Part shown: positions 1 to 64,000 of the stretch, piece by piece
How positions within the stretch are numbered: position 1 is the first letter of the stretch
Layout: every line of letters begins with the position of its first letter
DNA from: Glandiceps talaboti
Taxonomy: Eukaryota; Hemichordata; Enteropneusta; Spengelidae
Direction: 5' to 3'
NCBI RefSeq assembly: GCF_964340395.1
Contig: NC_135556.1
Coordinates: 12,773,410-12,837,409 of the forward strand
DNA length: 64,000 nt
Position numbers and translations under genes: made by a program
Notes under the pieces: generated by a model
The model's input: only the letters and a program-made list of their open reading frames with translations
The model's database searches: none
What the model was told of the DNA's origin: nothing

Positions 1-261
1 CATGTAAGGGAATCTGGTAAACTTCGTATCAATTCATAATCGTACATACTGGTAATTCGATTATTTCCACAATATCTTGGTGGGAAAGTGAATTGCAGTG
101 AACATGTGATATACTGACTTAGCTAGGCATACCTCAGGAATACCTAAACACACAGAAACTTTGACTTCAAGTAAAGACCACAATTTTCCTCAGCAATGAA
201 ACCTATATTCTCAGAGGTTTACACACATTACTCAGGAGGCTATTAGCAGGATTGTGATTCA

Positions 262-880
262 CTTTGTCCCAGTTTCAACTCTATTTAAACTCACCCCATT
301 TTCAACTCGCCCCAAACAACACTAGTAAATGTTTACAAATGTAAACAATACATGGACTCGAAGTACGGGGACCGAAAAATTTACATGATTTTACCTACGT
401 GGCCAGTTGAAGCATAGCAAATATAGCATGTCGTAGTATAAAGTGGTGGTTGCACATGCATGTGGGTTTTGGGTAAATGTTTGCTAGATCTAGCACTTAT
501 ACTAGCACAAATAGACAACGGTGTCCATTAAGAGTCATGGAATACCACTTTACAGCCCAAATAATAATGATAATAACCAAGGAGAATATTAGTGACTGAA
601 TTGCTGCTTACGACTTCTGCTTACGCATTTCAAAGACGTGTCTCCTCTACCTAGTTAACGCAACTGGTTAACGTAAGTATTGAAGTACGTACAAAGTGGT
701 ACTTCATTAGTGGAATATGAGATACCGTAGACCCTCCAAACTGAGTGTTACTAGCTTCGATTTTCATATATACTCAGGTAAATTATATTGTAAAGAGTTG
801 GGGCGAGTTGAAATGGGACGAGTTGAAATTGGGGAGAGTTGAAAATGGATCGAGTTGAGTGGGATGAGTTGAAATGGGAC
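262..880. repeat. Inverted-repeat element with iterated subterminal motifs
   Basis: The left end (about 267-313) carries GTCCCAGTTTCAACTC, then CACCCCATTTTCAACTCGCC. The right end (about 797-880) carries several copies of the opposite motif, variants of GAGTTGAAATGGGAC spaced about 16-17 bp apart. Inverted ends with iterated subterminal motifs are typical of non-autonomous DNA transposons. No open reading frame lies inside and I could not see a clear target duplication, so the exact ends are uncertain. Confidence 0.4.
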
Positions 881-1739
881 GCAGTAACTGTAATGTCCAT
901 GTGTAAGAAAGACCTGCAGAAACTGTTTAGTTTCTCAGAACAGAGCTGTGCTCACCTTTCCCAGTGAAAGACACTGTTATTATTACATGACCTAGCTTGG
1001 AATAGCTGCATGAGTTATGTCAATTTAGCTTAAGATTTGTACTTCTTACTGTTTAATGAGTTCGTAGTCACATTCTCAGACTCAGATTCTCGGACATTTC
1101 TCATAGGGTGACCCTATTTTTAGAAATGTTTCTCATTACTTTTCATGGCAACAATAGGTCCGTTGGTCGATTTTTTTTTTAAAAAGTAAAAAAAAAATCA
1201 TCTTCTTCATGTTTCACAGCGTCTCCTTTTCTTCCTTTTTATCTTCTTTTTATTGGATTGCTGTAACAAACCCTTTCCCAGGTTCTCCAGCTTCTCTTTT
1301 CCCCTTCTCCACATAACTGACATGTTCTCAGCTCTACTTGAATAACTTCTGTCATGAAAGAAATTCTCTTTTTGTGAACAAGTGTCATCATCGCCACCAT
1401 GACTGTAGATGTCGTTGACAGTCCAGACACTTGCTTATTCATGCCAGAGAGGGCGCTGTTCCACAAAATGTAATGAGAAACAAAAAAAATAGGGTTACCC
1501 ATATGGAGATAATCATCGTGGTGCATGTCATATTTCATTTCTGTAGCAATGTACCCGCACTTCAACCACAATATGTTGCTGATAAAGTGACCGAGGCTGT
1601 TGAAACCAACCAGAAGATTTTGTGTCTGCCAAGAGTGGCATATATCTTTACCTTCATAAAATTGTAAGTATTTCAACCTTAGGTGCTAGCACTACATCTG
1701 AACTCTGTGACACATGGATGCCAGTATGGCTTACACAGG

Positions 1740-2340
1740 TATTTGCACAAGTGCCTGATGTATTCTCTGTGGCCATACTTTCGCAAGTAAAGTGAATAAA
1801 CGTCTCTCATAACATCAAGAATACCCGCACTGGAAATCACGCACCATGGGGTTCTGTTATTATGACATACATAACCAAATTAGCAAATTTCATTTGTCTG
1901 TTCGTATGATTTATTGGACAAAGAACATTGGATAATGTGCCCTCATTTGCATACTGGGTCACATGCAATAATGTTTCCAGCATTGCACTGGAGTGCAGAT
2001 AACACTAGAGTGTGCATGGATCAATGCAAGTAACATTCGGTACATATGTAATAAAAGATGATGATGCAATTTGAGACCTATTTCATTGGAAAATATCCCC
2101 CTTTTTGGACCTACATATTATTGTGTATTATAGTTCTGGTTTCCCAGCTGTCATGCTAGATAAAGTATACTGGATGTCTCGGAGTTAAAACTGTTTTATC
2201 ATACATCGTTTTCATACATCCTTTAGTGATTAGCATGGATCACATCACATGGTATGGACTAGTGACCATAGTGACCTCAATTTGCATAGAGTGGGCAGCA
2301 TTGATATTCCATTTTCCCTAGGGCACTATTCATGTAGAAC
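1740..2340. repeat. Diverged dispersed repeat, copy 1
   Basis: Blocks of this region recur at about 58270-58860: TCTCTGTGGYCATACTTT, a CAGYATTGCACTG block, and a block around GACTAGTGACC / GACCTCAATTTGCATA / CCCTAGGGCACTA. The first blocks are in the same orientation in both copies, but the last block is inverted in the second copy. No coding capacity is visible, and I cannot assign a family. Confidence 0.35.
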
Positions 2341-2454
2341 GACGAGTCCTAACAGTGATTTGCTTTGACTATGACTATGGAATGAATGTGCCTGAGAATG
2401 GATTATCGTACACTTATTGCCTGACTATGAGGGCACTTGATCGATTGCCCCTTA

Positions 2455-3334
2455 TAATAATAATATAATAATAATTTATTTATAAAGCGTCAGTATCCAC
2501 AAAAAATGTGATCAAAGGCGCTGTAAGCAAATCATACAATACAAATATCAGTTAAAAAGCAGTTTTAAAAAGTAAAGTTTTAACATTGGATTTAAAAGCA
2601 GATAAGGTAGGTGACTGACGGATGTTGAGTGGGAGATTATTCCAGAGAGTGGGAGCAGCAACACTAAAAGCACGATCACCATATGTCTTAGTATGTGATC
2701 GAATGGGGCAGAGTTTGAATTGATCAGCTGACCTTAAATTACGACGTGGAACATATAGTTCTATCATGCCAGAAAGATAAATTGGTCCAAGCCTATGAAT
2801 GGATTTAAAAATAAGAACTAAAATCTTAAAAACAATACGTTCAGAAACAGGTAACCAATGCAACTTATATAAAAGTGGAGTGATGTGAAAGGTGATTTTG
2901 GAACGAGTTACAATTCTAGCAGCAATATTTTGAATACGTTGAATACGGTTGATTAGGTACTTCGGAAGCCCAAATAAAAGTGAATTACACGAATCTATTC
3001 GAGATGTAATGAATGCATGAACTAATTGCTCAGTAGCAGGTTGAGATAAATATTTGCGGATAAGCGCAATACAACGCAAATGAAAAGTGGCAGAACGGCA
3101 GATCTGTCCAATATGTGGCTTCATTGTCAGACAAGAGTCAAGGATCACTCCAAGGCTCTTGGCCTGACAATGGACGGGAATCAGAGCATCGCCAACACGA
3201 ATTTCTGTAATCGCTCTAGTGGACAGATCACCTGAAGTAGCAGAAAAAATAACAAATTCAGTCTTATCATCATTCAAACACAAGAAATTTCCAAACACAT
3301 TCAAACACAAGAAACTTGTACCATTATGCTGCAT
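2455..3334 (-). mobile_element. CR1/L2-like LINE, 5'-truncated, reverse transcriptase C-terminal part
   Basis: The minus-strand frame 3334-2552 (260 residues) is the end of a non-LTR retrotransposon ORF2. It begins just before the NDDKTEF block that follows the catalytic YADD motif, then shows SLGVILDSCLTMKPHI, the thumb region with FITSRIDSCNSLLFGLP, QRIQNIAARIVTRS, HWLPVSERIVFKIL and the terminal TYGDRAFSVAAPTLWNNLPL block. The first residues (repeated FLCLN) look like a small internal duplication. Downstream on the same strand is a short 3' UTR ending in a TTTATAAATAAATTATTATT-like tail (2480-2455), as in CR1/L2-type elements. Finger and palm domains and endonuclease are missing, so the copy cannot move by itself. 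Confidence 0.85.
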
Positions 3335-3339
3335 AACAG

Positions 3340-5080
3340 TATGAGTGCTGATATGATAATGCCCTAATAGCCAGACTATAAGTGTATACTTTGTATCACG
3401 TTCTTCCTGTAGAGATGATCAGAATAGATTGATAAGATTTGGTTTCATATTATGTGAATAATTATTCATAGAAATAGTGCAGTATGTTATAGCTATGATC
3501 ACATGATTTGTCGTACACGAATAGTTGAAAAGTACCAGGACATCCAACTATTTATATATCAAATGAAAATTCATACTCACAGGAATCAACAAATTGTTCA
3601 TATGAATCTCATTTTTTTTACTGAATTGAAGTCTGGGGTGTACATGATCTACAAAGGAATTCTTCCAAAAAAATATTTTATCTCTGTGAGTAATAACTTT
3701 CACTGTTAGCTATGAAACCCAGAGTCCATGAACACCCTTTCTTGTATTTATATCTAATATTTTTTGTGCATTTCAGAATCCTACCTGTAGATGCTTATCT
3801 ACATATGTTGAAGTACTCTGGAGCCTTTGGTATGATGGATAACTTTGTTGGAAGACAGAAAAGGGATTAGTAATACTGACTAATTCGATATTATTCACCA
3901 ATATATGTCTTCGTTCAGCAAAGGAAAATGCGAGTGACCTAAGGGGCCCTTGTCACTACGAATCACTAGACAAGTAGTGACAACCCTTAGATCATGAGTA
4001 TTGTCCAGCGGAATGAAGGAAAATATTGGGGAATAATATAATTATACCATCCCCAGTAATATGAAAAAAAAGTCGGGGAAAGTATGGCAATTTTGATTCA
4101 TATTTCAAACACAGTAGAACCAATGATGTAGACACGCATTGTTGTGACAGACGCACATTGTCATGACGTAGAACGACCAGACTAGATATATCATATTTTT
4201 GTTGAACCTTGCTCGTGCATGGTATAATGTACACTATTCAAATGACGAATTTGATCTGCAATTTATGGATATATTCCACCAGAAGTTGTACTTTGGGACC
4301 AAGATTAAGATATTTCATCAACAAAAAGAAACAAATACAGTATCGATATTTGTACCTGTGTACTGTGTTGTAGTACTTAGATGAAGCATTGATTTTTTTT
4401 CGTGAAAGGCATCATCGTGATATAAAATTTATATATCTAAATGTATAGTTATAGATATAGATATGGAATATATATATATATATAATTCTAGATAATGTGC
4501 CACCAAATTCACAGTTGTACTTATCAAGAGAGATGCAAATATTTCTTTTTTTGTTAACAAAGGGTTATTTTTTTCACAAAGTTGTTATCCAAGAAGTTTC
4601 TTGTAAAGAAACCACTCAGATTCAGTTACAGGGCAACAATGGTAGAGGGACTGTAGGTAAACAAATAACGACACAAACTAAAACTATTATTGTGATGTTG
4701 AGATTAGTCTGGATGCCAACATGGTTTCTAACTAAACCACGTCTGGTCAAAGTCCCTCAATCAGCACAAAAAGTTATTCATCCAATCAGTGAACCCCAAC
4801 TGTTACAGTGACGTAAACAGTGTATTAGTAGCCTCCCGAGCTGACAAATATACCATATTTAGACATTACATAACTGTCCCAATAAACACTAACTTTATGA
4901 GGGACTGTGTTATTGGTTAGAATTTTGTGATTGATTAACAAAGACATAATTTTAATGACTGTGTGGGTGGCCGTGGATGAATTTTATATTGCATCTCGTG
5001 CATCTCATGCACCTTAGGACTTCTAGAGTAACAACTTTGACTATACCGTGAGTGGAGGTGTAAATCGTAACGATACCGTA
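3340..5080. other. Non-coding, no recognisable gene
   Basis: Only short open frames without family resemblance. A small TA-rich simple repeat lies at about 4437-4485. Nothing else is supported. Confidence 0.5.
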
Positions 5081-5087
5081 TAGGAAC

Positions 5088-5223
5088 TAGACTATGTTGA
5101 GATAAGCTATCAGTCGACATTGATTGTAATTACTCTCACAGTAGTGTGGTGTCTCTAGACTATGTTGAGATAAGCTATCAATCAACATTGATTGTAATTA
5201 CTCTCACAGTAGTGTGGTGTCTC
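5088..5223. repeat. Two-copy tandem duplication, 68-bp period
   Basis: 5088-5155 and 5156-5223 are near-identical (both contain TATGTTGAGATAAGCTATCA and end in AGTAGTGTGGTGTCTC). They differ at only a couple of positions, so the duplication looks recent. No coding function is seen. Confidence 0.8.
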
Positions 5224-5682
5224 TGATAGAAGTAGTGTCACATTCAACCACATTTCCATCTTTAATGTCAACTGTCCATGGGAAGCCATATGCAGTGTTT
5301 TATTGTTGTAGTTGTTCATGATTTACCTCTGGATTTACCAGTGGTTTATTTTCATTGACTTCCAATGTTTACACTACCTTTATTGCAGGGTGATTATAAT
5401 CCATTTAACCTTGAAGATAACCAATTGTGTAATCTACCACAGTTAGGTCTAGTTTGTCACTATTTTCCTTTTCCATCGTCATGTGCGCTGTCCATTTTCT
5501 GAATAACTCATACATTGCATTGACCAAACAGAGAAATTACCAAAAACTTAGAAAACTAACTGCAATTCAGTTAGTTGAGATAATCCTTGATTATGGGTGC
5601 ACTAACAAACAACTCATTTGTTCAGACATTTCACCAGATTGAGAAAATGCCAGGTCATGACAATCTGATAGGGTGACTATGG

Positions 5683-5849
5683 CTTTATTTACCTCTATTT
5701 CCTTTGTTTATTGTTTGTTTGTTTGTTTGTTCATTTTTTCATTTTGTTGTTCTAGGAGTGATCGCTGCCTCGAAGGCGGTAATCACCCAGGACAACAAAA
5801 AAATCAAAAACAAACAACACTAAAGAGATGGAAATAGAGGTAAATAAAG
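5683..5849. repeat. Hairpin (inverted-repeat) element
   Basis: 5683-5702 (CTTTATTTACCTCTATTTCC) is the exact reverse complement of 5830-5849. The interior keeps partial self-complementarity (TTGTTTGTTTG against CAAACAAC; TTGTTGTTCT against GGACAACAA). Weaker matching continues outward (AATCTGATA at 5661 against TATCAGATT at 5870). It is MITE-like, with no coding capacity. Confidence 0.65.
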
Positions 5850-6228
5850 ACATCAAACCGCTTTAACCATATCAGATTTTAATCAGATTGAGGCCATAGG
5901 TACTTGTCACATAGAACTTGTACACCGTGATATGAGTTAGAGTTCGGTTTACATGTAGCATAAATTTACCAGGATGTGGGTTAGTGTTTGGTTTATATGT
6001 AGTATAAATTTACTGGGATAAATTGAATAATTTCAAGTCCTTTTTCATGAACAAAAAAAATTAAACATGACAATTTTACTGCTGCCCTGTAAGAAATAGT
6101 TTACATAAATTCTCAGTTTTCCATTGTCATTGATTTGCTGTTGCCATGGTATTAAATGTGTCTACATGCTAGATTAGCTGTGTTATTCTATAATAACAGA
6201 AATAAATAATAATAGTATATAGTCCTCT

Positions 6229-6360
6229 ATCATTGTCATGGTAACAGATGTATCAACATCACCGATCTCCGTCATTCTAGTCAAGATTATATCATTGTCA
6301 TGGTAACAGATGTATCAAGATCCTTGATCTGTGTTTCTGTGATTCTTCTCAAGACTTATT
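6229..6360. repeat. Two-copy imperfect tandem repeat, about 63-67 bp
   Basis: TCATTGTCATGGTAACAGAT followed by GTATCAA occurs at about 6230 and about 6293, with related downstream sequence in each copy (GATCTCCGT... and GATCTGTGT...). No function is inferred. Confidence 0.6.
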
Positions 6361-6712
6361 ATATTAACTGTCATATCCAAATGATTTGTATTTTTGTTGA
6401 AATAAAATGAAATTTTACATTTTTAATGAAATGAAGAACATACAATGATATTCATATTTGATTGAGTATTTGTTATTGTACATTGATGAACTTTGTACGG
6501 TCCTCTGGTGTCACACACCCCCCCCCCCCCCCCCCCCCCCCGTCAAACCTCCCAGGGTTTGAGCTCATCGTGCAATTCGAGGAAAATATTGTCCTATATA
6601 TTTTACGGATGTCCGTCTAGACTAGTGTGTTTTGAAGACTCCCAAATATACACAATGCACCATTCGTCGGAATTTTACAATCAACATACTTAACTTGTCA
6701 TCATAGATTCAT

Positions 6713-6809
6713 AGGCACTCGAATCAATTGGTATGATTTTTTTTAAATGTACTGCTCTTATTCGCTATACATTTAAAAAAAAAAACCATACATATTGATT
6801 CGAGTGCCT
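6713..6809. repeat. 97-bp hairpin MITE-like element
   Basis: The left arm starts AGGCACTCGAATCAA and the right arm ends with its reverse complement. The complementarity runs on through GGTATGATTTTTTTTAAATG against TACATTTAAAAAAAAAAACC, leaving a short loop of about 20 bases. No open reading frame. Confidence 0.65.
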
Positions 6810-6887
6810 GTGCTTATCATCATTTTGCTTGCTGTTTATTTTTCTACGTTTATGTTTAGGTCAGGTAGTGCATGTATTATATGTAGC

Positions 6888-7697
6888 CGAGTGTGAAGCT
6901 ACCATCATATTCATATTCATCTTCACTTTCAAAAATTGATCTCTAGCTCAATGTGAATATGATGATAGCTTCACACGTTCATCATCAGATTCGAAGTCTT
7001 CCGAATGGGTACGAACACGCGTTCGGTAAATCACATATCCTTCATTGGCAGGTTGAAATCATGTGATTGTAATTACTTTTCACTTGATTTGCGTGGATTT
7101 GCATGCTTTCTTCTTATTTTTGCCAGAGTATCCAATTTGCACCATGAATTATTGTTGTCATGGACCATAATTTTTACAATCGATTGCACTGACCATCCCC
7201 GATCAAGGGAACTACATACATTGTGATAATTGTGGTCTTGACAACACTATTTTGTGTAAATTTCACCATTGTAAGTGTTAAGTAGGGTTTCAAAGATAGC
7301 GACACTGCGGGAAATCAAAACACACCCAGCCAAGCCGTATTTTATTACATTACTCATACAGGTTTTTTGTACACCCAAATATTGATATTTCATTTTCAAT
7401 GATATGGGAAAGGCATACTAAACATCCAAATTAGTTTTTTATATGACAACAATAATTCATGGTGCAAATTGGATACTCTGGCAAATCCACACAAATCAAG
7501 TGAAAAGTAACTACAATCACATGATTTCAACCTGCCAATGAAGGATTTATGTGATTTGCCGAACGCTTGTTCGTACCCATTCGGAAGACTTCGAATCTGA
7601 TGATGAACGTGTGAAGCTATCATCATATTCACATTGAGCTAGAGGTCAACTTTTGAAAGTGAATATGAATATGAATATGATGGTAGCTTCACACTCG
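6888..7697. mobile_element. 810-bp long-terminal-inverted-repeat element with 13-bp target duplication
   Basis: The ends are CGAGTGTGAAGCTACCATCA and its reverse complement. Complementarity runs through arms of about 250-275 bp (6888 to about 7162, and about 7447 to 7697), apart from a short insertion in the left arm. A unique centre of about 280 bp separates them. The element is flanked on both sides by the same 13 bases, TATTATATGTAGC (6875-6887 and 7698-7710), which I read as a target-site duplication. The outer 80 bases of each arm contain a second, nested inverted repeat ending in GATAGCTTCACAC. There is no transposase frame, so the element is non-autonomous. Thirteen bases is longer than is usual for hAT (8), Mutator (9) or Mariner (2), so the superfamily is uncertain. 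Confidence 0.8.
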
Positions 7698-8043
7698 TAT
7701 TATATGTAGCGAGCCCTGCTGGACGTGTAGTGCACGTGAGATAAGTGTACCACATTGGAAGACCACATTATCCATCAGTGTGGTGTCATATACACTGTTG
7801 CCCTCCTCTCTTCAAAGTGTGTTCCTAGCGTTTTTATTCTACCATGAGACATATCTCCATGACTAGTTCAAAAGATAACGTTATAAAGATCTATGAACAA
7901 TTATAATGTTGACATTTGTGTAGTTGCAAAAACGATGAACTAGGGTGAGCTTTTACCTCTGTTTGAATAGATTAGCTGGCCTTATCTGAATCGTCAGCAC
8001 TCTCGAAGTCAAAGGTCATCTCATGAATAATTGATCAGCTGGT

Positions 8044-8051
8044 TTTGGCGC
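8044..8051 (+). promoter_or_regulatory. E2F-type site upstream of RRM1
   Basis: TTTGGCGC matches the E2F consensus TTTSSCGC and lies about 80 bases before the RRM1 start codon. Animal RRM1 genes are S-phase induced, and E2F control is established in that family. Binding here is inferred from sequence only. Further matches lie in intron 2: GCGCCAAA at 8471-8478 (opposite strand) and GGCGGGAAA at 8916-8924. Confidence 0.5.
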
Positions 8052-8128
8052 TGCGTTCAATCATCACACAAGAAAGGTTCGGACTTTGTAGGTCTTGCTG
8101 TCGAGTATTTGTCCCAGAACGTTTCAAA

Positions 8129-11100
8129 ATGACGATGTACGTCAACAAACGAGGTACGTTCGACTTTATGATATCACTAACATGCCTTTTATAGCAAACT
8201 ATATCAATATATCATCTTACCAATGTATTTATATGAAAAGTTTTTTGTGTCTAGTCTACTCAACATTTCCCTCCACATTTTGTCTCGTTCAAGATGGCCG
8301 TCAGGAGAAGGTTATGTTCGACAAAATCACGTCCAGAATATCAAAATTGTGTTACAGTCTGAACAGCGAGTTTGTTGACCCGGTGAGTATAGGTTCTTAT
8401 CTATTCTGTAAGTTATAATTTTGAGTGGCATATGGAACTGTTAATTGATTTGGGTGAAGGTGTGAAAAAGGCGCCAAAATTGAAAACAAACCAATAATGA
8501 CACACGAAGAAGCAAAGTCAAACACTGACAGATATATTGAGACTTTTAGCGTACAGTATGGAAAACAGAAATGGACTGAAGGAAACCAGCGAAAGGCCAA
8601 TTTTATGCTCATGTATGTGACTTGTTTTTCATTTTCTGGTAATATGCGTAGCCATTTCTATGGTGGCGAGCTTTATAAATTTCCCGGGAAATTAAACTTG
8701 TTCTGTTGACATGTAAACCATAGTTAGACATTATGGCGGTGAAACTTCGTTTGCTACGAAATAATACTAAACTAACAACTTTATCAGGCATATGAGTAAA
8801 CAGTGAAACACGACAGAAGAAAATGTACCGTTATGTTGCTATCCTTATATTGTGAAAGACAACATATTCTTTTGTTTTGTGTACCATTGTTGGAACAGCT
8901 GTTAGTGTGAAAGATGGCGGGAAATACGAGTATCTGCCTTTTGTCCTCGATTCAAGGGCAATCCCAAATTTTGACGATATCATGATAACTGCCGCCAGAA
9001 TTCAGGTTTTGCAGCGAGAAGAAAAAAAAATATATTCCATGTTTTTTTTAGGTAATTGTTGGAATAAAAACTTTGTGATAGTAACAACCAGAAAGTTAGA
9101 AACAAAACACCCGACCCTGTAGCAAGTGTTGGGTCAAGGTATAAGACAGTCACAGTGGAGTAAATAGTATCCTATATGTATATCCAGATTTAGAGTTGAA
9201 GATGAATTTTCTTTTGCATTTTAAATGAAAAAGCATTTACAGACTTTTTGAGTTATAGAAACTTCATAAGTTTGTAAATATGTCCTATCAAAGTTCTATC
9301 AAAGTCCTATCAAAGTTAATGGGCCATCCCATGACCTCATTAAAAAAATAGAACTAAAGCTACAGGGTATACAGGAAACTGCAATTCTACAAAAAATTCC
9401 CCTCTGTGTTAGTGTTACCATTCTTTTTCCGCAGCAAAACACTATACTCTCATTTCAGCCGTCAATGACATTCTTGTGTGTTGACACATCTAGCAAACTA
9501 TCTCACATAGTAAGTCAGTCAGCAATGTACTACCATATGGTTTTGATAGCTATCATGTACAAAGATAGGTCCAGGGCATATTTCACATCTCGACTTTTTT
9601 CATGTTATAAATACTCAGTAGCTCAAGTTTACATGGAAATGTAGATCTCAATAACACAAAACTCATACATTATTATGTGTGTTTGCAGGCTGCCATCACC
9701 ATGAAGGTAATAACTGGTGTCTATCCAGGTGTAACCACAGTTGAACTTGACACTTTGGCATCAGAGACTGCAGCTAGCATGACCACCAAACATCCTGACT
9801 ATGCTGTCCTTGCAGCAAGAATTGCAGTATCAAATCTCCACAAAGAAACAACCAAGTTATTCACTTGTGAGTACACAAACCACACAACATAGCTGTGTTT
9901 CTGTTGACTTTTTTAATGGCCAGGCTGTTGCTCCCAGATTCAAACATCATTAGTTTTATCTTATCAGTGAATTCATATCAATTAATTAGGATCATTCATT
10001 TGTTTTGGATCAGCCATAGACCCTCCACCAACCTTTTCTATGCCTCTGCCAGACAAAATGTTCACACCTACATTTTACATCCTAATCAGTGTTTTATTTA
10101 AGGGCGGTAAGTAGGTAAAATCTACCGGGGTTCCCCACCTAAACTATGATACATTGCATGGGAAGCACTACCAGTTTTACCTCTTTCTCCCTTTCTGTTA
10201 CCAGGGTTCCCAAACCTTAGCAAAAACACTGCTGAACATGTGAACTGGGCCTTTGACAACTACAGGGAATTTACATCTAGGTTATTTAGCAGTCACCAGT
10301 GTGCCCTCTAACAAAAGCCAACTTTTGTTGTTGTGAGTCAAAATGAGAAAAACTGGTATTTCTTGTGAGTCACCACATAGTAAGAGATGGGGGACCACCA
10401 AATATTGGTGTGTCACTAGAAATTGTGTGCGTCAGTGGCGCGTCAAATTGGCTTAGAGGGCACACTGGCAGTCACTGAGTGTAATTGTGAAGTTTTGATT
10501 TAAAATTATATCTGCTTTGAACAATAATAAATATTCTGTACTCAAGCCTTAGTTCAAGATGTTTGTTCATAAGTTACACTACAGCCTATAAATTTCAAAT
10601 ACCATTCTATAATGTATTTGATGCAAAAGTACCTCCTGCCAGGCTGATGCAGAAAAGTTGATCAGTGTAATTAAAGTCGCAGTGTTCTTGTATGTAGATT
10701 GATTACAATTGGATCATGTCATTTTTGTATTTCCACCTCTCGACTCATGATTTCACTGAATCTTTGGCCAGCAGGTGATTTGTTATTAACAACTCTCGTC
10801 TAACATGGATAAGATCTTAAATAAGTATGTTCTCATCATTGGGAAATAGATTTAATTTCTTTCTCGTATATCAATGTAATTTATCAAAGTTTTATGCTCC
10901 TCATCCTGGTAAATTTGATATGTGACAGTAAAAGTTTTGTAGTCTTTCTTAGTTTAATTTGATTATACTGTTGTGCATATTTTAGCTGTGATGACGGAAC
11001 TGTACGAGTATGTGAATCCCAGGAATGGAAAACACTCACCGATGATCTCAAAGGAGGTGTATGATATCATCATAAACAATGGAGAGGTGAGTACAAAGAT

Positions 11101-14018
11101 ATTGTAGGTTGGAAAATAATGCTAATTTGGAAATACCATTGTAATAAAACCAAATGGCCATCAGCTTGCAAAATTTGCCTTGTTCTTCCGACTGTACAGA
11201 AAACACGGTGCTAACACCCTCGTTGGCATGTTTCTACCATGCTTCACTATTATTATGATAGTTCTAGGTTTTATTCCACAGTACATTTGCATAAGTGCCA
11301 GTACTTTGTCTGTTTTGATGTATTTGTCATGGCTTCAAGTTGTTGCAGTTTCAAAACTGATATATATTTCAATTGTTGCTTTTATGTTACAGCGTCTAAA
11401 CTCTGCAATTATCTACGACCGAGATTTCAACTACAACTTCTTTGGTTTCAAGGTAAGTACATCACTCTTTTGATCTTTCAGTTATTTCTGTTTTTCATTG
11501 TGTAGACCATAGATGTAAAACACAGTTTGGTTTCACTTCTAACACCAGTTCAATATTTTGCCTAACCATGTCAATTTTACTGGGCTGACAAAATATTCAT
11601 ACATTCAATGAAAAATAAAACTAATCTTAGATATAAAGATTCACTTCTTATAACGTGTTGATAGTTTTGTTCCTCGAACTGTTCTAGTCATACATGTTGG
11701 ATTTTAGGCTATCATAGAGTAAACTGAGCGATTTCACCCACTGCTGTGATGTCCACAAGACAAAGTCACACAGTATGTGGTTTTGCGGGCTCAGACATGT
11801 TCCTATTCTCTATTCAATGTCAAAGTTGTGACTTACAAATGTTGCACAACATGCCAAATAAATGTTGACATTTTCTAATATACATATCTGGTAATTTCTC
11901 CATATTTTCATTAAACACTGTTTACATGGTAAACTCTACCTTTATACTATAATCATTTTACTAAGGCTCTTGATCATGACTATGGTATGCATGAAATTAT
12001 GCCAGTTCTTCAGATTTTGTGTCATTGTATAGTTTCAAAACTGAGCACACAGCTTGTGAGATAGGAAAATATTGCACAGAGTACCTACAGTACTATGTAG
12101 GCAATATCACAATTCTCAGTACCTGAAATACAATATTACTGCCTTGGTGCATCATAAAAATAATGAACATTCAGTTTCGTGGTCGACACCATTACTTACA
12201 CCTCACGCACTTCACATGCATTTTACTATAGGCGCACATGAAAATAAGTCAAGGTCCTTGTTCTATTTTGACCCTCTAGCATGATGTAAAAAGCTATTAC
12301 GGGTACCGAGAATAATACGGTTGTCAAAATTCAAACACAATGTACATGATTAAATGTCATACAGTACAATGATTCCATCATAATTATACTAATGTGTTAT
12401 AAAAATTCAAACATGATGTACATGGATGTAATACCATTACAGAAGGGCGCACTGATTCAACCATGCATATTTTTCCTACAGACACTTGAGAGGTCTTACC
12501 TGTTGAAGGTTAATGGTAAAGTTGCTGAGAGACCACAACACATGTTGATGAGGGTATCAGTTGGAATCCATCAAAATGATATAGATGCTGCTATTGAGGT
12601 GAGTGTTATACATTGTGTTGTCAAAGCTGGACATCTACAGTATCATTTACAGTGGATGAAAAAAAAAGAAATTATTTGTGAATGTACGGTAATAAACCTA
12701 TAACCAATTTTATCGAGTCTTTATAAAATAGAATGCAACTCAGACCAATTTCCCTGAAAATTCACTGTCTTGTTGAAGGAAATTAATCATTTGTATTTTC
12801 TCAGTGTTAACATATAGTTAGTGGCAGCCATATTGGATTTTAAATGAGTTGGTTTTCATGTAGTGGCTATTGTTTACAATTTTTATAATCCGTTTTTTTT
12901 TCTTGATTTAAACTGAAATACGTTGGACCATGTGCCCTCTAATGATAGCCAAATTTTGTTCTTGCGAGTCAGAATCAAGAACTGGGATTTCTTGCAAGTC
13001 ACAATAGTAAGAGATAGGGGAACACCAAATTTTGGTCTATCACTAGAAATTATGTGTGCCACTGACACGTCAGATTAGCTTAGCGGACACACTGGTGTTG
13101 AATTTTTCTTGAACAAAGTAACAGCAAAAGTTGAGCCTTGTATTACAGAGATGCAGTAAATGTTGATTAAACTATACTTCAATTTCCTATTTACATGTCG
13201 TGTATATATTGCCAACACTAGAAGTGAACCTTTCCATTTCTGTTTTGTTTCACAGACATACAATTTGCTGTCAGAGAAGTGGTTTACCCATGCATCCCCT
13301 ACATTGTTCAATGCTGGTACATGCAGACCACAACTCTCAAGGTAAATAACATCAATGTACATGTATATAAAGGCCAGTATAGAAAGAAATGGATATCTTC
13401 CATTATGCCCATAGTTTCTATTTATAATTTAGTTGTCTGATGTTTCCCTAACTATTTGACATTTCCTTTCTCTATGTAGTTGCTTCCTGCTGACAATGAA
13501 GGATGACAGCATAGAAGGAATCTATGACACATTAAAACAGTGTGCCTTGATTTCAAAGAGTGCTGGAGGAATTGGTGTTAATGTTCACTGTATTAGAGCT
13601 TCTGGTAGTTACATAGCCGGGGTAAGTGATATCATCTCACCCTAATAACTTGTCTAAACAGAGAAGATATTTGAGTTAGAAGAACAACATGCAATTATTC
13701 AATAGTTAAAAGGACAAAATAATACAGAAAAACATTCCCTATATTTGTAGCATACAGTTCCCCATGTTATTGCCCACTACTATTTTGACAAATGCTTGAG
13801 AAAAGATATGCCGAGGCTAAGGACTTGTTGTGTTCAAGTTTCTGAGTAGTGAAATGTCAGAGAGATGGATTATTAATATAGAGAATTTGATCTCTTTGCA
13901 CAGACTAATGGTAACTCTAACGGTCTGCTGCCAATGTTGAGGGTTTACAATAATACTGCAAGATATGTTGACCAAGGAGGAAACAAGGTAAGATATAGAC
14001 TGGTACAAATTTTGAAAT

Positions 14019-14051
<33 letters not shown>

Positions 14052-17000
14052 TGACAATGGTGGGGGTATACCAAGGTGGGATGTTTGAAAATGGGGGGGG
14101 GGGGGGGTATCAAGGGGGAAATAGTGAAAACTGGAGGGAGGGGGATAAACAAGGTAAGAAACAGACTTGCACAAGTTTGAAAACTGGAGGGGGGGGGGTT
14201 AAACAGTGTATAGAACTGTATGCTTTGTACCAATGTGACCTCTAAAGCTATTTGATATGCCTCTCTGACAGGAAATTCTTGTGATACATGGTAACTCCGA
14301 AAAAATAGTGCAAAGTGTCCCCAGTACCAGGTTAACCCGGTTTATATGTTGTTTATTTAACACAAACACTTTTCATGTATGGTTCTTTCTTAGCGTCCTG
14401 GTGCCTTTGCTATATATTTGGAACCCTGGCATGCAGACATATTTGAGTTTCTGGATGCCAAGAAGAATACAGGCAAAGAAGAACAGCGTGCTAGAGATCT
14501 CTTTTATGCTTTGTGGATCCCCGATTTGTTCATGAAACGTGTTCAAGATAACAAAGACTGGACATTGATGTGTCCAAATGAATGTCCTCGACTGCATGAT
14601 ACATGGGGGAAGGAGTTTGAGGAGCTTTATGAAAAGTAAGCCATGCTTGTTAATGTTTACACCCCCTCCTTTCAACTGTAAGATGCCTTCATGGTGGTTC
14701 TGACAGGGAAGCCATGGAAGGGTTTACTGATCTGAAGTATACAAAACTACGCTTTTTACCACTACTGAACTGAGCTTCAGTCAATCATGCTGTAGGCATG
14801 GCAAAATTGTGCATGTGTCAGTAAACGACTTAGTAAAAGACCAGTTGCCGTGGTAATTGTTAAGGATATTTCTTCGTTTTGAAATTATTGAAATGAAAGT
14901 GCAAAGTACACACATGTTGTAAGATTCAATGCAAAGTAGTAGTTTTATATCAGGCCTGACCAGTGTGCCCTCCAAGTCAATTTGACTCGCCACTGATGCA
15001 CACAATTTGGAGTGATGCACCAAAATATGGTGTTCCCCTATCTCTTACTATGTGATGACTCACAAGAAATCCCAGTTTTATCATTTTGACTCACAACATC
15101 AAAATTTGGCTGTCATTAGAGAGCACACTGGGCCTGACAGTGTTTGGCGGGTAATATACTTGTGTCTATTTTGGAATTGTTCAAACCAATACTTATGATA
15201 GCTTGACCATACTGCAGCACTTTAAATTTTAAAAAAACCTGATTGTTGATCAAAAAGTTTAATCTCGAAACTACTGCTCTAATTCATCTAATGGGAGTGT
15301 TTGTAGGTGTGTCCAGATGAAGAATTATTGAAGACAGTATTACTCCTTGTCAATGTTTATTTTTATGGCTTTGTAAGCCAACACTTGGTTTGAATTGATG
15401 TTTAACCATGATACTATTCATTGGTTAGGTACGAGAAGCAAAACAAAGGCAGGAGAACTATCAAAGCCCAGCAGTTGTGGTATGCAATCATTGAAGCTCA
15501 AACAGAGACTGGAACACCGTACATGTTATACAAAGATGCAGCCAACAGCAAGTCAAACCAACAGAATCTAGGAACAATCAAATGTAGTAATTTATGTACA
15601 GAAATTATTGAATACAGTAGTGCTGATGAGGTGAGTTGGTCCTTGTTTTAAGTTTATTCAAACCACAAAAACTTGTTAAAGTGAACTTCAAATTACTGAT
15701 GCATAACAGAGTTGGTATATGTATGTATGCATGCATGCATGTATGTATGTATGTATGTATGTATGTATGTATGTATGTATGTATGTATGTACTATGTATG
15801 TATACATGAGCTGTAAAATTGCTTTCAAAATAACATGAGTTTTCATGTTAAAACAATCATTGTTACTATTAATAAAACCTTCATCATAAATTAAAATATC
15901 GCAATAAGGGAAGGGAATTAAAGTGGAACAAAGATGACCTTTTGAATTACTTTCTGTACAGCTTTTCAAATATTAATACAATACTGAATTTTAGTTTTAA
16001 ATTGACATTTCTTAGTGTCATTGCATTTCTTGGTTTGTCTTCTTTTTTTTAACAGGTGGCTGTTTGTAACCTCGCATCCATAGCTCTAAATATGTTTGTC
16101 AAACCAGATAAAACGTATGATTTTAACAAGTTGATTGAAGTCACTGGTGTGATTGTACGAAATCTAAACAAAATTATAGAAGTCAATTTTTATCCCATTG
16201 TAGAGGTGAGTAATGGTGTGGGACATTATTCCTCAATTTTTTTATTTATTTTTTTTCATTTGGCCAAGGAAAATATGCAGCTCATTTTATAAGTAGCTGG
16301 TAAAATTGGAAAAGTAGGCAGTAATACCTACAGGGGAGACCCAGGAAAATGCCCGTAATGGATGTGTAGTGATTGAAACAAAGAATTTATAAACACAACT
16401 TCCTGGAAAAGTAGCTTACAGGAAATTACGGAGTAGCTGGTTTTTTGGCATCTACCAACCCTTGTCCACATCCCTGAATAACATGGCATTAGTATTTTCA
16501 TGAAGAAAAGTATTGGATAATAGTATGAATTTGTGAAGTTCACCTTCAAGAAATAAAAGTGAACGATAATTACAATTCGGAACATTTGTGACAGACTAGA
16601 CTGACCAGTAAATAAATCTCACATTTTCTGTTTGAATACAATATATATTTTTGAATCCTATGTGACTTACGCATGGTGTGTAATGATGAATGTTCTGATT
16701 ATCTGAAACATTTTCTTTTGACTGTCACTGTGACAGATTTGAGACTTGCAAGAAATGGCTTGAAAAGGAAAATCGTCCTATCTCATATTGCATCTAAAAC
16801 GAGCCATATTTTACAAAAAAAAGTATTTTTCATAGGAAGAAAAATTAATGTCGTGGAACTGAATATCACGTTTAAGTCACGGGGAGGGGGAAAATTGTAA
16901 GTATTGTGAAATATCTTGTGATACGCAATTCTGAACGTTTGTGACATAGACTGACCAGTAAATAAACCAGAGCAGAAGGATGTTCAAGTCATGGGGGATT

Positions 17001-20000
17001 GCAAGTTGATTGTGTAAGGTGATGCTAACAGAGTTCATTCATACTTAACAGGCTCGCAACAGTAACATGCGTCATCGGCCAATTGGTATCGGTGTACAGG
17101 GTCTAGCTGATGCGTTCATTCTGATGAGATATCCATTTGATAGTCCTGAGGCTCAGCATCTGAATAAACAGATCTTTGAGACAATCTATTACGGTGCCTT
17201 GAAAGCCAGTTGTGAACTTGCAAAGGAACAAGGTCATTATGAAACATATGAAGGCTCACCAGTCAGCAAAGGAGTAAGTAATAAATGATGCCTTGTTCAA
17301 CTAACGTGTATATAGAAAGTTGAAAATAATTGCACTGAAAATGTACAGATTTATTCCCGAGATAAGTAGTTGCTAGTGTAGTAATGGTAAGAATACAAAA
17401 TGAATTATTGTAATTAATGGAAGTACAAAGAAAAAATACACTACAATGGTATCAATACACCTTAGGCTGGTTATAGGAAAGACAAAAGATTTCATGGTTT
17501 GGCCACTAGGAGTGCTGTTTGCAAGCTGTCTTGGGGCCAGAAGTAAGGATAATATACCCAAAAGTCATTCTAACTTGAGTCAATCCTAGCCATTATAGAG
17601 TATTTGGTTGTAATGCACAACATTAATTTACCCAATAATAATAAGCTCTTCTGTTATGCAAATTAAGTATCAGATTTTAGACTAAGAAAACCACACTAGG
17701 GTATAAACCAGATGTACAGACCAGATGTAGTCATGTACAGGTGTGACAATGTTTGGCTATGCATAATTTTGCCCTTGAACCGTACACTGCATTTATCAAA
17801 ACAATTCTATGGAAAAATTGCATTTGAATTCCCCAAGTTTGAGATGGTTTTTTCACAGAACGTACTGTATTCTTAGGGTTTTTGTGTATGTTTTGCGTTG
17901 TGAGGTAAAAAATCCCGTATTTTTTTCTCCCTTTCCAGATTCTACAGCAGGACATGTGGGGTGTAACACCAACAGATTTGCATGATTGGGATGCTCTGAA
18001 GAAAGACATTGCCAAATATGGAGTTAGGAATAGTTTGTTGATGGCTCCCATGCCAACCGCTTCTACAGCACAGATCCTTGGAAATAATGAAGCAATTGAA
18101 CCATACACTAGTAACATCTACTCAAGGAGGGTATTGTCTGGAGAATTTCAGGTGTGTAAAGTTGGTCGAGATATGTTATTCCCAATGTTTTTCTTAAATG
18201 AGGGTGCTATCTGGAGAATATTTTCCGACAACAACGAAAGATATTGGGGGATTACATAATCATGCCCCTCAAATACAATTTATTAAACATTTGTAAAAAC
18301 CATGACAATCTAATATCCCTTGATTCTGTATTGAGTGCATCTGCTTCCCATTCTACAGTTCATGACATTATTCATATTGTCGATAATTTTAATGAAATCT
18401 AAATGAACTTGTTGATTGAGGAATAGTCTTTTTTTTTAATGCAAGTGTTTATGCGTCTCTTTCTACAGGTGGTAAATCACCATCTCCTCAACGACTTGAC
18501 AGAACTTGGTCTGTGGAATGATGATACAAAGAATATGTTGATTGCCAACAATGGATCTATCCAGGTAATCTTTGAATACATTCCTAAGTATTGCTAAATA
18601 AGTTGATGAAAACGTGATTGTTTTACTTGCATTGTATACAGTAATGGAAAAAACTTGGTGGGGGTTAGACATTTCGATAGAAAGTTACTCTAAAGACGAA
18701 TGGTAGAACACGTCAGCAAAAAATGACATGGTTTGCCTTAAAACATCAGAATTTTGTTTTGGGAACCTCCCAGTAAAGTGACTGGGCAACTCGGATTTCA
18801 CAGACCCACCATCTTTATCAAAAAATACTGAATTTTTCATTTTCCTGACATGAAAGTGATAGTACCAATTGATTTCTCTTGCCCATTTTATACTAGGTGC
18901 AAAAGCTGCTGGTTGCCAAAATGCACAATTTGTTATATTTGTATCTTAGACTTCAGCATCTACGTAACAAGGAAAGAAAAGGGTCATTCGAGATTTGTAT
19001 TGAGATTGAAATCTGGTATTCAATTCGCTAAAATGGTTTATATACTCTCTCAAGGCCCAAAGTAGAATTTGGATAAATTGTTTTGAAAAAAAAACTTGTA
19101 TATAGGTACTAAAGGCTATAGAACAGAGTAAAGAAGAATATCAGGAGATGAAATGATGATACGGTGTACGTTTGGGGGTGGAATGGTAACAGAACCTGAA
19201 GAAAGGTTTCATAGCTGGTGGATATTCACTTATTCCTTGCACAATGCCAGAATGGAATCTCTTACCTTTAGCCATTCAACAATCAAAGACAACAGACAGT
19301 TTCAAATCTGCCCTCTCCAGCATTGATATAACCGATCTCATAGCTCGTGCTCACCTGAAGACGAGCGAGATCTGAAGGACGCCGCCAATGTGATGATAAT
19401 CCTTTTTAGATGTTTACACAGTATAGAAGTAGAAGATAAGAGATACAGAGCAGTGACTTCATAGTTTTATCTGTGTGTTTTACAGGACATTGAGGGTATA
19501 CCAGAAGACATCAAGATGTTGTACAGGACAGTTTGGGAGATATCTCAGAAGAACATTATCAACATGGCAGCAGATAGAGGAGCTTTTATTGACCAGAGTC
19601 AGTCACTTAACATACACATAGCTGAACCTAACTATGGCAAACTATCCAGTATGCACTTCTATGCCTGGAATAAGGTAAGAATCTCTATGGGAATTTGTCT
19701 TTTACACAATTGACTGTGAGGGCGCTGTTATGAGTTTTTTTCCACTAAGTTGTGTAATGTGCTTTTTCTGATTCAACGCAACAATTTACTCTAAAACAGC
19801 ATATGAAAGCATGGTGCCATCTGGGTCGATACATCTGTCGGGGGGGGGGGGGGGCATAATCTTGGCCACTTATGATTTTAGATACAAACTTCTCCAAAGC
19901 ATTGAAAGACACACCCACCAACCAACCCACCTTTTCATAACATTACACTTCTATGTGTTTGAGAGGCACAGACTTCTGGTTTGTCTATTTTAGAATAAAT

Positions 20001-20829
20001 AAATCATTTGAAAATTCAGTTTTATTGAAATGACAGTCTAGGTGCGAGATGTTATACAAAATACTTCAGGAAAATAATTTGAAAGCTGGTATGCTATATT
20101 TCTGGTAGCCACCTTGCCATCACTTTCAAAAGAAGTGTTACAAGAGGGCACCCCACGTCAGGGAAAATGAGGGCTAAAAATCACATGACTACATGACAAA
20201 GTCAACAAAATATGACTACAACAACTCTGAGTTTATAAAGATTGTGTCATATGATCAGAAACAAGTCACCTGAATGTTTTGACTGGTTGAGAATGCAACT
20301 ATCTTTTGCTATGGATTTCTAGCAATAATGATTTACAATTGTACAATGATTATGACGTGGTGACGTTCATCTGGGCCAAAAGACACCTAAACAGCACACC
20401 TCGAGTGGCCTTAACGCTACCAACTTTTGTCCAAAATATGGCATGTTGAAACACTTGGAAAAAAGTGACTAAAGTGTACATAATGTCACAGTGAAAAATT
20501 ATGAAAAATGAGTTTTGATTAAGGGTGGAGATGGGGGGGGGGGGCACTCTTTTGTGGCACTTTTTCAAAATCATGAATATAGTTCGATTTGTAACATCAG
20601 TACTTGTACCCAAACGACTTGTATTATCATTTCACAGGGCTTGAAGACAGGAATGTACTACCTCCGTACTAGACCAGCTGCTGACCCAATCAAATTCACA
20701 TTAGATAAATCATCACTTAAACAGACCCAAACTCAAGCTGCAAAGGCAAAAGAGGAAGCCCAGAAAAACGAAGCTGCAATGGTGTGTTCATTGCAAAACA
20801 AGGACGATTGCCTTATGTGTGGATCTTAA
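8129..20829 (+). CDS. RRM1: Ribonucleoside-diphosphate reductase large subunit (class I, alpha), complete, 17 coding exons
   Basis: Reduces ribonucleoside diphosphates to deoxyribonucleotides in the cytosol together with the RRM2-type small subunit. Coding exons: 8129-8153, 8294-8382, 9689-9866, 10986-11086, 11393-11452, 12482-12598, 13256-13341, 13480-13621, 13904-13987, 14394-14635, 15429-15630, 16056-16205, 17052-17273, 17939-18151, 18469-18564, 19486-19674, 20638-20829. All introns are GT-AG and the phases join cleanly to 2388 nt, 795 residues plus TAA (human 792). The N-terminal ATP-cone starts [14 protein letters not shown]. Catalytic features are intact: redox pair C220 and C446, N429, thiyl-radical C431 and E433 in SNLCTE, the radical-transfer tyrosines Y739/Y740 in GMYYLRTRP, and the C-terminal shuttle C790/C793 in CLMCGS. 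The start may be 8129 (MTMYVNKR) or 8135 (MYVNKR). The second is closer in length to the human protein. E2F-like sites suggest cell-cycle control. Confidence 0.97.
10087..10231. mobile_element. MITE with CAGTGTTTT-type ends, RRM1 intron 3
   Basis: Starts CAGTGTTTTATTTAAGGGCG and ends GCAAAAACACTG, with a core containing GTAGGTAAAATCTACC. A shorter relative lies at 54170-54283. The CAGTG termini resemble hAT elements, but no clear 8-bp duplication survives. Confidence 0.45.
10297..10467 (+). mobile_element. hAT-type MITE copy 1 (RRM1 intron 3)
   Basis: 171 bp. Starts CAGTGTGCCCTCTAA and ends TTAGAGGGCACACTG, a perfect 15-bp inverted repeat. It is flanked by the 8-base direct repeat GCAGTCAC (10289-10296 and 10468-10475), the hallmark of hAT transposition. 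No open reading frame, so it depends on a transposase made elsewhere. The interior matches the copies at 12929 and, inverted, 14961. Confidence 0.85.
12929..13094 (+). mobile_element. hAT-type MITE copy 2 (RRM1 intron 6)
   Basis: 166 bp with decayed ends (CATGTGCCCTCTAA and GCGGACACACTG) and an interior closely related to the 10297 copy, in the same orientation. The flanks CGTTGGAC and GTGTTGAA do not form a perfect duplication, so this looks like an older insertion. It lies about 160 bases before exon 7. Confidence 0.75.
14021..14051. repeat. (TG)n microsatellite and G-rich tracts, RRM1 intron 9
   Basis: About 15 TG units, followed at about 14093-14108 and 14190-14199 by long runs of G. The tract lies just after the exon 9 donor site, so it is transcribed in the pre-mRNA. 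Confidence 0.9.
14961..15130 (-). mobile_element. hAT-type MITE copy 3 (RRM1 intron 10), inverted
   Basis: 170 bp, starts CAGTGTGCCCTC and ends GAGAGCACACTG. The interior matches the 10297 copy in reverse orientation (for example ATCTCTTACTATGTG). It is flanked by a perfect 8-base duplication, GGCCTGAC (14953-14960 and 15131-15138). Confidence 0.85.
15716..15800. repeat. (ATGT)n microsatellite, RRM1 intron 11
   Basis: About 18 tetranucleotide units, with a GCATGCATGCAT variant near the left end. It lies about 85 bases after the exon 11 donor site. Confidence 0.9.
19190..19420 (+). mobile_element. LINE 3' fragment, RRM1 intron 15
   Basis: In one plus frame from about 19219 the sequence reads a typical non-LTR retrotransposon terminus: a [17 protein letters not shown] block (in complete elements a F-P-R-T-x-x-x-W-N-x-L-P motif), then DSFKSAL, ending at the TGA at 19373-19375. 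The remaining 3' part reads AAGGACGCCGCCAATGTGAT. Everything upstream is lost. The family cannot be set more precisely by eye. Confidence 0.55.
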
Positions 20830-20898
20830 ATTGAAGACATTGTGCTGTGACAATTACTGTGTGTGTGTGTGTTGACTGATGTCATAAATGATATGAAC

Positions 20899-21454
20899 TA
20901 GGAATATAAAGTTGGTCTCGGATTCAAAATCAGATTCATATCGGAGGACATTCTCATGTTGAGCCTCAGGTTCAGTCTCATATCCGAAAAATCATGATAA
21001 CGCAAAAAAAAAAAAAAAGCAGTCCAGACTATAGGAAATGTTCCCCCTTCATGCTTGCTTGATGGGAAAGGGAATGTCTCAGCTAGCCTGCATGGCGAAA
21101 TTACCTGAAAATCAAGAGATAAAAGTTTGTCGCCAAGACATTTGTGAGAGGTCAAAGTTCAGCTGATGTGTTTGTTGGTAGGTGCACTATTCCAATGATG
21201 GAATCTGCATTGCGGCCGTTTAAAAAAAAAATTTCTTATTTAAAAGTCTGTAGAAGTAATATTTTACAATGGGTGAGAAGTGGGACATTTCCTGTACTCG
21301 CTATGTTATAATTTCTTGTTTGACCGCTTTCTGGTGTTGTTGTGATTTTTCAAATATGAGACAACCTGAGGTTCAATATTAGACTGGCTTCATATTGTCC
21401 TCCATTGTGAATCTGAATCTGATTCTGAATCTGAGACCAACTTTATACTCCTTA
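20899..21454. mobile_element. Inverted-repeat (fold-back) element in the RRM1 3' UTR
   Basis: The left arm (AATATAAAGTTGGTCTCGGA onward, from about 20899) is the reverse complement of the right arm ending at about 21454 (CTGAGACCAACTTTATACTC). Further matching blocks lie within (GGAGGACA against TGTCCTCC; GCCTCAGGTTCAGTCTCATAT against ATATGAGACAACCTGAGGTT). The arms total about 100-150 bases each, around a unique centre. It lies between the RRM1 stop codon and the first AATAAA. No coding capacity. Confidence 0.7.
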
Positions 21455-21459
21455 ATAAA
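21454..21459 (+). terminator. Candidate RRM1 poly(A) signal
   Basis: This is the first AATAAA downstream of the RRM1 stop codon, 625 bases after it, directly at the right end of the fold-back element. A second AATAAA is at 21601-21606. Which one is used cannot be told from sequence. Confidence 0.45.
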
Positions 21460-22511
21460 CTGTCTATAACCATTAATAATGTAATGTAGTTATCAACTTT
21501 ACATTTGCTCTACCTATGCAATATTTGACCTCCCTCTAAGAACTTTGACACATTTGCATAAATATTCCAGACTTGACTTGTGCATAATGTGATTTACAAA
21601 AATAAATTCTTGTAGTCTCCTGAGTATTTTAGCCCTCATCCATTTCAGAATGTGAACTCTATTTATGCAGTAACTGGTAGGATACACATATTCAAGGCAA
21701 ATGGCATCATTCACATTGCAAAGAATAATAACACTTTTATATAAAGAATGAACAGAAATTGTGTATTTTTCTATGTTTCAATTTCAAGTGCTGAAGATTG
21801 TAGCAGGCTTTTTTTTTACACTTTGTAGTGTACACTGTATATAGATGACCATTCAACATTAAATCTTGCATTTGGGTTTGTAATCTGCAAATACATATTT
21901 AATATACGTTACACTGGTATTACTTTTTGGGGGGGTTCTTTCAAGAAGTTCTTTCCTTTCAATTTAATTTATTTCCCAGCCTACTCTGCAGTAGGTTTAT
22001 TTCATTCTTTTGGTAAGATATTAAAGGGTACCCCAGTTATGGGGGGGGGGGGGGGTTCTAGCAAATTTGCAAATATTCCTTTTCCCACAATTTTAGTGGG
22101 GGGAACCCTAGGAAGGGAATCTGGTAAAATTTACTAAGAATATCACACCTTGTACGTGGGGGTGGGTGGGATGACTCCTGTAACACAAGTGTAAAGCTTT
22201 GATAAGATTCCTGTACCTTTTACCAATGACATTCGTTTTTGAACCACAGCAACACTAACAATGGAGAAATCTATCAAATTTACATTCTATCCTATGTGGC
22301 GTAATTTTGATTTGATTTTCCATACTTTGAATCACAATTTTAGCATTTTCTGTGGAAAGGTTTACCTCCTTAACCCCAAACTCTTTGTATGGTACCCTTT
22401 AAATTTTAGCAACATGTGACGTATTGTATCCTTTTTTAGGATGAGATTCTTTGAATATCAGAATAAATTGATATTACTCCTTTCGTTACCAATTTCAGCT
22501 TTTATTACTGA

Positions 22512-24560
22512 GAGCAAGAAGAGATCCTCTTCAAGAATTAATCATGTTTGAGTTAATTATCACTATCATTGTGTAAGCTTAGGTTGTAAATGTAATCTAT
22601 AATCTGTTTTTTGCTTTTGAATACAATATTACTTCTATAACTATCGTGAGTGATGTGTCGGTTTATTTCGGTCATATATTTTTGTGGTGGTATGGTTTAT
22701 GAACATGAAATAACCTTTTTGTTGGATTTCTGTGTGCGCAAGTGTAGACTTGACAGTGCCCTTCCTGTGGTAGATCCCAGTCCTTTCTAAAATTTGTCAT
22801 GGTGGCGCTCTACTTCCTGTCTGTGTGTACCTTGGGGGTATACATGGTATAGGTTACTCAGTTAATCATAGAGCACTGCTGCTTTCCTCTGTGTCTGAAC
22901 AATATGAAAAACATCCCTGATTTACACTTCTACAGAATACCAAGGGACAAAGCTCTTGAAACTGCACTACGAGGTTAAGATACCCCTAGTTTGAGTGAGG
23001 GCGCTGTATTCTCAATTTCCTGTTTGCAGACTGGAATGGCCTCATACACCATACCACACAGCTGTATCTGGGACGGTTTTTTTTTTTCTTCAAGTGTAAG
23101 GCCTGATAAAAAAAATTGTGTGGTTCCGGTTTCGCTCTATTTTAGAATAGGTGGGGTAGGTAGATTTTTTTTTTCATGCTCGAGTGTAGTTCAGGTGTTC
23201 CATTATTTTCCAAACAAACAAACAAGGACCTGGTATATGTTATTTCACATCGGTTTTTCAAGTAGAAAAACGTAGTAAAGTTGTTTTATAAATTAAAAAT
23301 CCAAAATAAATACCCAATTCTCATCCATATTGGCACTTTAAGTTGATGCCAGTTTCCGCATCCACTAAGTTCTCGTGAGACTTCACAATTTTTGCGATTT
23401 TATTATTTTTTCTCGAATACGTAAAAAAAAAAGTTTAGGGTCGGCAGTGAAAAACTAGGTGGAGTCGGGTAACCGAAACCAAACACTTATTTTTTTTTAC
23501 GCCTAATCGATCAAAGACATATTTACTAAAAAGTCGTCAGTTATATAAAAAGACATTTATTATTTGTGACCAAAGACCAATTTGCACCATTTCATAACAT
23601 TGCAGGTTTTTAGAAGATCAAATTTTAGACCAAAATACATTGTAGGAATTCCATACTGAGTAAGGAAATGGGAGTCACAAAACGTAGTGTTCACTCGTAC
23701 TTTTTCCCTCAGGAGGCAACATTTTGGGGCAATTAATGGCACAGTTGTGATTTGGTAGACAATAGACCACACTTTAGACCAATTTATCGAAATCGAAAAC
23801 AATGTAGACTCGGAGTGGACCCCATGTCAAACTCTTCAACTCGAAAATCAAACCAAAGGGCTCATGCGCTAGAAAAAAATGAACTCAAATGGCGGCTCAA
23901 ACACCCGGGCGCAAACATTAAACATTACGTATAGTCCATAGGGACTCGAGGGGGTAATTTCGTAAAATATCAAAGACTACGCTGATTCCTGTGACGTGCA
24001 TCATTATGGTGCGCATAAATTTTCTCGTGAAGAGTGTCACGCCAACAAATTAATAAGCCACCAGGGTTTCAATTGTTCATCGTTAGTGTCCATTACAAGT
24101 CATCAAACTTATATTAAATGCATTTTCTAATGTTTTGACCTTCATATTATATCATGAGTTGTCAAACAGCCCCCCACATGATGGACAGAAGTGACGTTAT
24201 CTACAAAATTATCTATCATTTTCAACGGTAAATTACCATGCTACGATCTAGTAATTATCAAAAATTGACTTGTAGTGTCAAACTTTCCTCCAAGTTTTAT
24301 GTAAGAGTACGAATATGTCTTTCTCATATAAGACATAACCGCCGTCAACTCGCTAAATTTCTAGCCAACCTCTTCAACTTACATACTGTGAGTAAAAGGG
24401 GGTGGAGGGGGGCATTTACTGTTGCCTGACATCATATTACAAGTGTGTCGAATCACACATTCGATACAAGATAGACATGGTCATAGTTGATGATAAAAAA
24501 CACACCACATTAAGTTGATTGATATGTATCCATCTGTTCCCAGGCGAAAATTGTCAGTTA
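22512..24560. repeat. 2-kb tandem duplication, unit A
   Basis: 2049 bp, starting GAGCAAGAAGAGATCCTC. It is nearly identical over its length to the adjacent unit B (24561-26636); most differences are single bases and homopolymer lengths. Open frames at 23560-23802 (minus) and 23752-23934 (plus) recur unchanged in unit B, but they overlap each other, resemble no family and have no coding features. The unit contains a nested inverted-repeat element (about 23098-23506) and a dispersed repeat piece (about 22787-23043). Confidence 0.9.
23098..23506. mobile_element. Inverted-repeat element nested in unit A
   Basis: The left end (TAAGGCCTGATAAAAAAAAT followed by TGTGTGGTTCCGGTTT) is complementary to the right end (GGTAACCGAAACCAAACACT, a T-run, then ACGCCTAA). 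The same element lies in unit B (about 25151-25565), and a fragment of the family lies at about 45410-45475 (CCGACCCTAAACATTTTTT). It is probably a MITE; the family is unknown. Confidence 0.5.
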
Positions 24561-26636
24561 GAGCAAGAAGAGTTCCTCTTCAGGAATTAATTATGTTTTG
24601 AGTTAATTATATCCATATCATTGTGTAAGCTTAGGTTGTAAATGTAATCTATAATCTGTTTTTTGCTTTTGAATACAATATTACTTCTATAACTATCGTG
24701 AGTGATGTGTCGGTTTATTTCGGTCATATACTTTTGTGGTGGTATGGTTTATGAACATGAAATAACCTTTTTGTTGGATTTCTGTGCATGCAAGTGTAGA
24801 CTTGACAGTGCCCTTCCTGTGGTAGATCCCAGTCCTTTCTAAAATTTGTCATGGTGGCGCTCTACTTCCTGTCTGTGTGTACCTTGGGGGTATACATGGT
24901 ATAGGTTACTCAGTTAATCATAGAGCACTGCTGCTTTCCTCTGTGTCTGAACAATATGAAAAACATCCCTGATTTACACTTCTACAGAATACCAAGGGAC
25001 AAAGCTCTTGAAACTGCACTACGAGGTTAAGATACCCCTAGTTTGAGTGAGGGCGCTGTATTCTCAATTTCCTGTTTGCAGACTGGAATGGCCTCATACA
25101 CCATACCACACAGCTGTATCTGGGACGGGGTTTTTTTTCTTCAAGTGTAAGGCCTGATAAAAAAAATTGTGTGGTTCCGGTTTCGCTCTATTTTAGAATA
25201 GGTGGGGTAGGTAGATTTTTTTTCATGCTCGAGTGTAGTTCAGGTGTTCCATTATTTTCCAAACAAACAAACAAACAAACAAGGACCTGGTATATGTTAT
25301 TTCACATCGGTTTTTCAAGTAGAAAAACGTAGTAAAGTTGTTTTATAAATTAAAAATCCAAAATAAATACCCAATTCTCATCCATATTGGCACTTTAAGT
25401 TGATGCCAGTTTCCGCATCCACTAAGTTCTCGTGAGACTTCACAATTTTTGCGATTTTATTATTTTTTCTCGAATACGTAAAAAAAAAGTTTAGGGTCGG
25501 CAGTGAAAAACTAGGTGGAGTCGGGTAACCGACACCAAACACTTATTTTTTTTTACGCCTAATCGATCAAAGACATATTTACTAAAAAGTCGTCAGTTAT
25601 ATAAAAAGACATTTATTATTTGTGACCAAAGACCAATTTGCACCATTTCATAACATTGCAGGTTTTTAGAAGATCAAATTTTAGACCAAAATACATTGTA
25701 GGAATTCCATACTGAGTAAGGAAATGGGAGTCACAAAACGTAGTGTTCACTCGTACTTTTTCCCTCAGGAGGCAACATTTTGGGGCAATTAATGGCACAG
25801 TTGTGATTTGGTAGACAATAGACCACACTTTAGACCAATTTATCGAAATCGAAAACAATGTAGACTCGGAGTGGACCCCATGTCAAACTCTTCAACTCGA
25901 AAATCAAACCAAAGGGCTCATGCGCTAGAAAAAAATGAACTCAAATGGCGGCTCAAACACCCGGGCGCAAACATTAAACATTACGTATAGTCCATAGGGA
26001 CTCGAGGGGGTAATTTCGTAAAATATCAAAGACTACGCTGATTCCTGTGACGTGCATCATTATGGTGCGCATAAATTTTGTCGTAAAGAGCGTCACGCCA
26101 ACAAATTAATAAGCCATCAGGGTTTCAATTTGTCATCGTTAGTTTCCATTACAAGTCATTAAACTTATATTAAATGCATTTTCTAATGTTTTGACCTTCA
26201 TATCATATCATGAGTTGTCAAACAGCCCCCCACATGATGGACAGACGTGATGTTATCTACAAAATTATCTATCATTTTCAACGGTAAATTATCATGCTAC
26301 GATCTAGTAATTATCAAAAATTGACTTGTAGTGTCAAACTTTCCTCCAAGTTTTATGTAAGAGTACGAATATGTCTTTCTCATATAAGACATAACCGCCG
26401 TCAACTCGCTAAATTTCTAGCCAACCTCTTCAACTTACGTACTGTGAGTAAAAGGGGGTGGAGGGGGGGGGGGGCATTTTCTGTTGCCTGACATCATATT
26501 ACAAGTGTGTCGAATTTTAATTTTCACATCACACATTCGATACGAGGTAGACATGGTCATAATTGATGATAAAAAACACACCACATTAAGTCGATTGATA
26601 CGTATCCATCTGTTCCCAGGCGAAAACTGTCAATTA
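24561..26636. repeat. 2-kb tandem duplication, unit B
   Basis: 2076 bp, abutting unit A without spacer. It differs by extra AAAC units near 25262, a longer G run near 26463 and about 17 additional bases near 26515. The high identity, including in non-coding parts, points to a recent duplication (or to an assembly artefact between haplotypes). Confidence 0.9.
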
Positions 26637-26734
26637 TCGAACTGTTTACTTAAAAGAGAAGACATTACCTGCCATTAGACCCAATCCCGCCCATTGCCTT
26701 CGATTGAAAGTAATTATAATTTGGTACATTAAAT

Positions 26735-27025
26735 CCGGGGTGTAATGGCTTTATAGAACTGTCAGTACATTAAAGGCGTACAGTGGTTTTATAGAATTGT
26801 CAGTACATTAAGATGGTGCAGTGGCTTTATAGAATTACTATACAATTATGGGTAACAGTACTTTGCATTAAGGGGTGCAGCAGTGGCTTTATAGAATTAC
26901 TATACAATTATGAGTAACAGTACTTTACATTAAAGGGTGCAGTGGCTTTATAGAATTACTATACAATTATGAGTAACAGTACTTTGCATTAAGGGGTGCA
27001 GCAGTGGCTTTATAGAATTGTCAAT
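26735..27025. repeat. Tandem repeat, about 45- and 62-bp units
   Basis: Five to six units built on GTGCAGTGGCTTTATAGAAT. The longer units also contain TACTATACAATTATG and GTAACAGTACTTT. It lies directly after the 2-kb duplication. Confidence 0.75.
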
Positions 27026-27469
27026 ACGTTACATTTAAAGTTTTTTTCTCACTTTTTTTGGAGGAGGGGGTTCAGTAAAAATCTGTACATAAATCAATAG
27101 CCTATCCTCGAGCTCCCACTAACCTCATTACACCATAAAGCTTTACATCAACAGGGGATGGACCTCACAAAAACAATTTCCATGTCCACATAGAACAGGA
27201 ATCCCTTTCCCAGGTTTTTAAGCAGCGTCGTAATTTTCGATATTTTACTTCCACTGAACCAATGAGTAGTATATTAATGGTAGAAATGTCTATATTTCTT
27301 GTACCTGAAGGGGACCCCATTCAACCTCCCTGATATGAATTTAGTGGATTATGTTGTGTTATTTAAACACCGAAACCTAAATAATAAGTTGCAAATTGGT
27401 ATCCGTTATTAAAAAAAGAAAAAAAAGAGACGATCACCATACCAAGGTGGGTTCGGTCTGTTTTAAAAG

Positions 27470-27655
27470 AACTGGGCTGGGGGGGGGGGTGTCTCAGATT
27501 ATAGCTAGGTTTGCTGTGAGCGAAGGGGGGGGTCTCAGATTATAGCTAGGTTTGCTGTGAGCAAAGGGGGGGGGGTTCTCAGATTATAGCTAGGTTTGTT
27601 GTGAATGAAGGTGGGAGGGGTCTCAGATTATAGCTAGGTTGTTGTGAGCGCAGTG
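27470..27655. repeat. Four-copy tandem repeat with G runs, about 43-bp period
   Basis: Each unit holds TCTCAGATTATAGCTAGGTT, followed by TTGTGAG-like sequence and a G tract of varying length. Confidence 0.8.
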
Positions 27656-27659
27656 AGAA

Positions 27660-29280
27660 TGTGCCAGCCCACCTTCGGCCGCATTACCTGATCACTCCCT
27701 AAATTGATCCAAATAGCAGTGAATATGAGTTCAATCTGTTCGTGTAATCAACTTGTTTTGGAGTACTCTCAGTGATAACACGTAGTACTTAAAAGGGACA
27801 CAACTCGAGTTTACACATTTTGGGCGGAATTTGGCTGCATATTCAAAAAATACTCCCAGTATTCAACTTAATGAAGCATTCAAGTATTTGCAATTGACTG
27901 AACTTAACCTGATATTAAGAAATAACGTATAAATGACTGAATGGTGTAATTCTTCATAATTACATTTTTAAAAATTATCCCTGCAGTGTGAAATAAACTG
28001 TTTTAACAATGGCCAGGAGACAATGGCAAACGAGGCATGCATTGGCATTGACTGGTAAAGTAGTCCTTGTAACTCTACATGTGGGTTTTTTCTATTATCG
28101 TTCTTTCCATCGTATACTCAAATGCAGAATAACATAACTACTGTTACAGTAACTGTCTCAAATCCTGAGGGACTCTGGTAGATTCGACACTTATCGTGTT
28201 ATCGTACCATGCTGGGTTTCCTACATCAACATCAGTAATTTCAGACTGTGTGTTTGAATTGAGAGGAGACACGGCTAATGTACAAAAGCAATTTCTGACA
28301 CTTCTTATCATCCGGTGTGTTTAGCTTGCCAGTCGGCGTCAGTTGCTATAGGTACTACGATATAAAAGAAAGTGGACACTCTCACTGTATTAGTTGAATG
28401 ACAATACTAGTAATATGGATACACGTTATTATTGTAAAGTTCGTTATCAACTGTGGCTATATTATTGTAAACACTCGAAACATCTTGACAAAGCAAAGCG
28501 TCTTCGATTCAACACGACCATTTTGACATGACGTTGATGAGTCAAGGTGGAATGATGCATGAGTGGCTCTTCAGACCACTCTGACTAAAAGTTCTGAGAT
28601 GGCTGAGACATAAACCAAACACCTTGTGTGGTGGCAACGACACAATCAACACCTTCCACGTTTTCACACGAGCATATGCAAGCACTCGTGCCCATTGTCA
28701 GCAATCTCCACAGACTCCACAAACTGACTTGATAAGTTTTGGGTGAGATTTATATACGTAGTATTCTTCTTACATATTAAACGACCCGATGACGTAATTT
28801 TTATACGTATAAAAAATGTCAAGGGATCCATGTTAGGCAATCAACTGTTCTAACAATGATAGGAGACATGCATCGACATTAACGCATGCGTATTACGTTC
28901 TGAAGCGCTGTTCTATACCTTATAGATTAATCGAGACTCCATGTAAGTATAAACACTCGAAAAGGGTATATAAACTCAGCTTAAGGCACTCTCATTTGCA
29001 TAATTTTTCTACTGACTTGATCATCAAAAACAACATACCCAAATGAACGAGATCTGGTACACAAAGTCCTTGAACTTATATATCTAGAACTTAGGGGCCT
29101 GCTCAATAGTTCAATGTAGGATTAAAAGTAATTCTTCTACTTAATCGATTTTACGTTTAATGGATGCTTTGTACCCCTAAATACAGATATTTCTTTAAAA
29201 ATGTCAAATTGAGAAATGGACGTATTTTTGCTATAGTTAATGCATAGCACTAAAATAAAGTAAAGTGTCAGTAAAAGAAT
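27660..29280. other. Non-coding, no recognisable gene
   Basis: Unique AT-rich sequence with only very short open frames. I see no exon, RNA gene or repeat here. Confidence 0.5.
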
Positions 29281-29284
29281 TTGT

Positions 29285-29587
29285 ACTCACTACATACTGG
29301 CTTTGTATACACAGCACTACATACTACTACATACTGGCTTTGTATACACAGCACTACATACTGCTACATACTGGCTTTGTATTCATAGCACTACATACTA
29401 CTACATACTGGCTTTGTATTCATAGCACTACATACTACTACATACTGGCTTTGTATTCATAGCACTACATACTACTACATACTGGCTTTGTATACACAGC
29501 ACTACATACTGCTACATACTGGCTTTGTATTCATAGCACTACATACTACTACATACTGGCTTTGTATTCACAGCACTACATACTACT
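29285..29587. repeat. Minisatellite, 37-bp unit
   Basis: About eight units of TACTGGCTTTGTATACACAG followed by CACTACATACTACTACA, with ATTCATAG/ACACAG and ACTACT/CTGCT variants. A 65-residue open frame across it is only a reading of the repeat. Confidence 0.9.
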
Positions 29588-30410
29588 AGCTACATACTGA
29601 TTTGAAATTGATTGTGCGGCTTGAAGCAATTTTCAATTTTGGTCAATTTAGTTAGAAAGGGGGGGGGGGGGTCTGAGGCCTAAGTATAAGAATTTAATTT
29701 TCTATCCTACATAGGTGATCTATTGATCTCGCTCCTTATAAGTGTAGTGGTAGAAATAATAACTCTGGTTTGCGAGTATGGACATGTTCGGGAAAACACC
29801 AACCACACGCTTGTATCGTGAAGCCGGCCTAGAGCCAGCTATGAAAGAGGAATTTTTGATTACAGTGTATTCGTTCAAGGAAAACACACTGGGCTTCCTA
29901 AAAGTGATTGTGACTTATCAGCTTTGAATTCAAATTAACATTTCTTTCACAGCGTTAAAATTCACAGAATTCTACCGTCTCGATGCGGATGTCGGCGCGA
30001 CTTGGTACATCTATAAACCAAACTCCGTTCCCGAAAACATTCCATGACCCACACGTATACAGTGTAGTAGTGCAGTGGTGTCAATACTTCCAATTACTTT
30101 GTATAACATTCGTATATTATGATGATAATTAGTATTCGTAGCAAGGCCAAGGTCGTAACATGGCCAAGGACAAGGTAATCTTGGCAAATGTTAAGTGTAA
30201 CGTTACAGAGCCGTAATCTGGCAATGTATAAACGGTCACCAGTTGTATATCATATTTTAGGTGGTGTAGTTCGACAAGTAGTTATCTGTACAATAAGTGC
30301 ATGTGTATGCGTGCGTGGGTGTGCGCGCGCACGCAAGCACGTATTTGCTTTGTGAGTGTAAATGTATCTATCTGTGTAGATGTATGTAAATATATATGCA
30401 TATATATACA

Positions 30411-30412
<2 letters not shown>

Positions 30413-30444
<32 letters not shown>
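30413..30444. repeat. (GT)n microsatellite
   Basis: About 15 GT units preceded by a TATA-rich stretch. Confidence 0.9.
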
Positions 30445-30446
<2 letters not shown>

Positions 30447-30985
30447 CTCAAAATGACTAAGGGAAGTGACTATCAAAAGATAGTCCCTCTGCCCAAAGAG
30501 AATAGTGTAATGTAATATATCGTAGTCCATCCAATTAATTAATTACATTAGGTTTTCCGCCGTGTGACTTCTTGGATTTCCTCAGATATTGCCATGACGT
30601 TTACAGGCTTCATTCCCTTCGGAAACGTTCGGAAATGTTTCTTAAAACAGTAGAGGTCTAGACTGAGATCTGGGGTTGATATTGACCGCACACCACTACC
30701 AGATTAGAGCTGGTCACTGATACCCCCCCCCCACCCGAACTACAGCTAAGCAGAACCAAAATTAACCCTAGGCATGAACATTTAAAAGGCTTACTCAGGT
30801 ATAATTCGTGATACAGGGTGACATAACATCGTGATTTTTAAAAGTGTAAACAATATGCATTGAACAAAACGGGAGTGAGCGCCGCCTTCCGAAACAACAA
30901 AATCGTACACAAACGACACTCAACGAAGGAAATAGAAGTGTACAGAGAAATCGAGTCCAACTCGTATACAGAGGTGTGTAGAACC

Positions 30986-31253
30986 AGTCATTGAGAGCGC
31001 GGAAATTGCTTTGAACGCCCAGTCATTGAGAGCGCGGAAATTGCTTTGAACGCCCAGTCATTGAGAGCGCGGAAATTGCTTTGAACACCCAGTCATTGAG
31101 AGCGCGGAAATTGCTTTGAACGCCCAGTCATTGAGAGCGCGGAAATTGCTTTGAACACCCAGTCATTGAGAGCGCGGAAATTGCTTTGAACGCCCAGTCA
31201 TTGAGAGCGCGGAAATTGCTTTGAAACGCCCAGTCATTGAGAGCGCGGAATTG
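30986..31253. repeat. Minisatellite, 35-bp unit
   Basis: Seven full units and one partial unit of AGTCATTGAGAGCGCGGAAA followed by TTGCTTTGAACGCCC. Units start at 30986, 31021, 31056, 31091, 31126, 31161, 31196 and 31232. The only common variant is ACGC/ACAC. Near-identity suggests recent expansion. It is GC-richer than its surroundings. Confidence 0.95.
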
Positions 31254-31259
31254 TCCCCC

Positions 31260-32640
31260 TCGTCTACCGTAGTAGAACTCATACATGATGTAAGTTATTG
31301 GTTTCAGTCTAATTTACCTCTAGGCAAAAAACACAAAATCGTCAGCGTCTGACTCCGGGTGGAGATAGTAAAAATGGAGAACACTGAGTACGTAATAAAG
31401 TGCCAGTCAGGACCTACACTTCGTAGTTTGACACAATACATACACTTATGTCAGAACGACAACATTCGTCAACTTTGCCACGTTTTCGATATTTGATATG
31501 TCGTAGAACCTATTCACGCAATGTATATGTGTACGTGTAATCACCAGGGGAAAATGTTTACGTCAGAAACTGATCTTTCGGGGAATTGTCGGGAGAATAA
31601 TTGACTACAAATGGTAGTTGGAGTCATAAATGCCGAGACTTTTTTTGTAGTCTGATTTTGGCATATCTTGAAGGGAAACGAAAGTGAACCTGATCTTGTC
31701 CTAGTTGTGTTTGTTTTTGCTTTCATAAAAGACCAAGAAAAGTTATTTTCATCAATCAATCCTGTACTGCGCGACTTTTCTACAAAAAAAAAATAATTCT
31801 TAAAACTGCCAAATTTCATTTAGAAGACTGGGGTCTGCCGTATATACGCGTACACTTAACAGATGAGGCATTGTGGGAAATCACCAAAGTTAGGGGCTTC
31901 GTTTTGTCGTAACTGCTAGCTGGCCATGCTACCATAGAAATAGGCCCTCATAAAGATTACCGTCAAAATCCTGACTTTTAATGTCTAGAAAAGGAAAATA
32001 CAGAATTTAGAGGATAGTGATTTTTTTTCTTCACATGTGTGGTGATTCAATGCCAGATAATGTTGAAAACCCCTTACTGTAATGGACGAACACAACTGGA
32101 TTAAAAGTACACGTATTTGTTGACCCGAAAGAGGAACGACGCGAGCGACCACAAGGGGCGACCGACTGACCGACTCAACAATAATGTACTTATGCAATGT
32201 TTTGTGGTGGTTCTCACGCTCGGAATGTGAAACATGCCTGAAATGTTAGGTGTTATTATTCATGGTTTCAAGTTAACATCAACAGTACTTCGAATTTCAT
32301 CAATTACTGTAAATTAAATAGTGTAAAGGTCATTGAACTCCACGCATATCTTGTTGAAAACAACTGAACACGCCTGTTTCCATATATACTAATCGAGGCA
32401 ATGTACAAAACTACTGTATAAACACCAACCTGTTCTTAGAACTGAACTTCCGTTGACTCAAGTGTATCAACCCAGAGATATATTCCTGGGTCATTTGCCA
32501 CATTTTTCTACTTATCAAGTTTACTGACAAATAAAGTCCCCTTATCTCAGCTCAAAATTAACCATGATGATCGCTCTTATATGATCGAACAGTATACTAA
32601 ACCATTTTGTAAACTAATCATATCTTCAGATACCAGCGAT
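31260..32640. other. Non-coding, no recognisable gene
   Basis: Only scattered short open frames (for example 31541-31819 and 31985-32197, both minus), without family resemblance. No RNA gene or clear repeat is seen. Confidence 0.5.
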
Positions 32641-32689
32641 GTTTTAGCCCCCCCCCCCCCCACACACACACACGGGCATGGCCCGGAGA

Positions 32690-33420
32690 GGGCCATTACG
32701 TTGGGTTCCGTCTGTCTGTATGTTCATCCTCATATGTCTGACATGCGCCAACTAATTTCAATCGAACTTGGCACAGACACAGCATAATATGTGAGATATG
32801 TATGTACGTCCTTTTGTTTTGCAACTGATCAACACGGCCGAATGACAGCCATATTTGTTGTAAAATTTCACAATTTGCATAACTTTGAAACTTTGAAGGT
32901 GTAATAGTAGCAACTCCATTCAAGTGCCCACACTTATATATGAGCTTTCTTGACCTTTGACCTTGAATATCTTCTTCAAGGTCAAATAGCCAAATTTGGA
33001 TTATCTTCATAGCTTTTTGAGTCAACGATTGCAAGTGATGATGATATTTTAATCATGTCTTGTCTTTTACTATGTGAGGCATATGTACATCACTTAATTT
33101 CGTGACCTTTGACCTTGGTAAACACTTTCAAAATGAAATGACAAAAAAATTTCTTTCTTTTTCTACCCTGACCTTTCACTTTTGACCGCCATATTCAAGG
33201 TCAAATGGCAAACTGGTCAATAAATTATGAGGTTTTGTATCTAGAGACGCCATTCAAATTTGCACAATAGCTTTGCAACATACCAGTTAGCCTGGAATCT
33301 GTCTTCTATGAAGTTTTGTTTTCCCAGAAAGACGTCGCATAGTGACACATTTATAATATCTGAAAAGAATAGTCAATGGGACACTTTGATCATATTGGTT
33401 GCGATAACAGGTTAAATTAG
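32690..33420. repeat. Dispersed AGGTCA-rich repeat, copy 1
   Basis: Contains a TCCGTCTGTCTGTATGTTCA-like start, GACAGCCATATTTGTTGTAA, TTTGCATAACTTTGAAAC, CTCCATTCAAGTGCCCACAC and several TGACCTTTGACCTTG blocks. The same order of motifs recurs at the right edge of the window (from about 63090), so this is a family member. No protein is encoded. Classification is unknown. Confidence 0.6.
32951..32965 (-). promoter_or_regulatory. DR1-like nuclear-receptor half-site pair
   Basis: TGACCTTTGACCTTG is, on the minus strand, AGGTCA-A-AGGTCA, the DR1 arrangement bound by RXR/HNF4/COUP-type receptors. A second copy lies at 33103-33118. They sit inside a dispersed repeat away from any gene seen here, so function is only possible. 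Confidence 0.25.
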
Positions 33421-33471
33421 ATAATCATATGCTCAGAGGTTAGTTTCTCAAGAGAGATGTTGAACTGAATT

Positions 33472-33552
33472 ATTCTATTCTCTATTCTATTCTATTCTAT
33501 TCTATTCTATTCTATTCTATTCTATTCTATTCTATTCTATTCTATTCTATTC
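33472..33552. repeat. (TATTC)n pentanucleotide microsatellite
   Basis: About 16 TATTC units, followed by a C-rich pyrimidine tract to about 33593. Confidence 0.95.
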
Positions 33553-34221
33553 TGTTCAGTTCGGTTCCCCCTCCCTCCCTCCCCCTCCCCCCCTCAATAC
33601 GATTAAAGTTTACAGTTCCAATTCATTTGCTTCAGCTCTTACTGATAGAACATGCTGTAGAAAGACTACAAGACTTTGTAAATTAACTACTTGGTCAGAT
33701 GATAATAGCTCAGTAATTTTTTCATAAGCAGGCGGAGAATAAAATAGTGTGGAATATACTTGGACATAGCATTGCCAAAAAAAAATTACATTTCAATAGG
33801 AAGTGATACTAATCTTCAATTTCATTTGAGTAGCAAATGATACAGATTCAATCGGCTCTGTCAATGCCTTGTCGTCTTCCTGTTTCAATTTTTAAACAGT
33901 ACGTGTGAACTGTGAAGGGCAGCTAAAACGTGCAAATGACTAACAATAGTGACAGCTGACAAATGCAATTCAGGTTGAAGTAATGATTTAAAATTTCTAT
34001 AGGTATCAAGTTTATCAAGTGTTGAAACTTTTGCCAACCAATTATTTGATAAATACCTTTAAAAACGCTCTACAAATATATCTAGAAAGACATCTGTGTC
34101 ATTAATTTCTTGTGTTTCCCAAACATCTTGTAAGTTACAAACATACAATAGATTTTTTTTTTTATGTCAGAGGCCCACGTGTGTCTTGTTTTTAAAACCG
34201 ACTCCTACATAACAAATTAAT

Positions 34222-34810
34222 TTAGTCCAGTCTGTTATTGTAACATTCTTTTGGGTGTCTATAGTTTGGCATGGTGATTAACTTACAACGCTTTGGTGTT
34301 TGTAGATGAAGAGGATATCTACCACATTCGCCAAGAATGGTGCAGTTTGGAGCACTGTTTGATATCCCAAGGGAAAACCTACATGCATTATACCGTACTC
34401 TTTCTAATAAAATATAAGATTTCCAAATTTCGGAGCCGTATGTCAGAAAAAGCATCACCATGGTGTTTTTGAATAAAAAGTAAATAAACGATAGTGGGTT
34501 AATTTTCCATACATTCTTGATGATACTAAGGAGCGCTTTTTTACCCTGTTGTGCCAATAGCTTCGTTGCATTGACCATTTCAAACTGACAAGAAAATAAA
34601 ATCCATAGATATTTGTGATAGGATACGACATCTAGTTTTTCAATTTTACAGAGAACCATTTTTCCTTTTGGGAAATGACACCTCCTTTCCTAAACTGACA
34701 TCTGCCACTTATCACAATAATTACTTAGTCTGTTTATCAATCTCTGTAGAGCTATAACACTATCGGAAAACAGAGCTACATCATCCCCAAATGGCGCTTT
34801 TGGGCATTTA
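34222..34810 (-). pseudogene. Degenerate non-LTR reverse transcriptase fragment
   Basis: On the minus strand, from about 34790, the sequence reads a GDDVALFSDSV block (the catalytic xxDD box plus following residues) with LINRLSNYCDKWQMSV. After a break it continues in the open frame 34659-34222 with VSYHKYLWILF, NATKLLAQQGKKAL, FLTYGSEIW and TILGECGRYPLHL. This order is that of the palm-to-thumb and C-terminal part of a LINE ORF2, of a different family from the copy at 2455. Stops, a frame break near 34660-34690 and missing ends show it is dead. Confidence 0.7.
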
Positions 34811-34829
34811 CGAATATTCAAAAAATACC

Positions 34830-35690
34830 ATCACCAGCAAACGGGTATCCCTGATTTATTCGGAATCTGACTGTAGCTTATTATACTACCGTTATCCCGT
34901 GCACTGTCACGTGTTTAGATGTACTCGCCTATAGTTCAATATTTATCATGATGGGTGAAGGCTTTCATATATCACGTGATTAATGTCTTCTACCGCACAG
35001 TTTAACCCCGTGTATTAACACGTGTAGTCGTCTGCGCTTCAATATTTCTGGAGGGATAAAAGACTTCCTTACATCACGTTGAGTTACCTGTGCGTTGCAG
35101 AATAAACACGACATGCCGTATTCCGTGGACGTACCTCTATACGTATAAAGTACTAGAGGTTATCGGCTTTGTAGCATCATCTTGTGCTACAAATGAATGA
35201 TATTGTGTCGTGAGGGAAATAATAAGCTTACATTGGAGCTTAGATCTTGGAGGGTCCATGATATTCCAAAATCTACGATGGGAATCGAAATCCTCATAAT
35301 CGCATATTAAAACTAAACTCTAGTACTGGGGTGGTCACTATCTCAGACCACTTCTGTAGTGGTCTGAGTCACGATTGAATGCAAAAAGGGTTTCATCAAG
35401 TGACCCTATATAAAATTAATGTAACGCTCTTCGTTCTCTCCGATCCGTTGTCATTAATTACAGCAATTTATTTTCCCTAATCAGAGTTTAATCTTACATT
35501 CCCTGGTTGGGGGAAAAGCTCGTGTGAAAGAAGTTCTTTGATTTAATAGGGATGGGAAAATATATGGTATAGTCTCAGATGTAGGTACAAGTGGCTAGCA
35601 GAACAAACAAGTAACAAACCTCAATATAAGTAGGAGGTAAATAGATAAATCGCGCCAAGCTCACTGCATCAGATTTAATCTGACTGATCC
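34830..35690. other. Non-coding, no recognisable gene
   Basis: Nothing supported. A small inverted repeat around 35335-35370 (GGTCACTATCTCAGACCACT / GTAGTGGTCTGAGT) is the only structure seen. Confidence 0.45.
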
Positions 35691-35724
35691 ATGTACCACT
35701 ACTTTTATGCACCATATCACCTCA

Positions 35725-36006
35725 TATTTGATATCATATATCATATATATCATATCATATCATATCATATCATATCATATCATATCATATCATATCATAT
35801 CATATCATATCATAACATATATATCATATCATATCATATCATATCATATATCATATCATATCATATCATATCATATCATATCATATCATATCATATCATA
35901 TCATATCATATCATATCATATATATCATATCATATATCATATCATATCATATCATATCATATCATATCATATCATATCATATTATATTATACATCATATC
36001 ATAACA
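35725..36006. repeat. (TATCA)n pentanucleotide microsatellite, about 280 bp
   Basis: More than 50 units of CATAT/TATCA, interrupted by a few ATAT and AACAT variants. Long open frames across it are repeat readings, not genes. Confidence 0.97.
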
Positions 36007-36398
36007 TAAACCAGACTGGAGTTGGTCACTAACAACAACAGAAAAATTCCATCAAATAATCGATATTACTTTATGTAATTCAAAACAACATTGACAAAGT
36101 CTGTGTTTGTAACTCGACACATTTTTTAGCAAAGGGTCTTGTCTGAATACGTACACATGGCCATATTAATAGTCCTCACGATGTAGACCTGATTCACACC
36201 TTCATTGCGTCACTGTCTGCTCACACGCCTACACTACTGTACTCGCTCATATTGTATAGTCTCCCAGGTCGATGAAATGACCCCCCATGGAATAAACTGA
36301 CAGATAGGCTTGTTGACACCTTTGAACGCTACTCTAGGAGGCATTTTGACACCATAAACATTGGATTCGTAATTATAACTTGGTGCGGACTATTAAAC

Positions 36399-36399
<1 letters not shown>

Positions 36400-36429
<30 letters not shown>

Positions 36430-36480
36430 TGTATGTATGTATGTATGTATGTATGTATGTATGTATGTATGTACAGGTGT

Positions 36481-36519
<39 letters not shown>

Positions 36520-36531
36520 CGTGTGTGTGTG
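36400..36531. repeat. Compound (ATGT)n-(GT)n microsatellite
   Basis: About 18 ATGT units (36400-36472), then GT/GC dinucleotides to 36531. A region of alternating purine-pyrimidine (GCGCGCGCGCGT) lies within. Confidence 0.95.
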
Positions 36532-36534
36532 CTG

Positions 36535-38010
36535 GTAACAGCTAAAATACATTACACTTCTACAACGGGAATACATTACACTCAACATTAATAGTACGCA
36601 CCATCTTTGTTGAACATAAAAATTAGCTAAAACACGTTTCAACCTTTGCATATATAATTCCCCTTGTCTTTTTAATAAGAAATCAAAATAACTAAGAATC
36701 ACAATTTTGAACAAAGTTTCAGAACCGAGTATCAGGACACCCAGCATTTAAAAATATTTAATATGTCATTTGCAGATAGCAAAGATAGCCATCTTACATG
36801 ATAGAATTTGATACTAGTATCTAAATAACCATGGTAACAGGTCAATTATCTTATACGTATCTGCCCGAGTCTTCTTTTTCAGTGTGGGTCGTTTGATTCA
36901 AATATATAGGTCTTTCGCCGAAAGTAGATTCGTCGGATTCCTATTAAGCTCGGAATTTGCCACATCAACTGGTATAACAGTTCACGTTTACACAGGGGAA
37001 AGAATCAAAATCTCGTGAAGTTGACGACAAATATGCAGAGAAAACAAAAGAAATAACTGGGCTTTCGAAAGGAGCACGACACCTGATATACCGACCGCAG
37101 ATCGATATGTTTGCTCGACGTCAAAACCTTTTTACAAGGGGGTTGGGCAGAGTGGTGGCCAGTTAAAGTACGTCCTGGGTATATTATATAGTATAGAACG
37201 ACACTAGAGAACGTGTGGTGAGAGCATGCATCGTCTTTTTTTTTAAAAAATCCGGCGCTGTTAAAACCATCTTCTACACACGTGCAGTATTCAAAACATA
37301 TTAGGAAGAGACGACGAATGAAGCCAGACTATGCCAATGGTTATGGTAATGGGAAGAAACGAACTTAAAATAAGTCGCTGTAGGCTAGCATTAACCGGAA
37401 AAACGCTCTTTTCGGATGACTCTCGAATCGATCCAAAATAAAAATATACACTTATCTCCTTTTAACTACCATAATGCACCAAATTATCGTCAGATTTGTT
37501 GGCTTTCGAGTCAACTTCTATCATAATGTCAGCATGATTTATCTCAAATTTCTATAATGCATTTTTTCTTCAATCAGATATTCGGAATAATAACTCCATA
37601 AATACGACAGCGTTTAAATTAATAAGCTCGCTGAAAGTTACGGAATTAGAAACGTAAATACTTTTATTACACGTCGCCATCTTCACTCCACTCAGGGTAA
37701 TTGACCTTTGAAATGAAAATGATAACTGCTATGTTGCTGTATGTGAAATAAAACCTGTCTTTAAGAATAATATATAAGATTTGCCAAGTAATTTGATACC
37801 AAGATAACACATGTGCAAATATATAAGACCCCATTTGGGATGTAGCATTACGCTCGACTTTGCCTACAAATCACGCGTTCATGCACGTGATGTACAATGT
37901 AGTCTGTTTACGGGGTGAGTATGAATATGTGATGCTGGATATTAAAGTACCCATTGATATGGATGCTCACGTGCTAATACACGAGCTGATGGGGAGGTAA
38001 AGTGTATCAC
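36535..38010. other. Non-coding, no recognisable gene
   Basis: Unique AT-rich sequence with only short open frames. No repeat or RNA gene recognised. Confidence 0.45.
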
Positions 38011-38019
38011 AGTTTAGTC

Positions 38020-38215
38020 TACGTGTAGTGTAGTGTAGCGTAGTTTAGAGTTGTGTAATGTAGTGTTGCGTAGTGTAGTGCATTGTTGTGCTGTGCTGCG
38101 CTGTGAAGTTAGGTGAAGTGCATTTTTTTGTCGTGTCGTGTCTTGTCGTGTTGTGTTGTGTGGTATTGTGTGGTGTGGTGTTGTGTTGTGTTGTGTTGTG
38201 TTGTGTTGTGTTGTG
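38020..38215. repeat. Degenerate (TGTAG/TGTTG)n repeat
   Basis: Pentanucleotide-like GTGTAGTGTAGCGTAGT, grading into GTGTTGTGTTGTGTTG. The minus frame 38274-38014 is a reading of it. Confidence 0.85.
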
Positions 38216-39016
38216 GAGTTTGGTAACGACACAGAAATTGATGTTAAGAACATAACAACTTGAAAACGGGACATTGTTTTGATGTTGAAGCCAAGTGAAA
38301 TTTAATGTCCTTTTCGCAAAACCATCGCCTCATCTCGACCTCATGAACAACGGGCGAACACATGTCGTCTTTAAGTTCCCATTCATAGCAAACTCTATCG
38401 GCTCTCATGTCTACTATTAGCAAATATGGAAATAATCTAATAAGTGTAGGTTGTTCATTCATGTCACCAGATATTGAGAACGGTTCGCTCATTATTAAAC
38501 AAATTATATCTCGACCAGAATAGTGTCCAATTTGGTTATTTTTTATGTATTGATTACATTGTATAAAGGTTTCCATCTTCCTTTGTTTAACCTTGGAGTT
38601 TTTAGAGAGATCGCACGATGTAATAAAGGTTGCTAAAAATGACTTCCGTGTGCCCGGAAGCACAGAGAAATACTGTTACACCTGAGATAAATAAATTGGC
38701 CTTGTCTTTGTTAGTCTTTAATTTTAGATAACGACACTCAGTTATCACCGTCTTTGGGTATGCTAACTGAAGTTTAACTTATTTTAATGTTATCGGGGAA
38801 AAAATAAACTGTGATGTTGCTTACCAATTTAAAGCAATGAAATGTTAATACAATCGTTCCCCCCTCGCCTTGAACGGAAACATGATTTTAGCATATGTAC
38901 TAGCAAAACAGAGTGACTATAGAGTTTCAATTAGGCAGCAGGGTGTTTTTTTCGTTACAGTTACATAAAACAAAATACAGACACTGATAGCGTGCAAACA
39001 TACAAAATGATAAATT

Positions 39017-39109
39017 TTATCTCACTGTGAACAATAAGCAACATCACTGTCATATGAAACAAGGAAGACTCAAACATAGAACTGTTTATTTGTGTTCACA
39101 GTGAGATAA
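39017..39109. repeat. 93-bp hairpin with perfect 17-bp arms
   Basis: TTATCTCACTGTGAACA (39017-39033) is the exact reverse complement of 39093-39109. The loop is 59 bases. It lies 20 bases before the fold-back element that starts at 39130, and both carry a CACAGTGAG motif. Confidence 0.6.
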
Positions 39110-39129
39110 CGTGCCATCAGCACTTATAT

Positions 39130-39549
39130 CACAGTGAGCTCAGGCTCAGTTAGTTTTATTTACAAATAAAAAACAAACACGTAAACAAACAAAACACTAT
39201 CAAATAAATAAGCAAGTAAACAAACAAACAAACTAACAAACAAAAACAAAGAAATAAACCGATAAATGAGTTGATAAATACACGAGTAAACAGCAACAAA
39301 CAAACAAACACTACCCCTCAAATAGTCACCAATGGAGATGACTGTGGGGGGTAGTGTTTGTTTGTGTGTGTGTGTGTTTGTTTGTTTGTTTGTTTATTGT
39401 TGTTTATTCATGTATTTATCTACTTATTTATTGGTTTATTGTTTATGCTTGTTTGTTTGTTTACTTGTTTATTTATTTGATTGTGTTTTGTTTGTTTACT
39501 TGTTTGTTTGTATTTGTAAACAAAAGTAACTGAGCCTGATCTCCCTGTG
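39130..39549. mobile_element. Fold-back element, copy 1
   Basis: 420 bp. It starts CACAGTGAGCTCAGGCTCAG and ends with the near reverse complement (ACTGAGCCTGATCTCCCTGTG region). The arms consist mainly of AAAC-type short repeats on the left and GTTT-type on the right, meeting around 39335-39350, so almost the whole element can fold on itself. It is flanked by the 7-base repeat CTTATAT (39123-39129 and 39550-39556). A second family member is at 42715-43097. No transposase. Confidence 0.75.
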
Positions 39550-39594
39550 CTTATATTTTGTTTGTGTCATTCATACCGAATTTTGTGTGAGATG

Positions 39595-41030
39595 TAAAAA
39601 ATCACCATGCCGCCCAATAGAAACTCTATAGTCTCTCTGGTTTGGTAGTAAAAAACACCATGCCGCCCAATGGAAACTCTATAGTCTCTCTGGTTTGGTA
39701 GTGAAAAACACCATGCCGCCCAATGGAAACTCTATAGTCTCTCTGGTTTGGTAGTGAAAAACACCATGCCGCCCAATAGAAACTCTATAGTCTCTCTGGT
39801 TTGGTAGTGAAAAACACCATGCCGCCCAATGGAAACTCTATAGTCTCTCTGGTTTGGTAGTGAAAAACACCATGCCGCCCAATAGAAACTCTATAGTCTC
39901 TCTGGTTTGGTAGTAAAAATCACCATGCCGCCCAATGGAAACTCTATAGTCTCTCTGGTTTGATAGTAAAAAACACCATGCCGCCCAATGGAAACTCTAT
40001 AGTCTCTCTGGTTTGGTAGTGAAAAACACCATGCCGCCCAATGGAAACTCTATAGTCTCTCTGGTTTGGTAGTGAAAAACACCATGCCGCCCAATGGAAA
40101 CTCTATAGTCTCTCTGGTTTGGTAGTGAAAAACACCATGCCGCCCAATGGAAACTCTATAGTCTCTCTGGTTTGGTAGTGAAAAAATCACCATGCCGCCC
40201 AATAGAAACTCTATAGTCTCTCTGGTTTGGTAGTGAAAAACACCATGCCACCCAATAGAAACTCTATAGTCTCTCTGGTTTGGTAGTGAAAAACACCATG
40301 CCGCCCAATAGAAACTCTATAGTCTCTCTGGTTTGGAAGTGAAAAACACCATGCCGCCCAATGGAAACTCTATAGTCTCTCTGGTTTGGTAGTAAAAAAT
40401 CACCATGCCACCCAATAGAAACTCTATAGTCTCTCTGGTTTGGTAGTGAAAAACACCATGCCGCCCAATAGAAACTCTATAGTCTCTCTGGTTTGGTAGT
40501 GAAAAACACCATGCCACCCAATAGAAACTCTATAGTCTCTCTGGTTTGGTAGTCAAAAACACCATGCCACCCAATAGAAACTCTATAGTCTCTCTGGTTT
40601 GGTAGTAAAATCACCATGCCGCCCAATGGAAACTCTATAGTCTCTCTGGTTTGGTAGTGAAAGACACCATGCCGCCCAATAGAAACTCTATAGTCTCTCT
40701 GGTTTGGTAGTGAAAAACACCATGCCACCCAATAGAAACTCTATAGTCTCTCTGGTTTGGTAGTGAAAAACACCATGCCACCCAATGGAAACTCTATAGT
40801 CTCTCTGGTTTGGTAGTGAAAGACACCATGCCGCCCAATAGAAACTCTATAGTCTCTCTGGTTTGATAGTAAAAAACACCATGCCGCCCAATGGAAACTC
40901 TATAGTCTCTCTGGTTTGGTAGTGAAAAACACCATGCCACCCAATAGAAACTCTATAGTCTCTCTGGTTTGGTAGTGAAAAACACCATGCCACCCAATAG
41001 AAACTCTATAGTCTCTCTGGTTTGGTAGTA
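39595..41030. repeat. Minisatellite, 53-bp unit, about 27 copies
   Basis: Unit: GTGAAAAACACCATGCCGCC, CAATGGAAACTCTATAGTCT, CTCTGGTTTGGTA. Variation is almost confined to three places: the A run after GT (sometimes ATC), G/A in GCCRCCC and G/A in AATRGA. The array starts about 45 bases after the fold-back element ends. 53 is not a multiple of three, and minus-strand open frames across it (40317-40517 and 40477-40728) are repeat readings. Confidence 0.97.
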
Positions 41031-41034
41031 TTAG

Positions 41035-42125
41035 CCAAGGGATGTATTTACGTTGTTGCATTCTCTGAAGCTACTACTAAAATAATAATACATCAACTAG
41101 GTACCAACATTAGGAACCCCTTTATGATTATAAAACTAGTGGTACTGAACGAAATGTGTACAGGTAGAGAGGTAAAATTTATTTGTCATGAGTAGAAAAT
41201 TAGTCTAGCATACCACAAAATGCAGTACAAGTATTTCCTGTTGGTTGTATGTTGATCCAAGGATGTCAACTTATTATTTTGAAGTGACTTAATTGAAAAA
41301 AGTTCTAATTGTGACAACCGTCCAAATTAACACATCTGGTTAATTACACTAATTTTTATACATAAATTAGAGTATTAAAACACAGTACTGTTCAGCATCA
41401 TGGTGATAAATGTATTTTGTATAAACATTTATCACCATTTTACTTAACTTTAATTTGTACATTCAAATTCATGTATGCAAATTAATGTCATTAATATGTA
41501 CGATATTTATCAAACCCTTATCTCTTGAAGACGCAAAACATAAAGGATGTGTGTACCACGTTTCAAGCTAGCAATGTTTGAAGAAAAATGCTATCAAAAA
41601 GGGGGCAAATGTCCACGTTGTTCACATGTCGATACTTCGTGCATGATCACATGGTCGATGTAGAATTTAATATCAATAAAGAGATACATAATGTCGGTTG
41701 TGTCATGTGTATTGGCATGTGACTTTAAGAACACCCATCGTTCTGTTATCATTCCAAATACAACGAACTGTATTTATCGTCGTCATAAAATTCAGTCTCA
41801 TCCGGAATTATCTCAGTCATTGACAAATTGGATCGTGGGTAAAGATTTACTGTAATCACCCTCATAATTAATCACAAACCAACCATGACTCAATAATGAT
41901 TCATCGTATAAAATACGGACATTTCAACATCTGACTATATTTTCGGAACCTTTGCGAGTTATTTTTATCAATATCGGTAAAGATAAAACAATATTCTGAA
42001 AGGAATTTCGTGATATACTTATTTATCTTTATATTTAGATTCATCAAAGTGGTTGTTATTTCTTTACATCCGTTTTGACTCCTTTTCTGCATCAGCAAAT
42101 GTTAAACCCTTTGTATCCGATTAGT
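41035..42125. other. Non-coding, no recognisable gene
   Basis: Unique AT-rich sequence. Only short open frames and a weak inverted repeat (CATGGTGATAAATG against CATTTATCACCAT at about 41399-41438). Confidence 0.45.
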
Positions 42126-42129
42126 GTAG

Positions 42130-42400
42130 TCAGGGCCAGGGCCATTGCCCCCCCCCTACCACTATGTTAGGTTCAGGGTCATTTACCATACCACTACGTT
42201 AGGGTCGGGCTATTGACCCTACTACTATGTTTGGTTCAGGGTCATTTACCCTCCACTATGTTAGATTCAGGGTGGTCATTTACCCTACCACTATGTTCGG
42301 TTTAGGGTCATTTACCCTACCACTATGTTAGATTCATGGTCATTACTCTATCACTGTGTTAGATTCAGGGCCATTTACTATATCACTATGTTATAGGGTG
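42130..42400. repeat. Imperfect tandem repeat, about 34-38-bp unit
   Basis: About seven units of GGGTCATTTACCCTACCACT plus ATGTTAGATTCA, quite diverged from each other. Confidence 0.75.
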
Positions 42401-42417
42401 GGGGGGGGGGGCTATTG

Positions 42418-42543
42418 ACCATGTTCCGAGCCAGGGGTAATAAATTGTTCTGATCCGAGCCAAGGGTAATAAATTGTAAAGCGCTTTGAGCACGGTGTGG
42501 GAAAGCGCTATATAAGAACCGAACATTATTATTATTATTATTA
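42418..42543 (+). mobile_element. SINE 3' fragment
   Basis: Matches the 3' part of the SINE at 44475-44830: GATCCGAGCCARGGGTAATA, AAAGCGCTTTGAG, then GCGCTATATAAGAACC and an (ATT)n tail. The GAGCCA-GGGTAATAAATTGT block is present twice. The tRNA-like head is missing. Confidence 0.6.
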
Positions 42544-42714
42544 TGTGTTAACAAGAAGTCTAGCCCACCACATTCCATGGTCCTGATAATACAACAGCAT
42601 GAAATGGGGGCAAACGTAACATCACACAACAGAGTTGCAGTTCAAAGGCATCTTACTTGTTGACACAAAAAGAAAAACTCTCCTTCGTTGCAATTATTCT
42701 ATTTTTAGCCCAAC

Positions 42715-43097
42715 CACAGGGTGCTCAGGCTCATTTAGTTCTGTTTACAAATATAAACAAAACAAAATAAACATACAAGTAAACACACAAACAAAATAAC
42801 CTGACAAATGAGTAGATACATACATGAGTAAACGACAACAAACCAACGAACGACCAAACACTGCCCCCCCCCCCCCCCAATGGTCACATATGGAAATAAC
42901 CCATTTCCATATGTGACCATTTCGGGGGGGGGGGGGCAGTGTTTAGTTGTTCGTTGGTTTGTTGTCGTTTACTCATGTATGTATCTACTCATTTGTCAGT
43001 TTATTTTGTTTGTTTACTTGTTTGTTTGTTTTTGTTTGTTTGTGTACTTGTATGTTTATATTTGTAAACAAAACTAAATGAGCCTGAGCACCCTGTG
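42715..43097. mobile_element. Fold-back element, copy 2
   Basis: 383 bp, near-perfect palindrome. It starts CACAGGGTGCTCAGGCTCAT and ends with the reverse complement (…GAGCACCCTGTG). The apex is ACATATGGAAATAACC / CATTTCCATATGT, and C and G runs (42865-42880; 42924-42936) face each other just outside it. Same family as 39130-39549. The flanks show no clear duplication. Confidence 0.75.
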
Positions 43098-44204
43098 CTC
43101 TGGCTTGCGAGAATCCGTAAAAGTGATGTTATCGAGAAAGATAAACAACCCCAAAAGGCTTTGATCACAAGTGTATATATGCTGCACAGTCTTCTAGTGA
43201 AAGCTCCATTTTTTTGCGCTGCGTGGGTTTCGTTAAGGATTCAATTATTTTATTGTATACCCAGTATGTGTACTGTGATTAAACGAATGAAGCGGAAACT
43301 GGAGATGTTTAAAAAAAATTTCTTCTGGCAGTGCACAAAATTGTAAATTCACATCTATTTTGAGTTTGAATTTTTGATTTACGGCAGAATTGCTGAGCAC
43401 TTGGAAAGACAGTAAAATTCTTTACCTAAAGTAATAAAATGCTTGTACAAATCTCTTGTCTGGAAAGTCATAACAGAAGAAGGTTCAACTCGTCCTTCAA
43501 AATACAACAGGCAAACTGAGATAGCAGATATAACAACACAATGTCTATAATTAGATTAATTCAATGTACAGTTGTGGGTTTTATGCAAGCAACAAAATGG
43601 CCAAGTCATTTAAAGATTCAGATAATTGTGAAATAATCGACTTTCTAATTGTATCCGGTATGGGTAAATCGTTTTACATTGTTTTGACACCTTTTTAGTA
43701 AATGAGTGTGTCTGTTCTGAGTACAGATCCTAGTGGCTATTACACTATTTCATGTTTTGAGACAGTAGGTTGAAATACAGAAAACAACTTTCATCTACAC
43801 AACGTGTACAGGCGTGTTTTGAAACTTAAAATTCTATATAATTGTTTTTCAATGTTTCAATCCGAATTTGAAGATTTGTATACCTTAACTCATCAATCTC
43901 ATGGATTATCATCTGTAAAGGTGCGATCATCGATTAATGCAATAAAAATTCTGTCTCGGCGTGAAAATGAACACGGGGGAGGGGGGGGGGGGGCTTCTAC
44001 AGCCGTATAGTTAACAACCCACCGTGCTGCAACACCTTTGATTCAGGGTGGCGTGTATAACTCATGGACATAAATTTCGATTACAACGTCGAGTCATTCA
44101 CTCTTCCATAAGATGTAATATTATTGGTGAGAAAAATAACCATTTTGCAGTTAGAGGCTTATTTCTGCCATGCTTTTACTAGTAGTAAACTACCACTGTA
44201 TGAC

Positions 44205-44263
44205 ATTCATTCATTCATTCATTCATTCATTCATTCATTCATTCATTCATTCATTCATTCATT
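44205..44263. repeat. (ATTC)n microsatellite
   Basis: About 14 tetranucleotide units. The same motif on the other strand recurs at 54029-54073. Confidence 0.95.
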
Positions 44264-44474
44264 GCCAATTTCAAAGTAACAGTATACATAATAATGGTAA
44301 AATGATAACGGTTTAAATAATAGAGCCTTTAGTAATTACAAGGGGGGGGGGGTCTAGCTCTGGATGTACTATGCTTCGGCGTTTTGAAACCCCGTGGCGT
44401 ATACATCCAGAGCTAGAGGAAATCAGGGCTGTTGCATAAAATATGACCCTCCCCCTATTCTGGTGGAGTCATGA

Positions 44475-44830
44475 TGGGTCATGAATAGTTAGCGCGACCC
44501 GTTTGGAATCTACAGGTTGCAGGTTCGAGCCCTATCGCTGCCTGCTGTTTGTTTCTGAGTGGCTAAAGTCCTTGGGCAAGATTTGAACCACGACTGTGCC
44601 TCAGTCAACCCAACTGTATAATTGGGGACCTGGTAGGATGTAGGTTGTAATGTGAAGGCTTTAATCCTATGCGCTGGAATGGCTGCAATGGATTGTATGC
44701 TCCCCGGGGAGTTGAGGAAGACTAAAGGGCCGTTGTGCCGTTCTGATCCGAGCCAGGGGTAATAATTGTAAAGCGCTTTGAGAACGGGAAAGTGCTAAGA
44801 ACCCAACATTATTATCATTATCATTATTCT
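44475..44830 (+). mobile_element. tRNA-derived SINE
   Basis: The head contains a perfect pol III box B, GGTTCGAGCCC (44522-44532), after a weak box A-like TAGCGCGACCCGTTTGG. The body carries the CCTTGGGCAAGATTTGAACC block common to several invertebrate SINE families, GTATGCTCCCCGGGGAGTTG, then AAAGCGCTTTGAG. It ends in an (ATTATC/ATT)n tail. The tail resembles the 3' end of CR1/L2-type LINEs, the usual source of the moving machinery. The copy is decayed and not a functional tRNA. Confidence 0.75.
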
Positions 44831-44834
44831 GTGG

Positions 44835-45518
44835 TGCTAAAAAGTTACCCTCCCTCACTTTCCTTTCTCTATCAAATATGACCCTCCCCTTGTTAACAAC
44901 ACATGTTGTATAAGCGAAATGTGACGGTGACACAGAGGAAATGACGTCAACAAATAATCAGGCTGTGGGACTAATGAACGACCGTAGCCTACTGAGTAAC
45001 TTCAAAAGATACACCATACTATGCAATACGAGAGTACTTGACGCAATTTTACATCTCAAAATTCGAAGCTGGAAGAAAAGCTACCCGTTTGCCAAATTGT
45101 TAACGCCAATTTCCACAAATTGCAATTTTCCAGACTGTGATGTTATTTTCATTAGGAATGCCATAACAGCCTGTGCGAACTAATCGGGAGATTAAGATGT
45201 ATTTTGATGAAGAAATACCGCAGATGCAGTCAACTCGATGTATTCTGGGAATCCGGAGGAAGTAAACCTAGCAGGCCTAAATACACCCCTAATAGTGGAA
45301 TGCTTGGCTTGTGAAAGGATGTAGTTCTTCTGCGAAGTATTAAAGTGCCAAAAGAAAGAAAGAAAGAAAAATTATATATACACAAATCACACTTAAGCCA
45401 TAGAAAAAGATAGTGTGGTCTCCGATAACCCAACCGACCCTGGTTTAAGCCGCCGACCCTAAACATTTTTTGCATGCAAAATCATGATAAATTTACATGT
45501 TGTGTATGCCTTAATACC

Positions 45519-45577
<59 letters not shown>

Positions 45578-46680
45578 TGTATATATATATATATATACAT
45601 ATAATTTCATTCTTCTTTCGCCAAGTAGAGTGCTCGATCACCTTGGAGAGCTATCATACATAAAAATGAAAGAAGTCTCCAAGTAGATTTTCTTGCCAAA
45701 GTATCTTTGGTTACTTTTTGTGTGTGTAAAAATCACATTGCAGAGAGAAACGATGTCATTTCAGACTATAACAGCACAGTCTGTATATTGTGTTTGTCTA
45801 CTTCTGAGTCAAATATTTGTCTTCATTTACTTCTTTTACACCTCATCGAATCTTACGGAAGTATTGTGACCAACGAGTATCTTGTCTTTGGGTTGAAGGG
45901 ATCAAAAAATAAAATGTAAAAATAAAATAAAATCCCGACATACATACCCTATTTCCTGAAGTCACGTTATCGGAAACAAACATTTTTTTAATTTTAGTTT
46001 GGCCTTAGTAGGCGGTGCGGTGATCTCAACGTCTGAGTACACGTGCATGACTGTATGTGAAAGGCACGTGTATTGTCGCATGTGACCTGGATCTTAGATA
46101 TTTTGTTCGACTTGAAAGCAATACTTGAAAACTATTACGATGGTGTACGTAGTCATACTACGCTTTCGGCTAAATTTAGAACAAAAATGAAATTTCAACC
46201 ATGATAGGAGTGTCACAGATATTGCGACAGAAATAGTGTCTAAATAGAAAATTACGAATGAAAACATTCTGATTGCAGGATTTAGGATCAGCATACTGAC
46301 ACATGTATTGTTGAAATTAGACGACCAAGCTTACGTTTTTACAATAGTGGAGGTATATTATGCCCATGTCGTTCATTATCATCACTACCAATAATCTAGT
46401 TTGTATGTAACACAACAATTTAGACCAACACGACAAAAAAAGTGTCTTGGATTTTACAATTTTGAAAGGATCAAAGATCGATGCAATCGACGATATCGAT
46501 ATATAGTCTTCGCAGAATCGGGGCTTTCTGGTCATGGCTGACGTTACTTTTACGGTAAAAACGTTGAAATGTCATCTCGACCAATCAAATCACAATACGG
46601 CCCGGGTACAAATGTATAAGTATATGCGAGTGGTAGGAGTAGCCTTAAGTATATGTTTACACCCCACTAGATCATGTGGT
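44835..46680. other. Non-coding with (AC)n tract
   Basis: Open frames at 44941-45183 and 45707-45919 have no recognisable family. An (AC)n microsatellite runs 45521-45572, followed by a TA run. A fragment of the unit A inverted-repeat family lies at about 45410-45475. Confidence 0.5.
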
Positions 46681-46761
46681 AAAGTAACGTTAGCAAAAAT
46701 TATGAATTCAGAAGGCATCACATTCGAGGTTCCCGAGGTTAAGTAACGTTCACAAAAAAAC

Positions 46762-46769
46762 TATAAATA
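46762..46769 (+). promoter_or_regulatory. TATA box of the small PH-domain gene
   Basis: TATAAATA, 131 bases before the ATG at 46900, would place initiation near 46790. The box lies in the second of two imperfect direct repeats (about 46683-46718 and 46741-46778, both with AAGTAACGTT and AGAAGGCA). The first copy lacks the TATA sequence. The role is inferred from position and sequence. Confidence 0.45.
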
Positions 46770-46899
46770 TAGAAGGCAGGCCACGTTGAATCACATCTGA
46801 CACCACACGCTTACGAGTAACAAGGCACTCTCAGCAATATCATCGACATCTATTCCGACTACGCTCCTCTGAACATTACGCCAGTAATATCGCCACAAG

Positions 46900-47502
46900 A
46901 TGTGCAACAAAGAAAACATACGATGCGACTTCAGCCTGTTGACGGAACAACCAATGCCTGGCAGTGAGACGAAATGTGGTACGCTTGCCGTGAGTCAACC
47001 CGGACAGCCTAGCCGTCAACGGCGACTCGTCGTGAGAGTGCACGGTAAGGCAATAGACCCGTTCGTTGTCTTCTACCAAGACAAGAAGTTCTGCAATTCG
47101 TGTGGCTTTCTAAAGCTCCGTAACTGCCGAATGGCGAAACAAGACCGCCAAAGCTTCGTGATCAGTCCGAAGAACGGCGATGGCAGACCGCTCCATCTTA
47201 CGGCAGAGAGTCAAGCAGACAGGGACGATTGGGTAGCAGCGCTACAAGCAACGCCGCTATCACCTCTCCGATCTGCGACGAGCATACTACCTAGTCTAGA
47301 GGAACTACAGGAAGAAGAAGAAGAGTGGCTGGACGACGAGGAAGTTGACTGCAAAAGAGCGAGCGATTGTCTGAAAACAAACTGCAGAAGGAAATCTACA
47401 GAAATCAGGAAAGCTAATCTGACAAATCACGGAACTGGTCTTAACAGATGTGCATTCGGTAGGTTACAGAGACTAGCTGACCCTCCAAGAGGGCAAGAAT
47501 AG
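46900..47502 (+). CDS. Small PH-domain protein, apparently intronless
   Basis: 200 residues. Residues about 26-118 read as a complete pleckstrin-homology domain: first strand CGTLAVSQ, basic strand RQRRLVVRVHGK, FVVFYQDKKF, GFLKLRNCRM, SFVISPKNGDGRPLHLTAES and the C-terminal helix with the near-invariant tryptophan W111 in RDDWVAALQ. PH domains bind phosphoinositides or proteins and commonly bring their host to membranes. An acidic patch follows (residues 137-150, EEEEEEWLDDEE-like) and the tail is basic and cysteine-rich. GC content is clearly above the surrounding DNA, as expected for coding sequence. No splice sites interrupt the frame; a TATA box precedes it. Ligand and orthologue are not identified: it could be a PHLDA-like stand-alone PH protein, or the first exon of a larger gene. 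Confidence 0.8.
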   Translation: MCNKENIRCDFSLLTEQPMPGSETKCGTLAVSQPGQPSRQRRLVVRVHGKAIDPFVVFYQDKKFCNSCGFLKLRNCRMAKQDRQSFVISPKNGDGRPLHLTAESQADRDDWVAALQATPLSPLRSATSILPSLEELQEEEEEWLDDEEVDCKRASDCLKTNCRRKSTEIRKANLTNHGTGLNRCAFGRLQRLADPPRGQE

Positions 47503-47519
47503 ACATTTGAACATTACTC

Positions 47520-48360
47520 CGGTAAAATTTTCTGAGAGACTGGTCTGCACGTGCATATGTGCCTTGCCAAGAATTGTGTGCGGAAGTACGCTTCCCACAA
47601 CCGATCGCATTACGTTCAGGCTTCGAGACTGAAACACTGCCAACAGACGAACTTTGTAAATACATTGATAAGTAGTATAGTCACTGAACGAACAGTCTGT
47701 AATGTTGTGCAAGTCTTTGTACTGGCGTATCAAACCGATTTCGAGTCACCTTAGACATAATTTAGTTTTTGTATGTATATTTTATTATACTCTCAATGGT
47801 TGTGCTTCTCGATTGATATATGATCTAACCAGAAAGTGTATTAAAAGATTTATTTATGATGTAATGCTTGTATCTTTGCTCGTTAGTTATGTGCATATGC
47901 GTGGTATGGGTGGGGGTGGTGATGTGTGTCTGTGTATGTGTCTGTTCATTGAGAGAGAGAGAGAGAGCTTCCCTCCCCATATGTTGAAAAGTTCTGAACT
48001 CACTGATAGTCTCCCCTTCATAATCTCCCCTCACATCTACCAAATGAGATAACTCTTTGAACCCCTCCCCTTACACGTAGTTGTAGAACCTCTGTTAGAC
48101 GGACTTACTGTCATTACATTTTTCAAAACCCTTTTTATTCGAAAGTATTACATTTACACTCTTTCCTTTCCCGTTTAATCTCAGACTATATAATTTTATA
48201 GAATCAGTGATTTGAGGTTTAAATACAACACATATCGCCTCATGGGGGACAGGTGTCGCTATTATCCGCTAAAATAGTCTAAAAGGCGCGCGTTTCTCTC
48301 CTCAGCATGAAAACGTTCTCCTTCGTTTGAAAAAAAATGCCATGAAATATAAGCTATTCT
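47520..48360. other. Non-coding downstream of the PH gene
   Basis: Probably includes its 3' UTR. An ATTAAA variant poly(A) signal is at about 47840, but no AATAAA is close. A (GAGA)n tract lies at about 47949-47967. Confidence 0.4.
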
Positions 48361-48371
48361 ACGGGTAAGAG

Positions 48372-48490
48372 GCCATCGTCGCAAACCATAGCCTCTTTTA
48401 CGGCACGTACCGCCAAGCGGTACACATTTTGTTGATTCTTTGTTGCTTCAGGAAAAAATTGGAAATATGTGCTCTGGCTTGCGAGAATTC
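48372..48490 (+). mobile_element. Short MITE, GGTTTGCGAG family, copy 1
   Basis: Starts CCATCGTCGCAAACCA and ends with a near complement (CTGGCTTGCGAGAATT). It shares CCTSTTTYACGGCA with the other copies at 48829-48933 (inverted) and 60072-60186. Non-coding. Confidence 0.55.
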
Positions 48491-48828
48491 AGGAGGCATG
48501 TTATATGTACATTAATATTATTATCTCACAATCTTAGGGTTAGGGTCAAGTTAATATCCTTACAAAAAGTATACCTAAGAATAATAAGTATTTAACTGCG
48601 AAATGTCAGAAAATCAGATAAGATAAAAATATGATCTGAATGGATACATGGTAAAATATTTATGGTTTGATACTATCTAACGGCACATATAATATTATAT
48701 AATGTATAAATACGTCTTGAAATGCTAATATATGTAGTGGGCACTGATGTTACTTTATACTCCAGTGTTGACGGTTCATTTTAATTCAAAGTTACACTGA
48801 TTTTGAAATAAAGACGTATCCTATGTAT

Positions 48829-48933
48829 GGCATTCTCGCAAACGAGAACTGTTATTTCTTCCACGGCAGTGCGAAATAAAGGTGCGTTTTGGACAGTGCC
48901 GTAAAAGAGGCTGTGGTTTACGGTGATGATGTA
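48829..48933 (-). mobile_element. Short MITE, GGTTTGCGAG family, copy 2, inverted
   Basis: Starts CATTCTCGCAAACGAGAACT and ends GCTGTGGTTTACGGTGATG. The interior TGCCGTAAAAGAGGC is the reverse complement of the block in copy 1. Together the two copies make a large inverted repeat around 48490-48829. Confidence 0.5.
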
Positions 48934-49085
48934 CGGCAGTGTATGCTACTCTTAGTCTAAATACATCTTATAGAAATGAGCCTTTTTTCCTACTACGTAC
49001 GTGTACGGCAATCTACATACACTGATCTCCGTATTACAGATATCGGAACATTTCTACTACGTACGACACAACGTACAATTATTAC

Positions 49086-49337
49086 CCCTTGCACAGACCC
49101 ATATCGGCACAAGGGCCCTACATTAACAACATCACAGTCTGTAGGTAACAACGTTAACCTCTGTCAACCAGTTACCCAAAGTTATACAACTGTGTTGTTT
49201 ATAGTATACTTGCACAGACCCATATCGGCACAAGCTTAAGGGCCCTACATTAACAACGTCACTGGTCTATGACAACGTTAACCTCTGTCTAACCAGTTCG
49301 CCAAAGTTATACAACTGATGGGTTGCTTATAGTGTAC
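49086..49337. repeat. Two-copy tandem duplication, about 125-bp period
   Basis: CTTGCACAGACCCATATCGG with CACAAG...GGGCCCTACATTAACAAC occurs at 49086 and 49209, followed by related sequence to AAAGTTATACAACTG in each copy. Confidence 0.8.
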
Positions 49338-49339
49338 TT

Positions 49340-51210
49340 TGTTTAATGCACCTATCCACATATAATGTGGACTTGGCCGTGTTGTCATTTGGAATTCAGT
49401 TCAGTCATGTAGTTTTCAATACTTCTCCTCCTTCAAAAAGGTGAAGTTCGCTTCTTGGGCAAGGCGACATTCGATGGGCTATTTACACACGTAAGATAAA
49501 CATACTTATTTCAAAATCAAAATCTAAAAATGGTCGATACTTCACTATTGTTATTAGACAATCACAAGCAGTGTACTCATACCAGAACCTTTACTGGTAT
49601 ACAGGATGATACTACTTCTCAAGTGCAAAGTTTTATGATAACTGCTGGACATTGTAAGCTTGGTTGCCATTAGTACCGAAATTGCGCCCTCTTCGGTAAA
49701 ATAAAAAAAGTCTCTCTTTTTATATCGCCAATGCCCGATGGAAAAATTACTAAACACTTATTATAATTACGACAGCGCTACCCCCACGTAGGACCCCTGA
49801 AGAGATGTCATTTTTTTGCGTCGTTTCAGCAGAAAAACCTGCTATGGCTTTCGAGAATTGTTGATTGAGACGTGTATACATCAAGACAATTAACATTGTA
49901 ATCAAATATATATACACATTTACACACACACACACACACACACACATACCAGAATCGTTGCTTGAATTAATGTACAAACAGACATAGTAAGTGGATAATA
50001 TACAATTGATGGCTGACTTTACTGTAAAACTAAGAACTCAGGGAAGCTATCAACTGAATAATATATGATTTCATTTATTCCTCTAAACGTTATATTTGCA
50101 TTCCCCTTATGATCTCTTGTAAAGAAGGCACGTTTTTTCTCGAGATAAAATGACGAATTTCAACATTTCCATGTTTCAGACCACTCCGATAGAGAATGTA
50201 CCAATGACTCTTGCAGATAACCATTTACTCATTTGTGTTGTGATGAGATAGATTGGGAGTTTAAATCCCCATCCCAACATCATAAACCACAGCCCACTTT
50301 GCAGTACCATCCAGAACGTACCTGCAAGCATGAAGCATATATTACGTTGTTTCAGCAACAATATGTCCTCTGATTTACGAGAATGCCCAATCCACACTGC
50401 CACTGTAACCAGTAGTTCAATACTTCTCAGTTTCAAAGAATAAAGAACTTTACAATCCAAACTGACCATGTTCATGCAGGAGCAAAACACTGTGATTATT
50501 TGTACATTGTAGTTACTGTACAGAAAAAAAATGAAGAAGTCTTGGTGTTTCACTCACGAGACACGTAGATAACATCCAATGCAAATGAAACAATAATAGA
50601 GGTGCCACCCACAGAGGGGATGTAGATGCAGACAAATTCACTTGTGTGATTATCACTCAGTTGGAAAGTAAACAATTGAAGCCATTAAAATCATAAAGGC
50701 CATCCGTAATTTTTTCAACAGAAGCCTGTTTCTACTGCACTGTTAAGAATAGCAATGTTGTGACTTTTCAATATGATAAGGTACAGGACTCTTGTCAGTA
50801 TTTTGTTTCTGTTATTGTTCTTCTTGAGTTGAATTCTGTATCTTTGTCTTAAAATTATCATGTTCTATGGGTGAAATACTATGGCAACTTCATTTCTCCA
50901 GTAATATCTATGCAGAGTGCTTGGAAGGATAACCTTCCATTTTGAAGTCAACCTCTGGTGACCCCAATGCATTAATCAATATAAATCTTCATAGTTCATT
51001 TGCTACATTTTTCTGTATTCTGAAGAAACGTCTTACTGAGATCAGTTGAACAATGGCTTTGTTTCATCTCCTCCTGAATGTGTACAGATACACTTACAAT
51101 ACATGTTTGCAACACTGTTGCATACCAAACTATGTATGCCCCCCCCCCCCCCCCCCAGTGATGGGTTTTGGTAGTCAATAATCAAACCAAAAACTGGCTG
51201 ACTTTTAATT
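49340..51210. other. Non-coding, one exon-like minus frame
   Basis: An (AC)n tract is at 49921-49946 and a C run at 51139-51157. The minus frame 50553-50176 (125 residues, hydrophobic) is discussed under findings. I cannot assign it a family and do not call it a gene. Confidence 0.4.
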
Positions 51211-51216
51211 AAGTCA

Positions 51217-51299
51217 GTTAGAGTCTGATGAGAGATCTTCATGGATAGTGTGGGCATTACCAAACTTATTTGTGAAGATCTCTCTTGATGAACTCTAAC
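51217..51299. repeat. 83-bp hairpin
   Basis: GTTAGAGTCTGATGAGAGAT plus CTTCA pairs with TGAAGATCTCTCTTGATGAACTCTAAC at the other end, with two short bulges. The loop is about 30 bases. It could be a short MITE. A smaller palindrome, CTGACTTTTAATTAAGTCAG, abuts it on the left. Confidence 0.5.
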
Positions 51300-51876
51300 C
51301 TATACATATGGGTTTGAATAATCAAGGCTACATTATTTGTCACGGCAATGAGACAGGAAGATTTAAAAGCGATTCAGAATTTAATAGAATTAAATTGATA
51401 CATTGTAGCAAAGTGTGATTTTTAATCAGATGTAAACACCGACAGCACTTGGACCATTCCAAGGTTTCAGTCTTGAACATTCTCGCAATAAATACCAGTT
51501 TTATTAGGCCAAGAAAGTGCCATGATTGTATTTTCACATCCCTGGAAGGGCCAAGTGTGGCACCACAAGGGAAGCTGATTTCATAATAGCTGCTTTTCCT
51601 ATGTAACAGGAAACACAACATGTCATTTCTACCACCCTGCATTATACAACCTCTCTGAAAGTTTAGCTATGGAAATGGGCAAATTAGACTCAGAAGAAGC
51701 CAGTTGTACAAGTCAAGGCAGTACCCATGGTAATATGGTAAAATCAGCTACCATCTTTCGAACAGTTCAACATTTGTATTAGTCATGTCAGAAATTACAC
51801 CATGTAATGATGTACTGTTGTAAAAATTAAGACACACACACATTTGTTTCTGTTAAACGTAGACTATTGTCCGTTG

Positions 51877-51882
51877 TTTATT
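51877..51882 (-). terminator. RPL21 poly(A) signal
   Basis: AATAAA on the minus strand, about 29 bases after the RPL21 stop codon. The resulting very short 3' UTR is normal for ribosomal protein genes. Confidence 0.7.
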
Positions 51883-51910
51883 TCTGTAATTCCCAGTTTT
51901 TCATACACTT

Positions 51911-53950
51911 TTATGCAATAAATTCATATGGAATTGGCTCGAAAAGCACTGGCTTGTTGTGTTTTGTCCTCACAAAGTGTCCAGGGCGAGGCTGTTCTGG
52001 CTGTAAAACAGAAATATCAAAATAACATTATGGTACTTGTAGAGAATGAATCTACTAATTATGGTATTCAGAAACTAATAATATGCATATTGTCTATGGA
52101 AATAGCAATGTAATGTTGTCAGTTGTATCTAATATACAAAACAAAATTCTTAATTTCACTTCTATGATATTAGCCTTAGATATAAATTTATTTGACTTAT
52201 TCAAAGCTTGATTGATCCCTTTCTGTCGTATGTGATAAAGACTAAGTGCTGTGTAACGAGGCAAAGTCACAAAAAAACCTATTTGTAACCAGTGAGGGTA
52301 CACCATACAATGGGATTGGAGTAGACAAATAGCTGCTTGGTCACACAAAGTAGATATATAGACACTTTGGTGACACCGATGAGGGCTGTGGGAATGGCTA
52401 TACTTGTCTCAAGGGGTGAAGATAGTACTTGTGATTGCACCAGTCTGTATGATATGACATGGCATGCTTTGCCTATCAGCTAGCACTCGCATGAAAGGGG
52501 TATTGCCCAATGTAGTTAATGTATGAGGGCGCTCTGTCATGGTATACCTTAGCGTGAAAGGGGTTGGCTGATGAGGGTGCCCCATCACAGCATACCTTGG
52601 AGACTATAATTGCACCTACCTGTCTCTTCAAATTGATTTTGACTCCCTTCTCCTTAGCCTGTTTCTTCTTTTCTTCATTTTCCTTCACCCTTTTCAAGAA
52701 ATCGTCTCTGCATTTTGAATGTCTAACATGCTCAATTCGAACATTGATTCTTTTGGGCATAATACGATTCCTAGAATGAAGTAGGTAGAAATGGAGAAAG
52801 ACCAAAAAAAAAGGAGAAGTTAGTGAATTTGAGGGAAAATCCCTGGCAGTCTAATGGCTTTCAAGTGGTAATCTCTGGAGGGTCCTAAATTGACTGCTGG
52901 CCACTGACTTGACCACTTAGCAGATGAGGAGGCTTGGCAGGAAGAGGGTTAAACATACAGAACTGATGACACTAAGATGTACATCTTTATTGGGTGAATC
53001 ATTCTCCAACTGTTAGCCAACTGTGATCTCAATCTGGAAAAGTCATTGGCACTGCCTCTCGAGAGTTTCATGCCATTTAGATTACCTTGAGTATTACCAA
53101 TATGATCTGTTTTGTCATGACATGGTAGCAGCTCAGACATCCAAGGAAGGAATTTTCCCATCACTGAGACTGAAATCTCTTTGGTGGAAACTGCGAATGT
53201 TTTGGAATGTTTTTCATCATCGCAACTACCAATGGCAGACATAAGAACATATTTTTTGATATTTGGGAAACTAAGCTGTTCTTTTTTTTTATCCATAGTT
53301 CAGGGGGTAGGTTAATGTTTTCTTCAATGTTACATACCTGACTTGCTTGTTGACAATGATACCAACTGCATGAGGAGTAACATTGTACACTCTGCCTGTT
53401 TTGCCATGGTATGATTTGTGGGGCATACCTTTTTGTTGGGCACCAGTACCCTACATAGGAGACAGTACATAGATGATCATTAATATCATAGCAAGACACG
53501 TTTTGCCTCTAAATAAAAAAATTCTGTGGAGGAATCGTAATTCTGGTATGACTTCATGGTATTGTTTTTTTTCCTGTCATTTTTGACAACAGTTTACTTC
53601 CAAACAGAACACATCAGTCCAAGTTGACAGTACAGTTAGTTTGCTTTAGAGTAAATTATTGCATAAAAACATCAAATGCTAGGCGATTTTTGAAGTTAGT
53701 GTTTCAAAAGTACCTAAATCATGTTATGCATATATGTCATGAGAATGTAGGTAAATTATAAAGAAAATGTCTAAAATTGCAAGAAGTAAATGAGTGACAA
53801 GAACACACATATTACCTTTATGTCAACAATGTCTCCTCTTTTGTAAAGTTTCATATAAGTTGACAAGAGGAAAGGACCCTTCTTACGGAAGTCCCTGGAG
53901 AACATGTACCTGGTACCACGTCGGTACCCATTTGTGTTGGTCTTCACCAT
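51911..53950 (-). CDS. RPL21: 60S ribosomal protein L21 (eL21), complete, four coding exons
   Basis: Component of the large cytosolic ribosomal subunit. Coding exons on the minus strand: 53950-53816, 53450-53338, 52770-52620, 52000-51911. All introns are GT-AG and the phases agree, giving 162 residues (human 160). The N-terminus reads [19 protein letters not shown], then [65 protein letters not shown] and [16 protein letters not shown]. It ends [10 protein letters not shown], close to the human PIPYEFMA. The last exon is only 29 codons. An untranslated first exon with a pyrimidine tract is proposed at 55135-55102, and the ATG exon starts at 53959 after a good acceptor (TTTTATTTTATTAG). The third intron-exon interval (53337-52771) carries U14 snoRNA on the same strand. 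The gene is divergent from USP12/46. Confidence 0.97.
52279..52332 (-). other. Stable hairpin in last RPL21 intron
   Basis: CTATTTGT (52279-52286) pairs exactly with ACAAATAG (52325-52332). It lies in the intron between coding exons 3 and 4, where snoRNAs may be hosted. It could be one arm of an H/ACA RNA, but no convincing second hairpin or H box was found. Confidence 0.2.
53124..53230 (-). ncRNA. SNORD14: U14 (SNORD14) box C/D snoRNA in an RPL21 intron
   Basis: On the minus strand, box C ATGATGA (53220-53214) and box D CTGA (53136-53133) are enclosed by a terminal stem: GGTAG at 53230-53226 pairs with CTACC at 53128-53124, with further pairs inside. Between them lie both conserved U14 regions. 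Domain A, CATTCGCAGTTTC, is complementary to GAAACTGCGAATG near the 5' end of 18S rRNA. The guide directly before box D, CCTTCCTTGGATGT, is complementary to ACATCCAAGGAAGG of 18S rRNA. The fifth base before box D pairs with the C equivalent to yeast C414 / human C462, the known U14 methylation target. A box C'-like GTGATGG lies between. U14 also acts in early 18S rRNA processing. It would be released from the spliced intron. Confidence 0.9.
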
Positions 53951-54028
53951 GATGAAAAACTAATAAAATAAAACAAATATATAAAGTCTGGTTAGGGAGT
54001 CTGAAGATGTCAGAGACTACGCTGATGG

Positions 54029-54073
54029 AAATGAATGAATGAATGAATGAATGAATGAATGAATGAATGAATG
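54029..54073. repeat. (GAAT)n microsatellite, RPL21 first intron
   Basis: About 11 GAAT units, upstream of the RPL21 start codon exon. Confidence 0.95.
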
Positions 54074-54169
54074 AAATCAAAACTAAAGTTTAACATGCTT
54101 TGTAACAGAAACTTTGATGCATCTCTTCCTGTAGTAGATATATCACTGACTTTTCAACTGTTACTTCAG

Positions 54170-54283
54170 CAGTGTTTTTGATAAGGGTGGTAAGCAGTAA
54201 AAAATCTACGAAAGTTTCCAAACAGAATTATGGTAGATTGTATGGGAAACTATATAACTTTTACCCCTTGGCAAAAAACACTG
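54170..54283. mobile_element. MITE with CAGTGTTTTT-type ends
   Basis: 114 bp, starts CAGTGTTTTTGATAAGGGTG and ends CCCCTTGGCAAAAAACACTG. Related to the element at 10087-10231 in RRM1 intron 3 (shared GGTAAG and AAAATCTAC blocks). The CAG...CTG ends fit hAT, but the duplication is not preserved. Confidence 0.5.
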
Positions 54284-55101
54284 CTTACATGGAACTGTTG
54301 GTATATTAAAGTCACATCATTATCAACCCTTCTAATCCAGAGACATTCGAACTGTCACTGACTTAGCGGCGATAATTGTAGCTTTCGTTGTGGATTTGAA
54401 TTGTCACCCCCCCCCCCTGTTTTTTGCTTTTATTCTGTTTCGATGTTTAACTGTTCATTTTCCAGTTAAACATCAGAAATAAAAAACCTCAAATCCACAA
54501 CGAACACTACAATTATTGCAACTATCACAGACTATGCTTCAGTTTACAATGAATTCATACCCGACTTCAAAACAAACCCGCCAATACTCCTACTATAAGA
54601 TGTCATTTCCAGAAAGGTGGATATAAATATATAACACATCGACAGGATAGTTGTACAAGTCGATAAACTAAAACAGACATATGTAATGATATATTTGCAA
54701 CCTAACCTTTTACATCTCTCCCAAGTTTTATTGAAGGTTGGTAGAATTTCATTTATTATGGTTTTGGCAATATTTTTATTTTAATCAGTTGCTCTAACGA
54801 AAAACAATAAACGCCATATGTTGAGTGTTCATGTTAGTCAACGAATTAGGCTACTATTTAGTGAGTACTGCGTTGGTATGATTATCGGTGACCATGTCAC
54901 CATGTGCTCTGTACCAACGTTACGTTCAGTTACCGATACGGCACTTTACCACAACGTGAAACTTTACTGAACAATGACGTTTAATAATCGCTTGGATTCT
55001 GGACCACAACCTTAAGTAACGCTCGGACAAGGAATTATTCCAATGTGTACGGCCCTGTCGTATTAATTTAAGCTCGAAATTTGTGTCATGTGTGGCTGTA
55101 C

Positions 55102-55135
55102 CTTATAAAATGGCGGACACCGAGGAAAGAGAAAG
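55102..55135 (-). promoter_or_regulatory. RPL21: Proposed RPL21 first exon with TOP-like start
   Basis: On the minus strand a C followed by a pyrimidine run (CTTTCTCTTTCCTC, 55135-55122) is followed by GTCCGCCATTTTAT, a YY1-like GCCAT box, and then AAG|GTACAG, a possible donor at 55101. Start in a pyrimidine tract with a YY1-type element just downstream is the usual design of animal ribosomal protein genes and couples translation to growth signals. The opposite strand shows a short ATGGCGGACACC frame, which I read as the reverse of this exon rather than a coding start. Confidence 0.5.
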
Positions 55136-55399
55136 ATGGAGATGTCACGTGATCAAAGTATGGGTTCCTTTTTTTCGAAATCAACCAAATTTTATAACTT
55201 CGATATGGCCATTTCCATTAACATTTGTGTTTGGTAGACGAAAGTTATGTAAAATAATTCATAAATCAGATCTTTACATAAAAGATGTGTGACATTCTGT
55301 TTCCCATCATGCTTAGCGCAAATAAGGTTATGATGGCGGCGCAAATTATATTGAAGCAATGAGCTGTCCTGCACAGTCTGTTAATAGCTGTATAAAAAC

Positions 55400-58300
55400 A
55401 TGGTTAGTCGTACTTTCAAACATCGACATTACAATGCATTTTATAGTTGGTCGAATGACTGGGAATAATCATCTGTGCGTAATGTAAACAGTCAGGGAAT
55501 AGGCATACTTTGCTGTTATTTCAGGAGACAAGTTTCTATCGCGAAAGTCTGTGATGTTCGCCTGACGTTTAGTAATTATTTCTTGATATAATATACCACA
55601 GACAGTCGCTCCAAACGTCATACTATGCTATACTAACATGGATGTCATGTGTTCATGTTTATTTCTCCAGGGAACTAATGCATCGGCACTGGAAAAGGAG
55701 ATTGGATCTGATCAGTTCCCACCAAATGAACATTATTTTGGGCTTGTGAACGTAAGTAAACACTTCATTTTTTTGAGAGTGGGTGTGGTTTCCTCATTTC
55801 GATTTAATAATAGCAGTTTTAATAATATTTAGAGTGCAAGAATTGAACGCCATAATTCAATACAGCTGATGTCCCCTAAATTACATTTTTTGAAATCAGT
55901 CTGTGATCATTTTATATGCCATCGTGTGTATTGGGTGAGGAATGTGAAGTGATAACATGACTGGGTCTCAGTGGGTGCTAAAAACCAAATGATAAACTGA
56001 TTACTATATCTTTTATTACATACGTCAAGAAAACTACATTTCTTCATTGGATTTTCTGCAATAAGTGTTTGGTGCTAAAACAAACTAATAAATATATAAA
56101 CTAGAGTATTAAATAATAGTTAACAAAAAAATAACAAAATAAGGTTTATACGAAAGTGTAAGAGTTTGAGTTATACTTCCATGAATGTACTGAACCACAA
56201 AACTATTAAATTATTTTATTTTGGCTTGTATAATCATTCTTTTATATGACTATTGAGAACAACGTTTATGTTATATAGTGGCGAATTTGTGGCATTTCAC
56301 TGTCGATGACTTTTATTTGTTGAAAAATACAATAATATACACACAGCTACATGTAGTAAATAGTAATATATTATAATACGACATATAAAAACTGTGAATT
56401 TCAAGCATTCCAGTTGATGACATAAGTTGTGTTTGAGATGATATTACAATTTCTCCATAGCAATGCTTCCATTCTGCTAAATTGAGTTCTTACTAGCTGT
56501 AATATTTGTGTGTTTGCTGTGATTTTGAGGGATTTTTCTGCTTTTAAGTTGTCGTTCCAACGTTTAATTGGTAGCAAACGCTACAATTGCTGTAACATAA
56601 ATAAAAATAGATGAGATCCTGCTGAAAACATGAGCAAGATGTCAGCGTACTACCCATTTGAAAATGCTGCATGCGTTTCTACTTTTGCCGATTTTGATGG
56701 GATTGAGGTACCTCTGACCATTTTGGGGGTCTTGAAGGCCTCGTGATTAATGTTGGAGTTAGGAAATGTCTGATTTTTTTGCAGGTATGGCGTGATTCAG
56801 CAGAAAAATTCACCTTACTTTGCGATTCAGATCTCATCGCTTCTGTCTAGTTGCGCTTACGTTACAGGTATTGAAGTGTTTGCTTCCAGTTAAACATCAG
56901 AACAACAAAAAGCACAAAAACAGTAGAAACCCCCCTCAAAATCACAGCAAATGCTACAATTATTACAGCTAGAGTTTTTACCAAACTGGAGCACCTTCCA
57001 GTGATTCATTCTAACTTCATAACCTGGAATAAAATTATACCATCTAGTATTAGTAATATCATAACAGTAATAATAATTCAATTTCTAGGGGGACACCATA
57101 CCATGAGTTTTGCCTCTTACGCTACACACATTATTACTACTATATGGCTGCATGATAGTAAGTTGACCTTAGTCCTTCATGTTCTACTTTGGTTTGAGCA
57201 TGATAAGGTTAAAGTAAAAAGCTATTATGGGTATCGAGAACAATGTATTCTTTTGTTATACAAATTACCCATGACTGAACTCTGTCTGAGGAGAACACTG
57301 AACTGCACTCTTGCCAAAATGGACATAAGATTGTTTATGGGCAGTTTGAAGGTCACTTTATTATAGTGTAAATTTCTAAATCAGTGGAAAGTGTTACGTT
57401 TTGCAACACCGAAAATACTGTCCTCAGAATATTGGTAAGGATATCGACAGTAAACAAGAAGTAGAATGAACACTACATATTACCAAAAACTGTATGGAGT
57501 ACATAGTATAAATAAATCAAAACTTGAATTTATAACTAAATGTTTTCTTTGAACTATTTTCCTTGATATGAGGAACAAATTCTACTATACATACTTTTAT
57601 GATTCCTAAAATCTTGAGATGGAAATCATAGTTGTGTATAGGGACCCTATCCTATAGTAACAAAACAGTTTGCATGTAAGAAACAGTGTCAGATTCATGA
57701 TTGATGATTCACAGCAGAGTTTAGGGAGTGTTACCCTATTCCTGTCCCTATCCCTGACCTAATTATCTTCTTATAAGCTTTATTAAAAATCTAACCGTTT
57801 TCTACTGTCAAAGAATTTTAACACTTTCAGCCAATCAATCAATCAGTCAGTCAGTCAGTCAAGCAATCAATCATTGGATCAGAATAATTTGTAAAAGCAC
57901 CATAATCTCAGGGCATTGAACAAGAAACAGCCACTAGAGTACATTTAAAATGCCATTGCAAAGGGATGAATTGTAATGACTTGCTTGAATTTATCAAGAA
58001 TTACTGGGTAACTGACTCAGTTCAATAGATAGACTTTTCCAAATTAGTGCGCTATGGGGCAGCACGTGAAAATGCACATTTGATTTAAGTGTACTTTGAG
58101 TTGAGTGGTTACCTAGTCTTTCTGGTCTACTGGATATTCCAGTGTAAACACAGCACAAGCTCTTTCTGGTACCACTGTTCAATAACAATGAATAAGGTCC
58201 ATGTAATTTAAAACTGCTCATGTGAAGCATTTTCGTAAGGGCAAAATAATACAACAGAACCCCATGATATGTGAGTGCAAGTAGGATGTACTCGAGGTAT

Positions 58301-61300
58301 TTGCATGAGTGCTGGTGCTGTTCTCTGTGGTCATACTTTCTTGAGCCTAGTGAGTGAAAGTGCAGCAGTAAACACCAAGTACAAGTACCCCAAAGTACCC
58401 ACACTGGCACTGAAACAGCAGAATTATGTAAAGGTCATACTGTGCTACCATGTGATTTCTTTTTGTACATGAACTATTGCATACTTATGTGCATATCATT
58501 TGCATGAGAGATGTGTATTTTTCAGTATTGCACTGCAGTGCAAATCCACTAGTATGCAATGCACACTCATTTGTGCAAGTAATCTCTGATACATATACTT
58601 CAGCTGAGGGAAATAGTTGCTACAACACTGCTGAAGGGGTAATATGACATCTATTAGTTTCCAAATAAGGCTAGGTGATAAGTGTTTATAACACATCATA
58701 TTAACAGGCACATATTCTTTCCAGGTCAAAGCACCAGTAGGACTCCTGTGCTATATTAATAGTGCCCTAGGGAAATAGAAAACAAATAATGCCAGCTATA
58801 TGCAAATTGAGGTCACTATGGGTCACTAGTCTATACCATGTGACATAATATAAGCCAATCATTGAAGGCTGTATGAAAATAACTTGTAAGAAATAATGGT
58901 TAGAAGTAGGTAAAATCTACCTGACCTCTTGATTTAAGATATCTCACTGGGATTATTCCATAGTTAAACTGAACACATGAAATAATACCAATTTTGATAG
59001 CTCAGCTAAAACCCTTTGACCTGATGAAAACCACATTTTTACTGATCATGAGGTATTTTTGTCACCTGGTGATCAGCTCAGCTGGTTTTCTTTTCATTCA
59101 CTTCCTGAAATCCATTCATCAAAACATGCTTTTGTCAGAAATCCATTACATGTAAACAAATTCCTGAGACAGAAAATTGCATCAAAAGCCTTCATAACAA
59201 ACATGCATTCAGAGAACATATGGTTTTAAAAGAAAGCAAAGTTGAGTTAGTCAAAGCTCACAAGACTGAAAAAGTATTTCTATAGAAATTCTGGATCAAA
59301 CAAGATCACGCCATAAGAATTTTATTGATTGCTGAGTGGTTGACTTCCTAGTATTTGCCCCCGAGCTACAATGTACCTCAACCAGGGTTTTAACTCATTC
59401 ATCAATATCTTAGTAGAGTTATAGTTCTGTCCTTCTTCAAAAGTCTATTAGTGAGAGCAGCCCTCACTAGATTTCTTTTTGAAAATAAGTCATTTCTATC
59501 TTGAGAATTATTGAGTAGAAATAAAGTGTAGGATGATAAATCAGAGTCTAGTTACACTTTAAAGTTTATTTATGAAAACTTCCAGATGTTTCCATCCCTC
59601 AGGGGATCTTCGTCATTGATAGTGGAAAGTAGATGGTGTTGCACTGACAGTCTTCATGTAGGTTGTTATTGGCAGAGTTGTATAAATCCTATTGATCCTT
59701 ACCACTGAGTAGGCCTTTCCAAAATTTGGAATGGTGGCACTCTACTTCCTGTCTGTGTACCTTGGGGGTATACACACGGTATAGGTTACACAGTTAATCA
59801 TAGAGCACTGCTGCTTTCCTCCATGTCGGAACAATACGAAAAACATCCCTGATTTACATTTCTATACAGAATACTAAGGGACAAAGCCCTTGAGAAACGG
59901 TACTATGAGGTGATGATACCCCCAATTTGAGTGAGGAGGCTGTATTCTCAATTTCCTGTTTGCAGTCTGGAATGGCCTGCTGGGGCTTGATCCTTAATTT
60001 TGTTAAATTAGGTGTAAGACAAGATTAATTTAAGGCCCAGTTCAGATTACGATTAACATTAGGATGTGAAAACCATCGTCGCAAACCACGGCCTGTTTCA
60101 CGGCAACGTTCTTAACGAGCCTCCCACAAGCTTACTTATTTCGGAATGTAGTGGTAGAAATAATAACTCTGGTTTGCGAGAATGGTGAAAAACAGGAGTC
60201 CTGCAGAGCTATTAAAAAAGTCAGTGCAGCATAAAAGAATAAGCTTGATTCTACCAAACAACACAGGTTTTCCCTGGGCACACAGATTTTCTCCAGCATT
60301 AACGCTGAACCCATGAGGGATGGCCCTCTGTGGCCTTTAATACATGTAGCACTGATAAACAGAACTATTGAGTATAAGCATTTAGAATGTTATTATCAAC
60401 TTCAGTTCTCCTAACTAAGGAAATTGTCAATATCACCCACATTTATTAGATTAAGTTCATTGGTATCATTGAGTGAAAAGACATGTTTGAGTTCAAATCT
60501 AATACAAAGGAAAGATGACTCAGTAGGTTTTCTTTTCTTTTTCAGTTTGGAAATACATGTTACTGTAATTCAGTCTTACAAGCATTATACTTCTGTAAAC
60601 CATTCCGAGACAAAGTGTTAGCATATAAAGCACAGCCCAAGAAGAAAGAGACTTTACTTACCTGTTTAGCGGACCTCTTCAACAATGTTGCCTTCCAGAA
60701 GAAGAAAGTTGGCGTTATTGCTCCCAAAAAGTTCATAGCAAGACTCCGAAAAGAGAATGGTAAGTTGTGATTAATGAACATTAATGATGTAATATGATGT
60801 TGTTGTTAAAGTCATCATCTGTTACAGTGTTAGGATGGATTTTTAATCACATAATTAAAGATGCAGTGTACATGTTCAGACACAAACACATTATTTTGAC
60901 ATTAGGAGTCAGTGTCCATAATTACGTACAGTATCAATAATTTATATGTGTTACATTGTGTGTGTTAAAAAGGTGCAAAGAAAAGAAGTGTTTCTGTTAC
61001 AGCAGTATAAACGATGTGGTTTAAATTCTCATTATCTGAAGTAGTATATTTTACCACTGTAAGCATGTCATAAAAATAGCAATCATGCAATTTGTTGTCA
61101 ACATCATGACTTTCACGCCGCCATGTTCTACACACATTAGAGGACTGCACATTAATATTACAGCCCATTTCTTGTTAGTATTCACTGGCTCTGTTTGATA
61201 TAGCCACATAGACACCAATAAGAAACTGCACATAGCTACACTGTAGCAAGATTGAATCAATAGTTTCTGGTGACACTTCCTGTTAATGAAATGAACTGAC

Positions 61301-61801
61301 GTGCCACCATGCAGACATCAAATGCAGACATCATCAAAACAGTTGTGCCCCGCGAGTCTGCTTCTAGTTGCAGTATGTTTAAGTGGTTAATTTCATCAGA
61401 CCTACACTACGTCTAGCAAGAAATTACCATCATGCTATTCTTAAGTGTAGAATGTGCAGTTTCTTATTCATTTCAGTGTGGCTGATCAAACAGAGCCAGT
61501 GAATACTAACATGAAACAGACAGTGGGAGCACATGAGAAGTGAATCCTCATGTTCTATTTTGACCCTCTAGGCTCAAGCATAAAATGAAGTGTAAGATGT
61601 CTGTAGTTGGTCATTCATATTTCAAGGGGAGTATTCACTGAATATACATGATATAATATTATAGTGTAATTAGAGAAGGAACTGAAACCGTGTTCTCTTG
61701 TCTCATGTTGTCTTTTCTAGAATTATTTGATAATTATATGCAGCAAGATGCACATGAATTCCTCAATTATTTGTTGAATACAATAGCTGATCTCCTACAA
61801 G
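55400..61801 (+). CDS. USP12/USP46: USP12/USP46-type ubiquitin-specific protease, 5' part; continues beyond the window
   Basis: Peptidase C19 deubiquitinase. Vertebrate USP12 and USP46 work with WDR48 (UAF1) and WDR20. Certain coding exons: 55671-55751 ([19 protein letters not shown]), 60546-60759 and 61721-61801, all with GT-AG borders and matching phase. Exon 60546 starts at the catalytic cysteine box [17 protein letters not shown] and continues to [20 protein letters not shown]. Exon 61721 holds [20 protein letters not shown], the QQDAHEF box. The histidine box, the CxxC zinc ribbon and the rest lie to the right of the window. Exon 1 is not certain: an ATG directly before a donor (ATG|GTTAGT, 55400-55402) would give M-GTNAS, as in the fly orthologue. 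An in-frame ATG at 55638 would require reading through the acceptor and is less likely. Residues N-N-V-A-F before QKKKVG differ from the vertebrate HSIAT. Confidence 0.9.
58270..58860. repeat. Diverged dispersed repeat, copy 2
   Basis: Counterpart of 1740-2340, with the last block (AGTGCCCTAGGGAAATAGAA to TGGTATAGACTAGTGACC read on the opposite strand) inverted relative to the first copy. Confidence 0.35.
59714..59979 (+). repeat. Dispersed copy of part of the 2-kb duplication unit
   Basis: Closely matches 22787-23043 and 24837-25093: CACTCTACTTCCTGTCTGTG, GTACCTTGGGGGTATACA, TTAATCATAGAGCACTGCTG and CTCAATTTCCTGTTTGCAG. The 260-bp segment is therefore a repeat that existed before, or moved independently of, the tandem duplication. 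Confidence 0.8.
60072..60186 (+). mobile_element. Short MITE, GGTTTGCGAG family, copy 3
   Basis: 115 bp, ACCATCGTCGCAAACCA at the left and TGGTTTGCGAGAATGGT at the right, imperfect inverted ends. The interior has GGCCTGTTTCACGGCA. A solo right end of the same family (GGTAGAAATAATAACTCTGG) lies at about 29747-29780. Confidence 0.6.
61173..61511. repeat. Inverted repeat, about 60-bp arms, USP12/46 intron
   Basis: Left arm 61173-61232 (TGTTAGTATTCACTGGCTCT ... AATAAGAAACTGCACA) and right arm 61453-61511 are reverse complements at most positions, with a 220-base centre. Probably a MITE; ends and duplication not determined. Confidence 0.6.
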
Positions 61802-63085
61802 GTAAGGACTCGTCAGATTTATCTCTATCCAAATTTGTTTTTATATATTTCATGTTCTTTAGTAGAGTTGCAGAGATATCCTCTTTACCTGAATGATATT
61901 TATATTGACATAAAAAAATAAAGTAATTTCTGTCATTTTTAGTTCACCTCGCTTTGTCCCTTTTTTTGGTGATGTATACTTCTAGCCCACAATTACCTGT
62001 GGAGTTTTAACATTATTTCCTAAGTTGGTAACCCAACCCAACCAGGTTTTGCCATTTGCTAGCCCGAGACTTCTCAGATCGGTAATTCAACCAAACCAGG
62101 TTTTGCCATTTGCTAGCCTGACACTTTCAGATCACAATATGCATGCATTATAAATATGTATTAGGTAATGACCTTGTCTGTATCCATGGTAATACATAAT
62201 GAATAGTTGCTAACAGGTTGACCTTGTTTTTCAATTTATTATCAGTCTGTATCATTGTGAGCATGGAGTTATAAAAGCAAGAAGGCCCTCTCACTTATAA
62301 CTCCATATTGAGAATTTACATAATTCGGTGCTTTCCTATTGAGAATGGTCTAGCAGTATACAATATGTCATAATAAATAATATTTAGGCAGCGGTCTTTT
62401 TTTCCATCTATATATTATGACCACTTAGAGACATATAAATTAATACCTGGCCAAAAAATATACAGACATGTATAATATAAAAAAACAACTTTCAATATGA
62501 ATTTGTGTACTCATATTTGAAATTGTTAAAAAGATATTGCCCACTGCACAGGATCATTAAGGCTTATAATTGCTACGTAATGATGGGTTTTTCTATGGTA
62601 TCAAATTTGTCATTAAATACAGGCAAGGCCTATGTTTAATGGATGTCTTGGACTTTCAATCAATTTTATGCCCATTAATATTAGTCTCAATACATGTGTT
62701 CTTCACAATGACATTTTGGTATCCCAAGGGAATTGTTACTTGATACTCCAGCCACGCTAAAAATTGAAGTGTAATTATGGAGTCAGCGGGAGTATAATTG
62801 AGAGATGATAATGAGAGTGGTCAGAGTGGTCGGCATCTCAAATAAGTGAAAGAACCTCTTTCACATTTTCATTTCTCTTGAGATATAACTTTTAAGTCGT
62901 TATCATCATTATCATTCACCTTCCCTTGAACAACAACCATGTGTATGTAGCTGACCGTTCATGAACTGAATTTGTTTGCCATGATGATCAGTTCCTTGTT
63001 AGAAATATGAGAATTGATCATTGAACTGTCAATTTATCATTCAGTCTAATCAGGTCTGTGCCTCTCACTTCCGTGTAGATAATGT
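61802..63085 (+). other. USP12/46 intron, no further exon seen
   Basis: After the donor at 61802 I found no sequence resembling the next USP12/46 exon. A repeated CCAACCAGGTTTTGCCATTT block (about 62040 and 62092) is the only local structure. Confidence 0.6.
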
Positions 63086-63089
63086 TATT

Positions 63090-64000
63090 TATTAGTCACC
63101 CCAAGGGAGTGATATTACAATGGCTCCGTCCATCTGTTCATCCATGCATCTGTCCATGTGGGTGTATGCATACATATGTCTGTGCCTGTATATGTCCATA
63201 TGTAATATGTCATTTCTCAGACATGCAATATCCAATTTCTTTCAAACCCGATACAAAGGTGACATATTATGTGGGACACATGCACGATCAATTTGTTTTT
63301 TGATATATGCAAATTTGAGCGAATGGGTGACCATATTTGTAGTTAATTATCATATTTATTGCATAACTCAACAACTGTAGTACACAGACACTCCATTCAA
63401 ATGTCTACCCCCATATTACCAGATGCAAGCTATCTTTGGAGATCTTGATCTTGACCTTCAGAGTCGATTATCAAAATCAAACCAATTCCTACCTATCACA
63501 GACACACTGCAGTATTTACATATTGCCAATTTCTTTTAAATCATGTTTACAAGTAACATTGAAGAAAGGAAGTATACACCAGCATTATTTTTGGTGCTCA
63601 TGTAATTGTTACTGAATGGCAGCCATATTTGTAGTGAACAGTCACTATGTTTGATACTGCATAACTGAACAATTTTAATCATAGACTCTATTCATAGACC
63701 ATCAAAATTAAACTATTAATTACATATTGCAGACATGCTGTAGCAATTATGTGTGGCTAATGTCTTTTAGATCATGTCTATAGATAATACAGAACCAGAT
63801 AAACATACACATGTATTATTTTTGGTGCTCATGTAACCTTTTACTCAATGGCAGCCATATTTGTAGTGAACAATCATGATTTACTAATTAACTAAAAAAA
63901 ACATTAATATATGGAGACTACAGTAAAGTGTCTACTCCTATATTGCCAAGTTTAAACTTTCTTTTTAGACATTGACGTTTGACCTCGACCTGGATCTTCA
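63090..64000. repeat. Dispersed AGGTCA-rich repeat, copy 2, reaching the window edge
   Basis: Same motif order as 32690-33420: a CTCCGTCCATCTGTTCATCC start, TTGCATAACTCAACAACTGT, ACTCCATTCAAATGTCTACC and CTTGATCTTGACCTTCAGAG. It has internal duplications of about 240 bases (TGGCAGCCATATTTGTAGTG at about 63618 and 63849). It lies inside the USP12/46 gene. Confidence 0.6.

Follow-up and report, generated by a model that had tools for sequence, protein, structure and literature searches.

U14 lies in the third intron of RPL21

RPS13 is a host gene of the U14 snoRNA in vertebrates. According to the excerpted parts of two reports, U14 is also carried by HSPA8, in introns 5, 6 and 8 of the chicken gene (PMC2653536) and with three copies in the human, mouse and rat hsc70 genes (PMC7277114), in line with what the original prediction had said of HSPA8. 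The finding of a U14-like sequence within RPL21 in the hemichordate acorn worm Glandiceps talaboti thus raises the question of whether it is a genuine U14 gene, whether RPL21 is an ancestral host or one into which U14 has moved, and whether the gene is likely to work there. We addressed this in a stretch of 64,000 nucleotides of contig NC_135556.1 (C9 hereafter; positions 12773410-12837409), which we refer to as the window, and in the whole assembly.

By searching both strands of the window with Rfam, we found a single match above its gathering score, RF00016 (U14, SNORD14), at 53225-53129 of the minus strand. It spans the complete model (positions 1-111) with 77.1 bits for a gathering score of 64 (E = 5.4e-15), and we regard the assignment to the SNORD14 family as certain. 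At relaxed thresholds, snoZ157 and snoR13 also overlapped U14 itself, with weaker scores that fall under their cut-offs. Box C (ATGATGA) and box D (CTGA) were located by their motifs at 53220-53214 and 53136-53133, respectively, and a putative box C' (TGATGG, 53158-53163) was read by eye from the sequence. When the external closing stem is included, as indicated by the Rfam match, the flank duplex and the fold, the gene extends over 53123-53231 (minus strand). The flank duplex has an energy of -19.0 kcal/mol, which was equalled in 3 of 1000 flank shuffles and in 1 of 500 in a separate run, and the fold of U14 together with its closing stem gave a z of -2.15 (100 shuffles).

U14 is described as acting in 18S rRNA processing and methylation in the part of PMC7277114 considered here, and a table in PMC3511168, seen as an extract, lists it with Cm462 and Cm414. 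Two elements of the Glandiceps gene match this double role. First, domain A (53183-53199), the pre-rRNA processing element that pairs with the 5' part of 18S rRNA, includes a 13-nt element, CATTCGCAGTTTC, at 53199-53187, that is perfectly complementary to an 18S segment. Second, the domain B guide (53137-53150) is itself a 14-nt perfect complement, CCTTCCTTGGATGT, at 53150-53137, and its G at 53141, the fifth base before box D, lies opposite the C equivalent to human C462 and yeast C414. Both 18S segments used for this pairing are generic conserved 18S sequence rather than that of Glandiceps itself. The length of 14 nt is likewise given for the U14 duplex in the extract of the chicken table (PMC2653536). 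In the whole assembly, an exact 21-base 18S pattern had no match and a 22-base pattern with up to two mismatches had one match versus one in the control; since neither pattern rose above control level, the assembly may lack rDNA. All the predicted parts of the gene were thus recovered: a full-length covariance-model match for the U14 identity, boxes C and D, a closing stem reaching 53231 and 53123, and both complementarities, judged against the generic 18S segments. The predicted limits, 53124-53230, were correct within one base at each end.

The host gene could be reconstructed on the same strand as U14. Exon 1 (55102-55140), read by eye, is 5' UTR with a pyrimidine-rich start and is followed by a GTACAG donor at 55101. 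The coding part is distributed over exon 2 (53816-53959, start codon at 53950), exon 3 (53338-53450), exon 4 (52620-52770) and exon 5 (51877-52000, coding to 51911, with AATAAA at 51882-51877), all on the minus strand. Once joined, the four coding exons yield a 162-aa eL21 protein (PF01157, E = 3e-45) that is 100% identical to the NCBI entry "large ribosomal subunit protein eL21-like [Glandiceps talaboti]", the next named relative being that of Ptychodera flava (89% identical). U14 lies within intron 3 (53337-52771, 567 nt), which has GT and AG ends and whose removal restores the annotated protein. Thus, the predicted housing of U14 in an RPL21 intron holds, the intron being spliced and the gene intact. 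RPL21 has four matches in the 590-Mb assembly, all at one locus, and its assignment as U14 host is firm.

Using Rfam at relaxed thresholds, we looked in the RPL21 introns for snoRNAs other than U14 and obtained only sub-cut-off matches; away from U14, the host intron has one of them, sR32 on the opposite strand (16.4 bits for a cut-off of 40, E = 0.034). Neither U102 nor ACA27 had an Rfam match in the Glandiceps RPL21 region. Two simple screens carry little weight here: one for H/ACA snoRNAs, run with no control, returned candidates in introns 1, 2 and 4 and none in intron 3, and one for C/D snoRNAs missed U14 itself. Intron 1 also contains a long imperfect inverted repeat (window 54364-54523), perhaps a small transposon remnant, with an Rfam miRNA match no better than E = 0.14. 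Elsewhere, the window holds ribonucleotide reductase large subunit exons at 9611-9892 and 17909-18259 of the plus strand (ATP-cone and Ribonuc_red_lgC matches), a PH-domain open frame at 46888-47502, plus strand (PF00169, E = 1.6e-6), and a 288-aa open frame at 2552-3418, minus strand, which to the eye looks like the terminal part of a LINE reverse transcriptase and had no Pfam match. In viral or prokaryotic collections, 30 pattern matches to RPL21 in viral_contigs yielded none that was confirmed, U14 patterns had no match in viral_contigs or genome_contigs, and an 18S pattern had none in viral_contigs.

Four further U14 copies form a snoRNA cluster on the same contig

By searching the genome with RF00016, we found five U14 matches, all above the cut-off, with the RPL21 copy scoring highest. 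Scoring covered 120 of the 9631 first-look candidates, so this number is a lower bound, and Glandiceps has at least five U14 copies. The other four score 69.6-71.4 bits and lie within 2.4 kb at C9:14743749-14746117 (minus strand), on the same contig and strand as the RPL21 copy and 1.9 Mb away from it. In the 49.5 kb around them, Rfam at gathering scores reported these four U14 genes and no more. The cluster also contains three near-identical C/D snoRNA copies that resemble SNORD12/SNORD106, with scores of 29.4-30.9 bits that stay under the cut-off of 43 (E = 0.0021-0.0056), and as a whole it covers C9:14743349-14746117 (L006:4350-7118, minus strand).

Reading the cluster by eye, we could place seven exons between and after the snoRNAs, all preceded by AG and six of them followed by GT. 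The six inferred introns hold one snoRNA each, three U14 and three SNORD12-like, and the fourth U14 is upstream of the first inferred exon. When joined, the seven exons have stops in all three frames. As far as can be judged from such a layout, the simplest reading is that the four U14 and the SNORD12-like copies belong to a non-coding snoRNA host gene.

Three further features were noticed around these sequences. A fourth SNORD12-like copy, 99% identical, stands alone at C9:14470172-14470272 (plus strand). At L006:7859-7939 (minus strand) there is a further likely C/D snoRNA, whose closing stem looks long by eye and whose best Rfam match is snoZ159/U59 at 25.1 bits, under the cut-off of 39. 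Upstream of the cluster and on the opposite strand, a 568-aa open frame starts that looks lipid-kinase-like by eye only (L008:210-1913, plus strand).

We also looked at the genes that host U14 in vertebrates. RPS13 gave three matches on contig C18 (residues 24-151; the first 23 residues were not located), and the 8 kb around them contained no U14. For the HSP70 family, none of 47 matches lies within 5 Mb of a U14 match, the nearest one on C9 being at 20.79 Mb, and the two best are each an uninterrupted open frame, 640 and 645 aa long. HSPA8 and RPS13 were rejected as hosts of the four other U14 copies, as there was no U14 match at the RPS13 or HSP70-family loci. Hosting of the vertebrate type, in HSPA8 or RPS13, was thus not found in Glandiceps at the loci covered.

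How U14 may have come to reside in RPL21

All five U14 copies carry the same two 18S elements. Over the 89 columns aligned from box C to box D, any two copies differ at 2-5. The RPL21 copy has private bases, e.g. CAGTGATGG where all four cluster copies have CGGTGATGG. The original prediction offered movement or an ancestral arrangement, a pair of options that leaves out hardly any possible history. One explanation is that U14 moved into RPL21 in the hemichordate lineage, from the cluster or from a host that has since been lost. Several observations point this way: the similarity between the RPL21 copy and the cluster stops at the snoRNA ends, both loci share a contig and a strand, and intronic snoRNA hosts are described as unstable across eukaryotes (PMC3511168). 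However, the usual traces of an insertion were not seen, in that there is no run of more than four A within 150 nt downstream and the 60-nt flanks have no direct repeat above chance (5 nt; 993 of 1000 shuffles had one as long). Moreover, 4-5 differences separate the RPL21 copy from those of the cluster, and up to 5 separate the latter from one another, so that the direction of a move is unreadable. We see this explanation as evenly poised.

Alternatively, RPL21 could be an ancestral U14 host, of deuterostome age or older, that was kept here and lost in vertebrates. The gene does carry other snoRNAs in vertebrates, as the original prediction had it: the partial chicken table gives U102 in intron 3 and ACA27 in intron 4 (PMC2653536), and an extract of a human table has ACA27 under RPL21 (PMC6466398). 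RPL21 would thus be a recurrent host gene, and the chicken U102 intron is also number 3, a match by numbering alone. Against an ancestral arrangement, U14 was not seen in RPL21 of any other species among the matches listed, in collections with few animal sequences. We consider the ancestral arrangement unlikely. Because similarity stops at the snoRNA ends and intronic hosts are reported to be unstable, movement is weakly favored over it.

We found no report of U14 in RPL21 among the matches listed in the openly licensed literature (titles and starts of abstracts), which is not proof of novelty. RPL21 is not named as a host in the extracts of vertebrate U14 reports, and those of the chicken survey give U14 and RPL21 separate assignments (PMC2653536); two other listed papers that contain both terms make no connection between them. 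Three SNORD14 loci are reported for a tunicate in a paper that does not use the term "host gene" (PMC5006418), and PMC3412847, PMC3349704 and PMC8178906 make no mention of U14.

The RPL21 copy as a probable working U14 gene

The features of its sequence make it very probable that the RPL21 copy works as a U14 gene, carried along as a passenger by intron 3 of the single RPL21 locus. Splicing, debranching, protection by C/D proteins and exonuclease trimming make up the established pathway for intronic snoRNAs. Along these lines, U14 would be co-transcribed as part of the RPL21 pre-mRNA and released when intron 3 is spliced and debranched, C/D proteins bound to its boxes would shield it, and exonucleases would trim the remaining intron. 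In the mature snoRNA, domain A would pair with 18S pre-rRNA for early processing while domain B would guide 2'-O-methylation of the cytidine equivalent to C462/C414. A U14 function of the RPL21 copy is likely on these grounds.

The two loci differ in how U14 is placed in its intron. In the cluster, box D is separated from the AG of the 3' splice site by 83, 83, 103 and 82 nt (splice sites inferred by eye), and the flank duplexes are weak, with -5.9, -5.8, -3.6 and -7.5 kcal/mol, values equalled in 209-817 of 1000 shuffles. In RPL21 the distance is 362 nt and the stem is the strongest of the five, although the shuffle mean for its flanks (-8.7) is also lower than those of the cluster (-4.3 to -5.8). 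Since the RPL21 copy is so far from the 3' splice site, assembly of the C/D particle is probably aided by the strong external stem rather than by proximity to that site. In a part of PMC10234308 that cites Hirose and Steitz 2001, the terminal stem is said to compensate often when the branch point is more than 40-50 nt away from a C/D snoRNA; the same extract states that most expressed human C/D and H/ACA snoRNAs are at least 100 nt from this point. A strong stem is not confined to long distances, as the SNORD12-like copies have stems of -16.6 to -20.0 at 85-99 nt. These layouts fit the idea that a stem makes up for distance, in a suggestive way, from five copies and a pattern noticed post hoc.

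A more tentative proposal, which we would not go so far as to favor, is that Glandiceps makes U14 by two routes: the cluster copies, with their weak stems, would depend on lying close to the 3' splice site, and the RPL21 copy would be freed from this position by its strong stem. The second route would couple some of the U14 supply to the transcription of a ribosomal protein gene. If true, nature would have set up both sides of the distance-or-stem rule for comparison in one genome. With five near-identical copies in two intron layouts, the roles of splice-site distance and external stem can be tested within one species.

The four full-length copies of the cluster could also supply the cellular U14 and leave the RPL21 copy as a silent duplicate, given that one copy could then be lost without harm. 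The position of the RPL21 copy, 362 nt from the 3' splice site compared to 82-103 nt for the others, would agree with this. Yet the same copy combines the top covariance score and the strongest closing stem of the five with intact boxes and guides, and its host is a ribosomal protein gene, which makes silence quite improbable. Finally, the least credible reading is that the intronic U14 acts in cis on the splicing of RPL21, in the way reported for SNORD2 and EIF4A2. Interactions with the host transcript are reported for about 30% of the snoRNAs detected in human (PMC10324135). However, the 354 nt of intron 3 that follow U14 do not exceed shuffled sequence in stability (z of 0.80; -0.04 to 2.05 over eight sliding pieces).

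Comparison with known U14 genes and snoRNA hosts

The U14 RNA described here is ordinary, and the finding leaves the accepted view of U14 function unchanged; what is new is the address in RPL21 and the genome-wide picture. Like other members of the SNORD14 family, the RPL21 copy has a match over the full model, boxes C and D, both 18S elements and a closing stem. It differs from the Rfam consensus by a shorter center (97 nt for 111 positions) and from the family by its host gene, RPL21.

We liken the cluster to the GAS5-type non-coding multi-snoRNA host genes. It has in common with them short exons with stops in all frames and one snoRNA per inferred intron, and differs in that U14 alternates with a SNORD12-like partner and in that the exons were inferred by eye.

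As in vertebrate HSPA8/hsc70, U14 is intronic in Glandiceps and present in several copies per genome, whereas no U14 match coincides with an HSP70-family match. This hemichordate distribution, split between RPL21 and an apparently non-coding host with none at RPS13 or HSP70, should be useful for dating the host switches of U14 in deuterostomes. With the vertebrate snoRNAs U102 (SNORD102) and ACA27 (SNORA27), Glandiceps U14 shares the same host gene, RPL21, but it is a different snoRNA.
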